51,723 nt of DNA from an uncultured bacterium (GTDB lineage Bacteria; Desulfobacterota; Desulfobaccia; Desulfobaccales; 0-14-0-80-60-11). Of this stretch, positions 1 to 51,723 are shown one piece after another. Both the position numbers and the translations under genes were made by a program. Numbering within the stretch: position 1 is the first letter of the stretch; each line of letters opens with the position of its first letter. The DNA is taken from contig CALEAV010000005.1 of the NCBI GenBank assembly GCA_937943575.1, positions 1 to 51,723 of the forward strand. Direction: 5' to 3'. A model generated the notes under the pieces. It worked only from the letters and a program-made list of their open reading frames with translations. It searched no databases and was not told where the DNA came from.

Positions 1-1
1 C

Positions 2-1309
2 ATGCCCCGCCTCAGGGCTCTGGCCCGGCTGGTGAAGACCCTGGACGACCAGATCGCGGTGTGCATGCGCTGCGGCATGTGCCAGGCGGTGTGTGCGGTC
101 TTTGCCGAAACCGGCCGGGAAGCCGACGTGGCCCGGGGCAAGCTGGCCCTGCTGGACGGCCTGGCTAGGGAGCTCTTCTCCCGCCCCCAGGCGGTCCGGG
201 ACCGCTTGGACCGCTGCTTGCTCTGCGGCTCCTGCGCCGCCCACTGCCCCAGCGGCGTCAGGGTGCTGGACATCTTCATCCAGGCCCGGGCCATCCTGGC
301 GGGCTATCTGGGCCTCCCCGCCTGGAAGCGGGCCCTCTTCCGGGGCCTTCTGGCCCGGCCCGGCCTCTTCCACCGCCTCCTGGACTGGGGGGGCAGATTC
401 CAGGGCCTCTTCCTCCGGCCGGTGGGCGACCCGGTGGGGTCCTCCTGCGCCCGCTTCCTCTCGCCACTACTGGGGGGCCGCCACCTCAAGCCCCTGGCCC
501 CGGAGGCCTTTCACCGGAAGGTGCCGGAGAGGGACAGCGCCCCCGGCGCCGCCGGCCTCAGGGTCGCCCTGTTTGTGGGCTGCCTCATCGACCGGATCTT
601 CCCGGAGGTGGGGCACGCCGCCCTGGCCGTCCTGGAGCACCACGGGGTGGGGGTCTACCTGCCCCCCGGGCAGGGCTGCTGCGGCCTCCCGGCCCTGGCG
701 GGCGGCGACACCGAGACCTTCCACCGCCTGGTGCGCCATCACCTGGCCCTCTTCGGCGCCAAGCCCTTTGATTACCTGGTCAGCCCCTGCGCCAGCTGCA
801 CTGCCACCCTCCGCTGGCTGTGGCCCCTTCTCACCCGGGATTATCCTGAGGCCGAGCGGCACACGCTCGCCCGCCTGGCGGAGAGGACCCTGGATCTTAC
901 CCAGTTCCTGGCGGACAGAGCGGGCCTGAGAGCCGGGGAGGCTTCCCGGGGGACAGAGCCCATCCCCCTCACCTATCACGACCCCTGCCATCTGAAGAAA
1001 TCCCTGGGGGTGGCGGCCGCGCCCCGGGCCCTCCTTGCCGCCAACCCCGCCTACCGGCTGATTGAGATGGCCGAAGCGGACCGCTGCTGCGGCAGCGGCG
1101 GCAGCTTCACTCTGCAGCACTATGAGATCTCCAAGGCCATCGGAGCCCGCAAGCGGGAGAGTATTCTCCGCACCGGGGCCCGGGTGGTGGCCACCGGCTG
1201 CCCGGCCTGCATGCTGCAGCTCAGCGATCTCCTCTCCCAGGCGGGGGCCCGGGTGCAGGTGAAGCACACGGTGGAAATCTACGCCGAGGCCCTCAGGCAG
1301 GGCCGCTGA
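2..1309 (+). CDS. GlcF-like (Fe-S)-binding CCG-domain oxidoreductase subunit
   Basis: Probable electron-transfer subunit of a glycolate/lactate-type FAD oxidase (GlcF/LutA-like), a cytoplasmic or membrane-peripheral Fe-S protein. The N-terminus has two 4Fe-4S motifs, CMRCGMCQAVC near residue 21 and CLLCGSCAAHCP near residue 74. Two cysteine-rich CCG domains follow: GCCGLP with CASC near 225-260, and RCCGSGG with CPAC near 360-410. The length of 435 residues is normal for GlcF. The ATG is the second base of the window, so its ribosome site cannot be seen and a start further upstream is possible. The FAD subunit (GlcD) would be expected upstream, outside the window. Family assignment is firm; substrate is inference. 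Confidence 0.85.
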   Translation: MPRLRALARLVKTLDDQIAVCMRCGMCQAVCAVFAETGREADVARGKLALLDGLARELFSRPQAVRDRLDRCLLCGSCAAHCPSGVRVLDIFIQARAILAGYLGLPAWKRALFRGLLARPGLFHRLLDWGGRFQGLFLRPVGDPVGSSCARFLSPLLGGRHLKPLAPEAFHRKVPERDSAPGAAGLRVALFVGCLIDRIFPEVGHAALAVLEHHGVGVYLPPGQGCCGLPALAGGDTETFHRLVRHHLALFGAKPFDYLVSPCASCTATLRWLWPLLTRDYPEAERHTLARLAERTLDLTQFLADRAGLRAGEASRGTEPIPLTYHDPCHLKKSLGVAAAPRALLAANPAYRLIEMAEADRCCGSGGSFTLQHYEISKAIGARKRESILRTGARVVATGCPACMLQLSDLLSQAGARVQVKHTVEIYAEALRQGR

Positions 1310-1459
1310 CCCGCGGGGGCCCCGGGCCGGCATGAGCCGCAAGGGCCTGATCGCCAGGGGCAAAGCCAAAGCAGCTCCCGGCCCCTGCCGGAGCTCATCA
1401 CCGCGACCCCCTGCCTGGGCGACCTCCGGGGCTTCATCGGCCATTCGGCCGGGTGCGGT

Positions 1460-2668
1460 TCAGAAGGGCTTCACCCAGCCGGCGTACAGGGCCAGGCCCA
1501 GCCAGGCCCAGTTGTTGGCGTAGTAGTTGTCCGGGGCCTCAAAGTAGCCGCCCTGGTCATCCTGCCGGTAAAACCCCATGATCCGCCGGGCCAGCAGGGC
1601 GGCCCACTCCCGCTCCCCCGCCGCCAGAGCTGCGGCCAGCACCCCGGCGTAGAGCACCGGGCTCTCGTAGGTGACCAGGGGGCGGCCGTCATAGGCATAG
1701 ACGGCGGCCAGGCGGCCCTCCTGCCGCCAACGCCCCTGAAAGAACGGCAGAAACCGGGCCGTGAGCACCCCCACCGCCTCCGGGCGCCCGAACCACAGGC
1801 GGTCCAGGGCCAGGCGCCAGGGGAGGCGCACCGCTTCCCAGCCGAAGTGGCTCTCCCGGCCGGGGGCAGGGAGGACACGGCCGTCGGCCGCCAGAAGGGC
1901 CCAGTCGGGAAACAGCCCCACCCCCGGCAGGTGGCCCAGGCCTTCCCCCAGACGGGTCACCAATGGGTAGGTGGCCTCCGCCAGCTCCCGCCAGCGGGCA
2001 TCTCCGGTGGCCTCCGCCAGGAGACGGTAAGCCGCCGGGAAGAAGTAGGACGGGTTGAGGAGGTGGGGCGGGGCGGCCTCATGCCAGTTGCCCGGGGCCA
2101 GGACCGGGGTGCCGTCGGGCAGGCGCACCACCTCTCGCCGCCAGATGTCCGTTGCCACCCGCCGGGCCCGGGTGAGGTAGTCCGCTCCCTGGGCGGGCCG
2201 CCAGCCCCGGCGGTGGGCCAGCACTAAGGCCACCGCGTAATCCAGGTCGCCGTCGGCGGCGGTATTGGCGTCCAGCACCCCCTCGGTGCCGTCGTCCCTT
2301 GTCCCCCAATGCCAGGCCAGGAGGTGGTCGCCGCAGCATTCGTGCCGGGAGAGGTGGGTCTCCGTCCAGTGGGCCACCCGGGCAAAGGTGGGGGCATCCC
2401 CGGCCCACACCGCCCGGAGCAGCGCATAGGCCTGGGCCTCAGAGATGGTGCCCCCCCGGCGCTCCGGCACCACCACCCGGCCCTCGGGGGTGAGGAAGCG
2501 GCGCACGTAGCCCTGCCAGGACTCGGCCAGCAGTCGCTCCAGCTCCCGGGGTTCCGGAGAGCCGCTGCACCCCGTGAGCACGAGGGAGAACAGCATCACC
2601 CCGAGTCGCAGGCGAAAGCCGGGCCGACGGCCATCTGTATCGGGATCACAAGAAAAGAGCATGCACAT
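1460..2668 (-). CDS. Secreted glycoside hydrolase family 8 lipoprotein
   Basis: Probable endo-acting beta-glucanase of family GH8 (cellulase/BcsZ-like), exported and lipid-anchored. The start region is basic and hydrophobic and ends in a lipobox LTGC (Cys34). The family motif TISEAQAYALL carries the expected general acid Glu77, and NTAADGDLD (135-143) matches the ATDGDLD block that holds the catalytic Asp. A late YYANNWAWLGLALY segment is also typical of the fold. A GGGGG box lies 8 bases before the second ATG (2662), which may be the true start. No bcs cellulose synthase genes are nearby, so a role in exopolysaccharide trimming or degradation is open. It is transcribed away from thrS. Confidence 0.82.
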   Translation of the reverse strand: MCMLFSCDPDTDGRRPGFRLRLGVMLFSLVLTGCSGSPEPRELERLLAESWQGYVRRFLTPEGRVVVPERRGGTISEAQAYALLRAVWAGDAPTFARVAHWTETHLSRHECCGDHLLAWHWGTRDDGTEGVLDANTAADGDLDYAVALVLAHRRGWRPAQGADYLTRARRVATDIWRREVVRLPDGTPVLAPGNWHEAAPPHLLNPSYFFPAAYRLLAEATGDARWRELAEATYPLVTRLGEGLGHLPGVGLFPDWALLAADGRVLPAPGRESHFGWEAVRLPWRLALDRLWFGRPEAVGVLTARFLPFFQGRWRQEGRLAAVYAYDGRPLVTYESPVLYAGVLAAALAAGEREWAALLARRIMGFYRQDDQGGYFEAPDNYYANNWAWLGLALYAGWVKPF

Positions 2669-2902
2669 ATCCCCCTGGGACGCAGGCCAGGAGAGCAGGG
2701 GCCCTGCCCCCGCCCCCCAGCCCGCGGCGGCAGAAAAGGGTGGGAGGGAGTCACCAGAAGCCCTGCTCCCTTGCCCCAGAAGTCTTTTGTCACCGTCTCC
2801 CCGTCAAGGAAAGGTGTCTAGAGGACCATCTCCCGGGAGGGTGGGTTTCCGCCAGCCGGATCCCCCCGGCCCCTTCCCCGGCCGGACGGCCCGGAAACAT
2901 CC

Positions 2903-2933
2903 TTGACAATCTCAGGCATCTATGCCACATTAT
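2903..2933 (+). promoter_or_regulatory. Candidate promoter of the thrS operon
   Basis: A perfect TTGACA (2903-2908) is followed 19 bases later by CATTAT (2928-2933), in the only AT-rich stretch of the 402-base gap between the divergent GH8 gene and thrS. The long spacer makes it an imperfect sigma-70 match. The rest of the gap (2669-2900) shows nothing recognisable. Confidence 0.4.
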
Positions 2934-2939
2934 GCCTGA
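2912..2939. repeat. Inverted repeat overlapping the thrS promoter
   Basis: Perfect 8-base arms TCAGGCAT (2912-2919) and ATGCCTGA (2932-2939) are separated by 12 bases. A third ATGCC (2922-2926) lies inside. It covers the spacer and -10 region of the candidate thrS promoter, so it could be an operator or an RNA hairpin at the 5' end of the transcript. Confidence 0.4.
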
Positions 2940-2961
2940 ATCCGGCCCGGGGAGACCCGGA

Positions 2962-3030
2962 ATGTCAGCGGGGTCAGCAGCATCTTTGACGACAATATTT
3001 CAGAAAAATGGGATAAACGGCATCCGGTAA
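2962..3030 (+). CDS. Possible leader peptide before thrS
   Basis: A 22-codon frame starts with ATG 7 bases after a GGGGAG box (2949-2954). It contains tandem threonine codons ACG ACA (2989-2994) in the string SLTTIF. Its TAA (3028-3030) lies inside the ascending arm of the hairpin that precedes thrS. Threonine codons before a threonyl-tRNA synthetase suggest translational sensing, but there are only two, and a ribosome at the stop codon would mask the hairpin rather than favour it. Treat as a hypothesis. Confidence 0.28.
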
Positions 3031-3059
3031 CGATCCTGCACCACCGCGATGCCTTTTTT
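3019..3059 (+). terminator. Intrinsic-terminator-like hairpin in the thrS leader (possible attenuator)
   Basis: The arms GGCATCCGGT (3019-3028) and ACCG-C-GATGCC (3043-3053, one bulged C) enclose a 14-base loop and are followed directly by six T residues (3054-3059). This is the layout of an intrinsic terminator, yet it stands only 11 bases before the thrS ATG and after the only promoter-like sequence seen. It therefore looks like a conditional terminator or a translational operator. Confidence 0.6.
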
Positions 3060-3070
3060 ATTGCACAGTC

Positions 3071-4996
3071 ATGATCACCGTCCGGTTGGAGAACGGCGCC
3101 AGCCGCCAATGTGAGCCCGGCATCAGTGCCGGCCGGGCGCTGGCGGAGCTGGGGGCCTTCGGCAACCACCACGTGGTGGCGGTCAGGGTGGACGGAGAAC
3201 TCAGCGACCTCAGCCGGCCGCTGATCCGGGATTGCACCCTGGCCCCGGTAAGGGACGACACCCCCGAGGGGCTGGAGATCCTCCGGCATTCCACCTCCCA
3301 CCTCATGGCCGAGGCGGTGCGGGATCTTTTCCCCCAAGCCAAGGTGGCCATCGGCCCGGCCATTGAATCGGGATTTTATTACGATTTTGACGTCCCGGAA
3401 CCCTTCAGCCCCGAGGATCTCCCCCGCATCGAAGCCCGGATGGCTGAACTGGCGGCCCGGGATCTGCCCTTTATCCGGGAGGAGGTGCCCAAGGAAGAAG
3501 CCCTCCGGCTTTTCCAGGAACAGGGCGAGGTCTACAAGGTGGAGCTCCTGCAGGAGATCGACCAGGAGCGGGTCAGCCTCTACCGCCAGGGGGATTTCGT
3601 GGACCTCTGCCGGGGGCCGCATGTGCCCTCCAGCGGCTACCTCACCGCCTTCAAGCTCACCAGCATCTCCGGGGCCTACTGGCGGGGGGACGAGCGCCGG
3701 CCCATGCTGCAGCGCATCTACGGCACCGCCTTCCCCACCCGGGAGGAGCTGGAGCAGCACCTGCTGCTCCTGGAGGAGGCCAAGCGCCGGGATCACCGCC
3801 GGCTGGGCCGGGAGCTGGGGCTGTTCACCCTCGAGGAGGAGGCCGGCCCGGGCTTGGTCATCTACCATCCCAAGGGGGCGCTCCTGCGCAGCCTGCTGGA
3901 GGACTTCGAACGCCGCCAGCACCTGAAGCGGGGCTACCAGATGGTCATGGGCCCCCAGATGCTCAAGGCCGAGCTCTGGGGCCGCTCCGGCCACCTGGAG
4001 AACTACCGGGAGCACATGTACTTCACCGAGGTGGAGGGCGTCCAATACGGCCTCAAGCCCATGAACTGCGTGGCCCATATGCTCATCTACAAATCCCGGG
4101 TGCGCAGCTACCGGGAGCTGCCGTTGCGCTTCTTTGAGCTGGGCACGGTGCTGCGCCATGAGCGCTCCGGCGTCCTCCACGGCCTCACCCGGGTGCGGCA
4201 GTTCACCCAGGACGATGCCCATATCCTGTGCACCCCGGAGCAGGTGGAGGGGGAGATCCTGGGGGTGCTGGACTTCGTGGCCGACGTCATGGCCATCTTC
4301 GGCTTTGACTATGAGGTGGAGCTCTCCACCCGGCCGGAGAAGTCCATCGGCACCGACGCCGACTGGGAACTGGCCACCAACGCCCTGATCGGCGCCCTGA
4401 ACCGCAAGGGCCTCCCCTTTGCCGTCTGCGAGGGCGAGGGCGCCTTTTACGGCCCCAAGATCGACATCAAGCTCAAGGACGCCCTTAACCGCCGCTGGCA
4501 GTGCGCCACCATCCAGTGCGACTTCACCCTGCCGGAGCGCTTTGATCTCACTTACGTGGGCCCCGATGGCGGCCGACACCGGCCGGTGATGCTCCACCGG
4601 GTGATCCTGGGCTCCCTGGAGCGCTTTTTGGGGGTGCTCATCGAGCACTATGCCGGGGCCTTCCCCATGTGGCTGGCCCCCGTCCAGGTGATTCTTTTGC
4701 CCATCACCGAGCGGGTGCATCCTTACACCCTGGAGGCGGCGGAGAAGCTTCGGGCCGCCGAGCTGCGGGTGGAGGTGGATCTGCGCCCCGAGACCCTGCG
4801 CTACAAGATCCGGGAGGCCCAGGGGCAGAAAATTCCCTACATGGCGGTGATCGGAGACCGGGAGGCGGCCCGGGGCACCCTCTCCCCCCGGCTCCGGGAC
4901 GGCACCGAGCTCAAGGACGTCCCCCTGGAAGAGTTCATCTCCCGGCTGGTGGCGGAGAGCCGGGTGCCGGAACCGGCACGGTCCCAAAATCCCTAA
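3071..4996 (+). CDS. thrS: Threonyl-tRNA synthetase
   Basis: Class II cytoplasmic synthetase that charges tRNA-Thr. The 641 residues match the usual length. An N-terminal TGS domain (about 1-60) is followed by the editing domain with HSTSH (73-77). The catalytic core shows MNCVAH in place of the usual MNCPxH, then [12 protein letters not shown] and [13 protein letters not shown], and an anticodon-binding domain closes the chain. The start MITVRLENG is the normal start of the family. No Shine-Dalgarno is visible: the T-tract of a terminator-like hairpin sits just upstream. First gene of thrS-infC-rpmI-rplT-pheS, a conserved bacterial order. Confidence 0.97.
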
Positions 4997-5003
4997 GGAG
5001 GTG
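4995..5003 (+). promoter_or_regulatory. Strong Shine-Dalgarno that fixes the infC start at AUC
   Basis: AAGGAGGTG overlaps the thrS stop codon and stands 5 bases before the in-frame ATC at 5009. It is 20 bases before the next conventional candidate, GTG at 5024, which is too far for initiation. The spacing therefore selects ATC. Confidence 0.75.
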
Positions 5004-5008
5004 CGGTC

Positions 5009-5524
5009 ATCCAGAAACAGCGTGTGCGGATCAATCAGCAGATCAGGGCGCCGGAGGTCCGGCTCATCGGCCCTGACGGCCAGCAGGTGGGCATCGTGCC
5101 GTTAAAGGAGGCCTTGGCCTACGCCGCCGAGCACAATCTGGACCTGGTGGAAGTGGCCCCCATGGCCACCCCGCCGGTCTGCCGGGTCATGGACTACGGC
5201 AAGTTCAAGTACGAGCAGGCCAAGAAGCAGCAGGAGGCCCGGCGCCGGCAGACCACCATCCAGGTGAAGGAAGTCAAGATCCGGCCGAAGATCGAAGAAC
5301 ACGACATGGCCTTCAAGCTGAAAAACATCCGCCGCTTTCTGGCCGACAAGGACAAGGCCAAGATCACCATGATCTTCCGGGGCCGGGAGATGGCCCACCA
5401 GGACCGGGGCTATGCCATCCTGCGCCGCATGGCCGAGGAGCTGGCGGATGTGGCCGTGGTGGAGCAGGAACCCAAAGCCGAAGGCCGCACTCTGTTTATG
5501 ATCGTCGCCCCCAAAGCCACCTGA
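5009..5524 (+). CDS. infC: Translation initiation factor IF-3, probable AUC start
   Basis: IF-3 binds the 30S subunit and rejects non-canonical start codons. The chain has the IF-3 N-domain (RINQQIRAPEVRLIGPDG), the MDYGKFKYEQAKK linker and the C-domain (VKEVKIRPKIEEHD, FRGREMAHQ). From the ATC at 5009 it is 171 residues. The frame is open back to the thrS stop with no ATG, and the Shine-Dalgarno at 4995-5003 suits ATC far better than GTG at 5024. E. coli infC starts with AUU and Myxococcus xanthus infC with AUC, which lets IF-3 repress its own synthesis. The same feedback is inferred here. Confidence 0.93.
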   Translation: MQKQRVRINQQIRAPEVRLIGPDGQQVGIVPLKEALAYAAEHNLDLVEVAPMATPPVCRVMDYGKFKYEQAKKQQEARRRQTTIQVKEVKIRPKIEEHDMAFKLKNIRRFLADKDKAKITMIFRGREMAHQDRGYAILRRMAEELADVAVVEQEPKAEGRTLFMIVAPKAT

Positions 5525-5533
5525 AAAATACCG

Positions 5534-5562
5534 TTGCCCTGAGGGCCGGCGCGGTTTATAAA
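5534..5562 (+). promoter_or_regulatory. Candidate internal promoter for rpmI-rplT
   Basis: TTGCCC (5534-5539), a 17-base spacer and TATAAA (5557-5562) lie in the 162-base gap after infC. Both hexamers differ only modestly from the sigma-70 consensus and the spacing is ideal. Confidence 0.45.
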
Positions 5563-5614
5563 TAAAAGGTTTTGAGGAGGGGTAAGACCGCCCTTTTCCC
5601 CCTGCCCCGGACTT

Positions 5615-5648
5615 GCAGGCGGGACCTGGGGAAACCTGCCGCCCCGCC
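5615..5648 (+). other. Possible structured leader of rpmI-rplT
   Basis: Two mutually exclusive helices can form: GCAGG (5615-5619) with CCTGC (5635-5639), and GGCGGG (5618-5623) with CCCGCC (5643-5648). They share bases, so the RNA could switch or form a pseudoknot. L20 autoregulates this operon through structured RNA in E. coli and Bacillus, which makes the idea plausible but unproven here. Confidence 0.3.
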
Positions 5649-5686
5649 CTCACCTGAAGACCTGAGATCCCACACGAGGGACTGAC

Positions 5687-5884
5687 ATGCCGAAACTGAA
5701 AACGCATCGCGGCGCCGCCAAGCGTCTGAGGCCCACCGCCTCCGGGCGCCTGAAGCTCAAACAGCCGGGCCTGCGCCATCTCCTGACCGGCAAGCCCCGC
5801 AAGCGCAAACGGCAGCTGCGCACCCCGGCCTATGTCCACGCCGCCGATCACAAGAGGATGCAGCGTCTGTTACCCTACCTGTAA
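5687..5884 (+). CDS. rpmI: 50S ribosomal protein L35
   Basis: A small basic protein of the large ribosomal subunit, 65 residues, the normal length. It starts MPKLKTHRGAAKR and contains the family block HLLTGKPRKRKRQLR, ending near DHKRMQRLLPYL. It sits between infC and rplT as in most bacteria. The 162-base gap before it is unusual for this operon and may hold a promoter and a regulatory leader; the gap to rplT is only 15 bases. Confidence 0.96.
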   Translation: MPKLKTHRGAAKRLRPTASGRLKLKQPGLRHLLTGKPRKRKRQLRTPAYVHAADHKRMQRLLPYL

Positions 5885-5899
5885 GCGAGGACTGACGTC

Positions 5900-6253
5900 A
5901 TGCCCCGCGTCAAGAAGGCCGTGGCCTCCCGGGCCCGGCGCAAGAAATACCTGAAGCTGGCCAAGGGCTATGTGGGGGGCCGCCGCCGCCTCTACCGCAC
6001 CGCCCGGGAGACCGTGGAACGGGCCCTGGCCTATGCCTACCGGGACCGCAAGGTGCGCAAGCGGGAGTTCCGCAGCCTCTGGATCGTGCGCCTCAACGCC
6101 GCCCTGCGCCCCCTGGGCCTCTCGTATAGCAAATTCATCGGCGGCCTCAAGAAGGCCAACATCGCCCTGGACCGCAAAGTCCTGGCCGATCTGGCGGTGC
6201 ATGATCCCGCCGGTTTCGCCCGGGTGGCGGAGCTGGCCCGCCAGGCGGTGTGA
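5900..6253 (+). CDS. rplT: 50S ribosomal protein L20
   Basis: Assembly protein of the large subunit that binds 23S rRNA; in model bacteria it also represses its own operon. It has 117 residues and starts [16 protein letters not shown], with the conserved [28 protein letters not shown] block and [14 protein letters not shown]. It follows rpmI closely and precedes pheS by 120 bases that contain no recognisable gene. Confidence 0.97.
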
Positions 6254-6373
6254 GGCAGGGCGAGGGGAGGGGACCCCACAAGCCCGGCTCCCCCTGAGGG
6301 CCCGAGAAGTGGTCCCGGGTCCCTTCCCCCGGCCCTTCAGGCTCCCCATGCTTACGGCATTGCGCTAGCGCTT

Positions 6374-7411
6374 ATGGCCACAATCGCACCGATGGTTTCC
6401 ACCCCCCAGGAGGTGGCGGCGCTCCAGCAACAGGCTCTGGCAGAGCTGGCCGCGGCCCAGGGGCCGGAGGAGGTGGAGGCGCTCAGGGTCCGGTATCTGG
6501 GCCGCAAAGGCAGCCTCACCCAGATCCTGCGCACCCTGAAGGACCTGGACCCGGCGGTGCGCCGGGAGGTGGGCCGCCTGGCCAACGAGGCCAAGGAGGC
6601 CCTGGAGGCGGCGGTGGCGGACCGGCTCAGGGCCCTGAAGCTCGCCGCCCACGCCCGGGAGGTGGCCGCAATGGACGTCACCCTCCCCGGCCGTCGGCCT
6701 CCTCTCGGCCGCCTCCACCCCTTGACCCGCATCATGGCGGAGATCTGCGACATCTTCCTCCGCCTGGGCTTTGAGGCGGTGGAGGGCCCCGAAGTGGAGC
6801 TGGACTGGTACAACTTCGAGGCCCTGAACATCCCCCCGGACCACCCGGCCCGGGACATGCAGGACACCTTTTACTTCACCGACAGGGTGCTCCTGCGCAC
6901 CCACACCTCCCCCATGCAGATCCGGGTGATGGAGAAGCGCCGGCCCCCGGTGCGCATCATCGCCCCGGGCAGGGTCTACCGCCGGGACTCGGACATGACC
7001 CACTCCCCCATGTTCCACCAGGTGGAGGGGCTGCTGGTGGACCGCCGGGTCACCTTCGCCGACCTCAAGGGCGTGCTCGCGGAATTCGTGCACCAGCTCT
7101 TCGGCCCCGAGGTCTCTTTGCGCTTCCGGCCCAGCTACTTCCCCTTCACCGAGCCCTCGGCGGAGATCGACATCGCCTGCGTCATCTGCCGGGGGGAGGG
7201 CTGCCGGGTCTGCAAGGTCACCGGCTGGCTGGAGGTCTTGGGCGCCGGCATGGTGCACCCCGCGGTCTTTGAGGCCGTGGGCTACGACCCCGAGGAGTAC
7301 ACCGGCTTCGCCTTCGGCCTGGGGGTGGAGCGCTTCGCCATGCTCAAATACGGCATCGACGACATCCGCCTGTTCTACGACAACGACCTCCGCTTCCTTA
7401 GACAGTTCTGA
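6374..7411 (+). CDS. pheS: Phenylalanyl-tRNA synthetase alpha subunit
   Basis: Catalytic alpha chain of the alpha2-beta2 enzyme that charges tRNA-Phe. The 345 residues contain an N-terminal coiled coil (about 1-95), then the class II core with [49 protein letters not shown] and [16 protein letters not shown], and end with [17 protein letters not shown]. No clear Shine-Dalgarno precedes the ATG; a 10-base palindrome GCGCTAGCGC (6362-6371) lies directly before it. The partner gene pheT, normally next, is absent: the following 200 bases are non-coding and the next gene is on the other strand. Confidence 0.96.
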
Positions 7412-7416
7412 GCTGC

Positions 7417-7456
7417 CAGGGGGGCAGGGGCAGGGGGGCAGGGGCGAGGGGCAGGG
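7417..7456 (+). repeat. Tandem G-tract repeat, quadruplex-prone, after pheS
   Basis: CAGGGGGGCAGGGG is present twice in perfect tandem (7417-7430, 7431-7444), followed by CGAGGGGCAGGG. Five consecutive tracts of at least four G separated by 2-3 bases lie on the pheS sense strand, an ideal G-quadruplex pattern. A T6A4 stretch follows (7459-7468). The rest of the gap to 7613 holds no gene. Confidence 0.6.
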
Positions 7457-7613
7457 CCTTTTTTAAAATTCCCCCCCCCTTGGCCCACACCCCTCCCTCG
7501 GGCACAAAACAAAGCCGAAGACTTCTGCCCCCGGCCTTGCTCCCTTTTCCAGGCGTCTCCCCTCCCTCGGGTTCACTCCGGGGCGGGTCACCCCCCAGGC
7601 CCCGGGCAGGTCC

Positions 7614-8027
7614 TCAGCCCCGGATGCCCAGCTCCCGCATGACCTCCTGGTGGAACTTGATGGACTGGTTTTCGTTGCCCAGCAGGCCGAAGCGCACCTT
7701 GACGGTGGTGATGTTGTTGGGTTTGGCCTCCAGGGTGATCTTCACCGTGGTGTCCGGGGATTGCAGGGCCTCAATGCGGGACTCCAGGGCGCCGTACTGC
7801 TGGGCCGTCACCCGGAGCGCCAGCTTGCGGCAGGCCGCCAGGCAGGCGTTGTAGGTCTCCTGCATGCCCCGGGGGTAGTCCTGCTCCATGGTGCCTTCGA
7901 TGTATTTGTAGGTTCCCAGCCCGGCGGCGGCGCCCACCCCCATGAGGGCCATGGCAGCACAGCCGCTGTTCAGAGCCAGGATCAGCACGAGCCCTGCCAG
8001 CTTTCCGGAAAGTCGCCTCCCGTTCAT
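7614..8027 (-). CDS. DUF3568-type small lipoprotein
   Basis: Predicted periplasmic lipoprotein of 137 residues with a basic N-terminus, a hydrophobic core and a lipobox NSGC (Cys23), then an Ala/Gly-rich stretch. The body GTYKYIEGTMEQDYP, ALESRIEALQSPDTTVKITLEAK and VRFGLLGNENQS resembles DUF3568 proteins of unknown function, common in Desulfobacterota. The start ATG follows a long G-run (AGGGGGGGGT) that can act as ribosome site; longer upstream frames would destroy the signal peptide. Last of the minus-strand set murJ, nth, this gene. Confidence 0.75.
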   Translation of the reverse strand: MNGRRLSGKLAGLVLILALNSGCAAMALMGVGAAAGLGTYKYIEGTMEQDYPRGMQETYNACLAACRKLALRVTAQQYGALESRIEALQSPDTTVKITLEAKPNNITTVKVRFGLLGNENQSIKFHQEVMRELGIRG

Positions 8028-8080
8028 ACCCCCCCCTGGCAATTCCTTTTTCGGACTTATGCCATGTCCCGCTGAGGCTG

Positions 8081-8740
8081 TCAACCGCCTTTTGCCTGCG
8101 CCTGCCCGAAGTCGCAAAATGGCAAAAGTGGGCAGGCCGGACACATGGGTTTGCGGGCAGTGCAGATCTGCCGCCCGTGCCAGATCATCTGGTGCGAAAA
8201 GCTCGTCCATTTCTCCCGGGGGATGAGCTCCATGAGCTCAAACTCGATCTTCACCGGGTCCTTCTGGCGGGTGAGCCCCAGGCGCTGGGCCACCCGGCCC
8301 AGGTGCGTGTCCACCATGATGCCCGGGATCCCGAAGGCGTTGCCCAGGATGACGTTGGCGGTCTTGCGGCCGATGCCGGGGAGCTTGACCAGGTCGTCCA
8401 GGGAGGGGGGTATCTCACCCCCGAACTTCTCCACCAGCCCCTGGCAGATGGCCTTCAGCGCCTTGGCCTTGTTGTGGTAAAAGCCGGTGGGCCGGATGGC
8501 CGCCTCCAGCTCCTCCAGGGGGGCGGCGGCCATGGCCGCGGCATCGGGATACCTGCGGAAGAGCTCCGGGGTCACCTGGTTGACCCGCTCGTCGGTGCAC
8601 TGGGCCGACAGCACCGTGGCCACCAGCAGCTCCCAGGGGTTGCGGAAATCCAGGGTGCAGTGGGCCGTGGGGTAGTGCCGCTCCAGGAGCTCCAGAATGG
8701 CTGCCGCCTTGTCCCGCAGGGGCAGGCGCTCTCCTGTCAT
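8081..8740 (-). CDS. nth: Endonuclease III (DNA glycosylase/AP lyase)
   Basis: Base excision repair enzyme that removes oxidised pyrimidines and cleaves at the abasic site. The helix-hairpin-helix LPGIGRKTA carries the catalytic Lys126, and the catalytic Asp144 lies in MVDTHLGR. The C-terminus has the 4Fe-4S ligands C193-x6-C200-x2-C203-x5-C209, exactly the family pattern. It has 219 residues and a clear AGGAGG ribosome site. It is downstream of murJ on the same strand, separated by 81 bases. Confidence 0.97.
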   Translation of the reverse strand: MTGERLPLRDKAAAILELLERHYPTAHCTLDFRNPWELLVATVLSAQCTDERVNQVTPELFRRYPDAAAMAAAPLEELEAAIRPTGFYHNKAKALKAICQGLVEKFGGEIPPSLDDLVKLPGIGRKTANVILGNAFGIPGIMVDTHLGRVAQRLGLTRQKDPVKIEFELMELIPREKWTSFSHQMIWHGRQICTARKPMCPACPLLPFCDFGQAQAKGG

Positions 8741-8821
8741 GGTGGCCTCCTTTCGTCTTCCAAAATGCGCTCCACGGCCGGGCGGTGAGGCCTTTTTTGC
8801 TTCCCCCCCGGAGCGTCGGGT

Positions 8822-10411
8822 TCAACCCCCTTCCGGCCGCCGGAGAACAAGGCGCAGGGCATCCCGGGCTTCGGGAATATTCAGGTGGAGGATGAGCACC
8901 CCATACACCCCCATGCCGGTGGCGACGGCGGCGGCCACCGCCAGGAGGCGCCCTACCACCCCCCCAGGCAGGAGGCCGGCCGCTAAATCATGCACCGTCA
9001 CCGCCGCCAGGGCCATCACGAGAGTGGCCAGCCCCACCCGGGCCAGGGTGAGGAGCAGCTCCTTCAGAGGCAGGCCCTCAAGCCGCCGGTGGAGCAGGGC
9101 CAGGAGAAAGAGCAGGCTGACATTGCTGGCCAGGGACATGGACAGGGCGATGGCCCGGTGCTCAAGGGCCTCCAGGGTGAGGTTGATGAACAGCAGATTG
9201 GCGGCCACGGTGAGGAAACTCCCCGCCACCGGGACGGCCGTGTTGTTTAAGGCATAAAAGACGGGCACCAGGATCTTGCTGCCGGAGAAGGCCATGAGCC
9301 CCAGGGTGTAAAACCTCAGGGCCGCGGCGGTCTGCTGGGTGTCGTAGGCGGTGAAGCGCCCGTACTGGTAGATGAGGGCGCAGATGGGCTCGGCCAGCAC
9401 CGCCAGGCCGGCGGCGGCGGGGAGGGTGAGGAGCATGGCCAGGGACAGGGCGGAGCGGCAGGCGTCCCGGAGCCCGGGCAGGTCGCGGCGGGCCGCCAGG
9501 CGGGAGGCCAGGGGCAGGGTGGCCACCGACAGGGCCACCCCGAAGAGCCCCTGGGGCAGGTGATCCAGGCGGTAGGCGTAATTGAGCCAGGAGATGGAGC
9601 CCTCCGGGCAGCGGGCGGCGTAGAAGGTGTTGATGAAGATGTTGATCTGGGACGCCGACAGCCCCAGCACGGCGGGGAGCATCAGGCGGAAGATCCGGCG
9701 CAGGCCCGGGTCCCAGGGGTCGCACACCACCCGCAGGCGGAAGCCCACCCGGAAAAGCAGGGGGAGCTGGACGAGAAGCTGGAGCAGGCCGCCGATGAGG
9801 GTGCCCACCGCCATGCCCACGATGGGGGGCTGCCCCAGGGAAGGCGCCAGGAAACTCAGTCCCACCCCGGCCACGATGGAGCCCAGATTGAAGAAGCTGG
9901 AGGCCAGGGCCGGAAGGAAGAACCTCCCCTTGGTGTTGAGGATGCCCATGACCAGCGCGGCCAGGGAGACCAGGAGGAGAAAGGGGAACATGATGCGGGT
10001 CATGAGGGCGGTGAGCTCCAGCTTCCCCGGCACCCGGCCGAAATCCGGCGCCATCAGCCCCACCAGGGCGGGGGAGAAGTAGACCCCCGCCAGGGTGAGG
10101 CTGCCCACCACGATCATCAGGCAGATGAGGACATTGTTGGCCAGCCGCCAGGTGCGCTCCGGCCCCTCCTTGGCGTCATACTGGGAAAAGACGGTGACAA
10201 AGGCGGTGCTGAGGGCCCCCTCGGCGAAGAGGTCCCGGAGGAGATTGGGGATGCGGAAGGCCACCACAAAGGCGTCGATGGCCCGGCCGGCGCCGAAGAA
10301 GCCGGCAAAGACCTGCTCCCGTACCAGGCCCAGGACCCGGCTGATGAGAACTGCCAGGCTCATGCTGCCGGCGGCCCGGGCGATGTTTTGGGTGGGCGGG
10401 GTGGCACTCAC
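8822..10411 (-). CDS. murJ: Lipid II flippase MurJ (MviN)
   Basis: Polytopic inner-membrane protein of the MOP superfamily that flips lipid II for peptidoglycan synthesis. The 529 residues are almost entirely hydrophobic helices, about 14. The N-terminal SLAVLISRVLGLVREQVFAGFFGAG and the RIPNLLRDLFAEGALSTAFV block are diagnostic of MurJ. It stands between the Lys/Pro-rich membrane protein and nth on the minus strand; no other cell-wall genes are nearby. Confidence 0.96.
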   Translation of the reverse strand: MSATPPTQNIARAAGSMSLAVLISRVLGLVREQVFAGFFGAGRAIDAFVVAFRIPNLLRDLFAEGALSTAFVTVFSQYDAKEGPERTWRLANNVLICLMIVVGSLTLAGVYFSPALVGLMAPDFGRVPGKLELTALMTRIMFPFLLLVSLAALVMGILNTKGRFFLPALASSFFNLGSIVAGVGLSFLAPSLGQPPIVGMAVGTLIGGLLQLLVQLPLLFRVGFRLRVVCDPWDPGLRRIFRLMLPAVLGLSASQINIFINTFYAARCPEGSISWLNYAYRLDHLPQGLFGVALSVATLPLASRLAARRDLPGLRDACRSALSLAMLLTLPAAAGLAVLAEPICALIYQYGRFTAYDTQQTAAALRFYTLGLMAFSGSKILVPVFYALNNTAVPVAGSFLTVAANLLFINLTLEALEHRAIALSMSLASNVSLLFLLALLHRRLEGLPLKELLLTLARVGLATLVMALAAVTVHDLAAGLLPGGVVGRLLAVAAAVATGMGVYGVLILHLNIPEARDALRLVLRRPEGG

Positions 10412-10541
10412 GGAGCAAACCGGGGTGATTCCGGGCGGAACAGGGAGAAGGCTGCCGCCTTGGCCGGACCATGCCGGACAGGAGGGGGGGTCGGGAAGGC
10501 GACCGGGGAAAACCGGGTCTCGCCGCCGACAGCCAAGGGTT

Positions 10542-11129
10542 TTACCCGGTGCGGAGGGCTCTGGCCCCGCCGCTCCCGGTTTTTTTGGACTTCCCGGAGT
10601 TCTTGGCCATCCCCTTGTCCTTGCCCGGGGTCTTCTCTGTGGGGCTGGCCTTGGCCACGGGGGCTTTCTTGCCGAGGGGGGCGGGGGCCCGAAGATTCTT
10701 CGGTTTCCCGGGCCGGGGCTTGACCGCGGCGGCGGCCTTCTCCGGCAGCATCAGGGCCGCGGGGGCCTCGGGATGCACCAGCACAAACGTGGGCCGGGCC
10801 GCCTCCACCGCCGGAGCCGGCGGCTCTAGGCGCACCTCCGGCTGCATCTGCCGGAGGCCTTGCCCGGGGCTGAGCCCCACGATGCCCGCCAGGCGCAGGT
10901 CCCTCCCCGGGTCCTCCGGGGCGCCGGTGATCAGCAGCCAGATGAGGCAGAGCACGGACCCGGCCCCCGCAGCCAATGAGATCCAGGGCAGGCGGCCGGA
11001 GCGGGGCCCCCGCCGGCCCCCGGCCGGACGCCGGGGGGTCAGGCTCAGGAGGGCATAGACGGCATAGGCTCCGAGAATGAACAGGAAGGTCGGCAGCAAC
11101 TCTTCCACCCCCTCAAGCTGGGCCACCAT
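10542..11129 (-). CDS. Hypothetical membrane protein with Lys/Pro/Ala-rich tail
   Basis: Not recognised. Two hydrophobic segments (around residues 12-30 and 49-70, counted from the ATG) are joined by a basic loop RRPAGGRRGPRSGR. A long low-complexity tail follows, rich in Pro, Ala and Lys, with about 17 Lys in the last 75 residues (for example KKAPVAKASPTEK). The start is uncertain: ATG at 11129 or an in-frame TTG at 11153 that directly abuts a GGGGGAG box. It is upstream of murJ on the same strand, with a 130-base gap. The basic tail could contact nucleic acid or anionic polymers, but that is only composition. Confidence 0.6.
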   Translation of the reverse strand: MVAQLEGVEELLPTFLFILGAYAVYALLSLTPRRPAGGRRGPRSGRLPWISLAAGAGSVLCLIWLLITGAPEDPGRDLRLAGIVGLSPGQGLRQMQPEVRLEPPAPAVEAARPTFVLVHPEAPAALMLPEKAAAAVKPRPGKPKNLRAPAPLGKKAPVAKASPTEKTPGKDKGMAKNSGKSKKTGSGGARALRTG

Positions 11130-11210
11130 ACCAGGATTTTTTTCCGCCGTCAACTCCCCCTTGTTTCATCGGCACAATTTTTTTCCCGGCTAAATAATGG
11201 GATATACAGC

Positions 11211-11231
11211 AATTTCCCTCCACAGGAAATT
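11211..11231. repeat. Inverted repeat upstream of the first sigma-54 activator
   Basis: Perfect 7-base arms AATTTCC (11211-11217) and GGAAATT (11225-11231) with a 7-base spacer lie in an AT-rich region 190 bases before the regulator gene. This is a candidate binding site for the regulator itself or for another factor. No confident promoter hexamers were found around it. Confidence 0.35.
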
Positions 11232-11421
11232 TCCCCTAAAAATGTTCAGAATGAGTAAATCCGGACATGCAAGCCGAAGCAGGCGCAGGGGTCCGGGGAG
11301 GAGCCAGGGGTGGTGAGACCCTGCCCTCTCCGCCTCCCCCATGAGCTTATTCAGGGAAAACACAGTTTCTTCCCAGGGATTCCCCTGTCAGAATCTTGAC
11401 GCCCGCAGTAATTTGAGGTAC

Positions 11422-12849
11422 ATGAGTCTCATGGCCCAGCGACCCGGCATTCTGCTTGTGGAGGATGACCCCAGCCAACGGGAGCTCCTGGCCGGGATTC
11501 TCCGGCAGGAGGGCTTTGAGGTGGAGGCGGTGGCCGACGGCGAAACCGGCCTGGCCCGCCTCCAGGAAAGCCCCTTCGACCTGGTGCTCACCGACCTCAT
11601 CCTCCCGGGGCTGAGCGGTCTGGACCTCTTGTCCCATATCGTCCGCCATTGGCCGGAGACCAAGTGCATCATCCTCACCGGCTTTGCCACGGTGAAAAAT
11701 TCCGTCACCGCCATGCGCCTGGGGGCCTATGACTACCTGCAGAAGCCGGTGGACCGCCAGGAACTGGGTCTGGTGGTGCGCCGGGCCCTGGAGCATCGGC
11801 GCCTGCAGCAGGAAAACCTGCGCCTGAAAAAACAGCTGCACCGGCGCTACGGCTTCGCCAACATCATCGGCGCCAGCGAGCCCATGCAGCAGGTCTTCGA
11901 GCTGGTGCGCAAGGTGGCGGACAGCGACTCCACCGTGCTGATCCTGGGGGAATCCGGCACCGGCAAGGAGCTCATCGCCCGGGCCCTGCATTACAACAGC
12001 CCCCGGCGCCACGGCCCCCTCATCCCGGTGAACTGCGCCGCCATCCCCGAGGAGCTCCTGGAGAGCGAACTCTTCGGGCACGAGCGGGGCGCCTTCACCC
12101 ATGCGGTGCGCACCCGCATCGGCCGCTTCGAGCAGGCCAACGGCGGCACCATCTTCCTGGATGAGATCGCCGACATGAGCCCCACCCTGCAGGTCAAGAT
12201 CCTCCGGGTCCTGCAGGACCGGGCCTTTGAGCGCATCGGCGGGGTGAAGACCATCCGGGTGGACATCCGGGTCATCGCCGCCACCAACCGGGACCTGGAG
12301 GCCCTGGTGAAGGCCGGCCGGTTCCGGGAGGACCTCTTCTACCGCCTCAACGTCATCCCCCTGAAGATTCCCCCGCTGCGGGAACGGGCCTCGGACATCC
12401 CGCTCCTGGCGGCCCATTTCCTCCAGGAGTTCTGCCGCCGGCGCAAGACGCCCCTCAAACGCCTCAGCCCCGAGGCCCTGGAGCTCCTCCTCAGATACCC
12501 CTGGCCGGGAAACGTCCGGGAGCTGGAGAATCTCATGGAGCGGCTGGTGATTCTCTGCGAGGGCGAGGTGATCCGCCCCGGGGATCTGCCGGAGCGCTTC
12601 CAGCCCCTGCCCCCCGTCTCCCTTCCGGAACCGCCGCCGGACTTCCCGCCGGAGGGCATCTCCCTCACCGAGGCGGTGCAGGACTTCGAGCGCCGCCTCA
12701 TCCTCAAGGCCCTGGAAAAGAGCCGCTGGGTGAAGAGCCGGGCCGCCCAGCTCCTGCATCTCAACCGCACCACCCTCATCGAGAAGATGAAGAAACAGAA
12801 GATCGCCACCCCTCCGGATCTGCCCCCCCTCCCCAAACAGTTCCTCTGA
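11422..12849 (+). CDS. Sigma-54-dependent response regulator with intact receiver and GAFTHA loop
   Basis: NtrC-type activator of 475 residues from the ATG at 11422 (GAGGT box just upstream; ATG 11431 is an alternative). The receiver domain has the acidic pocket VEDD, phospho-acceptor Asp58 in LVLTDLILPG, and the LQKPVD lysine. The AAA+ domain has Walker A GESGTGKE, ESELFGHERGAF and Walker B TIFLDEIADM. A Fis-type helix-turn-helix with LNRTTLIEKMKK, like FleQ/FlrC, ends the chain. The sigma-54 contact loop reads GAFTHA (223-228) instead of GAFTGA. It stands before the flagellar genes, so a motility role is likely. A terminator follows. Confidence 0.92.
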   Translation: MSLMAQRPGILLVEDDPSQRELLAGILRQEGFEVEAVADGETGLARLQESPFDLVLTDLILPGLSGLDLLSHIVRHWPETKCIILTGFATVKNSVTAMRLGAYDYLQKPVDRQELGLVVRRALEHRRLQQENLRLKKQLHRRYGFANIIGASEPMQQVFELVRKVADSDSTVLILGESGTGKELIARALHYNSPRRHGPLIPVNCAAIPEELLESELFGHERGAFTHAVRTRIGRFEQANGGTIFLDEIADMSPTLQVKILRVLQDRAFERIGGVKTIRVDIRVIAATNRDLEALVKAGRFREDLFYRLNVIPLKIPPLRERASDIPLLAAHFLQEFCRRRKTPLKRLSPEALELLLRYPWPGNVRELENLMERLVILCEGEVIRPGDLPERFQPLPPVSLPEPPPDFPPEGISLTEAVQDFERRLILKALEKSRWVKSRAAQLLHLNRTTLIEKMKKQKIATPPDLPPLPKQFL

Positions 12850-12888
12850 TCCCATGCGGCAAGGCCCCTCCCTCACGGTGTCAACGGC

Positions 12889-12914
12889 CCCCGCAGGGGC
12901 GGCGGGGTCTTTTT
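12889..12914 (+). terminator. Intrinsic terminator of the first sigma-54 activator
   Basis: CCCCGC (12889-12894) and GCGGGG (12902-12907) enclose a 7-base loop and are followed by TCTTTTT. It ends the transcript 40 bases after the stop codon and isolates the regulator from the flagellar operon downstream. Confidence 0.75.
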
Positions 12915-12929
12915 GTCAATAAATTGACA
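12914..12929. repeat. 16-base palindrome, possible operator
   Basis: TGTCAAT and ATTGACA flank a central AA; all 14 arm bases pair. A further TTGACA stands at 12943-12948. The site is about 215 bases upstream of the sigma-54-type promoter at 13144, a distance at which enhancer-binding proteins act. Apart from this and the neighbouring promoter and terminator, the 12850-13185 gap shows no gene. Confidence 0.4.
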
Positions 12930-13143
12930 CGCCCGGAAATTTTTGACAGGCTCCCGGCGCCATCTCCGGGGGGCTTTGGCTCAGGAGATTCCCAGCGCCT
13001 CTCCTGATGAAACCCGGATTGCAGCCCCCATTCCCCCCGCCGTCCGGCCCCGGCGGGCGGGACACAGGCTCCCGACCCCGGCCTTCCCTGCGCAACTGCC
13101 CGGCCCCGCTCATGATTGTGACCCGCCGCCGGACCCCGGGCCT

Positions 13144-13159
13144 TGGTATGCCTCTTGCT
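13144..13159 (+). promoter_or_regulatory. Sigma-54 (-24/-12) promoter candidate
   Basis: TTGGTATGCCTCTTGCT has the invariant GG (13145-13146) and GC (13157-13158) exactly 10 bases apart and the full TTGC of the -12 element. Transcription would start near 13170, just before the AGGAGG (13174-13179) of the small secreted-protein gene at 13186. Confidence 0.6.
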
Positions 13160-13185
13160 TCTTTGATGCCACCAGGAGGCCTGGA

Positions 13186-13518
13186 ATGCGGCAACGGCGA
13201 CTTTCCCGGTTTTGGCTGCTGTCCGTCGGAGTCTGGCTCCTGTTCCTTCCCTCCCCCGCCGGGGGCCCGGCGGCCGCCGGCTCCCGGCCCGACGCAACCG
13301 GGGTGCATGTCATCCTCTCCCGGGAGTTCTTCGAGGCCTTAAGCCGCCTGGAGCGCGCCCCGGGAGTCACCTACGGCGACCGCCAGGAGGCCCTCCTGGA
13401 AAAGATCGCCCTCTCCTGCCAGTATCTGGTCAAGACCAACCTCACCCTCATCGAACAGCAGGAGCGCCTCCTCCGGCTGCTGGAGAGGCAGGGCGCCGCC
13501 CGGGGTCAGGAGCGCTGA
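13186..13518 (+). CDS. Small secreted protein of unknown function in the flagellar locus
   Basis: Not recognised. The 110-residue product starts at an ATG 6 bases after AGGAGG. It has a signal peptide (RQRRLSRFWLLSVGVWLLF, cleavage probably after an Ala-rich stretch near 31) and a helical mature part rich in Leu and Glu. The last 45 residues (EALLEKIALSCQYLVK, LIEQQERLLRLLERQ) look like a coiled coil with one Cys. It is the first gene behind a sigma-54-type promoter and is one base away from the next gene, so it is probably co-expressed with the flagellar regulator. A periplasmic role in flagellum assembly is inference. Confidence 0.65.
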   Translation: MRQRRLSRFWLLSVGVWLLFLPSPAGGPAAAGSRPDATGVHVILSREFFEALSRLERAPGVTYGDRQEALLEKIALSCQYLVKTNLTLIEQQERLLRLLERQGAARGQER

Positions 13519-13519
13519 C

Positions 13520-14899
13520 ATGCGGGGTCTCACGGGAGCGGGGGCGGGCAGGCGGTGCCGGAAGGAAACCGACACTCTCCCATCACCATGTGCAGGCAGA
13601 GGTCTGCCGGGACCGGGGGCGGGCCCCGGGGGCGGGGAATCCCTCATCCTGCGGCCCCGGCACCGGCTCCTCCGGGGGCTCACCCTGGGGGCGGTGGTGC
13701 TCCTGGTGCTTGTCGGGTCTGCGGAAGTCTGGGCTCACAGCCGCACCCGGCATGCCTCCCCGCCCCTGCCGGCTGCGCCCCGCCCTGCCGCCCCCGCCCC
13801 GACCCGGGGCCAGGCCCCGGAGACTGACCCCCTGCGGTGGCAGGACCTCTTCCGGGAGGTCAATGTCCGGGGGCTGAAGGCCGAGGAGGCCTCCCTCCTC
13901 CTCCAGGTCGCCCGGCTGGCCGGGGAGCGCGGCGAGCTGGCCCACGCCCGCTGGGCCTACCGTCTCCTGCTGCAGCTCTTCCCCGGGACCGACCTTGGGG
14001 CCCGCGCCTGGCGGGAGCGGCTCGTGCTGGACTTTTATCAGGAGCTGGCGGAGGTGCCCGGGATTTCCGCCTGCCGCCGGTTGGTTCATCAGTTGCTGCA
14101 GAACCCGAAAGCCGCCCAGGCACCGGTGGTGCGCCAGGCCCTGCGGGAGGGCTGGCGGGCGGTGGAGCAGCAGCTCATGGGGAAAGGGCCTTTTCCGCCC
14201 CCGGTGGCCGAGCAGCTCCTGGAATTGTGGGAGCTGACCCCCGCCGGGATGCGGCCGCCGGAGGCCAAGCTGCTTTTGGCCCGGCTTTTTCAGGACCGGG
14301 GGCTGCCGGGGGAGGCCCGCCAGCTCCTGGAGCAGGTGGCGGCCGGCGGGGAGGAGCACCTCAGGCGGGAGGCCACCGCCCGGCTGCTGGAGCTCGCCTG
14401 GGCGGAGCAGGGCCTGGGCGGTTTCTTGGCGGCGCTGGCCCACCTGCAGACCACCACCTCGGCGGCCGTGCAGGCGCTGTGGACCTGGCCCCTTAACCTG
14501 GAGGGCTCCCCGGCGGTGGTCATGGCGGCCTCTGTGGACCTGACCCTGTCCCCGGCCCTTCGTCTGCAGCTGTGGGAGGCCCTCAGCGGGCAGCCCCTGC
14601 CCGGGCCCCTTACCCTGTATCTTCTGGGGGACCTGGCCCGGATGGCCAAGGCCGGGGAGAATGTCCACAAGGCGGCGGCCCTCTACCATGAGGTCCTGGA
14701 GACCGCCAGGGAGAATCTGGGGCCCGGCTACTATTATGACCGGATCGGCCTGGAGCATCTGCGGCAGCGGGAGTGGCTGGCAGCCCAGGAGGCCTTCCAG
14801 GCCCAGACCCAGGCTGAGGATCCCCTCTGGCAGCAGCTGGGCCGGGTGCGGCTGATGGAGGTGGAGCTGGCCCAAATTCAGGCCGGGGGGCCACGTTGA
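13520..14899 (+). CDS. Membrane-anchored helical-repeat protein of unknown function
   Basis: Not recognised by name. The 459-residue product has a basic N-terminus, one membrane helix (about 56-72, LTLGAVVLLVLVGSAEVW), a Pro/Ala-rich linker and then about 350 residues of alpha-helical repeats of TPR type (for example ELAHARWAYRLLLQLFP and GENVHKAAALYHEVLE). The body would be periplasmic. An AGGAG box precedes the ATG by 7 bases; the upstream gene ends one base before. It is followed 16 bases later by the FleQ-like regulator, so it probably belongs to the same sigma-54-driven operon. Confidence 0.65.
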   Translation: MRGLTGAGAGRRCRKETDTLPSPCAGRGLPGPGAGPGGGESLILRPRHRLLRGLTLGAVVLLVLVGSAEVWAHSRTRHASPPLPAAPRPAAPAPTRGQAPETDPLRWQDLFREVNVRGLKAEEASLLLQVARLAGERGELAHARWAYRLLLQLFPGTDLGARAWRERLVLDFYQELAEVPGISACRRLVHQLLQNPKAAQAPVVRQALREGWRAVEQQLMGKGPFPPPVAEQLLELWELTPAGMRPPEAKLLLARLFQDRGLPGEARQLLEQVAAGGEEHLRREATARLLELAWAEQGLGGFLAALAHLQTTTSAAVQALWTWPLNLEGSPAVVMAASVDLTLSPALRLQLWEALSGQPLPGPLTLYLLGDLARMAKAGENVHKAAALYHEVLETARENLGPGYYYDRIGLEHLRQREWLAAQEAFQAQTQAEDPLWQQLGRVRLMEVELAQIQAGGPR

Positions 14900-14915
14900 G
14901 CGGAAGGATGAGGCA

Positions 14916-16289
14916 ATGACCAAGAAGCTTCTGCTGATCATCGATCCTCACCCTCTGTGGCGGGAGATCCGAGACCTCCTTAGGCGAACCCACCAGGTGG
15001 AAACCCAGCAGGTCCCCAGCCCGGAGGCGGCCGGGGAGCTGCTCCGGGAGCAGGAGTTTTTGGCCATCTTCCTGGCCGAGCCCCTGGGGGGGGCCTTGCC
15101 GGCCCTCAAAGGGGAGCTCCCCACGGTGCCGGTGTTTGTCTTCTCCCCCCGCCCCACGGTGGCGGGCGCGGTGGCAGCCATGCGGGAGGGGGCTCAGGAT
15201 TACCTGGGCTTCCCCCCGCCCCCGGACCGCCTGGCGGAACTGCTGCGGCCCTATCTCTCGGCCCCGACGGACAGCCCCGCCCCGGGACGTTCCCGGCCCG
15301 GCGAGCGCAGCACGCCCCGTCCCTTCATCACCCAGGACCCGGCCGTGCTCCGTCTGCTGGAGATGGCCAGGGCTGTGGCGCCCACCCGGGCCACGGTGCT
15401 CATCCAGGGGGAGTCCGGCACCGGCAAGGAGGTCCTGGCCCGGCTGCTGCACCAGGAGAGCGACCGGGCGGCGGGGCCCTTTGTGGCAGTGAACTGCGCC
15501 GCCCTGCCGGAGGGCCTCCTGGAGAGCGAACTCTTCGGCCACGAAAAGGGGGCCTTCACCGGCGCCATCATGCGCAAGCTGGGGAAATTCGAGCTGGCCC
15601 AGCACGGCACCCTGCTTTTGGATGAGATCAGCGAGATGCACCCCCACCTGCAGGCCAAGCTCCTGAGGGTCCTCCAGGAAAACGAAATCGACCGGGTGGG
15701 CGGCCGCACCCCCATCCCCGTGGATGTGCGGGTGGTGGCCACCACCAACCGGGACCTCACCGAGCTGATGCAGAAGGGGGAATTCCGGGAGGACCTCTAC
15801 TACCGGCTCCAGGTCATCACCTTCACCCTGCCGCCCCTGCGGGAGCGCCCCGGGGACATCCCCCTGTTGGCACAGTATTTCCTGGAGCGCTACTCCCAGC
15901 TCTTCGGCAAGGGGCCCCTCAGCTTCACCAGCTCGGCGCTCCGGGCCCTGGAGGCCGCCGCCTGGCCCGGCAATGTCCGGCAGTTGGAGAACGCCGTGGC
16001 CCGGGGGGTGCTCCTGGCCGCCACCCGCTATGTGCACCCCAGGGACATCTTCGGGGAGATGCCCCCGGCCGTCCCCGGCCCCGAGGTCCGGCTCCCGACC
16101 CCGGCAAAGCCGGTCACCCTGCGGGAAATGGAACAGAGCATGATCTTCCAGGCCCTGAAGGAGACCTCGGGCAACCGCACCCATGCCGCCAAGCTGTTGG
16201 GGATCAGCGTCCGCACCCTTAGGAACAAGCTGCACGAATACCGGCAGGAGCAGCAGCGCCCGCCGGCGTGCCGCTCCCAGGTGGCGTGA
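14916..16289 (+). CDS. Sigma-54 activator with degenerate receiver, FleQ/FlrC-like
   Basis: 457-residue activator. The first about 110 residues keep the receiver fold (LLLIIDPHPLWREIRDLL, GAQDYLGF), but the phospho-acceptor position is Phe52 and the conserved lysine is Phe99, so it cannot be phosphorylated in the usual way. The AAA+ core is normal: GESGTGKE, ESELFGHEKGAFTGA with intact sigma-54 loop, LLLDEISEM. A Fis-type helix-turn-helix (NRTHAAKLLGISVRTLRNKL) ends it. FleQ of Pseudomonas likewise lacks phosphorylation. The next genes are flgB and flgC, so it is probably the flagellar activator. A sigma-54 promoter overlaps its stop codon. Confidence 0.9.
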   Translation: MTKKLLLIIDPHPLWREIRDLLRRTHQVETQQVPSPEAAGELLREQEFLAIFLAEPLGGALPALKGELPTVPVFVFSPRPTVAGAVAAMREGAQDYLGFPPPPDRLAELLRPYLSAPTDSPAPGRSRPGERSTPRPFITQDPAVLRLLEMARAVAPTRATVLIQGESGTGKEVLARLLHQESDRAAGPFVAVNCAALPEGLLESELFGHEKGAFTGAIMRKLGKFELAQHGTLLLDEISEMHPHLQAKLLRVLQENEIDRVGGRTPIPVDVRVVATTNRDLTELMQKGEFREDLYYRLQVITFTLPPLRERPGDIPLLAQYFLERYSQLFGKGPLSFTSSALRALEAAAWPGNVRQLENAVARGVLLAATRYVHPRDIFGEMPPAVPGPEVRLPTPAKPVTLREMEQSMIFQALKETSGNRTHAAKLLGISVRTLRNKLHEYRQEQQRPPACRSQVA

Positions 16290-16297
16290 AACTTGCT
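16282..16297 (+). promoter_or_regulatory. Sigma-54 promoter candidate for flgBC-fliEF
   Basis: TGGCGTGAAACTTGCT has GG (16283-16284) and GC (16295-16296) with 10 bases between, TGGC at -24 and TTGC at -12. It overlaps the stop codon (16287-16289) of the sigma-54 activator gene and faces flgB. Confidence 0.65.
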
Positions 16298-16588
16298 TGG
16301 GAAAGGGCGACAGGAGGAGGGCGGAGCAGGGGCAGAAGGGAAGGAGGGGGAATCGGTCAGGGCCTGGATGTTCGCTTGGGATCTGATACACCAGGGCACG
16401 GGCAGGAGGGGACGCGAGGGAGGGTCTTGCCCCGGGAGCCAGGGAGTCCCGGCCACCCCGGGGTGGGAAAGGGGCCTTGGCCCCGTAACCCGGCGGACCT
16501 GAAAGAAACCGACCCCAAACGGAGGGAGACGGGCGGCAACTCCCCCGTGCTCCCCGGAGAGCGGCAATCTTTGCCCAGGAGGTTTCCC
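16298..16588 (+). other. Untranslated stretch before flgB
   Basis: About 290 purine-rich bases (repeated GGGAGG/GGAGG tracts) would form a long 5' leader if transcription starts near 16308. No gene or clear terminator is seen. The AGGAGG at 16577-16582 is the flgB ribosome site. Confidence 0.4.
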
Positions 16589-16969
16589 ATGAGCTGGGAT
16601 CCCCTTGCCGAGCCGGTGACCCGGCTGCTGGCGCACAGCCTTAGGCTGAGCAGCCGGAGCCAGGAGGTCATCGCCGGCAACATCGCCAATCTGGACACGC
16701 CGGGCTACACCGCCCGGGAGTTCCCCTTTCAGGAGGTGCTCCGCCAGTATGTGGCGGGGAGCGGACCCCTGACCCCGATCCGGACCCACCCGGGCCATCT
16801 CAGCCCGCCCCTGGCGGCCGGCCTGGTGGAGAACCGGGGCGAGCCCGTGGACCTGGACCAGGAGATGGTGCGGCTGGGGGAAAACCTTTTCCGATTCCAG
16901 AGCGCCGTGCAGCTCCTCAACCGTAAGCTGGAGGGGCTGCGCAGCGTCCTTGAGGGAGGCAGACCGTGA
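16589..16969 (+). CDS. flgB: Flagellar basal-body rod protein FlgB
   Basis: Proximal rod subunit exported through the flagellar type III apparatus. The ATG lies 6 bases after AGGAGG. The 126 residues contain the rod-protein signature NIANLDTPGYTAREFPF near residue 32 and a C-terminal helix (LGENLFRFQSAVQLLNRKLEGLRSVL) that packs with the N-terminal helix. Its stop overlaps the GTG start of flgC by 4 bases, so the two are translationally coupled. Confidence 0.95.
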   Translation: MSWDPLAEPVTRLLAHSLRLSSRSQEVIAGNIANLDTPGYTAREFPFQEVLRQYVAGSGPLTPIRTHPGHLSPPLAAGLVENRGEPVDLDQEMVRLGENLFRFQSAVQLLNRKLEGLRSVLEGGRP

Positions 16970-17385
16970 CCTTGCTGGCCAGCATGAAGATCAGCGCCGC
17001 GGGCTTGAGCGCCCAGCGGCAGCGCCTGAACGTCATCGCCGAGAATCTGGCCAACGTCCACACCACCCGCACCCCGGAGGGGGGCCCCTACCTCAAAAAG
17101 CAGGTGGTGCTGGAGAGCCGGCCGCCGGAGGACTTCGCCGGCCTGCTTTCGGAGGCCGAGTCCGTGGCGGTGGCGGGTGTGACCCGCACCGCAGAAGGCC
17201 TGCGGCCGGAATATGATCCCACCCACCCTGATGCCGACGAACAGGGCCTGGTGTTGTGGCCCAACGTCAATCCGGTGACCGAGATGGTGAGCCTGACCCT
17301 GGCCACCCGGGCCTTCGAGGCCAACGTGGCGGTGCTCAAGGCCGCCCGGGCCATGCTGCAGAAGTCCCTGGAGATCGGGCGGTAG
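16966..17385 (+). CDS. flgC: Flagellar basal-body rod protein FlgC
   Basis: Rod subunit next to FlgB, 139 residues. It starts at GTG inside the flgB stop codon. It shows the family blocks MKISAAGLSAQRQRLNVIAENLANV and the C-terminal NVNPVTEMVSLTLATRAFEANVAVLKAARAM. The loop TPEGGPYLKKQVVL is normal for FlgC. It is followed by a 184-base gap with no recognisable feature before fliE. Confidence 0.96.
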   Translation: MTLLASMKISAAGLSAQRQRLNVIAENLANVHTTRTPEGGPYLKKQVVLESRPPEDFAGLLSEAESVAVAGVTRTAEGLRPEYDPTHPDADEQGLVLWPNVNPVTEMVSLTLATRAFEANVAVLKAARAMLQKSLEIGR

Positions 17386-17569
17386 CCCGCAACGGGCGGG
17401 AACGGAGGCAAAAATGGGGACGGGGGGGACAGCTGACTGGGATCCGGGCTGTCCGGACTTTCCCGGCTGAGGTCGATGAGGTGAAAGAGGCCGCCGGGCG
17501 GCAAAGCGGACAGGGGGCGGGGGGAGGGCCGAGCCGTGGGCCCCACCCTGCGGCCAGGAGGAGGGGAGC

Positions 17570-17854
17570 ATGAAGATTCTGCCGGAGATGGGAGCAGGAC
17601 AGGGGGTTGCGCCTTTGAGCCCGGAGTCTGCCGCCACACCCCCCGGGGCCGGGGAGTTCAGGCGCCTGCTCACCCAGGTGATCGACTGGCAGCAGGAGGC
17701 CGACCAGGCCATCCGCCAGTCCCTGCTGGGGGAGAAGGACCTGCATGAGGTCATGCTGGCCCTGGAGCGGGCCTCCTTGGGGGTCAAGGTCCTGGTCCAG
17801 GTGCGTAACAAGGTGCTGCAGGCCTACGAAGAACTGAGCCGCATGAGCCTGTAA
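17570..17854 (+). CDS. fliE: Flagellar hook-basal body protein FliE
   Basis: Adaptor between the MS ring and the rod. The 94 residues end with the typical ASLGVKVLVQVRNKVLQAYEELSRMSL and contain LLGEKDLHEVMLALERA. A GGAGGAGGGG ribosome site precedes the ATG. It lies 7 bases before fliF, in the order flgB-flgC-fliE-fliF usual in bacteria. Confidence 0.94.
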   Translation: MKILPEMGAGQGVAPLSPESAATPPGAGEFRRLLTQVIDWQQEADQAIRQSLLGEKDLHEVMLALERASLGVKVLVQVRNKVLQAYEELSRMSL

Positions 17855-17861
17855 ACCCGCC

Positions 17862-19502
17862 ATGGGCGCCCTGACCGCTTACCTGGAGCAGCTCAAGCAG
17901 CGGTTCCTGGCTTTGCCCCTCCCCCACCGGCTGGTGGCCGGGGCGCTGGCCGGGGCCGGGGTCCTGGCCCTCCTCTTTCTCCTGCTCATGAGCAGCCCGG
18001 GGGAATACGGGGTCCTGTTTGCCAACCTCTCCCAGGAGGATGCGGCGGCCATCGTCGCCAAGCTGCGCAACAAAAAGATCCCCTACCGCCTGGAGGCCGG
18101 GGGCACCTCGGTTCTGGTCCCCAAAAATGAGGTCTATGAGCTCCGGCTGCTTCTGGCGGGCGAAGGCATCCCCAAAGGGGGCGGGGTCGGCTTTGAGATC
18201 TTCGACCGGCAGAACCTGGGGGTGACGGATTTTGTGCAGCGCCTCAACTACCAGCGGGCGCTGCAGGGGGAGCTGGCCCGCACCCTCACGGGCATCCCCG
18301 AGATCGCCGAGGCCCGGGTGCACATCGTCACCCCCAAGGAGTCCCTGTTCCTGGAGGACCAGCAGAAGGCCAGCGCCTCGGTGGCGGTGAAACTCCGGCC
18401 CGGCCGCCGTCTGAGCCCCCAGCAGATCGACGGCATCGTCCATCTGGTGTCCAGTGCGGTTCCGGGACTCAGTCCCGGCCAGGTGACGGTGGTGGACCTG
18501 GAGGGCCGCATCCTGAGCAAACCCCCGGACACCCTCACCCCCGGGGGCCTGAGCACCGCCCAGATGAGCTTTCAGCGCCAGGTGGAGGAGGGCTACGAGC
18601 GCAAGCTCCAGTCCCTCTTCGACCAGCTGCTGGGCCCCCAGAAATCCGTCATCCGGGTGACTGCGGAGCTGGATTTCCAGAAGATCGACATCCGGGAGGA
18701 GACCTTCACCCCCAACCGGGATCTCGTGCGCAGCGAGCAGAAGAACCTGGAGCGCTCCACCCGGGGGGTGGAGGGGGGCAACCCGGAAGCCCGCTTCGAC
18801 CTCAACCAGGGGACCATCACCCCGCCGCCGCCGGGGAAAGGGCCGCCCCCCCTCACCCCTCCGGCCCCGGCCAAACCGGCGGGCACCACCATGAGCGAGC
18901 GCCAGAGCGAGGTACGCAACTACGAGCTCAACCGGGTGCTGCGCCAGGTGGTGGACCAGCCGGGCAAGATCCGGCGCCTCTCCCTGGCGGTGGTGGTGGA
19001 CGGCACCTACCCGGAGAAGACCAAGGCCTTCACCCCCCGGCCGCCGGAGGAGCTGCGCCAGTTTGCCAACCTGGCCAAAAAGGCGGTGGGGTTCGACCCG
19101 GAGCGGGGGGACCAGCTGGAGATCACCTGCGCGCCTTTGGCCTCCCAGGTGCCGGAAGGGGTGGGGGCCAGCGCCGCCGACAGCTGGCAGGACGGCTGGC
19201 GGCGTTCCCTGACGGTGGGCGCGGTCCTGCTCCTGGTGCTCTTCGCCCTCATGGTCCTTTTGCACCGGAAACGCCGGGCGGCCCGGCCGCCCCTTTTAGA
19301 GGTCCCCCAACAGCCGTCTCTGCCGGCGCCCCCGGAAGCGGCGGGGGAATTGCCCCCCGAAGCCCCGCCGCCCCGGCTGCGCCCCGCCCCGCCTGCGCCC
19401 CTGCCCGATGCGGTGGAGGGCCAGGAGAAGGTGGCCCAGCTGGTGGCGGCCTACCCCGAGCGGGCCGTGGAAGTCCTTCGCCTCTGGCTCCAGGAACGCT
19501 GA
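17862..19502 (+). CDS. fliF: Flagellar MS-ring protein FliF
   Basis: Inner-membrane ring on which the flagellum is built. The 546 residues have an N-terminal membrane helix (about 24-46), the YscJ-type ring-building region with VLFANLSQEDAAAIVAKL, QRLNYQRALQGELARTL and ARVHIVTPKESLF, a Pro-rich insert near 320-345, and a second membrane helix (about 449-467). A cytoplasmic tail ends QEKVAQLVAAYPERAVEVLRL, the segment that binds FliG. It follows fliE by 7 bases; 289 non-coding bases with a sigma-54-type promoter separate it from fliG. Confidence 0.96.
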   Translation: MGALTAYLEQLKQRFLALPLPHRLVAGALAGAGVLALLFLLLMSSPGEYGVLFANLSQEDAAAIVAKLRNKKIPYRLEAGGTSVLVPKNEVYELRLLLAGEGIPKGGGVGFEIFDRQNLGVTDFVQRLNYQRALQGELARTLTGIPEIAEARVHIVTPKESLFLEDQQKASASVAVKLRPGRRLSPQQIDGIVHLVSSAVPGLSPGQVTVVDLEGRILSKPPDTLTPGGLSTAQMSFQRQVEEGYERKLQSLFDQLLGPQKSVIRVTAELDFQKIDIREETFTPNRDLVRSEQKNLERSTRGVEGGNPEARFDLNQGTITPPPPGKGPPPLTPPAPAKPAGTTMSERQSEVRNYELNRVLRQVVDQPGKIRRLSLAVVVDGTYPEKTKAFTPRPPEELRQFANLAKKAVGFDPERGDQLEITCAPLASQVPEGVGASAADSWQDGWRRSLTVGAVLLLVLFALMVLLHRKRRAARPPLLEVPQQPSLPAPPEAAGELPPEAPPPRLRPAPPAPLPDAVEGQEKVAQLVAAYPERAVEVLRLWLQER

Positions 19503-19719
19503 CGGCAGGGACGGAGGGGGAGGGAGGCCACGAATTTTCCGGCCGGCACAGGGCGACGGCGGCCTGCGCGCCCTGAGCCGGGATGGCGGGGCCCGCAAAA
19601 GAGGGGCGGGGATCCGGGGGGCGGCGGGGTCGTTCCGAAGCCAGGGCAGCGAGTTGCTCGACGCCTGGAAAGGAGGCCGGGGCCACGGGGGGGCCGCGGG
19701 GCATGCGGGCGGCCACGCC

Positions 19720-19735
19720 TGGCGGCAACCTTGCC
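19720..19735 (+). promoter_or_regulatory. Sigma-54 promoter candidate for fliGHIJ
   Basis: TGGCGGCAACCTTGCC has GG (19721-19722) and GC (19733-19734) 10 bases apart, with TGGC and TTGC intact. The start would be near 19746, giving a 46-base leader to the fliG ATG. The remaining part of the 19503-19791 gap shows no other feature. Confidence 0.6.
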
Positions 19736-19791
19736 TGACTGCGGCTCACCGCCGGTCCCCTTTGCAGGGGCGGAATTACTGAGGAGAGGCC

Positions 19792-20805
19792 ATGGCCAAG
19801 GTGGACAAATTGAGCGGCGTGGACAAGGCGGCCTTGTTGCTTCTATGTCTCGGGGAGGACCGGGCCGGGGAGATCCTGAAGCGGCTGGACGACGCCGAGA
19901 TCCAGCTCCTGGGGCAGCACATCTCCCGCCTGGAGGTGGTCTCCACCAAGCAGATGGCCGCCATCCTGGAGGAATTCCGCCAGCGCATGGAAAACCCCCA
20001 GGCCATTGTGGTGAAGGGGGACCAGTTTTTCAAAAACACCATCGCCCGCACCCTGGACGGGCAGCGGCAGGAAAAGCTCCTGGACAAGCTGGACCTGGAG
20101 CAGAGCCCGGAATTCTTCGTCAAGATCAAAAAGCTGGACCCCCGCACCGTGGCCTCCTTTCTGCGCAATGAGCACCCCCAGACCATCGCCCTGGTGCTGG
20201 CCCATCTGGAGCGCCACCAGGCCGCCAAAGTCCTGGCCCAATTCCCCGAGGCCCTGCAGACGGAGGTGGTGCGGCGCATCGCCCGCCTGGACCAGGTCTC
20301 CCCGGCCATCATCGAAGAGATCGACGCCGCCCTCCGGGAGGAGATCGCCCTGGTGGAGGAGGTGGGCGGCCGGCTGGTGGGGGGGGCCCAGTCCGTGGCG
20401 GAAATCCTCAACCAGATGGAGCGCACCCAGGAGACCGCCATTTTAAAGAAACTGGAGGAGGAGGACCTGGCCGACCTGGCGGAGGAGATCCGGCGCTACC
20501 TCTTTACCTTTGAGGACCTGTTGAATGTGGAGGACCGGGGCATCATGGCCCTCCTCAAGGAGGTGAACACCCAGGACCTGGCCCTGGCCCTGAAGGCGGC
20601 CTCCGACGAACTCAAGGCCAAGTTCTTCCGCAACATGTCCAGCCGGGCCTCGGAGATGCTCCAGGAGGAGCTGGAGATCATGGGTCCGGCCCGCTTAAGG
20701 GACGTGGAGGCGGCGCAGCAGAAGATCATCCAGATCGCCAAGCGGCTGGAAGGCGAAGGCCAGCTGGTGCTGTCCAACAAGGGGGGCGAGGATGTCTTCA
20801 TATAA
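19792..20805 (+). CDS. fliG: Flagellar motor switch protein FliG
   Basis: Rotor protein that couples the MS ring to torque generation and to FliM. The 337 residues carry the N-terminal FliF-binding domain, the middle-domain motif EHPQTIALVLAHL (about 127-139) and a C-terminal charged domain (NMSSRASEMLQEELEIMGPARLRDVEAAQQKII) that faces the stator. A GAGGAGAGG ribosome site precedes the ATG. Its end overlaps fliH by 14 bases. Confidence 0.97.
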   Translation: MAKVDKLSGVDKAALLLLCLGEDRAGEILKRLDDAEIQLLGQHISRLEVVSTKQMAAILEEFRQRMENPQAIVVKGDQFFKNTIARTLDGQRQEKLLDKLDLEQSPEFFVKIKKLDPRTVASFLRNEHPQTIALVLAHLERHQAAKVLAQFPEALQTEVVRRIARLDQVSPAIIEEIDAALREEIALVEEVGGRLVGGAQSVAEILNQMERTQETAILKKLEEEDLADLAEEIRRYLFTFEDLLNVEDRGIMALLKEVNTQDLALALKAASDELKAKFFRNMSSRASEMLQEELEIMGPARLRDVEAAQQKIIQIAKRLEGEGQLVLSNKGGEDVFI

Positions 20806-21511
20806 GATTCTCCGCACTCCCCCGGCGGAGGTGCATCCCTTCCCTCTGCCCGGGCTGGCGGAGGCAGCCGCCCCCCCGGCCGGGGCTTCGGAGCTGTTCA
20901 CCCGGGACTTTGGCCAGGAGGAGGGCCCGCCTCTCCCCGGAGCTGCGGACCTGGAGGCCCGGGCCCGGGAGATTCTGGCCCAGGCGGAGGCACAACGGCA
21001 GCACATCGAGCGGCAGGCGTATGAGGAGGGCTTTCGCCAGGGACAGCAGGACGGCCGGGAAATGGGGCTGAAGGCCCTGGAGGAGGTGACCCGACGGCTG
21101 CGGGATCTCCTCGCAGAGCTGGTCGACTTCAGGGAGCGCCTCTTCCGGGAGCGGGAAGAGGAGATGGTGCGTCTGGCCCTGGCGGTGGCCCGCCAGGTGG
21201 TGGGCCGGGAGCTGAAAAGCGATCCCGGCAGCCTCCGCCCCCTCCTGGAGCAGGCTTTTCAGGCCATCTCCCATCGGGAGGGCCTAAGGCTCCATCTCCA
21301 CCCCGGGGACCTGGAGGTGCTCTGCGAGGCCGCCCGGGAGGGCTGGCCCCCGGAGGTGGAACTGGTGGCGGATGGCAACCTGACCCCGGGGGGGTTCCGG
21401 CTGGAGACGACCCTGGGGGAGCTGGACGGCACCCTGGAGACCCGCTGGGAACGGGTAGCCCGCGCCGTCACCGCCGCCCTGGCGAGAGTTCGGGATGAAC
21501 GGTCGGATTGA
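20792..21511 (+). CDS. fliH: Flagellar assembly protein FliH
   Basis: Regulator and peripheral stalk of the FliI export ATPase. The 239 residues have a disordered N-terminus, a long coiled coil with glycine-spaced repeats (AYEEGFRQGQQDGREMG near 75-92), and a C-terminal V-ATPase-E-like domain (VRLALAVARQVVGRELKSDP, LHPGDLEVL, GGFRLETTLGELDGTLETRWERV). It overlaps fliG by 14 bases and fliI by 17, so the four genes fliGHIJ form one coupled operon. Confidence 0.92.
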   Translation: MSSYKILRTPPAEVHPFPLPGLAEAAAPPAGASELFTRDFGQEEGPPLPGAADLEARAREILAQAEAQRQHIERQAYEEGFRQGQQDGREMGLKALEEVTRRLRDLLAELVDFRERLFREREEEMVRLALAVARQVVGRELKSDPGSLRPLLEQAFQAISHREGLRLHLHPGDLEVLCEAAREGWPPEVELVADGNLTPGGFRLETTLGELDGTLETRWERVARAVTAALARVRDERSD

Positions 21512-22820
21512 CTGGCAAACACTCTGTGAGCAGGTGGCCCGCACCGAGCCCTGGGCCTGGGTGGGCCGCCTGGAGGAGCTGGTGGGACTGGTGCTGCGCA
21601 GCCGGGGGCCGGAATGCGCCGTGGGTGCCATCTGCCGGGTGGAACCGCCGCCCCCGGCGGCGCCCTTTTTCGCGGAGGTGGTGGGCTTTCGCCAGGAGCA
21701 GGTGCTCCTCATGCCCTACGGCGAGGCCCGGGGGGTGCGGCCCCGGGTCCCGGTGGTCCTGGAGGACCGCCAGGCCCAGGTGCGGGTGGGGCCGGGCCTG
21801 CTGGGCCGGGTGCTGGACGGCCTGGGGGAGCCCCTGGACGGCCGGGGCCCCCTCAGACAGGTGCCGGAGGCCTACCCCCTCTATTCCCCCAGCCCCAATC
21901 CCTGCCTGCGGGAACCCATCCGCCAGCCCCTGGATGTGGGCATCCGGGCCATCAACGGCCTCCTCACCCTGGGGAAGGGCCAGCGGGTGGGCATCTTCGC
22001 CGGCTCCGGGGTGGGGAAGAGCACGCTTCTCGGCATGATGGCCCGCTTCACCGCTTCGGAGGTGAGCGTCATCGGCCTCATCGGCGAGCGGGGCCGGGAG
22101 GTGAAGGACTTCATCGAGGAGAGCCTGGGGCCGGAGGGCCTGGCCCGCGCGGTGGTGGTGGCGGCCACTTCCGACACCCCGCCCCTGGTGCGCCTGCGGG
22201 GGGCGTATCTCGCCACCGCCATTGCCGAGTATTTCCGGGACCAGGGCCGGGATGTCCTGTTACTCATGGATTCCCTCACCCGCTTTGCCATGGCGGCCCG
22301 GGAGATCGGGCTGGCGGTGGGGGAGCCCCCCACCGCCCGGGGCTACACCCCCTCGGTCTTCGCCCGGCTGCCGGGCCTCCTGGAGCGGGCCGGCACCTGC
22401 CAGGGCCGGGGGAGCATCACCGGCATCTACACCGTCCTGGTAGAGGGGGACGACCTCCTGGAGCCCATCGCCGACGCCGCCCGGGCCATCCTGGACGGCC
22501 ACCTGGTGCTCTCCCGGGAGCTGGCGGACCGGGGGCATTACCCGGCCATCGATCTTCTGGGGAGCATCAGCCGGCTCATGCCCCAGGTCACCACCCCGGA
22601 GCACCGGCGGCTGAGGGAGCAGGCGGTGCGGGTGCTGGCGGCCTACCGCCAGGCGGAGGACCTGATCAACATCAACGCCTACGTGCGGGGTTCCAATCCG
22701 GAGATTGATTTTGCTCTGGAAAAAATCGCCGCCCTGAACCGCTACCTGAGGCAGGAGACGGCGGAAGCCGCGCCTTTCCTCCAGGCGCTGGCCCAGCTGG
22801 AGGAGATTTTCGCCTCATGA
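21495..22820 (+). CDS. fliI: Flagellum-specific export ATPase FliI
   Basis: Hexameric ATPase of the flagellar type III export apparatus, related to F1-beta. The 441 residues include the N-terminal barrel, Walker A in GIFAGSGVGKST, the GLIGERGREVKDFIEESLG block, Walker B DVLLLMDSLTRFAMAAREIGLAVGEPP, and the type III-specific GYTPSVFARLPGLLERAG. The ATG overlaps fliH by 17 bases and the stop overlaps fliJ by 4. Confidence 0.97.
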   Translation: MNGRIDWQTLCEQVARTEPWAWVGRLEELVGLVLRSRGPECAVGAICRVEPPPPAAPFFAEVVGFRQEQVLLMPYGEARGVRPRVPVVLEDRQAQVRVGPGLLGRVLDGLGEPLDGRGPLRQVPEAYPLYSPSPNPCLREPIRQPLDVGIRAINGLLTLGKGQRVGIFAGSGVGKSTLLGMMARFTASEVSVIGLIGERGREVKDFIEESLGPEGLARAVVVAATSDTPPLVRLRGAYLATAIAEYFRDQGRDVLLLMDSLTRFAMAAREIGLAVGEPPTARGYTPSVFARLPGLLERAGTCQGRGSITGIYTVLVEGDDLLEPIADAARAILDGHLVLSRELADRGHYPAIDLLGSISRLMPQVTTPEHRRLREQAVRVLAAYRQAEDLININAYVRGSNPEIDFALEKIAALNRYLRQETAEAAPFLQALAQLEEIFAS

Positions 22821-23275
22821 CGCCGCCCACCCGCTTCCGTTTCCCCCTGGCCGTGGTGCTCAAGGTCTCCCAACTGCGGGAGGAGGCCGCCCGGCTGAGA
22901 CTGGCCCAGGCCCTGGCCCGGGTGGCCGCCGGCCGGCGGGCCCTGGCGGAAACGGAGAACCTGCTGAAGAAGCGACTGGCCGGTTTGGGCGGCGAGGCCT
23001 CCCGGCCCTTCACCCCGGAGGATTTCCTCCTGCACCTGCGCCACCTGGAGTCTCTCTCCCGGGCGCTGGCCGGCTGGCGGGAGCGGCTGGCCCAGGACGA
23101 GGCGGAGGCCGAACGGGAGCGCCACACCCTCCTCAAGCACCATCAGGAGACCCGCCTCCTGGAAAAGCTCCGGGACCGGGCCTGGGCCCGCTTCCGGCGG
23201 GAGCTGGCCAGACGGCAGGAACAGGAAACGGAAGCGGCGGTCCTGGCCCGGCTGCCCGCCGGAGGCCACAGCTGA
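22817..23275 (+). CDS. fliJ: Flagellar export protein FliJ
   Basis: Coiled-coil stalk-like protein in the centre of the FliI ring. The 152 residues are almost wholly helical and rich in Arg, Glu and Leu, with a start RFRFPLAVVLKVSQLREEAARLRLA and the late block HHQETRLLEKLRDRAWARFRRELARRQEQE typical of FliJ. It starts in the fliI stop (ATGA). FliJ sequences diverge quickly, so the assignment rests on both context and pattern. Confidence 0.88.
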   Translation: MTPPTRFRFPLAVVLKVSQLREEAARLRLAQALARVAAGRRALAETENLLKKRLAGLGGEASRPFTPEDFLLHLRHLESLSRALAGWRERLAQDEAEAERERHTLLKHHQETRLLEKLRDRAWARFRRELARRQEQETEAAVLARLPAGGHS

Positions 23276-23303
23276 ACCGGTCCGTGCACCGAATGATCCA
23301 AGA

Positions 23304-23415
23304 CCCGGCTCCGGAGCCGGGGGCGCCGCAACCCTTGTGGTGGACGCCGGCCAGCTCCTCACTGACAAAATCACCGGCCCCGGCTCCGGTGCCGAAGCTC
23401 GGGCAACCCTTGTGG
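23304..23415. repeat. Imperfect direct repeat between fliJ and the MotE-like gene
   Basis: Copy 1 (23304-23340) and copy 2 (23379-23415) are about 37 bases long, 75 bases apart. Each begins CCCGGCTCCGG and ends GCAACCCTTGTGG. The CGGCTCCGGAGCCG part of copy 1 is itself palindromic. The rest of the 397-base gap is GC-rich with repeated GGCAAAGG words and holds no credible gene. Confidence 0.6.
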
Positions 23416-23672
23416 AAGGGGGGCCATGGGTATGGCAGGGGCGAGGCAAAGGGGGACGGGGACGTGGCAAAGGAGCCGGAGGCTTGCCAAGGGAACAGAA
23501 GGATGGCCGCCCCGTATAAAGGGGATCCCCGGCATGGCAAAGGGGCGGGGGGGCAGCGGCGACCAGGCTTCCCTCCGGGGATGGCCTGACGGCTTTGAGG
23601 GCCTGGGGTGGCGGCAGAGTAACACAGCCGGCTCCGGCATCTCCCGGGGCCGGGAGGTTTCCGGGGAGGAAG

Positions 23673-24242
23673 ATGTCCATGATAAGGGAAGGCAGCCTGC
23701 AGATGAGCCATGGCATCATGGGGGGCTTCCTGATCGTCGGCCTGCTCGCCAAGATGGGCCTCACCGCCGTCTGGCTGAGCCCTTCGGGGGCCTGGCTCCT
23801 CCAGGGTCCCCGGGTGAGTGAGGCGGCCACCCCGGCGGAGGCCCGTCCGGTGGAGAGCGGCGCCCTGCCCCGGCTGGCCTCCCTCCTCCAGCAGCAGCGG
23901 CAGTCCCTCTCCGCCCGGGAGGCCGCCCTGGCCCTGAGGGAGGAGCAGCTCCGCCAGGTGCGCCAGGAAGTGGAGCAGCGCCTGCGGGAACTCCAGGCCC
24001 TGCAGACCCGCATCCTGGAGGCCATTGAGGAGGAGAAGCGCATCAAAGGGGAGCATCAGCGGCACCTGGCCGCCACCCTGGAGGCCATGCCCCCGGACAA
24101 GGCCGGCAGACTCCTGGAAAAGATGGAGGAGGAGATCGCCGTCCAGCTGCTCAGGCGGCTCAAGGGCAAGGAGGCCGGGGCCATCCTCACCCACCTGGCC
24201 CCGGACAAGGCCGCCCGCCTCAGCCAGCGGCTGCTGCAGTGA
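23673..24242 (+). CDS. MotE-like flagellar protein with MgtE_N-type C-terminus
   Basis: Probable member of the COG3334/MotE group found next to fliJ in many bacteria. The 189 residues have an N-terminal membrane helix (about 14-40), a long coiled coil (about 70-130, EEQLRQVRQEVEQRLRELQ) and a C-terminal MgtE_N-like domain (AATLEAMPPDKAGRLLEKMEEEIAVQLLRRLKGKEAGAIL, LAPDKAARLSQRLL). GGGGAGGA precedes the chosen ATG by 2 bases; ATG 23703 is an alternative. In other species such proteins assist motor or export-apparatus assembly. It ends the flagellar block. Confidence 0.82.
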   Translation: MSMIREGSLQMSHGIMGGFLIVGLLAKMGLTAVWLSPSGAWLLQGPRVSEAATPAEARPVESGALPRLASLLQQQRQSLSAREAALALREEQLRQVRQEVEQRLRELQALQTRILEAIEEEKRIKGEHQRHLAATLEAMPPDKAGRLLEKMEEEIAVQLLRRLKGKEAGAILTHLAPDKAARLSQRLLQ

Positions 24243-24597
24243 ACCGCCGCCATGTCGGCCCGGGCCGGCAAGGGCATTGGCCCACCGGTCAGGACAAGGC
24301 AGCGGGCACCGGCAGCCCCCGGGGGCCGACAAGCCCGCCGGACGGAGGCGGCAGGGGAACGGCTCCGGGTCCGGGCCCTACCCGGCCCACCCTGGGGGGA
24401 GTCTCATCCATCCTTTCTTGCCCACGGCCTTGCGGGGCCAGGGACCGGCCGCTCCGGCCCGCTTCGCGGCCCCTTCCCGCCGAGTGTTGACCACCGCGCC
24501 GGGCGCACCCTTTTCCCTCCCCCCATTGGTTTTCCCTTGATTCTCCGGGGGACCGGTTTATGATAAAATCTGATTGACTGGAAGTCGTTCATTTCCT
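24243..24597. other. Gap with no recognised feature
   Basis: 355 bases, very GC-rich at first and more AT-rich near the end (24535-24597). No gene, RNA or convincing terminator is seen. The AT-rich end (TTTATGATAAAATC) may hold the yjbQ promoter, but no paired hexamers stand out. Confidence 0.3.
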
Positions 24598-25026
24598 GTG
24601 TTCACCGTGAGCACCTTCAGCCTGGAAGTCCCCACCACCGGGGGGACGGACATCGTGGACCTCACCGCATCCGTCGGTGAGGCGGTGCGGCAGAGCGGCA
24701 TTGCCGAGGGCCTCCTCACCCTGTTTATCGCCGGCTCCACGGCGGCGCTCACCACCATCGAGTATGAGCCGGGGGTGGTGAATGACCTGCGCCGGGCCCT
24801 CGAGCGCCTCTTCCCCCAGGACCTGGTCTACGAACATGACCGGCGCTGGGGGGACGGCAACGGCTACGCCCACGTGCGGGCCGCCTTCCTGAAGCCCTCC
24901 CTCACCATCCCGGTGCAGCAGGGCCGCCTGCAGCTGGGCACCTGGCAGCAGATCGTGCTGTGCGATTTTGACAATCGCCCCCGCCGCCGGCAGATCCAGG
25001 GCCAGGTGCTGGGGCTTCGCGCCTGA
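24598..25026 (+). CDS. yjbQ: YjbQ/UPF0047 family protein
   Basis: Small conserved protein with weak thiamine-phosphate synthase activity reported in E. coli; its physiological role is unsettled. The 142-residue product has the family blocks FIAGSTAALTTIEYEPG, WGDGNGYAHVRAAFLKPSLTIPV (with the conserved His) and LGTWQQIVLCDFDNRPRRR. The start is uncertain: GTG at 24598 or 24607, or TTG at 24574; none has a strong ribosome site. It precedes phoH by 9 bases, so the two are probably co-transcribed. Confidence 0.88.
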   Translation: MFTVSTFSLEVPTTGGTDIVDLTASVGEAVRQSGIAEGLLTLFIAGSTAALTTIEYEPGVVNDLRRALERLFPQDLVYEHDRRWGDGNGYAHVRAAFLKPSLTIPVQQGRLQLGTWQQIVLCDFDNRPRRRQIQGQVLGLRA

Positions 25027-25035
25027 CCTTTCCCC

Positions 25036-26052
25036 GTGAAACCCCCCGCCCTCTCCTCCGCCCAGCCCGTCAGCGAGCAGCTCTCCCTGGAGAACAACGC
25101 CGTGGCCCAGGCGCTGTTCGGGGAGCACGGCGGGCATCTGCGCCTCATCGGCCGCCTCCTGGGCGTGCGGCTCACCTCCCGGGGGAGCCAGGTGACCATG
25201 GAGGGCCCGGTGGCGGCCGTCGAGTTGGCCCGGCGGGCCCTCACGGAGCTCCAGGAAGTGGTGGCGGCGGGCTATGACCTCAAACCCCAGGATGTACAGC
25301 ACGCCGTGAAGATTTTGCAGGATAAGGCCAACGCCTCCCTCAAGGACATCTTTCTTGACACCGTCCTGCTGTCGGCCACCAAACGGCGCATCGCGCCCAA
25401 GAGCCTCACCCAGAAGCGCTATCTCGAGGCCATCCGCACCCATGACATCGTTTTCGGGGTGGGCCCGGCGGGCACCGGCAAGACTTATCTGGCCATGGCC
25501 ATGGCGGTGGCGGCGCTCCTCAATCACGAATGCATCCGCATCGTCCTGGCCCGCCCGGCGGTGGAGGCCGGCGAAAAGCTGGGCTTTCTCCCCGGCGACC
25601 TCTACGAGAAGGTCAACCCCTACCTGAGGCCGCTCTACGACGCCCTGCACGACATGATGGACTTCGACAAGGCTACCCGCCTGGTGCAGCGGGGGGTGAT
25701 CGAGGTGGCCCCTTTGGCCTTCATGCGGGGCCGCACCCTGAACGATTCCTTCGTCATCCTGGATGAGGCCCAGAACACCACCTCCGAGCAGATGCTCATG
25801 TTCCTCACCCGGCTGGGCTTCGGCTCCAAGGCAGTGATCACCGGGGACGTCACCCAGGTGGATCTGCCCCATGGGGTGCTCTCCGGGCTGGTGGAGGCCA
25901 GGGAGCTGTTGGAAGGCATCGAGGGCATCGCCTTCGTCTATTTCACCGAGCGGGATGTGGTGCGCCATCCCCTGGTGCAGGACATCATCCGGGCCTATGA
26001 AGGCCGGCGCCAGCGCCCCGGCGAGGGCAAGGGGGAGGAGCGCCGTGGCTGA
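25036..26052 (+). CDS. phoH: PhoH family ATPase
   Basis: Cytoplasmic P-loop ATPase of the PhoH/YbeZ group, linked to RNA metabolism with YbeY. The 338 residues start at GTG and have an N-terminal KH-like region, Walker [10 protein letters not shown] near residue 139 and Walker [13 protein letters not shown] near 240, with the sensor-like [12 protein letters not shown]. The order phoH, 7TM-HD, ybeY is conserved in many bacteria. Its stop overlaps the next gene by 8 bases. Confidence 0.95.
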
Positions 26053-28459
26053 GCGCGAACCGGCCTCACCTTCCGGCCGTCCCGCCAAAGGCCGCCTGGC
26101 CCTGCCCTCCCGGCTGTCCCGGCTGGTGCCGCCCCGGCTCCGCGCCGCACTGGCGTCGGACCACTGGCGCAAGCTTTTGCTGCTGGCGGGTCTGAGCCTG
26201 GTGTTGGCCCTGCTCCTGGCCCCGCCGCCCCAGCGGCCGCTGCACCACTACCAGGTGGGGCAGATCGCCCGGGAGGACCTGAAAGCCCCCCAGGATCTGC
26301 TGGTGGAGGATGCCGACACCACCGCCAAGCGCCAGCAGGAGGCCGTGGCCCAGGTGCCCCCGGTCCTGGACCTGGACGAAGAGGCGGCGGAGCACATCAA
26401 TGAGCGTCTCCACCGGGCCATGGCCTTCATGCGGGAGCAGCTGCAGCTTCTGTCGGCCGGCGGCAAAGCCTCCGGCGGCGCCTATCAGGAGCTGTTGGAG
26501 AGTCTCAAGCCGGAGTTTGACCGCCTCCTGGGGGTGAGCCTGCCCGGCCCCACCTTCCTCCTTTTGGCCCGGGGGGATTTCTCCCCCTCCCTGGAAGCCC
26601 TGGCCAGGCGCCTGGTCCAGGAATTTTGCCGCCAGGGGGTGATCGGCCCCCGGACCCTGCCCATCCCGGAGCCCAAGGAGATCACCCTGCGCCGCCTGCC
26701 CTCCCGGAAGGAGCAGGTCGTAAGCCCCCCCTTCCCCTTTGTGGAGGTGGACAACCTGCGCCAGCCGGTGGCCAAGGTCTGCCGGGAGATCGGGGGCAAC
26801 CTCTCGCCGGGGGACCGCTGGCTGGTGTGCGACCTGGTGCAATTCCTTCTGATCCCCAACGTCACCCTGAATCTGGCGGAGACCCAGGAGCGCCGCCAGG
26901 CCGCCTTGCGCCAGGTGAAGCCGGCCTTCTTCCCGGTGAGGAAAGGGGAGCTGCTGGTGCGCGCCGGGGAGCGCCTCACCCCCACCCATCTGGCCAAGAT
27001 CCAGGCCGTGAGCCGGGTGGCCTCCCCCCGGCGTCAGCTGGTGATCTTCTTCGGGGTCTTCCTGAGCTTCACCCTCCTGATCGGCATCTCCTATCATCTG
27101 GCCCGGCTCTCCCTGAAGCGCTTCTCCACCCAGTTCCGGGACCTTCTCTTCCTGGCGGTGCTGCTGGCGGCCCACACGGGTCTGTGCCGCCTCTTTCTGG
27201 GCTTGGGGGAGCTGCTGGCCGGCAGCCGCCCGGAGCTGGGCACCCATTTGGTCTACGGCTGGCCTGTGGCTTTGGCCCCCATCTTCGCCGCCCTGTTTTT
27301 GGGGCTGGAGACCGGTCTGGGAGTGGCCTTCCTCTCCGCCACCCTGGCCGCCCTGCTTCTGGACAAGCCCTTTCCCATTTTCCTGTATTTCCTCAGCGCC
27401 GGTCTGGTGGGCATCTGGGGCATGCGCTCCTGCCGGCAGCGGGCCGACCTCATCCGGGCCGGACTGGCCGTGGCCCTGGTCAACCTGGTGATGCTCACCG
27501 CCTTCAAGCTTCTGGACTTCCCCTTCACCCTGACGGAGCTCCTCCTGGGCCAGGCCCTGGCCATCGGCGGGGGGGTCTTCACCGGCATCCTGGCCTTGGG
27601 GCTCACCCCCCTGGCCGAGATGGGCTTCCGCTACTCCTCCAACATCCGGCTGCTGGAACTCCTGAACCTGGACCAGCCCCTCTTAAAGGAGCTGATGCTG
27701 GTGGCGCCGGGAACCTACCACCACTCCCTGGTGGTGGGCCAGATGGTGGAGGCCGCCGCCGCGGCCATCGGCGCCAACCCCCTCCTGGCCAAGGCCGCGG
27801 CCTATTACCACGACATCGGCAAGATCAAAAAGCCCCTCTACTTCGTGGAGAACCAGATCGGGGTGGAGAACCGCCACGAGAAGCTGGCCCCCTCCATGAG
27901 CAGCCTCATCCTCATCGCCCATGTGAAGGAAGGGGCGGAACTGGCCCGCAAACACCACCTGGGGGAGCAGATCGCCGACATCATCCGTCAGCATCACGGC
28001 ACCTGCTTCATCAGCTACTTCTATCAGAAGGCCAAAGCCCTGGCCGCGGACCCCTCCCAGGTGCACATGGAGGACTTCCGCTATCCCGGCCCCCGGCCCC
28101 AGACCAAGGAGGCGGGGCTGGTGCTCATCGCCGACCAGTTGGAGGCCGCCTCCCGCACCCTCACTGATCCCACTCCGGCCCGGGTCACCGGCATGGTGCA
28201 GAAGATCATCAACAATATCTTCGCCGACGGCCAGCTGGACGAATGCGAGCTCACCCTGAAGGAGCTGCACCTCATCGCCAAACACTGCATCAAGGTATTA
28301 AACGGCATCTGCCACCATCGCATCCAGTACCCCCAGCCGGTGGAGAAGTCCCGGGCCAATGACCATCTGGATAAACAACCGCCAGCGAAAGATCAGGCTC
28401 GCGCCGCAAACGGTGCGGACAAAAGCCGGGAGGATCTTAAGCGCCTTGGGATGGTCTGA
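26045..28459 (+). CDS. 7TM-HD family (PgpH-like) membrane phosphohydrolase
   Basis: Predicted cyclic-di-AMP-type phosphodiesterase: an N-terminal membrane helix, a long extracytoplasmic 7TMR-HDED domain (about 60-330), seven membrane helices (about 340-540) and a cytoplasmic HD domain with HHSLVVGQM and YYHDIGKIKKP. The GTG start at 26045 overlaps phoH by 8 bases and has a GGGGAGGAG site 4 bases before. It has 804 residues. Relatives end soon after a HRIQYP-type segment; here a hydrophilic tail of about 40 residues (QPPAKDQARAANGADKS) runs on and is read from the first 101 bases of ybeY in another frame. Whether the substrate is c-di-AMP in this organism is inference. Confidence 0.9.
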   Translation: MAEREPASPSGRPAKGRLALPSRLSRLVPPRLRAALASDHWRKLLLLAGLSLVLALLLAPPPQRPLHHYQVGQIAREDLKAPQDLLVEDADTTAKRQQEAVAQVPPVLDLDEEAAEHINERLHRAMAFMREQLQLLSAGGKASGGAYQELLESLKPEFDRLLGVSLPGPTFLLLARGDFSPSLEALARRLVQEFCRQGVIGPRTLPIPEPKEITLRRLPSRKEQVVSPPFPFVEVDNLRQPVAKVCREIGGNLSPGDRWLVCDLVQFLLIPNVTLNLAETQERRQAALRQVKPAFFPVRKGELLVRAGERLTPTHLAKIQAVSRVASPRRQLVIFFGVFLSFTLLIGISYHLARLSLKRFSTQFRDLLFLAVLLAAHTGLCRLFLGLGELLAGSRPELGTHLVYGWPVALAPIFAALFLGLETGLGVAFLSATLAALLLDKPFPIFLYFLSAGLVGIWGMRSCRQRADLIRAGLAVALVNLVMLTAFKLLDFPFTLTELLLGQALAIGGGVFTGILALGLTPLAEMGFRYSSNIRLLELLNLDQPLLKELMLVAPGTYHHSLVVGQMVEAAAAAIGANPLLAKAAAYYHDIGKIKKPLYFVENQIGVENRHEKLAPSMSSLILIAHVKEGAELARKHHLGEQIADIIRQHHGTCFISYFYQKAKALAADPSQVHMEDFRYPGPRPQTKEAGLVLIADQLEAASRTLTDPTPARVTGMVQKIINNIFADGQLDECELTLKELHLIAKHCIKVLNGICHHRIQYPQPVEKSRANDHLDKQPPAKDQARAANGADKSREDLKRLGMV

Positions 28460-28835
28460 GGCGGAGCTCTCCATCACCCTGGTCTCGGATCGGGCCATGG
28501 CCGCCTTAAACCGCCGCACCTTCGGCCGTCGGGGCCCCACCAACGTCATCGCCTTTCCCGTGGACGTTCCGGCGGCAGGGCAGTCCCCCCCGGAGGCCTC
28601 GGGGGGTCCGCCCCCCCTGCTGGGCGAGGTGGTCATCTCCCTGGAGACCACCGTCCGGCAGGCCCAGGAGGCGGGCTGGCCCTGGGAGGAACTCCTCGAC
28701 TTTTATCTCATTCACGGTATATTACACTTGCTGGGCTACGACCATGAGACCCCGGCGGCGGAGGCGGCCATGGAGGCCAAGGCCTGGGAGCTCATGGAGA
28801 TGCTGCACCGCCCGGCCGGGGAGACCGGCGGCTGA
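28359..28835 (+). CDS. ybeY: Endoribonuclease YbeY
   Basis: Zinc-dependent RNase for rRNA maturation and ribosome quality control. The 158 residues contain the metal triad His119-x3-His123-x5-His129 in HGILHLLGYDHE, and the family start INNRQRKIRL, which supports the ATG chosen. The segment VPAAGQSPPEASGGPPP (70-86) between NVIAFPVD and LLGEVVISLE is an insertion compared with common YbeY. The first 101 bases overlap the 7TM-HD gene; the nearest GGAG box is 13 bases upstream, so translational coupling is likely. Confidence 0.94.
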   Translation: MTIWINNRQRKIRLAPQTVRTKAGRILSALGWSEAELSITLVSDRAMAALNRRTFGRRGPTNVIAFPVDVPAAGQSPPEASGGPPPLLGEVVISLETTVRQAQEAGWPWEELLDFYLIHGILHLLGYDHETPAAEAAMEAKAWELMEMLHRPAGETGG

Positions 28836-28921
28836 GATCTCCTGCCGGACGGGTCTGAGCGCGGCCCCCTTTCCGGGAGCCCGTCCGGGGTCCCCATCAC
28901 CCTGGCAGAAGGAGGCACGCC

Positions 28922-29638
28922 TTGGCGAAACTGGAAGTGAATGTGGATCATGTGGCCACCCTCCGGCAGGCCCGCCTGGGGAGGGAGCCCGATCCGGTGA
29001 CCGCCGCCGCCCTGGCGGAGCTGGCCGGGGCCCACGGCATCATCGTGCACCTGCGGGAGGACCGCCGGCACATCCAGGACCGGGATCTGAGGCTGCTGCG
29101 GCAGACGGTGAAGACCCGCCTCAATCTGGAGATGGCGGCCACCGAGGAGATGCTGCGCATCGCTTCCGAGGTCAAACCCGACCTGGTGACCCTGGTGCCC
29201 GAGAAACGCCAGGAGCTCACCACCGAAGGCGGGCTGGATGTGGCGGGCCAGAAGGACTTCCTTCGGGAGTACCTTCAGCGCCTCAAGGCCGCCGGGCTTA
29301 CCGTCAGCCTCTTTGTGGACGCCGATTCCACCCAGCTCAACGCCGCCAAGGAGGTGGGGGCCGCCTGGGTGGAGCTGCACACCGGCACCTACGCCGAAGC
29401 CGAAAGTGAGGCTGAGGCCCAGCGGCTCTTTGACCAGCTTCTGGACGCCGCCCGGCATGCCCGGAGTCTGGGCCTGCGGGTCAAATGCGGCCACGGCCTC
29501 AATTACACCAACATCCTCCCCTTCCGGGGCCGCCCGGAGTTTGAGGAGTTCTCCATCGGCCACAGCATCATCAGCCGGGCGGTGCTGGTGGGCATGGAGC
29601 GGGCGGTCCGGGAGATGCTGGCCCTCATCACCCCCTGA
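28922..29638 (+). CDS. pdxJ: Pyridoxine 5'-phosphate synthase
   Basis: Last step of de novo vitamin B6 synthesis: joins 3-amino-2-oxopropyl phosphate and deoxyxylulose 5-phosphate. It is a TIM barrel of 238 residues with [64 protein letters not shown] and GHGLNYTN. The start is TTG, fixed by AAGGAGG 6 bases before it. It follows ybeY by 86 bases. Confidence 0.97.
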
Positions 29639-29746
29639 GGCGCCTGGATCCCGGTTTCCGGGCTCGGATCGGTCCTGGGGGAACCTGTGGCGTCGTCACC
29701 ATTACCATGTCGCCCTGGCCTGGCCAGGGAAGGAGAAGGAGAGACC

Positions 29747-30307
29747 ATGAGCACCACCGGGGAAATTCCCACCGGCCGGGAGATGGCGGAAACCGAATTG
29801 CTGAAGACGTTGTCCCTGGGAGTGGTGGGCGACTTGGGGCGGTTCCTCAAGGAGCAGGGGCTGGGCCGGCGGCCGGTCAAGATCCTCGAAGCCCTCATCT
29901 TCGCCATGTTTTTCGTCACCGAGGCCTACCTCACCTCCCGGCAGGGCGACCTGGAGGCGGCCACCCCGCCTTTGAACCGCTTCCACGACGCCATGATCGA
30001 GTATATCTTCCGGGAGATCATCTACAAACACTCCCAAGCCAAGGACCAGGATGAGCTGAAGGCCCGGTTCCATCAGGTGCAGGACACCCTCAACGAGCGC
30101 TATCAGGAGTACCGCCGGGGTTTCATGGATGACTTCCGGCGCCAGGACAAGAGCTTCGCCAGCACCCTCACCGCCTTTTTGGGGCACCTCTTCCAGACCC
30201 CCTTGGAAGACACTGCCCAGACGGAGGCCCTGATGGCGCCCATGTCCGAGAAACTGGCCTATTTCTGGCGCGGCTGCCTCATGTCCCTGGCCCAGCAGCC
30301 GGCCTGA
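29747..30307 (+). CDS. Hypothetical helical cytoplasmic protein
   Basis: Not recognised. The 186-residue product starts with ATG after AAGGAGAAGGAGAG. It has no signal peptide and is predicted to be mostly helical, with many aromatic and charged residues (FHDAMIEYIFREIIYKHSQAKDQDE, DTLNERYQEYRRGFMDDFRRQDKSF). The single hydrophobic patch ALIFAMFFVTEAYL is short. The composition matches its neighbours. It lies between pdxJ and the PHP phosphoesterase, which gives no clear clue to function. Confidence 0.7.
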   Translation: MSTTGEIPTGREMAETELLKTLSLGVVGDLGRFLKEQGLGRRPVKILEALIFAMFFVTEAYLTSRQGDLEAATPPLNRFHDAMIEYIFREIIYKHSQAKDQDELKARFHQVQDTLNERYQEYRRGFMDDFRRQDKSFASTLTAFLGHLFQTPLEDTAQTEALMAPMSEKLAYFWRGCLMSLAQQPA

Positions 30308-30345
30308 GGGCACGACCGAAAGCGCCGTCCTGCGCGTTGAAAGGC

Positions 30346-31215
30346 ATGCCGGAACTGGTGGATCTGCACACCCACAGCACCGCCTCGGACGGCTCCCTGC
30401 CGCCCCGGGAGGTGGTGCGCCTGGCCAAGGCCCGGGGCCTCACCGCCATCGCCCTCACCGACCACGACACCATTGAGGGGTTGGCGGAGGCGGTGGCCGC
30501 CGGCCGGGAGCTGGGGCTGGAGGTCATCCCCGGGGTGGAGATCAGCGCCCGGCATCCCCACGGCTCCATGCACATCCTGGGGTATTTCCTCGACTGGGGA
30601 AATCCTTTGTTGGCCGGGCGGCTGGCGGTGCTGCAGCGGGCCCGGGCGGACCGCAATCCCCAGATCATCGCCAAGCTCAACGCCCTGGGGATCCCCCTGA
30701 CCCTGGCCCAGGTGGAGGCGGTGAGCGGCGGCGGCCAGGTGGGGCGGCCCCACATCGCCCGGGCCCTGTGGGAGGCGGGCTATGTGGGGAGCATCCAGGA
30801 GGCCTTCGATCTCTACCTGGGCAACGACGGCAAGGCCTATGTGAGCAAGTTCCGCTTCCCGCCGGCGGAGGCCATCGCCATGATCCGGGAGGCGGGGGGC
30901 GTGGCGGTGCTGGCCCACCCCTTCACCCTCCACCCCGCCGACCCGGCGGAATTGCGGGCCCTCCTCACCGAGCTGGCTCGCCTGGGTCTGGCCGGGGTGG
31001 AATGCTACTACCCGGAGCACACCCCGGAGCAGGAGGCCCTGTACCTCGCCCTGGCCCGGGAGCTGGGCCTGGCGGTGAGCGGCGGTTCGGATTTCCACGG
31101 CGACAACAAACCGGAGGTGGAGCTGGGGCGGGTGGCCATTCAGGCCAAGCTCACCTATGAGCTGGTGGCCGGCCTGAAGGCCAGAAGGAGCGCCGCTTCC
31201 CGCTCAAGGGACTGA
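30346..31215 (+). CDS. PHP domain phosphoesterase (YciV/RNase AM-like)
   Basis: Metal-dependent phosphoesterase of the polymerase-and-histidinol-phosphatase family. The 289 residues have the metal motifs DLHTHSTASDGSLPP at the N-terminus, ALTDHDTIEG, GVEISARHPHGSMHILGYF, a late AHPF and SGGSDFHGDNKP. This arrangement fits the YciV group, which acts on 3',5'-nucleoside bisphosphates or RNA 5' ends. The start is ATG 30346, or TTG 30337 three codons earlier; no good ribosome site is seen. Confidence 0.9.
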   Translation: MPELVDLHTHSTASDGSLPPREVVRLAKARGLTAIALTDHDTIEGLAEAVAAGRELGLEVIPGVEISARHPHGSMHILGYFLDWGNPLLAGRLAVLQRARADRNPQIIAKLNALGIPLTLAQVEAVSGGGQVGRPHIARALWEAGYVGSIQEAFDLYLGNDGKAYVSKFRFPPAEAIAMIREAGGVAVLAHPFTLHPADPAELRALLTELARLGLAGVECYYPEHTPEQEALYLALARELGLAVSGGSDFHGDNKPEVELGRVAIQAKLTYELVAGLKARRSAASRSRD

Positions 31216-31300
31216 TCCGCCCCGACGTCGCCTTCTTCCCGGCGGGGTGCCAGACCCTCGTCCTGCCGCCTCTTTCCGTGGGATTTTTCGTAACCTCCAT

Positions 31301-31328
31301 TTGAAATAACCGAATTAATATATATTAT
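31301..31328 (+). promoter_or_regulatory. Promoter of the hdrCBA operon
   Basis: TTGAAA (31301-31306), a 16-base spacer and TATTAT (31323-31328), each one mismatch from the sigma-70 consensus, lie in the most AT-rich stretch of the window. A 12-base palindrome TAATATATATTA (31316-31327) overlaps the -10 and may be an operator. The rest of the gap (31216-31481) shows nothing else. Confidence 0.6.
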
Positions 31329-31481
31329 TTAATTAGGTTGATTGAAAAAGGCGCCCGGGGGCAGCCGGCGGGGCTCGATTCCCCGGGCAGAATAAATTAG
31401 CAGGGAAATTCGACCTCGGCGGGGGGCACACCCTCTTGGACGGCTCCTCGCCGGTGGTGACATGAAGGTTTCAGGAAAACG

Positions 31482-32042
31482 ATGGCCCAAAGCGCTGCCT
31501 TCGCCTTGGCGGAGAACCTGGCCGCCGCCGGCCTGGCGGTGGATGGCTGCTACCAGTGCCGCAAGTGCAGCAATGGCTGCCCCCTGGTCTTTGCCATGGA
31601 CCTGCCGCCGGACCGGGTCATCCGCCTGGCGCTGCTGGGGCGGGAAGACGAGCTGTTGGCCTGCCGCACCATCTGGGTGTGCTCCTCCTGTGAGACCTGC
31701 ACCACCCGCTGCCCCAATGGCATCGACATCGCCGGGGTGATGGACTGGCTGAAGGAGCAGGCGGTGGCCAGGGGCGCGGCCGTGCCGGAGCCCGAGGTGC
31801 GGGATTTCCACTGCGCCTTTCTGGGCGCCGTGAAGCTCATGGGCGGCCGCCTCTCCGAGCCCCTGGTCCTGGCTCTCTATGCCCTGAAAGGCGGCCGCTG
31901 GCTCGCCAAGCTGCGTCGCAGCGCCGCCGCCGGGGAGCTGGCCACGGCGCTGGAGCTCCTCAAAAGGCGGCGCCTGCCCCTGAGCCCGCCCCGGCGCCTG
32001 GCCGGAGCAGGGGAAGTGGCGGGGATTTTGCGGCGCTGGTAA
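31482..32042 (+). CDS. hdrC: Heterodisulfide reductase-like subunit C
   Basis: Small Fe-S electron carrier that passes electrons from HdrA to HdrB. The 186 residues have two 4Fe-4S motifs, CYQCRKCSNGCP and CSSCETCTTRCP, within the first 80 residues, then a helical tail. AGGA lies 5 bases before the ATG. The gene opens hdrC-hdrB-hdrA. In sulfate reducers such modules couple to formate, hydrogen or thiol redox systems; the actual partner is not encoded in the window. Confidence 0.93.
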   Translation: MAQSAAFALAENLAAAGLAVDGCYQCRKCSNGCPLVFAMDLPPDRVIRLALLGREDELLACRTIWVCSSCETCTTRCPNGIDIAGVMDWLKEQAVARGAAVPEPEVRDFHCAFLGAVKLMGGRLSEPLVLALYALKGGRWLAKLRRSAAAGELATALELLKRRRLPLSPPRRLAGAGEVAGILRRW

Positions 32043-32124
32043 GGGAGGGCCGGGCCCCCTAGCGGGGCGGCCTGACGATGAGACAAGAGCCGGGGCAACC
32101 CGGAGCAGAGAACGGGCGAAAGGG

Positions 32125-32982
32125 ATGAAGCTCACCTATTATCCCGGCTGCTCCCTGGAGGGGACGGCCAGCGATTATGCCGCCGGGATCGCCGGGGTGG
32201 CCGGGCTTCTCGGCCTCACCCTGGCGGAGCTCCCGGATTGGAACTGCTGCGGGGCCAGCGCCGCCCACAGTCTGGATGCGGAGGCCGCCCGGGCCCTGCC
32301 CATCCGCAACCTCCGGCTGGCCCAAAGGATCGGCCTGGATGTGGTGGCCCCCTGCGCCCTGTGTTTCAACCGCCTCAAGGCCGGCGCCAAGGATCTGGAG
32401 GCCAAAGGGGAGCGCCTGAGCTTCCGGGTGTGGGACCTCCTGGACCTCCTCACCCAGCCCGTCTTCCTGAAACGGATGGCGGCCCGGCTGGTCACCCCCC
32501 TCACCGGACTGCAGGCGGTGTGCTATTATGGCTGCCTGGTGAACCGGCCTCCCAAAATCACGGATGCGCCCACCCCGGAGAACCCGGGCAATATGGAGAA
32601 GCTTCTCCAGACGCTGGGGGCCACGCCCCTGGAGTGGTCCTTCAAGACCGACTGCTGCGGCGCCGGGCTGGCGGTGGCCCGGCCGGACCTCATCGACCGG
32701 CTGGTCCGGCGGCTGTACGACCGGGCGCGGCGGGCCGGAGCCGAGTGCATCGTGGTCTCCTGCCAGATGTGCCAGGCCAATCTGGACCTCCCCCAGGCCC
32801 GCATCTCCCGGCAGGCCGGGCAGAAGTATGAGCTGCCGGTTCTGTATTTTACCGAGCTCATCGCCCTGGCCCTGGGGCATCCCGAGGTGCCCCGGTGGCT
32901 GGCCCGCCACCTGGTGGACCCCCGGCCTGTGCTGGCGGCCAAGGGATTGCTGGAGATCCCGGCGCCACAAGCCAGTGGCTGA
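32125..32982 (+). CDS. hdrB: Heterodisulfide reductase-like subunit B
   Basis: Catalytic-type subunit with two CCG domains, each binding a non-cubane 4Fe-4S cluster in characterised HdrB. The 285 residues show YYPGCSLEG, NCCGASAAHS and CALC for the first domain, and CYYGC, DCCGAGLAVA and CQMC for the second. AAAGGG precedes the ATG directly. It lies between hdrC and hdrA. The disulfide or other acceptor is unknown; CoM/CoB is not expected in this organism. Confidence 0.94.
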   Translation: MKLTYYPGCSLEGTASDYAAGIAGVAGLLGLTLAELPDWNCCGASAAHSLDAEAARALPIRNLRLAQRIGLDVVAPCALCFNRLKAGAKDLEAKGERLSFRVWDLLDLLTQPVFLKRMAARLVTPLTGLQAVCYYGCLVNRPPKITDAPTPENPGNMEKLLQTLGATPLEWSFKTDCCGAGLAVARPDLIDRLVRRLYDRARRAGAECIVVSCQMCQANLDLPQARISRQAGQKYELPVLYFTELIALALGHPEVPRWLARHLVDPRPVLAAKGLLEIPAPQASG

Positions 32983-33197
32983 GGTGAAAAAAGGAGCGGT
33001 GGCGGGGATGCCTTGATTTTGGGGAAAGGGTCAGGGGACATGGCCCCTGCCTCTCTATTTAGAAGGTTTTGCAGGAAGTCCAACGGGAGGGCGAAGAATT
33101 CAGCGAACCCCGCTCATCCCTCAGAAAGAACTTTTCGCACAAATACCAGCAGTCCGGGTCCTGTCTCCCAGGGTTGGGGCCCGGTGACGATATTGCC

Positions 33198-36100
33198 ATG
33201 ACCGAAGCTCTGACAGAAAACACAGCCAGGCCCGGCAGTCAGGCGGCGCCCGTGGGCGCCGTTCTGGTGGTGGGCGGCGGCATCGCCGGCCTGCAGGCCG
33301 CCCTGGATCTGGCCGACAGCGGCTTTTTCGTCTATCTGACGGACAAGGAGCCGGCCCTGGGCGGGGTCATGTCCCAACTGGACAAGACCTTTCCCACCAA
33401 CGACTGCTCCACCTGCATCCTCTCCCCCAAACTGGCGGAGGCGGGCCGCCATCTCAACATCGAGATCATCGCCCCGGCCCGGGTGGTGCACCTCGCCGGC
33501 GAGGCCGGAGATTTCCGGGTGCGCCTGGTGGAGCCGGCCCGCTGCGTCAGCCTGGAGAAATGCATCGCCTGCGGCATCTGCGCCGAGAAGTGCCCCAAGC
33601 GGGTGCCGGACCCCTTCAACGAGGGTCTGGGCTACCGCAAGGCCGCTTATCTCCGCTATCCCCAGGCGGTGCCCCTGAAGTATTGCATCGACAAGGACCA
33701 CTGTCTCTATTTCCTCAGGGGGGTGTGCCGGGCCTGCGAGCGCTTCTGCCCCACCAAGGCCATTGACCTCACCGAACCGGACCGGGAGCGGCGCCTGCAG
33801 GTGGGCGCCATCATCCTGGCCCCGGGCTATCGGCCGGTGGATGCCCGCCTCAAGCCCGAGCTGGGCTGGGGGCGGTATCCCAATGTCCTCACCGCCTTGC
33901 AGTTTGAACGGCTGTTGTCCGCCACCGGCCCCACCGCCGGGGAGCTGAGGCGCCCCAGCGACGGCCGCCACCCCCGGCGGGTGGCCTGGCTGCACTGCGT
34001 GGGCTCCCGGGACCAGACCATCGGCCGGGAGTTCTGCTCCGCCGCCTGCTGCATGTTTGCGGTGAAGCAGGCCATCCTCGCCAAGGAGCACCACCGGGAG
34101 CTGGAACCCACCCTGTTTTATATCGACCTCAGGGCCCAGGGGAAGGGCTTCGACAACTACTGCGCCTGGGCCGAGCAGGTGGGGGTGCGCTTCGTGCGCT
34201 CCCACATCTCCCGGCTCACCGAAGACCCCCGCACCCACGACCTGGAGATCACCTTCCTGGATGAAGCCGGCGAGTTGAGGGAGGAGGTCTTCGACCTGGC
34301 GGTCCTGGCCACCGGCTTTGACATCCCCGCCGAGGTGCGGCAGCTGGCGGAGACTGCCGGCATTACCGTCAACCGCTGGGGCTTCGCCGAGGGGGAGGGG
34401 CTGGAGGCGGTGGCCACGGCGCGGCCGGGGATCTATGTCTGCGGGGTCTTTCAGGGCCCTAAGGACATCCCCGAGACCGTGAGCCAGGCCTCCGCCGCCG
34501 CCGCCCGGGCGGCCATGCTGCTGGCCCCGGCCCGGGGCAGTCTGGCCCGGAGGAAGGAGTTTCCCCCGGAGCGGCAGGTCGTAGGAGAGCCCCCCCGCAT
34601 CGGGGTCTTTGTCTGCCACTGCGGCATCAACATCGCCGGGGTGGTGGACGTGGCCCGGGTGGCGGACTACGCCCGCACCCTCCCCGGCGTGGTCTATGCT
34701 GAAGACAGCCTGTTCATGTGCTCCAATGAGACTCTGAGCCACATCCAGGAGGTCATCCGCCGGGAGAACCTCAACCGGGTGGTGGTGGCCGCCTGCAGCC
34801 CCCGCACCCATGAGCCGCTCTTTCAGGAGGCCCTGCGGGGTGCCGGGCTGAACAAGTATCTCTTTTACCTGGCCAACATCCGCAACCAGGACTCCTGGGT
34901 GCACTTCCGGGAGCCGGAGGCGGCCACGGAGAAGGCCATGGCCCTGGTGCGCATGGCCGTGGCCCGGGCGGCGAAGCAGGCGCCGCTCACGGAAACCCCG
35001 GCCACCCTCACCCGGGAGGCCCTGGTGGTGGGGGGCGGCCTGGCGGGGCTCACCGCCGCCCTCACCCTGGCGGAGGCCGGCTTGCCGGTGGTGCTGGTGG
35101 AACAATCCGACGGCCTGGGCGGAATCTTTCCCCGCTTCCAGACCACCCTGGAGGGCCGGGACCTGGTGGGGCACCTCGCCGACCTCACCGGGCGCGTCCA
35201 GGAGCACCCCCGGATCCGGGTCCTGCTTGAGGCCCGGGTGGCCAAGCTCACCGGCCAGGCCGGGAACTTCACGGCGCAGCTGGAGACGCCCGCGGGGCCG
35301 GTGGAGGTGCGCTTCGGGGCCGCCGTCATCGCCACCGGCGGGGCCCCCTATGAGCCCACGGAGTATCTCCACGGCACCCACCCCCGGGTGTTGACCCAGC
35401 TCCGCTTTGGGGAGATGCTGGCCGGGGAGCCCGAGGCCCTGGGCGAGGCGCCGGCGGTGGTGATGATCCAATGCGTGGGCTCGAGGGAGCCGGCCCACCC
35501 CTACTGCAGCCGCATCTGCTGCAGCGAGGCGGTGAAACACGCCCTGGCCCTGAAAAAGCTCCGGCCCCGGGCCCGGGTGGTCATCCTCTACCGGGACCTG
35601 CGCACCTTCGGGTTCCGGGAACTCTTCTACCGCCAGGCCCGGGAGGCGGGGGTGCGCTTCGTGCGCTTTGTGCCGGAGAAGCCGCCTGAAGTGACCCCTG
35701 CCGGGGAGGGCCTGACGGTGGCGGTGTGGGACGCCCAGCTTCGGGAGACCCTGACCCTGCCGGCGGACTGGCTGGTGCTCTCCGCCGCCCTGCGCCCCCA
35801 TCCCGGCACCCGGGAGGTGGCCCAGCTCTTCAAACTGCCTTATGACGGGGACGGCTTCCTGATGGAGGCCCACCAGAAGCTGCGGCCCCTGGAGTTTGCC
35901 ACCGCCGGTTTTTTCCTCTGCGGCCTGGCCCACGGACCCAAATTCGCTGAGGAGGTCGTCACCCAGGCCAGGGGCGCAGCCTCCCGGGCCCTCACACTCC
36001 TGGCCCAGGAGTGCCAGTGGGTGGGCGGCCCGGTGGCCCAGGTCATCACCGCCCGCTGCGCCGAATGCCTCACCTGCGTCCGGGTCTGCCCCTTCCAGGT

Positions 36101-36257
36101 GCCGGTCATCGACGCCCCCCGCAACAAGGCCTACATTGATCCGGCCCGCTGCCAGGGCTGCGGCATCTGCCCGGCGGAGTGCCCCTACAAGGCCATCACC
36201 TTTCATCACGCCTCCGACGACCAGATCCTGGCGGAGATCGCCGCGGCGGTGGGCTGA
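33198..36257 (+). CDS. hdrA: Large two-flavin HdrA-like electron-bifurcating subunit
   Basis: 1019-residue Fe-S flavoprotein. The first half (about 20-460) has an FAD-binding GGGIAGLQAALDLADSG, the HdrA cysteine motif NDCSTCILSPK and ferredoxin-type motifs (CIACGICAEKCPKR, CRACERFCP). Near residue 472 a second HdrA-like unit begins with VCHCGINIAG and MCSNETLSHIQEV, then a second FAD site GGGLAGLTAALTLAEAG near 609 that lacks the CxxC motif. The C-terminus (from about 952) has two 4Fe-4S motifs CAECLTCVRVCP and CQGCGICPAECP. The ATG at 33198 opens the conserved part; a TTG at 33069 is possible. Flavin-based bifurcation is inference from HdrA. Confidence 0.92.
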   Translation: MTEALTENTARPGSQAAPVGAVLVVGGGIAGLQAALDLADSGFFVYLTDKEPALGGVMSQLDKTFPTNDCSTCILSPKLAEAGRHLNIEIIAPARVVHLAGEAGDFRVRLVEPARCVSLEKCIACGICAEKCPKRVPDPFNEGLGYRKAAYLRYPQAVPLKYCIDKDHCLYFLRGVCRACERFCPTKAIDLTEPDRERRLQVGAIILAPGYRPVDARLKPELGWGRYPNVLTALQFERLLSATGPTAGELRRPSDGRHPRRVAWLHCVGSRDQTIGREFCSAACCMFAVKQAILAKEHHRELEPTLFYIDLRAQGKGFDNYCAWAEQVGVRFVRSHISRLTEDPRTHDLEITFLDEAGELREEVFDLAVLATGFDIPAEVRQLAETAGITVNRWGFAEGEGLEAVATARPGIYVCGVFQGPKDIPETVSQASAAAARAAMLLAPARGSLARRKEFPPERQVVGEPPRIGVFVCHCGINIAGVVDVARVADYARTLPGVVYAEDSLFMCSNETLSHIQEVIRRENLNRVVVAACSPRTHEPLFQEALRGAGLNKYLFYLANIRNQDSWVHFREPEAATEKAMALVRMAVARAAKQAPLTETPATLTREALVVGGGLAGLTAALTLAEAGLPVVLVEQSDGLGGIFPRFQTTLEGRDLVGHLADLTGRVQEHPRIRVLLEARVAKLTGQAGNFTAQLETPAGPVEVRFGAAVIATGGAPYEPTEYLHGTHPRVLTQLRFGEMLAGEPEALGEAPAVVMIQCVGSREPAHPYCSRICCSEAVKHALALKKLRPRARVVILYRDLRTFGFRELFYRQAREAGVRFVRFVPEKPPEVTPAGEGLTVAVWDAQLRETLTLPADWLVLSAALRPHPGTREVAQLFKLPYDGDGFLMEAHQKLRPLEFATAGFFLCGLAHGPKFAEEVVTQARGAASRALTLLAQECQWVGGPVAQVITARCAECLTCVRVCPFQVPVIDAPRNKAYIDPARCQGCGICPAECPYKAITFHHASDDQILAEIAAAVG

Positions 36258-36356
36258 GCGCCCCGGCCGCCGCCCCGTTTTCCGGGGTGTGCCCCTGTAT
36301 CCCGGGCTTGCCATGGCGGGTGCCGGCCTTTACAATGCCGTCAGGAGGCCGCCGCC

Positions 36357-37427
36357 ATGGCCGAGATCCGCCGCTTTCTCACGGAGGGGGACGACACCGG
36401 CGCCCTGGAGCGCGTCCTGGCCTGTCTGGATTTTTCCAAGGCCCTCATGGGCGTCTGTGACATGGAGACCCTCCTCACCCAGGTTCTGAAGCGCATCTCC
36501 CAGCTCATTCCGGCCCGCAACTGGTCGCTTCTGCTCCTGGACCAGAAGACCATGGAACTCTACTTCGCGGTGACCGTGGGGGTGGACCCGGAGCCCCTGA
36601 AGCACCTCCGCCTCAAGCTGGGGGAGGGCATTGCCGGCACCGTGGCCCTGAGCGGGCGGCCCATCTTCATCCGGGACGCCCCCACCGATCCCCGCTTCTG
36701 CTCCCGGGTGGACGAGGCCACCGGGTTTGTCACCCGCTCCATCATCGCCCTGCCCCTGGTAGTGCGCCGCCAGGTCATTGGCGTGTTCGAGGTGGTGAAC
36801 GTGGAGGACGAGGAGGTGTTCACCGCCCGTTACCTGCCCCTGTTGAATATTCTGGCGGATTACGTGGCCATTGCGGTGGACAACGTCTACAACCTCCAGA
36901 AGCTCCAGGCCCGGACCTTCATCGACGAGGTCACCGGCTTCTACAACACCCGCTATCTGGCCGCCAAGCTGGACCGTTACCTGGAGGATCTGGTGGCCAG
37001 GGGGCGGGAGCTCTCCCTGGTGTTCCTGGATCTGGACAATTTCAAGTCCATCGTGGACACCCACGGCCATCTGGCGGGGAGTAAGGTGCTGGGCGAGGTG
37101 GCCCGGGTGCTGGCCTCCGGTCTGGGGCACGATGACAGCCTCATCCGCTACGGCGGGGATGAATTCATCATCCTGCTGCCGGGCGTAAGCCAGCCCGCGG
37201 CCCTGGAGCTGGTGCGCCGCCTGAGACAGACCCTCAACCAGGCCCGTTTTTTGCAAGAGGAAGGCATCAACCTGACGCTGACGGCCAGCTACGGCATCGC
37301 CACCCTGCCCCAGGATGCCCGGGACAAGGAGACCCTGCTGCGCATCGCCGACCGGGCCATGTTCCGGGGCAAAAACACAGGCAAGGACTGCATCATGGTG
37401 GGGGAGGCCCTGACCCCGGTCGCCTGA
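36357..37427 (+). CDS. GAF-GGDEF diguanylate cyclase without inhibitory site
   Basis: Predicted soluble diguanylate cyclase that makes cyclic di-GMP. The 356 residues have a GAF sensor domain (about 20-180; KLGEGIAGTVALSGRPIFI, SIIALPLVVRRQVIGVFEVVN) and a GGDEF domain with intact GGDEF (266-270) and FLDLDNFKSIVDTHGH. The RxxD inhibitory site expected at 257-260 reads GHDD, so product feedback is probably lost. CAGGAGG lies just before the ATG. It follows hdrA by 99 bases and may share its transcript. Confidence 0.92.
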   Translation: MAEIRRFLTEGDDTGALERVLACLDFSKALMGVCDMETLLTQVLKRISQLIPARNWSLLLLDQKTMELYFAVTVGVDPEPLKHLRLKLGEGIAGTVALSGRPIFIRDAPTDPRFCSRVDEATGFVTRSIIALPLVVRRQVIGVFEVVNVEDEEVFTARYLPLLNILADYVAIAVDNVYNLQKLQARTFIDEVTGFYNTRYLAAKLDRYLEDLVARGRELSLVFLDLDNFKSIVDTHGHLAGSKVLGEVARVLASGLGHDDSLIRYGGDEFIILLPGVSQPAALELVRRLRQTLNQARFLQEEGINLTLTASYGIATLPQDARDKETLLRIADRAMFRGKNTGKDCIMVGEALTPVA

Positions 37428-37499
37428 GGGGCGGGAGGGCCTGGCAACGCGAGCCGCCTCAGGTCCTGGCCGCGCCGCGTCCCCTTCCGGAGGTGGGAG

Positions 37500-37955
37500 A
37501 TGCATAAATTTTTGGCATTTCTGGCAGTGGCGGTGATCCTTTGGGGGTGTCAGCGCCGCCCGGGGGCCGAGGAGGAGGCCCGGGCTTGGCTGGCAAAAGG
37601 CGTGAGCCAGTTCCAGAATCAGGAATATGCCCGGGCCATTGACAGCCTCTCCCGCGCCGCCGCCTTCCCGCCCCAGGCCGCCAGCGCCTGCACCCTCCTG
37701 GGGCTGGCCTATCGCTTCCGATACTACGAAGTCCGGGACCCGGAGCTGCGGGCCCGGGAGGTGGAGGCCTACCGCCGGGCCCTGGCCGTCGACCCGGACT
37801 ATTGGCTGGCCCATTATCACCTGGGCACCACCCTCTACTATGACGGCGACTATGGGGCCGCGGTGTCCCACCTCCGCCGGGTGGTGGAACTCCAGCCGCA
37901 GCATCCCGACCGGGCCCAGCTGGAGGAGATCATCACCGCCGGGAAGTCGCCGTGA
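37500..37955 (+). CDS. TPR-repeat lipoprotein
   Basis: Small exported lipoprotein of 151 residues. The signal sequence HKFLAFLAVAVILWGC has a lipobox ending at Cys17. Three TPR-like units follow (GVSQFQNQEYARAIDSLSRA, AYRRALAVDPDYWLAHYHLG, TLYYDGDYGAAVSHLRRVVELQP). Such proteins hold partner proteins in the periplasm. A GGAGG box precedes the ATG. Its stop overlaps the GTG of the cytochrome gene by 4 bases, so the two are coupled. Confidence 0.85.
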   Translation: MHKFLAFLAVAVILWGCQRRPGAEEEARAWLAKGVSQFQNQEYARAIDSLSRAAAFPPQAASACTLLGLAYRFRYYEVRDPELRAREVEAYRRALAVDPDYWLAHYHLGTTLYYDGDYGAAVSHLRRVVELQPQHPDRAQLEEIITAGKSP

Positions 37956-38251
37956 GCCGCCGCAGGATCTGGACGGCCGCCGCAGCGCTGCTCATGCTGA
38001 CCGCCGCCCCGGCGTGGCCCCAGGAATTCACCGGAGAGGAGCTGGCCCACCGGCTGGGCTGCCGGGCCTGCCACACCTGGCAGGGGGCGGGAGGGACGCA
38101 CGGCCCCGCCCTGGACGGCGTGGGACAGCGCCGGAGCCGCCCGGAGCTGGCGCAACAGCTGACCAGCACCCCCAGCCGGCGCATGCCCAGCTTTGCCTTC
38201 CTGCGGCCCCAGGACTGGCAGGCCCTGCTGACCTTCCTCGAAGGCTTGTAA
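37952..38251 (+). CDS. Small monohaem c-type cytochrome
   Basis: Periplasmic electron carrier of 99 residues that starts at GTG in the stop codon of the TPR lipoprotein gene. It has a signal peptide (RRRIWTAAAALLMLTAAPAWP), one haem site CRACH (37-41) and a distal ligand Met78 in RRMPSF, the class I arrangement. GPALDGVGQR and DWQALLTFLEGL match cytochrome c of the cbb3/short c555 type. Coupling with the TPR lipoprotein suggests a joint periplasmic function; the redox partner is unknown. Confidence 0.9.
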   Translation: MSRRRIWTAAAALLMLTAAPAWPQEFTGEELAHRLGCRACHTWQGAGGTHGPALDGVGQRRSRPELAQQLTSTPSRRMPSFAFLRPQDWQALLTFLEGL

Positions 38252-38299
38252 AGCGGCGACTGTCCCCGGCGGCGCGGGCCCGGGGGTTTTCCCCGCCGT

Positions 38300-38327
38300 C
38301 CGCGGCCGGTGCAGGGCCGCGGTTCTT
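38300..38327 (+). terminator. Probable terminator after the cytochrome gene
   Basis: Perfect 8-base arms CCGCGGCC (38300-38307) and GGCCGCGG (38315-38322) with a 7-base loop are followed by TTCTT. A second, GGGG-TTTT-CCCC hairpin stands just upstream (38283-38294). Confidence 0.5.
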
Positions 38328-38350
38328 CCGGCGCCCCTTACCGCCCGTTC

Positions 38351-38379
38351 TTGTCTTTCCCCCGCAGGATAACTATGTT
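38351..38379 (+). promoter_or_regulatory. Candidate promoter of the histidine kinase gene
   Basis: TTGTCT (38351-38356) and TATGTT (38374-38379) with a 17-base spacer lie in the only AT-rich part of the 38252-38531 gap, 150 bases before the kinase ATG. Confidence 0.4.
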
Positions 38380-38531
38380 AATAAACAAGGCTATTGGGGG
38401 CCGCCTCCTGCGGCCGGCTTCGGGGCAGGCAATCTGAGGCGGCCCGCAGCGGGAGAGCGCCCCTGGCTTTCCGGGGTTGAGGCGACCAGTTCACCCGAGG
38501 GAGCTCCACGGTTTCCCTCCGGGCTTGGGAC

Positions 38532-40415
38532 ATGGATTTCGATATAGTCCTCCTGATCTCGATCATCTTTCAGGTGGCGGCTGCGTTCCTGGCCATCCGC
38601 CTGAGCCGCTTTACCGGCTGGGGCCCGGCGTGGCTGCTGTTGGCCCTGGGGGTCAGCCTCATGGCAGTGCACCGGGTCCTGACCCTGGCGCATTGGTGGC
38701 AGGCGGGGGCCCCCGAGGGCCTCAACCGGGCGGCGGAACTGGTGGGCCTGGCCGTCTCCGCCCTCCTGGCCGGCGGCCTGGCCGGGATTCAGCCCATCTT
38801 CCGGGCCCTGAAGGAATCCGAAGAGTCCCTGCGCCTCAACGAATCACGCCTGGAGGCCCTGTGGCGCCTGACCCGCATGACCCAGGCCACCCTGCAGGAG
38901 ATCGCCGACTACACCCTGGAGGCCGGCGTCAGCCTTACCCGCAGCCGCCTGGGTTTTTTGGGGTTCATCAGCGAGGATGAATCCGAGATGACGGTGCAGG
39001 CGTGGTCCCGGGAGGTCATGGAGGCCTGCCGGGTGCCCAACGCCCCCCGGGTGTTCCCCCTGGCCGAGGCCGGCCTGTGGGGGGAGGCGGTGCGCCGGCG
39101 CCAATCCCTGATCATCAACAACTATGAGGCCTACCGGGACGGCAAGAAGGGACTGCCCCTGGGCCACGCCAAGATTCAGCGCCTCCTCCTCATCCCGGTG
39201 CAGGACGACCACCGGGTGGTGGCCCTGGTGGCGGTGGCCAACAAGGGCCAGCCTTACGATGAGGCGGACGAGCGCCAGCTCACCCTCCTCCTCAACGGCA
39301 TGTGGACCCTCCTCAAGCGTCAGCGCCGGGAGGCGGCCCTGAGCGCCGAGATCGAGCGCATGCATGAGTTCCAGGAAAAGCTCATCATGACCTCCTCCGA
39401 CGGCATCATCGCCAACGACCGGGACGGCAATATCCTCATCTTCAATGCCGGGGCGGAAAAGATCATGGGCTACTCCCGGGAGGAGGTGGTGGGCAAGATC
39501 AACGTCCGGGACATCTACCCGCCGGGGGAGGCCAAACGGGTGAAGAAGGCCATCTACAGCCCGGAATACGGCGGCCCCGGGCGTCTGGTGGCCTATGAGA
39601 CCGTGGTCCTCAGCAAGACCGGAGAGGAAATCCCCATCGAGCTCTCCGCCAGCCTTATTTTCAAGGATGACCAGGAGGTGGGGACGGTGGGCTTCTTTAG
39701 GGACCTGAGGGAGCGCCGGGCTTTGCAGCAGAAGGTCCTGCAGGCGGAAAGGCTGGCGGTCCTGGGACGCATGTCCGCCCACATCAGCCACGAGATCAAG
39801 ACCCCCCTGATGCTCATCGGCGGCTTTGCCCGCCAGGTGCGGGACCACCTGGGGGAGGACCCGGAGAAGAACCGCCATAAGCTGGATCTCATCGTGGCGG
39901 AGATCAAACGCCTGGAGGAATTCCTGGTGGAAGTGGGGGGCTACACCAAATTCTCCGAGCCCCACAAGGTGCCGGGCGACCTCAACGCCCTCATCCAGGA
40001 GACCGTCCACCTCCTGGAGCCCAGCCTGCAGGAACACCACATCCGGCTGGAGCTGGACCTGGACCCCCACTTGGGGGAGGTGCTCTTCGACCCCAGCCAC
40101 CTCAGGCAGGTGCTCCTCAATCTGCTGAAAAACGGCCTGGAAGCCATGGAGGACGGCGGCCGCCTCACGGTGACCAGCCGGGCCCTGAACGGCCGGGTGA
40201 CGCTGGAGGTGGTGGACACCGGCCGCGGGATTCCCCCGGAGGATATGGAGAAGCTCTTTCAGCCCTTCTTCACCACCAAGCCCAAAGGCAGCGGCCTGGG
40301 GCTGGCCATCTGCCAGCGCATCATGCAGGCGCATCAGGGGGAGATCGCCCTTACCAGCACCCCGGGCGTCGGCACCCGGGTGCGCCTCACTCTGCCCCGG
40401 GGACAGCAAACCTGA
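38532..40415 (+). CDS. Membrane sensor histidine kinase (GAF-PAS-HisKA-HATPase)
   Basis: 627-residue sensor. Three N-terminal membrane helices (about 4-24, 33-52, 70-92) carry a GAF domain (about 115-265, SLTRSRLGFLGFISEDE), a PAS domain (about 285-400, SDGIIANDRDGNILIFNAGAEKIMGYSREEV), the phospho-acceptor box ISHEIKTPLMLIGGF and an ATPase domain with N-box LNLLKNGLEAM, DTGRGI, FFTTKPKGSGLGLAI. No response-regulator gene is adjacent, so its partner is elsewhere or is one of the NtrC-like regulators in the window, which cannot be decided from sequence. No receiver or output domain is attached. Confidence 0.94.
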   Translation: MDFDIVLLISIIFQVAAAFLAIRLSRFTGWGPAWLLLALGVSLMAVHRVLTLAHWWQAGAPEGLNRAAELVGLAVSALLAGGLAGIQPIFRALKESEESLRLNESRLEALWRLTRMTQATLQEIADYTLEAGVSLTRSRLGFLGFISEDESEMTVQAWSREVMEACRVPNAPRVFPLAEAGLWGEAVRRRQSLIINNYEAYRDGKKGLPLGHAKIQRLLLIPVQDDHRVVALVAVANKGQPYDEADERQLTLLLNGMWTLLKRQRREAALSAEIERMHEFQEKLIMTSSDGIIANDRDGNILIFNAGAEKIMGYSREEVVGKINVRDIYPPGEAKRVKKAIYSPEYGGPGRLVAYETVVLSKTGEEIPIELSASLIFKDDQEVGTVGFFRDLRERRALQQKVLQAERLAVLGRMSAHISHEIKTPLMLIGGFARQVRDHLGEDPEKNRHKLDLIVAEIKRLEEFLVEVGGYTKFSEPHKVPGDLNALIQETVHLLEPSLQEHHIRLELDLDPHLGEVLFDPSHLRQVLLNLLKNGLEAMEDGGRLTVTSRALNGRVTLEVVDTGRGIPPEDMEKLFQPFFTTKPKGSGLGLAICQRIMQAHQGEIALTSTPGVGTRVRLTLPRGQQT

Positions 40416-40570
40416 GCCACCCCGGGCCCACCCGGGGCGGGGGTCGGGACCAGGGCCATTCTGCCATCCTCCCACGCCTGAGCCACCCGGCCGGGGGCGG
40501 GGGAAGCAACCGATTTCTTACTCTCAGGTGGCGTCCACTGAGCCACTAGGGCTGGGGGCGGGGACTCGGA
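40412..40570 (+). repeat. Three short GC-rich repeats after the kinase gene
   Basis: The word CTGAGCCAC followed by a GGGGGCGGGG-type run occurs at 40412-40449, 40478-40507 and 40538-40570. The first includes the kinase stop codon and contains a perfect hairpin CCCCGGG-CCCA-CCCGGGG (40420-40437). Related copies seem to lie on the other strand near 49517-49715. The family looks interspersed and intergenic; no gene is present here. Confidence 0.5.
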
Positions 40571-40639
40571 GGCCGCCCCCCGGCGCTCCCGGGGGAACCG
40601 GGCCGGGGGGCGGGGCCGGCCCGATTCCCGTGAAGTTCC

Positions 40640-41101
40640 CTACTTGTGGGACGCCTCCACGATATCCTTCCGGGTGGCCTCGATGGCCTTGAGCACCTCC
40701 TCCTGCTCCTTGGCCGGCACCTTGAAGTGGTTCAGGGTCTCCTTCAGGTACTTCACCGACAGGTCCCAATCGGCGGGGGTGATGCCCATCCCCTGGTGGG
40801 AGGTCTTCATGTCCCGGCCGATGTAAAAGCAGGGCCCGCCGGTCATGTGGCAGAGGAGGTCCACGGTGAGCTGCCGGGCCCGGCGCTTCGAGTCGCTGCT
40901 CAGGTGTTTGAAGAACCGGGAGAGCTGGGGGTCTTTCTCCATGCGGCCGAAGAAGTCGTCCGTCACCGCGGCGATGGCGTCATAGCCGCCCAGCCGGGCA
41001 TAGAGGGTTTTGGGTTTCTCCTGGGCCAGGGCCGGGGAGGCCAAAAGCCCCGCCATCACCACCGCCGCCCATCCCGCCAGCCAAAGTCGAACTTTTCGCA
41101 T
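40640..41101 (-). CDS. Truncated haemoglobin (group I) with signal peptide
   Basis: 2-on-2 globin of 153 residues. The family pattern is clear: LYARLGGYDAIAAVTDDFF, LSRFFKHL, HMTGGPCFYIGRDMKTSHQGMGI with the proximal His102, and a C-terminal ALTN-like helix. Unusually it begins with a signal peptide (MRKVRLWLAGWAAVVMAGLL ending ALA-Q near 26), so the globin is probably periplasmic. Such globins bind oxygen or detoxify nitric oxide. It stands alone on the minus strand, divergent from pstS. Confidence 0.92.
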   Translation of the reverse strand: MRKVRLWLAGWAAVVMAGLLASPALAQEKPKTLYARLGGYDAIAAVTDDFFGRMEKDPQLSRFFKHLSSDSKRRARQLTVDLLCHMTGGPCFYIGRDMKTSHQGMGITPADWDLSVKYLKETLNHFKVPAKEQEEVLKAIEATRKDIVEASHK

Positions 41102-41199
41102 CTCTCCCTCCTGAGAATGAGTCGCCCCTTCCCTTTCCGGGTAAGAAAACCTTAATCATCGGGGCATCCGGCGGCAAGCACGGCCCGCCGGCCCCTTTT

Positions 41200-41233
41200 C
41201 TGTCCTTGCAGTTTTCTAACAATTTGCCATAAT
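41200..41233 (+). promoter_or_regulatory. Candidate pst promoter
   Basis: TTGCAG (41206-41211), a 16-base spacer and CATAAT (41228-41233) lie 72 bases before pstS. A CTGTCCT (41200-41206) resembles one half of a PhoB box, but the second half cannot be matched, so phosphate control is only suggested. Confidence 0.35.
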
Positions 41234-41304
41234 GATGGATGGCCTCGGTCTCGCCCGCCGCGGAAGTCCCGGGGGGCGGCCAATCTTCGTCCTCCCCTGC
41301 AGGC

Positions 41305-42099
41305 ATGCGCTCCTTCATCCTCTGCCTCGCCTTGCTGTGCCTGGTGGCCTGCGGCTCCCGACCGGAGGCCTCGGGCCAGGCCATCTGCGTGGCCGGCTCC
41401 ACCTCGGTGCAGCCCTTTGCGGAGAAGCTGGCGGAAGTCTATATGGAGCTCCATCCGGAGATCCGCATCGACGTGCAGGGGGGCGGCTCCAGCGCCGGCA
41501 TCTACGCCGCCCGGGAGGGCGCCGCCCATCTGGGGGCCTCCTCCCGGGAGCTGGTGCCGGCGGAGAAGGAGCTGGTGGAGATCCCCATCGCCTGGGACGG
41601 CATTGCCGTCATCGTGCACCGGGACAATCCCCTCCGCGGCCTCAGCCTCCGCCAGATCCGGGAGCTGTATCAGGGCCGCCTGCGCAACTGGCGGGAATTG
41701 GGCTGGGTGGACCGGGCCGTGCACCTCATCACCCGGGAGGAGGGCTCCGGCACCCGCAATGCCTTTGAGGAGCTGGTGATGGGCAGGGCGGAGATCACCC
41801 CCACGGCCCTGGTCCAGGACAGCAACGGCGCGGTGAGGGAGATTGTGGCCCATGACCGCCACGCCCTGGGCTACATCTCCGTGGGTCTGGTGGATGCCCG
41901 GGTCAAGGCCCTGGAGGTGGACGGGGTCCTGCCCACCCGGGAGAACATCCGCTCCCAGCGCTACAAACTGGTGCGCCGCTTCCTGCTGGTGAGCAAGCTC
42001 CCCCCCACCGGGCCCTGCAAGGAGTTTGTGGACTTCATCCTCAGCGCCCGGGGTCAGAGTCTCCTGGAGGCCGAAGGTCTGGTGGGATACGAGGAATGA
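41305..42099 (+). CDS. pstS: Phosphate ABC transporter substrate-binding lipoprotein
   Basis: Periplasmic phosphate-binding protein of the PstS family, 264 residues. The ATG at 41305 gives a compact signal sequence with lipobox LVAC; the earlier in-frame ATG at 41239 would add a non-signal stretch. Binding-site motifs are GSTSVQPFAEKL, GGGSSAGIYA, GASSREL and EEGSGTRNAFEEL. It overlaps pstC by 4 bases (ATGA). First gene of pstS-pstC-pstA-pstB-pstB. Confidence 0.93.
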   Translation: MRSFILCLALLCLVACGSRPEASGQAICVAGSTSVQPFAEKLAEVYMELHPEIRIDVQGGGSSAGIYAAREGAAHLGASSRELVPAEKELVEIPIAWDGIAVIVHRDNPLRGLSLRQIRELYQGRLRNWRELGWVDRAVHLITREEGSGTRNAFEELVMGRAEITPTALVQDSNGAVREIVAHDRHALGYISVGLVDARVKALEVDGVLPTRENIRSQRYKLVRRFLLVSKLPPTGPCKEFVDFILSARGQSLLEAEGLVGYEE

Positions 42100-42932
42100 G
42101 CCCCAAAGGCATCGAACGGCTGCTTTTGGCCCTGGCCCTGTCGTCAGTGGGCTCTCTGGCCCTCATCACCTTCTTCATCTTCTGGGAAGGGCTTCCCCTC
42201 ATCCTCACCACCGGGCCGGGGGATTTTCTCTTCTCCACCCACTGGGCCCCCACCAAGGACCGCTTCGGCATCGGGGCCATGATCGTCTCCTCGGTGGTGG
42301 TCACCCTGGGGGCCCTGGTGCTGGGGGTGCCCCTGGGGTTGGCCTGCGCCATTGTGCTGGCGGAATTTGCCCCCCTGCGCCTGAAGCAGCTCCTGAAGCC
42401 CACCCTGGAGCTGCTGGCGGGGATCCCCTCGGTGGTCTACGGCTTCCTGGGCGTCCTGTGGCTGGTGCCCCTCATCCGGGAGCATCTGGGGGGTCCGGGC
42501 CTGTCCCTTCTGGCCGCGGCGCTGATTTTGGGCATCATGATCCTCCCCACCATCATCAGCATCAGCATTGACTCCCTGGGCGCTGTGCCGGACCTCTACC
42601 GGGACGGCTCCCTGGCTCTGGGGGCCACCCGCTGGCAGACGGTGACGCGGGTGGTGCTGCCCGCAGCCCGCAGCGGCATCATCACCGCCATCATCCTGGG
42701 CATGGGCCGGGCCGTGGGGGAGACCATGGCGGTCATCATGGTGGCGGGCAACGCCCTGAGCCTGCCCGCCTCCCTCCTGGACCCGGTGCGCACCCTGACC
42801 AGCAACATCGCCCTGGAGCTGGGCTATGCCAGCGGCCGCCACCGGGAGGCCCTCTTCGCCACCGGGGTGGTGCTCTTTGTCATCATCATGATTCTCAACC
42901 TCACGGCCGCGGCCGTCACCCGGCGGAGGTAA
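42096..42932 (+). CDS. pstC: Phosphate ABC transporter permease PstC
   Basis: Inner-membrane permease of 278 residues with six predicted membrane helices and the binding-protein-dependent transport loop ALGATRWQTVTRVVLPAARSGIITAIILGMGRAVGETMAV, typical of PstC. ELLAGIPSVVYGFLG is also diagnostic. The ATG overlaps the pstS stop. Two bases separate it from pstA. Confidence 0.95.
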   Translation: MSPKGIERLLLALALSSVGSLALITFFIFWEGLPLILTTGPGDFLFSTHWAPTKDRFGIGAMIVSSVVVTLGALVLGVPLGLACAIVLAEFAPLRLKQLLKPTLELLAGIPSVVYGFLGVLWLVPLIREHLGGPGLSLLAAALILGIMILPTIISISIDSLGAVPDLYRDGSLALGATRWQTVTRVVLPAARSGIITAIILGMGRAVGETMAVIMVAGNALSLPASLLDPVRTLTSNIALELGYASGRHREALFATGVVLFVIIMILNLTAAAVTRRR

Positions 42933-42934
42933 GC

Positions 42935-43771
42935 GTGCGCCTCGACCCCCGGGTGAGCCAGGCGGTGGTTCTCTCCCTGTTGTGGGCCCTCACCGGCTTC
43001 ACCCTGCTCATCCTCATCGTCATCATCGTCAATATCTCAGTGGAGGGCCTGCCCCGGGTGAGCCTGAGCTTCCTCACCCAGCCTCCCCATGACATGGGGC
43101 GCTCGGGGGGCATCTTCTCCACCCTGGTGGCCACCGCCTTCATCACCGCCCTGGCCATCGCGGTGGCCACGCCCCTGGGGGTGGGGACCGCCGTCTACCT
43201 CACCGAATACACCCGGGAATCCTGGCTCACCCGCCTCATCCGCTTCGGGGCCGAGTGCCTGGCGGGGGTGCCCTCCATCATCCTGGGGCTCTTCGGCTTT
43301 GTCCTCTTTGTCCTGAAGCTGGGCTTCGGCTGGTCGGTACTCTCCGGGGGCCTGACCTTGGCCATCATGGTGCTGCCCATCATCATCCGCACCAGCGAGG
43401 AGGCCATCAAGGCGGTGCCGGAGGAGTATCGGGTGGTGTGTTGCTCCCTGGGGCTGAGCCGGTGGCAGACCATCGCCAGGATTGTCCTGCCCAGCGCGCT
43501 CCCCGGCATCACCACCGGGGTGATGCTCTCCGTGGGTCGCTCCCTGGGGGAGACGGCGGTGCTGCTCTTCACCGCCGGCGCCGCCCTGCGCACCCCGGTG
43601 AGCCTGTTTGACTCCGGCCGCACCATGGCGGTGCATTTCTACATCCTGGCGCGGGAGGGCATCTCCCTCCCCAACGCCTACGCCACCGCCGCGGTGCTGA
43701 TGTTCTCCATCCTGGGCCTCAATCTGGCGGCCTACACCCTCATGCAGCGGCTGATGCGCCGGTTTTCCTAG
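42935..43771 (+). CDS. pstA: Phosphate ABC transporter permease PstA
   Basis: Partner permease, also 278 residues, with GTG start and an AAGCGTG context right after the pstC stop. It shows ECLAGVPSIILGLFGFVLFV and the EAA-type loop SLGLSRWQTIARIVLPSALPGITTGVMLSVGRSLGETAVLLFTAG. Six membrane helices are predicted. A 199-base gap containing a strong hairpin separates it from the first pstB. Confidence 0.95.
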   Translation: MRLDPRVSQAVVLSLLWALTGFTLLILIVIIVNISVEGLPRVSLSFLTQPPHDMGRSGGIFSTLVATAFITALAIAVATPLGVGTAVYLTEYTRESWLTRLIRFGAECLAGVPSIILGLFGFVLFVLKLGFGWSVLSGGLTLAIMVLPIIIRTSEEAIKAVPEEYRVVCCSLGLSRWQTIARIVLPSALPGITTGVMLSVGRSLGETAVLLFTAGAALRTPVSLFDSGRTMAVHFYILAREGISLPNAYATAAVLMFSILGLNLAAYTLMQRLMRRFS

Positions 43772-43824
43772 GCTGCCTGTTGCCAGGATGCTGAAAGACA
43801 TGACAAGGGGTGGGGGAGAGGGCC

Positions 43825-43865
43825 GGGGAGAGGGGCAGGGTGCTCCCCCCTGGCCCCATCTCCCC
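43825..43865 (+). other. Long hairpin between pstA and the pstB pair
   Basis: GGGGAGAGGGGCAGGG (43825-43840) pairs with CCCTGGCCCCATCTCCCC (43848-43865) with two small bulges and a 7-base loop. No T-tract follows, so it is more likely an mRNA processing or stability element than a terminator. It lies between the permease and the ATPase genes. Confidence 0.5.
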
Positions 43866-43970
43866 CTTCACTTCGATGGGCCTCCTCTCCGGATGCCGCC
43901 TGAACCGCTCCGGTACCCGGTTCGCACAGTGCCCCGAGGCCTCGCATCGGACGGTTGATTACCCCGGGCC

Positions 43971-44735
43971 ATGAACCAAAGCCCCCCAGACAAGATCCGG
44001 GTGGAGGAGCTGTCCTTCTGGTACGGCGGCCTTAAGGCGCTGGACCGGGTGTCCTTGTCCATCCGGGCCCATGAGATCTTCGGCCTCATGGGGCCGGCCA
44101 AGAGCGGCAAGTCCACCCTCCTCAAGGTTTTAAACCGTCTGTGCGACCTCATCCCCGAGGCCCGCATCGAGGGGCGGGCCTGGCTGGACGACCTGGAGAT
44201 CCTGGCCCCGGAGACCGACGTGGTTGCCCTGCGCCGCCGGGTGGGGCTGGTGCTGAGCAAACCCACGCCGCTGCCCCGCTCCATCTATGAGAACCTGGTT
44301 CTGGCCCCCCGGCTCGCCGGCCGGCCCAAAGAGGAGCTCCCGGCCGTGGCGGAGGAGGCCCTCAGGGCGGCGGGGCTGTGGGGGGAGGTGAAGGACCGCC
44401 TGCACGACTCCGCTCTCCGGCTCTCCGGCGGCCAGCAGCAGCGCCTCTGTCTGGCCCGCACCCTGGCCATGCAGCCCGAGGTGATCCTCCTGGATGAACC
44501 CACCAGCGGGCTCGATCCCATCTCCACCGCCAAGATCGAGGAGACCCTGTTTCAATTGAAGTCCCGCTATACTATCATCCTGGTGAGCAACAACACCAAA
44601 CAGATCGCCCGGGCCACGGACCGCACCGCCTTTCTCCTCATGGGCCGCCTCATTGAGGTGGGGGAGACCTCCCAGGTCTTCACCGTGCCCCGGGACCAGC
44701 GCACCGATGACTACATCTCCGGACGCTTCGGCTGA
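43971..44735 (+). CDS. pstB: PstB-type ATPase with intact signature but degenerate Q- and H-loops
   Basis: ATP-binding subunit of the phosphate importer, 254 residues. Walker A is GPAKSGKST (41-49), signature LSGGQ (151-155), Walker B LLDE (Asp175, Glu176), D-loop SGLD. Compared with E. coli PstB, the Q-loop Gln is Ser96 ([12 protein letters not shown]) and the H-loop His is Asn207 (LVSNNTKQ). It ends with the PstB-type DDYISGRFG. So it can supply a signature to its partner, but its own ATP site should hydrolyse poorly. The stop overlaps the second pstB by 29 bases. Confidence 0.93.
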
Positions 44736-45501
44736 GCCGCTCCCCGGGCCCCCCGTCATCACCGTCCGCGGGCTCAATCTGTATTACCGGGACTTCCACG
44801 CCCTTAAGGAGGTGAGCTGCGACTTTGCCGGCCGGGCCATCACCGCCCTCATCGGCCCCTCGGGCTGCGGCAAATCCACCTTGCTTCGGGTCTTCAACCG
44901 CATGAACGACCTCATTGAGGGGGTGCGCCTCAGCGGCCGGGTGCTCATCGACGGTCAGGACATCTACGCCAAGGGGGTGAATCTCACCCAGCTGCGCAAA
45001 AAGGTGGGCATGGTCTTCCAGCGACCCAATCCCTTTCCCCTGTCCATCTTTGACAACGTGGTCTACGGGCCCCGGCTGCACGGCCGGCCAGGGCGGGGGG
45101 AGCTGGAGGAGATCGCCGCCCGCTGCCTGACCGCGGTGGGCCTCTGGGAGGAGGTCAAAGACCGCCTGCACGCCTCCGCCCTCCGCCTTACCGAAGAGCA
45201 GCAGCAGCGCCTGTGTGTGGCGCGCCTCCTGGCGGTGGAACCGGAGATCCTGCTCATGGATGAGCCCTGCTCGGCCCTGGATCCGGTGGCCACCCTGAGG
45301 CTCGAGGAGCTCATGCGGGAGCTGAAAAGCCGCTACACCATCATCATCGTCACCCACAACATGCAGCAGGCCGCCCGGGTGTCGGATCAGACCGGCTTTA
45401 TGCTTTTGGGGGAGCTGGTGGAGTTCGGGGACACGGCCCGCATCTTCACCCGGCCCCAGGATCAGCGCACCGAGGACTACATCACCGGCAAATACGGGTG
45501 A
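44707..45501 (+). CDS. pstB: PstB-type ATPase with intact catalytic loops but degenerate signature
   Basis: Second ATP-binding subunit, 264 residues from the ATG inside the first pstB. Walker [10 protein letters not shown] (50-58), Q-loop Gln105 in [12 protein letters not shown], Walker B LMDE (Asp185, Glu186), D-loop SALD and H-loop His217 in [13 protein letters not shown] are all canonical PstB. The signature, normally LSGGQ, reads LTEEQ (161-165). The lesion is complementary to that of the first pstB. No phoU follows; the next gene is glnS, 172 bases away. Confidence 0.93.
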
Positions 45502-45582
45502 AGCCCCCCATCCCGTCTCCCCGCCTCCGCCCCGGCCCCGACCCTCTCCCGAAAATCACCTGTGACCCCCCCCGACCGGGGC

Positions 45583-45611
45583 TTGGGAAAGCGGCGGCCT
45601 TTGGGTATATT
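45583..45611 (+). promoter_or_regulatory. Candidate glnS promoter
   Basis: TTGGGA (45583-45588), a 17-base spacer and TATATT (45606-45611) lie 62 bases before the glnS ATG. The -10 differs from consensus by one base. Confidence 0.5.
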
Positions 45612-45673
45612 TAATGGGGCCCCCCCGGGACCCCTGAGTGCGCCTCATCCCCTCACAGGCAAGGAACCGCAGC

Positions 45674-47365
45674 ATGGCTGAGCCCACTCCTGCCCCGGTG
45701 GATTTCATCCGGGAGATCGTGGCCGCGGATGTGAAGGCCGGCAAATATGGCGGCCGGTTGGTGACCCGCTTTCCCCCGGAGCCCAACGGCTACCTGCACA
45801 TCGGGCATGCCAAGAGCATCTGCCTCAATTTCGGCATCGCCCGGGAGTTCGGCGGGGAGTGCAACCTGCGCTTCGATGACACCAACCCCACCAAAGAAGA
45901 GCAGGAGTATGTGGACGCCATCATGGAGGATGTGCGCTGGCTGGGGTTTGACTGGGGGGACCGGCTGTATTTCGCCTCGGACTACTTTGAGCAGATGTAC
46001 GAATACGCCGAGATGCTCATTGAAAAGGGGCTGGCGTATGTCTGCTCCCTGAGCGCCGAGGAGATCCGGGAATACCGGGGCACCCTCACCGAGCCCGGCC
46101 GGGAGAGCCCCTACCGGAACCGCTCCGTGGCCGAGAACCTGGACCTCTTCCGGCGCATGCGGGCCGGGGAGTTCCCGGACGGCGCCCATGTGCTGCGGGC
46201 CAAGATCGACATGGCCTCCGGCAACCTGAACTTAAGGGACCCGGTGCTCTACCGCATCCTGCACGCCGAGCACCATCGTACCGGCAACCGCTGGTGCATC
46301 TACCCCATGTATGATTACGCCCATCCCCTCTCCGACGCCCTGGAGGGGGTGACCCACTCCATCTGCACCCTGGAGTTTGAGGACCACCGGCCGCTGTATG
46401 ACTGGGTGCTGGACCACCTGCCGGTGCCCTGCCGGCCCCATCAGTATGAGTTCGCCCGCCTCAATCTCAGCTATACGGTGCTCTCCAAGCGCCGCCTCCT
46501 CAAGCTGGTGGAGGGGGGCTATGTCTCCGGCTGGGACGACCCCCGGATGCCCACCCTGGCGGGCCTGCGGCGCCGGGGAGTGCCGCCCGAGGCCATCCGC
46601 CGGTTCTGCGACCTGATCGGGGTGGGCAAGCGCAACAATCTGGTGGACATGGCCCTCCTGGAATACTGCATCCGGGAGGTCCTCAACCTCACCGCCCCCC
46701 GGGTGATGGCGGTGTTGCGCCCCCTCAAGGTGGTCCTCCTCAACTACCCCGAGGGGCAGGTGGAGGAGGTGCAGGCGGTGAACAACCCTGAGGATCCCTC
46801 CCAGGGGACCCGGCCGGTGCCCTTCTCCCGGGAGCTCTTTATCGAGCGGGAGGACTTCCTGGAGGACCCGCCCCCCAAATTCTACCGCCTGGCCCCGGGC
46901 CGGGAGGTGCGCCTGCGCTACGCCTATTTCATCAAATGCGTGGAGGTGAAGAAAAACCCCGCCACCGGCGAGCTTGAGGAGGTGCACTGCACCTACGACC
47001 CTGAAACCAAAGGCGGCTATGCCCCGGACGGCCGCAGGGTGAAGGCCACCCTGCACTGGGTGTCGGCGGCCCACGCCCTGCCGGCGGAGGTGCGCCTCTA
47101 CGACCGCCTCTTCACGGTCCCGGAGCCCGGTCAGGCGACCGGGAATTTTTTGGATGATCTTAACCCCCGCTCCCTGGTCACCCTGACGGACTGCCGGGTG
47201 GAACCCTCCCTGAGGGAGGTGGCGCCGGGGAGCCGCTTCCAGTTTGAGCGCCTGGGGTATTTCTGTGCCGACGCCCGGGACTGCCGCCCGGGGCGATTGG
47301 TCTTCAACCGCACCGTCAGCCTCAAGGATGAATGGGAGAAGCTCAAGCAAAAGGGGGCCGTCTGA
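45674..47365 (+). CDS. glnS: Glutaminyl-tRNA synthetase
   Basis: Class I synthetase that charges tRNA-Gln directly. The 563 residues have the HIGH box in [30 protein letters not shown], the active-site block [30 protein letters not shown], the KMSKS-like VLSKRRL and the two C-terminal anticodon barrels ending [10 protein letters not shown] and [11 protein letters not shown]. The ATG at 45674 has AAGGA 8 bases before it; an earlier in-frame ATG would add an unusual extension. GlnS is patchily distributed outside gammaproteobacteria but known in Desulfobacterota. Confidence 0.96.
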
Positions 47366-47388
47366 CCCGGCCGGGGAGGAGACCGGCG

Positions 47389-48174
47389 ATGCTGACCCTG
47401 TTTCAAAACGAGGATAGCCCCACTCTGACGGAGGAGAGCCGCTTCACTTTTCTCTGCGGCCCGGGAATGCCCTGCTTCAATCAGTGCTGCCAAGCCGGCC
47501 TCATTGTGCTCAACCCCGGGGATGTGCTCCGGCTGAAGCGGTTTCTGCAGGTGAGCTCCAGCGAGTTCCTCCGGCGCTATGCCGTGAGGGAGACGGAAGC
47601 CCGCTCCGGCCTGCCCCTGGTCTTTCTCCGGCCGCCCCGGGGGCAGGAGACCGGCTGCCCCTTCGTCAGCGAGGCGGGGTGCCGGGTGTATGAGGCCCGG
47701 CCCGACGCCTGCCGCCTCTTCCCTTTGGCCCAGGGGAGTGTGCTTACCCCCACAGGCCTCCGGGACCGGCTCTATTTGCGGCAGCCCTCCTACTGTCTGG
47801 GTCTGGCCGCCGGGCAGGAGTGGACCGTGGCCGACTGGATGGCCGCCCAGGGTTTTGATCCCGCCGACCCCCGGCGCCGGGCCTGGGTGTCTCTCCTCCT
47901 CACCCAGGCTCTGAGCGGCCCGGCCACCCCGGACCAGCAGGACCTCTTCTACCTGGCCGCCTATGACCTGGACAACTTCCGGGCCTTTGTCCTGACCTCC
48001 GCCTTCCCCGCGGTGTATGGCTTCCCGGCGGAGGCCCTGGCGCCCCTGGCCGACGATGAGGAGGCCCTCTTGCGCTTTGCGCTGGCCTACATCACCGCCA
48101 CCCTGGAGGAGGACGAGCCCTCCCTGGTGCGGGAGGCCTTAAGGGAGGCCCTGCTGGCGGAAGGGCCGGGATGA
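47389..48174 (+). CDS. YkgJ-type cysteine cluster protein
   Basis: Predicted metal-binding cytoplasmic protein of 261 residues. The N-terminal half has the cysteine pattern of the YkgJ/CxxCxxCC family: CGPGMPCFNQCC near 25-36, then GCPFVSEAGCRVYEARPDACRLFP near 92-115. The C-terminal half is helical and less conserved. GGGGAGGAGA precedes the ATG. It follows glnS by 23 bases, so both are probably on one transcript. Its biochemical role is unknown; zinc or Fe-S binding is inferred from the cysteines. Confidence 0.85.
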   Translation: MLTLFQNEDSPTLTEESRFTFLCGPGMPCFNQCCQAGLIVLNPGDVLRLKRFLQVSSSEFLRRYAVRETEARSGLPLVFLRPPRGQETGCPFVSEAGCRVYEARPDACRLFPLAQGSVLTPTGLRDRLYLRQPSYCLGLAAGQEWTVADWMAAQGFDPADPRRRAWVSLLLTQALSGPATPDQQDLFYLAAYDLDNFRAFVLTSAFPAVYGFPAEALAPLADDEEALLRFALAYITATLEEDEPSLVREALREALLAEGPG

Positions 48175-48261
48175 GGGGAGCCTCTCCCTGCGTCTGACAG
48201 TTTTGTCTCTGCCATGAGGATATCAACAAGGGGTGGGTTGCCGCCTCCCCGGGAGAAAAAT

Positions 48262-49446
48262 ATGCTCATCCCCGGATTTCGCGCCGCCGCCGCCGCCGCG
48301 GGCATCAAAAAGCACGGCGGCCTGGACCTGGCCCTCATCGCCGCCGACCACCCGGTGGCCGCCGCCGGGGTCTTCACCCGCAACCGGGTCAAGGCCGCCC
48401 CGGTGCTCCTATGCCGCCGCCGCCTGAAGGCCGGCTCGGCCCAGGCCATCCTGGTGAACAGCGGCAACGCCAACGCCTGCACCGGGCCTGCGGGGCTGAG
48501 GGCCGCCCGGGAGACCACCGCCGCGGTGGCCCGGGAGCTGCGGCTCGCCCCCGAGGTGGTGCTCCCCGCCTCCACCGGGGTCATCGGCCAGCCCCTGCCG
48601 GTGGACAAGATCATCCTGGCGGTGCCGCTGCTGGTGGCGCACCTCCGCCCCGACGGCTTCGGCGAGGCGGCCCAGGCCATCATGACCACGGACACCCGCC
48701 CCAAAAGCGCCCACACCACCCTGAAGCTGGCGGGGCACCGGGTCACCCTGGGGGGAATTGCCAAGGGCGCCGGCATGATCCACCCGGATATGGCCACCCT
48801 GCTGGCCTTTCTGTTCACCGACGCGGCGGTGACGGCGCCGGTGCTCCAGACCCTCCTCAGCCAGGCGGTGGCGCAGACCCTGAACTGCATCAGCATCGAC
48901 GGGGACACCTCCACCAATGACACCGCCCTTTTCCTGGCCAGCGGCCGGGCCGGCAATCCCGCCCTCACCGATCCGGCGGAGCCCGGAGCTGCGGCCCTGG
49001 CGGCGGCCCTCACCGACATCCTGGCGGACCTGGCCACCCAGATCGTGGCCGACGGCGAGGGGGTGCGGCACCGCTTCCGCATCCTCGTCACCGGGGCCGC
49101 CACCCCGGCCCAGGCGAAAAAGGCGGCGGTGACCATCGCCACCTCGCCTTTGGTGAAGACCGCCATGGCCGGTCCGGACGTCAACTGGGGCCGCCTCATG
49201 GCCGCCTTGGGCCGCTCCGGGGCCCGCTTCAACCCGGCCCGGGTGGACATCAGCTTCGGGGAGGTTATGGTGGTGCGCCAGGGCGTGGGGCTGGGAGCCG
49301 CCGCCGAGGAAGCGGCCCTCCAGGCCATCCTGGCCGGGCCCGTCACCATTACCCTGAACCTCCACGCCGGCGAGGCGCAGGCTCATGTGGAGACTTGCGA
49401 CCTCACCGAAGACTACGTCCGCATCAACGCCAGTTATCGGAGCTGA
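48262..49446 (+). CDS. argJ: Glutamate N-acetyltransferase/amino-acid acetyltransferase ArgJ
   Basis: Bifunctional arginine-pathway enzyme that recycles acetyl groups from N-acetylornithine to glutamate. It is made as a precursor that cleaves itself before Thr179 in KGAGMIHPDMAT, which is intact. Other blocks are FTRNRVKAAPV, LVNSGNANACTG, STGVIG, TTDTRPK, SIDGDTSTNDT and PDVNWGR. The ATG at 48262 follows GGGAG by 6 bases; ATG 48214 has no ribosome site. It has 394 residues, the usual length, and ends with the typical YVRINASYRS. Confidence 0.96.
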   Translation: MLIPGFRAAAAAAGIKKHGGLDLALIAADHPVAAAGVFTRNRVKAAPVLLCRRRLKAGSAQAILVNSGNANACTGPAGLRAARETTAAVARELRLAPEVVLPASTGVIGQPLPVDKIILAVPLLVAHLRPDGFGEAAQAIMTTDTRPKSAHTTLKLAGHRVTLGGIAKGAGMIHPDMATLLAFLFTDAAVTAPVLQTLLSQAVAQTLNCISIDGDTSTNDTALFLASGRAGNPALTDPAEPGAAALAAALTDILADLATQIVADGEGVRHRFRILVTGAATPAQAKKAAVTIATSPLVKTAMAGPDVNWGRLMAALGRSGARFNPARVDISFGEVMVVRQGVGLGAAAEEAALQAILAGPVTITLNLHAGEAQAHVETCDLTEDYVRINASYRS

Positions 49447-49520
49447 AGGGAACCGGAAACCGGCCTCCTGGAGGCTGTGGGCCCCCTCTCCCACGGGTGG
49501 GGTGGGGAGGGATGACCGGA

Positions 49521-49641
49521 AGTCCCCACCCCTGATACACCACCTCATTTGAGGCTTGAGCATCCCCAGGGGCAGACCCGCTCAATTCAGATTGCGCAGC
49601 GTCCACCCCTGGCCCCCCCCTCATTTCCGGCTTGAGGATCC
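49521..49641. repeat. Imperfect direct repeats in the argJ-ATPase gap
   Basis: A block of about 43 bases occurs twice (49521-49565 and 49600-49641). The best-matching ends are CCTCATTTGAGGCTTGAGCATCC and CCTCATTTCCGGCTTGAGGATCC, 20 of 23 identical. Read on the minus strand, both contain TGAG...AGGGGTGG words like those of the repeats at 40412-40570. The gap 49447-49726 lies between convergent genes and contains no gene. Confidence 0.5.
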
Positions 49642-49726
49642 GCCCGCCGGTGGCGGTGCGAACCCGCCCCCGCCCCTGGCCCCGGCCGGCTCACTCCCGG
49701 AGTCCCGCCCCTGGCCGCCAAGATGC

Positions 49727-51723
49727 TCAGCCTGCTCTGCTCCTGGCGGTGCGGCGCAGGCACCACTTGGCCCCCTCCACCACCGGAAGGAGACCCAGGG
49801 CCACCGCCAGGGCCGCCAGCCAGTCATTCAGGTTAATTGGCCTCACATGGAAGAGCCGGGCCAGGGGCGGCCAATGGATGACGGCCACCATCAGGGCCAG
49901 GGAGGCGGCCACCGCCGCCACCAGCCAGCGGTTGCGCCAGAAGCCCACGGTCAGTAGCGACAGGTGGTCGGAGCGGCAGTTGAAGGCGTTCACCATCTCC
50001 GCCAGGATGAGGGCGGCAAAGACCACGGTCTGGGCGTGCACCAGCACCTGGCGGGGATCGCCCAGGCCTCGGGGGTCAGTAAGCCAGTAATAGGCGAACA
50101 GCGGGATGAGAGTGAGAGCCAGGTAGGCGGAGATCACCAGGATCAAGGTGGTGACGGGGCGGGTAAAGACCCCTTCGTGAGGGGGCCGGGGGGGGCGGCG
50201 CATGACATCCGGGGCCTTGGGATCCACCCCCAACGCCAGGGCCGGCAGGCCGTCGGTGGTGAGATTCACCCACAGGATCTGCAAGGCCACCAGAGGCAGG
50301 GGCAGACCGAGGAGCAGCGACCCGGTGAGCACCAGGATCTCGGCGAAATTGCAGCTCAGCAGATAGATGAGATATTTTTTGATATTGTCGAAGATGGCCC
50401 GGCCTTCCTCCACCGCGGCCACCAGGGTGGCGAAGTTGTCGTCGGCCAGGATCATGGCCGCGGTTTCTTTGGTGACCTCCGTGCCGGTGATCCCCATGGC
50501 GACGCCGATATCGGCCCGTTTCAGGGCCGGGGCATCGTTGACGCCGTCGCCGGTCATGGCCACGACTTCCCCTTGACTTTTCAGGACTTCCACCAGACGC
50601 AGTTTATGTTCCGGCGCCACCCGGGCAAAGATATGGGTGTGTTTCAGGGTGGCGGCCAGGGTCTGGTCGTCCATTTGGGAAAGCTCCCGGCCGGTGCAGA
50701 CCGGGGGCGGGGCAGCCGATTTTTTCGCCAGGCCCAGGTCCCGGCCGATGGCCGCTGCGGTTAAAGGATGGTCGCCGGTTACCATGATCACGTTGATGCC
50801 GGCCCGGTGGCAGAGGTTGACCGCTTCTTTGGCTTCGGGGCGGGGCGGATCGATCATCCCCACCAGGCCCACCCAGACCAGATCGGCTTCTTCGGAGGCG
50901 GGGACCAGGTCTGGCAGATCAGGGAAGCGACGGTAGGCCAGACCCAGGACCCGCATGGCGGCGCTGGCCAGCCGGGAGCTTTCCGTCAATATGGCCTGCC
51001 GCTGGTCTTCGGTCAGAGGCTGTTCGCCCTGCAAGGTCAGCAGGCGGCGGCAATAAGGGAGCAGGCTCTCGGGCGCGCCTTTCAGGCACATGAGATAGCC
51101 GCTGCGGTCCTGGTGCAGGGTGCTCATGCGTTTGCGGTCGGAATCAAAGGGAATTTCCGCCACTCGGGGCCAGTCCTGGAGGAGGCGCTGATAGTTCAGG
51201 CCGGCCTTCAGCCCCATGGTTAAGAGGGCCCCTTCAGTGGGGTCGCCCCGCAGGTGCCACTTGCCGTCTTCCTGCCGCAAAGAGGCATCGTTGCATAACA
51301 GGGCAATGCGGGCGGCCTGGTGCAGGGCCGGATTGGTGAGTGATAATTCCTGGTGATCGACGGTATGAAAGCTCCCTTGTGGTATATAGCCGGAACCGGT
51401 GACGTGGATCTGTTGGCCATCCAGGAAGAGAGCACGGACGGTCATTTCGTTTTTCGTCAGCGTCCCCGTTTTATCGGTGCAGATGACCGTGGTACAGCCC
51501 ATGGTCTCCACGGCCGGCAGGCGTTTGACAATGGCCCGGCGTCTGGCCATGCGGGTGGTGCCGATGGCCAGGGCGCCGGTGACCACGGCCGGGAGGGATT
51601 CGGGGACTGCGGCCACGGCCAGACTGATGCCCCAGATGAGCATGGGCAGCCAGCCGTAGCCTTTGGCCAGACCCAGGCCGACGGCGCCAGCGGCTACGCC
51701 CAGACAGATGATGCTTAAAACCC
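49727..51723 (-). CDS. P2A-type cation-transporting ATPase (5' part beyond window)
   Basis: C-terminal two-thirds of a P-type ATPase related to SERCA/PMR1 calcium pumps; the frame stays open to the window end. Visible parts are the M4 segment AVAAVPESLPAVVTGALAIGT, the phosphorylation site ICTDKTGTLTKNEM, the KGAPE nucleotide motif, MVTGDHPLTA, the hinge MTGDGVNDAPALKRADIGVAMG, and four to six C-terminal membrane helices (ILWVNLTTDGLPALALGVD). The M4 motif is PESLP, not the PEGLP of calcium pumps, so ion specificity is open. Base composition is somewhat less GC-biased than in neighbouring genes. Confidence 0.92.
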   Translation of the reverse strand, partial: VLSIICLGVAAGAVGLGLAKGYGWLPMLIWGISLAVAAVPESLPAVVTGALAIGTTRMARRRAIVKRLPAVETMGCTTVICTDKTGTLTKNEMTVRALFLDGQQIHVTGSGYIPQGSFHTVDHQELSLTNPALHQAARIALLCNDASLRQEDGKWHLRGDPTEGALLTMGLKAGLNYQRLLQDWPRVAEIPFDSDRKRMSTLHQDRSGYLMCLKGAPESLLPYCRRLLTLQGEQPLTEDQRQAILTESSRLASAAMRVLGLAYRRFPDLPDLVPASEEADLVWVGLVGMIDPPRPEAKEAVNLCHRAGINVIMVTGDHPLTAAAIGRDLGLAKKSAAPPPVCTGRELSQMDDQTLAATLKHTHIFARVAPEHKLRLVEVLKSQGEVVAMTGDGVNDAPALKRADIGVAMGITGTEVTKETAAMILADDNFATLVAAVEEGRAIFDNIKKYLIYLLSCNFAEILVLTGSLLLGLPLPLVALQILWVNLTTDGLPALALGVDPKAPDVMRRPPRPPHEGVFTRPVTTLILVISAYLALTLIPLFAYYWLTDPRGLGDPRQVLVHAQTVVFAALILAEMVNAFNCRSDHLSLLTVGFWRNRWLVAAVAASLALMVAVIHWPPLARLFHVRPINLNDWLAALAVALGLLPVVEGAKWCLRRTARSRAG

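Follow-up and report, generated by a model that had tools for sequence, protein, structure and literature searches.

Periplasmic Scaffolds of the Flagellar Motor

PflA, the spoke protein of the Campylobacterota flagellar motor, has counterparts in MotC, MotK, FlcA/B, and CC_2058, according to the accessible portions of PMC11870540 and PMC13023049. The available part of the latter describes a scheme combining an E-ring made of FlgY with a TPR partner (spoke), and reports the stabilization of MotC by MotE. The former, a 2025 preprint, in its accessible part regards TPR proteins as potential homologs of PflA when their genes are no more than five away from a flagellar cluster, and mentions that the genes for FlgY/MotE/FlbB lie next to a TPR gene in some species. 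For Geobacter sulfurreducens, the RpoN regulon includes flgB-flgC, and that text contains no mention of "TPR" (PMC2725144).

Motor scaffolds beyond the model species are now being catalogued. The lists of motor parts are incomplete, since TPR and coiled-coil proteins evade sequence searches.

A Gene Pair Preceding the Basal-Body Genes

The window analyzed here, i.e., the whole stretch of DNA of 51,723 nucleotides, comes from a bacterium related to Desulfobacca, in which a pair of genes designated P1 and P2 is encoded directly 5′ of flagellar genes. A preliminary description of this DNA gave the coordinates, coupling, and context of the pair, all of which proved correct. The features concerned are the following:

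11341–12849, + strand: REG_up, an NtrC/AtoC-type sigma-54 response regulator (Pfam Sigma54_activat and Response_reg)
12915–12928, no strand assigned: FleQ-type palindromic box GTCAATAAATTGAC, a candidate activator-binding site
13144–13159, + strand: sigma-54 (−24/−12) promoter-like site TGGTATGCCTCTTGCT, the sole exact match to TGGYAYRNNNNTTGCW in the window
13174–13179, + strand: Shine-Dalgarno-like AGGAGG, 6 bases 5′ of the P1 start (read from the sequence)
13186–13518, + strand: P1, 110 aa, with a leader peptide, a short helix, and a long C-terminal helix
13520–14899, + strand: P2, 459 aa, with a leader peptide and a divergent TPR solenoid, a PflA-like candidate
14916–16289, + strand: FlbD/FleQ-like sigma-54 activator with a degenerate receiver (Sigma54_activat 1.5e-70, HTH_8)
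16282–16297, + strand: candidate sigma-54 site TGGCGTGAAACTTGCT before flgB, with 1 mismatch (such mismatched sites are no more numerous in the window than expected by chance)
16571–19502, + strand: flgB, flgC, fliE, and fliF, the first basal-body genes (Pfam Flg_bb_rod in two, Flg_bbr_C, FliE, and YscJ_FliF, all above cut-off)
23595–24242, + strand: FlgY/MotE-type E-ring homolog shortly 3′ of fliJ (C-terminal MgtE_N, E 7e-07, 30.2 bits vs. a cut-off of 25.9)

The Pfam scan of REG_up began at the in-frame codon 11431. The activator gene is characterized by a weak Response_reg match (Pfam, E 0.0043), and its top NCBIfam model is FlbD, with 425 bits, below the cut-off of 750. The activator is followed by flgB, flgC, fliE, fliF, and then by fliG and fliI; flgB and flgC were distinguished by gene order and length, and fliF was identified via TIGR00206. 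The middle part of the FlgY-type protein is coiled-coil-like (by eye) and its counterparts were found by blast in L127, L152, and L156; the MgtE_N domain is not specific to FlgY, as FliG matches it as well (Pfam). Between fliJ and a UPF0047 gene, the FlgY-type gene has a small open frame on either side, 23284–23589 (101 aa) and 24252–24563 (103 aa), and Pfam gave no match at E ≤ 0.1 for these two.

Both P1 and P2 are real coding genes under purifying selection, since the dN/dS values among three congeners amount to 0.24–0.34 for P1 and 0.39–0.54 for P2. A single base separates the two genes in the window and, with the window included, in 9 of the order's 14 pairs, which suggests translational coupling; the gap ranges from −8 to +61 across these pairs with the starts chosen here. 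The named records that contain relatives of P1 come from metagenome assemblies, which bear the labels Desulfobacca, Syntrophobacterales, Syntrophales, or Deltaproteobacteria.

Putative Promoter Elements and Regulation of the Pair

The sigma-54-type promoter proposed earlier in front of the pair corresponds to an exact promoter-like site, and an exact match is present 5′ of P1 in all 14 loci of the order: 39–49 bases from the P1 start in 13 of them and 291 bases in the remaining one. When up to two mismatches to TGGYAYRNNNNTTGCW are allowed, the window has no more matches than chance would give (17 observed vs. 20.1 expected). In the P1–TPR loci of other families, the site 5′ of P1 carries one mismatch. 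Before 13 TPR genes without P1, the site was exact in five cases, had one mismatch in six, and was absent in two.

The palindrome GTCAATAAATTGAC, which starts 229 bp upstream of the start of the sigma-54 site, has no mismatches to the Pseudomonas aeruginosa FleQ consensus GTCaNTAAAtTGAC, a consensus from another phylum quoted in the accessible part of PMC6120874, and it fits the description of the box in the available portion of PMC10723142. Nowhere else does the window come within two mismatches of this consensus, the mean number in 100 shuffles being 0.08. The same portion of PMC6120874 states that most genomic matches to the FleQ consensus in P. fluorescens F113 are absent from the binding data. 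What the window shares with the sigma-54 flagellar promoters and FleQ boxes of Pseudomonas is a box identical to the published consensus and located upstream of a −24/−12 site; the differences lie in the phylum, in FlbD as the top model of the activator, and in the box being a candidate only. Further palindromes of the FleQ-box type, GTCAGAATCTTGAC and GTCAATCCGGTGAC, occupy positions 11387–11400 (near the REG_up start) and 17266–17279 (within flgC), respectively.

A shortened form of the box (GTCAA-N5-TGAC or its mirror, within 450 bp upstream) was found in 24 of the 26 P1–TPR loci, i.e., 12 of 14 in the order and 12 of 12 in other families, and was not found before P1 in two loci of the order. 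Its distance to the sigma-54 site in the P1–TPR loci varies from 88 to 260 bp, falling within 112–139 bp in 19 of the 24. The shortened box precedes 4 of the 13 TPR genes without P1; four loci in which P1 stands apart from the TPR gene yielded no such box 5′ of P1, one of them having just 89 bases upstream. The overall count of the shortened form was 49 in 576 kb, many of these being ones already counted above. Judging from the box, the sigma-54 site, the conserved operon order, and the flagellar co-occurrence of the pair, the neighboring FlbD/FleQ-like activator would switch on its own gene and the operon jointly at an early stage.

The coupling of the pair to the activator gene and to the FleQ-type box also brings to mind a checkpoint, in which the exported proteins would sense the assembly of the basal body and control the activator. 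This appears very improbable: proteins of the activator family act in the cytoplasm, no domain tying the pair to the activator was found in Pfam or NCBIfam, and the order TPR gene–activator–flgB survives in genomes with no P1 match. Of the two roles suggested in the preliminary description, that of a periplasmic scaffold is plausible, and that of an assembly checkpoint has gained no support of its own.

P2 and the Syntenic TPR Proteins

In 9 of the 14 aligned members of the P2 family, the leader ends in [AV]-x-A, resembling a signal peptidase I site (by eye), so P2 is more likely a secreted than a membrane-anchored protein, and the anchoring assumed in the preliminary description is doubtful. 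About 45 residues preceding the hydrophobic stretch of the leader (window positions 13520–13650) are wholly or partly absent in two congeners, and the start of P2 is uncertain.

The TPR matches of P2 itself are below the Pfam cut-offs (TPR_7, E 0.0021), and TPR_14 was detected at E ≤ 0.01 in 11 of the 14 aligned members. The AlphaFold2 model of P2 is an all-helical solenoid with a mean pLDDT of 77.5. Foldseek returned generic TPR proteins, the Campylobacter jejuni motor scaffold 9hmf_K ranking 44th (E 2.8e-3, TMq 0.32), and the best VIA Z of the structure search (11.2) is within the range common for helical repeats. Two other assignments of P2 were rejected. CpoB/YbgF, the coordinator of Tol-Pal, is a periplasmic TPR protein, and P2 resembles it by a weak TIGR02795 match (E 0.051); the score is 14.2 bits against a cut-off of 90.1, and the setting of P2 is flagellar. 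The family of the FimV/HubP C-terminal domain (TIGR03504) was matched with 18.5 bits against a cut-off of 30.65.

The regions before fliF were compared in 20 other flagellated genomes. In 14 of them, a TPR gene was recognized by blast (the frame in L116 being doubtful), and eight of these genes lie directly 5′ of the activator. Against the P1 profile, ORFs of 60 aa or more from the 20 regions gave no match with an E below 0.12. In two loci from two other families (L117, positions 9199–10287; L122, positions 4029–5108), a gene whose product has a receiver-like C-terminus (by reading) is located 5′ of the TPR gene; from there to flgB, these loci gave no match to an FlbD/FleQ-like activator.

The P2 profile aligned to the long TPR proteins with a probability of 98.7 and an E of 1.8e-16. 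Since any TPR proteins align with each other, a control comparison was carried out, in which 15 syntenic proteins were set against seven frames taken from TPR loci elsewhere in the same genome (some truncated, and L136 evidently a wrong frame). With the full P2 profile, the control L131 (23.6 bits) outscored 9 of the 15 syntenic proteins. At least six of the 15 syntenic proteins (L069, L115, L110, L117, L119, and L122) matched the C-terminal block of P2 at their extreme C-terminus, and none of the seven control frames did so at its own C-terminus; the truncated control L137 matched most of the block internally, as did some syntenic proteins. It is solely this C-terminal block that favors homology between P2 and the long TPR proteins.

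P2 is similar to PflA in being a TPR-type protein with a leader encoded in a flagellar cluster (P2, the activator, and flgB follow one another in the window, within the limit of five genes), and the genome also harbors a FlgY-type gene. At the same time, P2 differs from PflA in its length of 459 aa, its weak repeats, and the lack of a domain N-terminal to the TPR part; P2 is also missing the additional N-terminal region that the longer TPR proteins have. The AMIN domain was absent among the best 25 of the 65 families listed for 11 long TPR proteins, and no PflA chain was present among the best 60 of the 72 PDB sequences listed for the P2 profile. The designation of P2 as "PflA-like" is therefore backed by position, fold class, and a partner gene, not by specific homology, and P2 as PflA is a guess as to its function. 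P2 would be the order's shortened form of the TPR protein that many flagellated members of the phylum encode at this place.

P1, a Small Helical Protein

P1 had no matches among the Pfam and NCBIfam families at E ≤ 1, and its relatives had no credible matches in these collections; scattered matches of single relatives differed from member to member and were regarded as chance. A search of the PDB sequences with the P1 profile gave nothing credible, the hits being "Design construct" proteins with E of 0.18 or worse. By these comparisons, P1 appears to represent a family matching no described one among Pfam, NCBIfam, and the PDB sequences, and no small partner of its kind was recognized among the papers listed by searches of open-licence PubMed Central on motor parts. 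The earlier statement that neither protein matches a known flagellar component stands for P1; P2 departs from it by fitting the class of TPR proteins that the accessible part of PMC11870540 treats as potential PflA homologs. Of the searches suggested at that time, a profile search gave no credible sequence match for P1, and Foldseek gave generic TPR proteins, without PflA being singled out, for P2.

P1 is probably a secreted small helical protein. Its AlphaFold2 model comprises a leader helix and helices at residues 46–56 and 67–109 (mean pLDDT 68.1, with high confidence in the last part alone). Residues F48, Y63, L71, N85, and L99 are invariant in 26 aligned members. Read in one register, the long helix has hydrophobic a/g positions from residue 74 onwards and mostly polar d positions, two of which are occupied by Asn85 and by Asn/Gln92, each in 15 of 15 aligned members. 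A helix with Asn at a d position is reminiscent of trimeric coiled coils.

Like FlgY/MotE/FlbB, P1 is small and helical, has a leader, and is encoded amid flagellar genes, but it differs from them in the lack of the MgtE_N domain. No C-terminal MgtE_N/ARM domain was found in P1 (no Pfam match at E ≤ 1) or in any of the 15 aligned members, and the window contains a separate FlgY-type gene at 23595–24242; the identity of P1 as a FlgY/MotE E-ring protein was thus ruled out.

Co-Occurrence of the Pair with Flagella

Among the 29 genomes of the order, some of them incomplete, 15 possess fliF. P1 and P2 were each reported in 15 of the 29, and after exclusions the same 14 genomes carry both. The P1 match excluded in G001 (E 0.007) covered the leader region only and had one stop; the P2 match excluded in G019 (E 0.001) covered only residues 29–92, i.e., the leader and an Ala/Pro-rich stretch. 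The link with flagellar genes proposed for checking in the preliminary description was borne out: the pair was found in 14 of the 15 genomes with fliF and in none of the 14 without it (Fisher 2e-7, without phylogenetic correction). In the exceptional genome, G013, which has fliF and no pair, the activator gene is located 275 bases from the contig start, so the pair may simply be unassembled. The order REG_up–P1–P2–activator is kept in all 14 loci, and flgB or fliF is on the same contig in 13 of them, just the activator being in view in the remaining one (G005). The near-even division of the order (15 genomes with fliF and 14 without, some incomplete) suggests repeated loss or gain of flagella.

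In a sample of 395 genomes of the phylum, 245 of which possess fliF, P1 was reported in 16 and counted in 15, all with fliF; the match excluded, in G239, had E 0.001, two stops, and a frame of 50 residues. A second profile yielded the same 15 genomes and six matches with E of 0.02–0.06, which were not counted. No counted P1 match was obtained in 230 of the 245 genomes with fliF, and so small a protein can escape detection. Overall, co-occurrence, synteny, and promoter elements lend strong support to a flagellar role of the pair.

Genomic Settings and Loss of P1

Family-level searches recovered P1 in 6 of 17 genomes of family f34, 2 of 5 of f39, and 8 of 46 of f50. With G473, which came from a search of 85 genomes at the class level, the total amounts to 31 genomes from six families. 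Together with the 14 of 20 other genomes having a TPR gene before fliF, this shows that the assumed restriction of the proteins to one lineage was wrong. Second P1 matches in G422, G447, G445, and G406 and the match in G060 were rejected as frames of about 440–460 aa resembling class II fructose-bisphosphate aldolases (by eye).

Three settings of P1 have been documented, namely before the TPR gene and the activator, between flgG and flgA, and beside flgY. The first is by far the most frequent: P1 is directly 5′ of the TPR gene in 26 of the 31 genomes, including G229, where a TPR frame of 967 aa overlaps the P1 stop, and G426 and G446, where the contig breaks off within the TPR gene, leaving no further flagellar gene in view. 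In G160, P1 is located between flgG and flgA (confirmed with Pfam), and the TPR gene is situated before fliE, away from P1; G210 displays the identical order by blast. In G417 and G447, P1 is convergent beside flgY, and the TPR gene stays before the activator.

The adjacency of P1, a small helical protein, to the TPR gene, along with the one-base gap in 9 of 14 pairs suggestive of translational coupling, would suit a dedicated chaperone or stabilizer of P2, for which MotE and MotC provide a precedent (accessible part of PMC13023049). This function seems unlikely: 13 of the 20 other loci have a credible TPR gene and no P1 match, and P1 and the TPR gene are separated in G160, G417, and G447. Since P1 is found apart from the TPR gene in the latter three genomes, it need not bind P2.

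Many chaperones are small and helical, as P1 is, and its location in G160 and G210 between the genes of the distal rod (flgG) and the P-ring chaperone (flgA), with the TPR gene of G160 elsewhere, before fliE, points to another function, that of a periplasmic assembly factor or stabilizer of the distal rod and P-ring, P2 being a separate scaffold that shares the operon. We consider it possible, on the whole not probable, given that P1 directly precedes the TPR gene in 26 of 31 genomes, is beside flgY in two, and has been mostly lost in G271, which still harbors flgB, flgC, fliE, and fliF.

The latter genome belongs to the same genus as G229. The middle of its P1 has been deleted, leaving a remnant of 27 codons (L105, positions 8300–8385; codons by reading), while a box, the promoter, the start of P1, and its stop, which runs into the start of the TPR gene, have all been retained. 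The TPR, activator, flgB, flgC, fliE, and fliF genes were recognized there. Because this flagellated congener has deleted most of P1, the protein is an accessory rather than a core part. P1 is optional, in that no match was obtained in the majority of the flagellated genomes sampled from the phylum, and one genome has deleted it.

The preliminary description had pointed to homologs away from flagellar genes as evidence against its proposal. One of the 31 P1 homologs is placed in this way, and 28 adjoin flagellar or flagellar-regulator genes in one of the three arrangements. The P1 of G473 (L181, positions 4799–5110) lies between ispD-like and nucleoside-phosphorylase-like genes (names read from ORFs), and no flagellar gene was found in 81 contig stretches of this genome (348,775 bases, about a fifth of it); a match of 29% to FliI was taken as an ATP synthase-type ATPase. 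This setting argues against a strict flagellar link and is not decisive. It would be expected if P1 were a general envelope protein that is merely often co-localized with flagellar genes, which is most improbable considering the 28 of 31 P1 genes that adjoin flagellar or flagellar-regulator genes and the presence of fliF in all 15 counted P1 carriers of the 395-genome sample.

Possible Role of the Pair and Its Implications

With moderate confidence, we regard P1–P2 as an accessory module of the flagellar basal body composed of a periplasmic scaffold, P2, and a new small helical partner, P1. Both proteins would be exported to the periplasm. There, P2 may serve as a PflA/MotC-like scaffold that starts at the E-ring (FlgY) and passes around the MS ring in the direction of the stators. 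The conserved C-terminal helix of P1, with its invariant Asn85 and Asn/Gln92, could self-associate or occupy the TPR groove, and P1 would reinforce or bridge the scaffold, the E-ring, or the distal rod/P-ring. Such a linker is put forward very tentatively and, taken as a specific role, has a low likelihood; the settings of P1 beside a spoke-type gene, flgY, and rod/P-ring genes match what it predicts. Among the functions considered, the linker fits the three settings of P1 best, the rod/P-ring assembly factor being a serious rival.

Synteny and a common promoter layout pick out a candidate TPR scaffold across many families of one phylum, and the same approach uncovers the small partner family P1, matched to nothing described. 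If this is true, P1 would represent a motor component predicted purely from genomes. Its presence in one species and its loss in a congener constitute a natural experiment on the role of P1.
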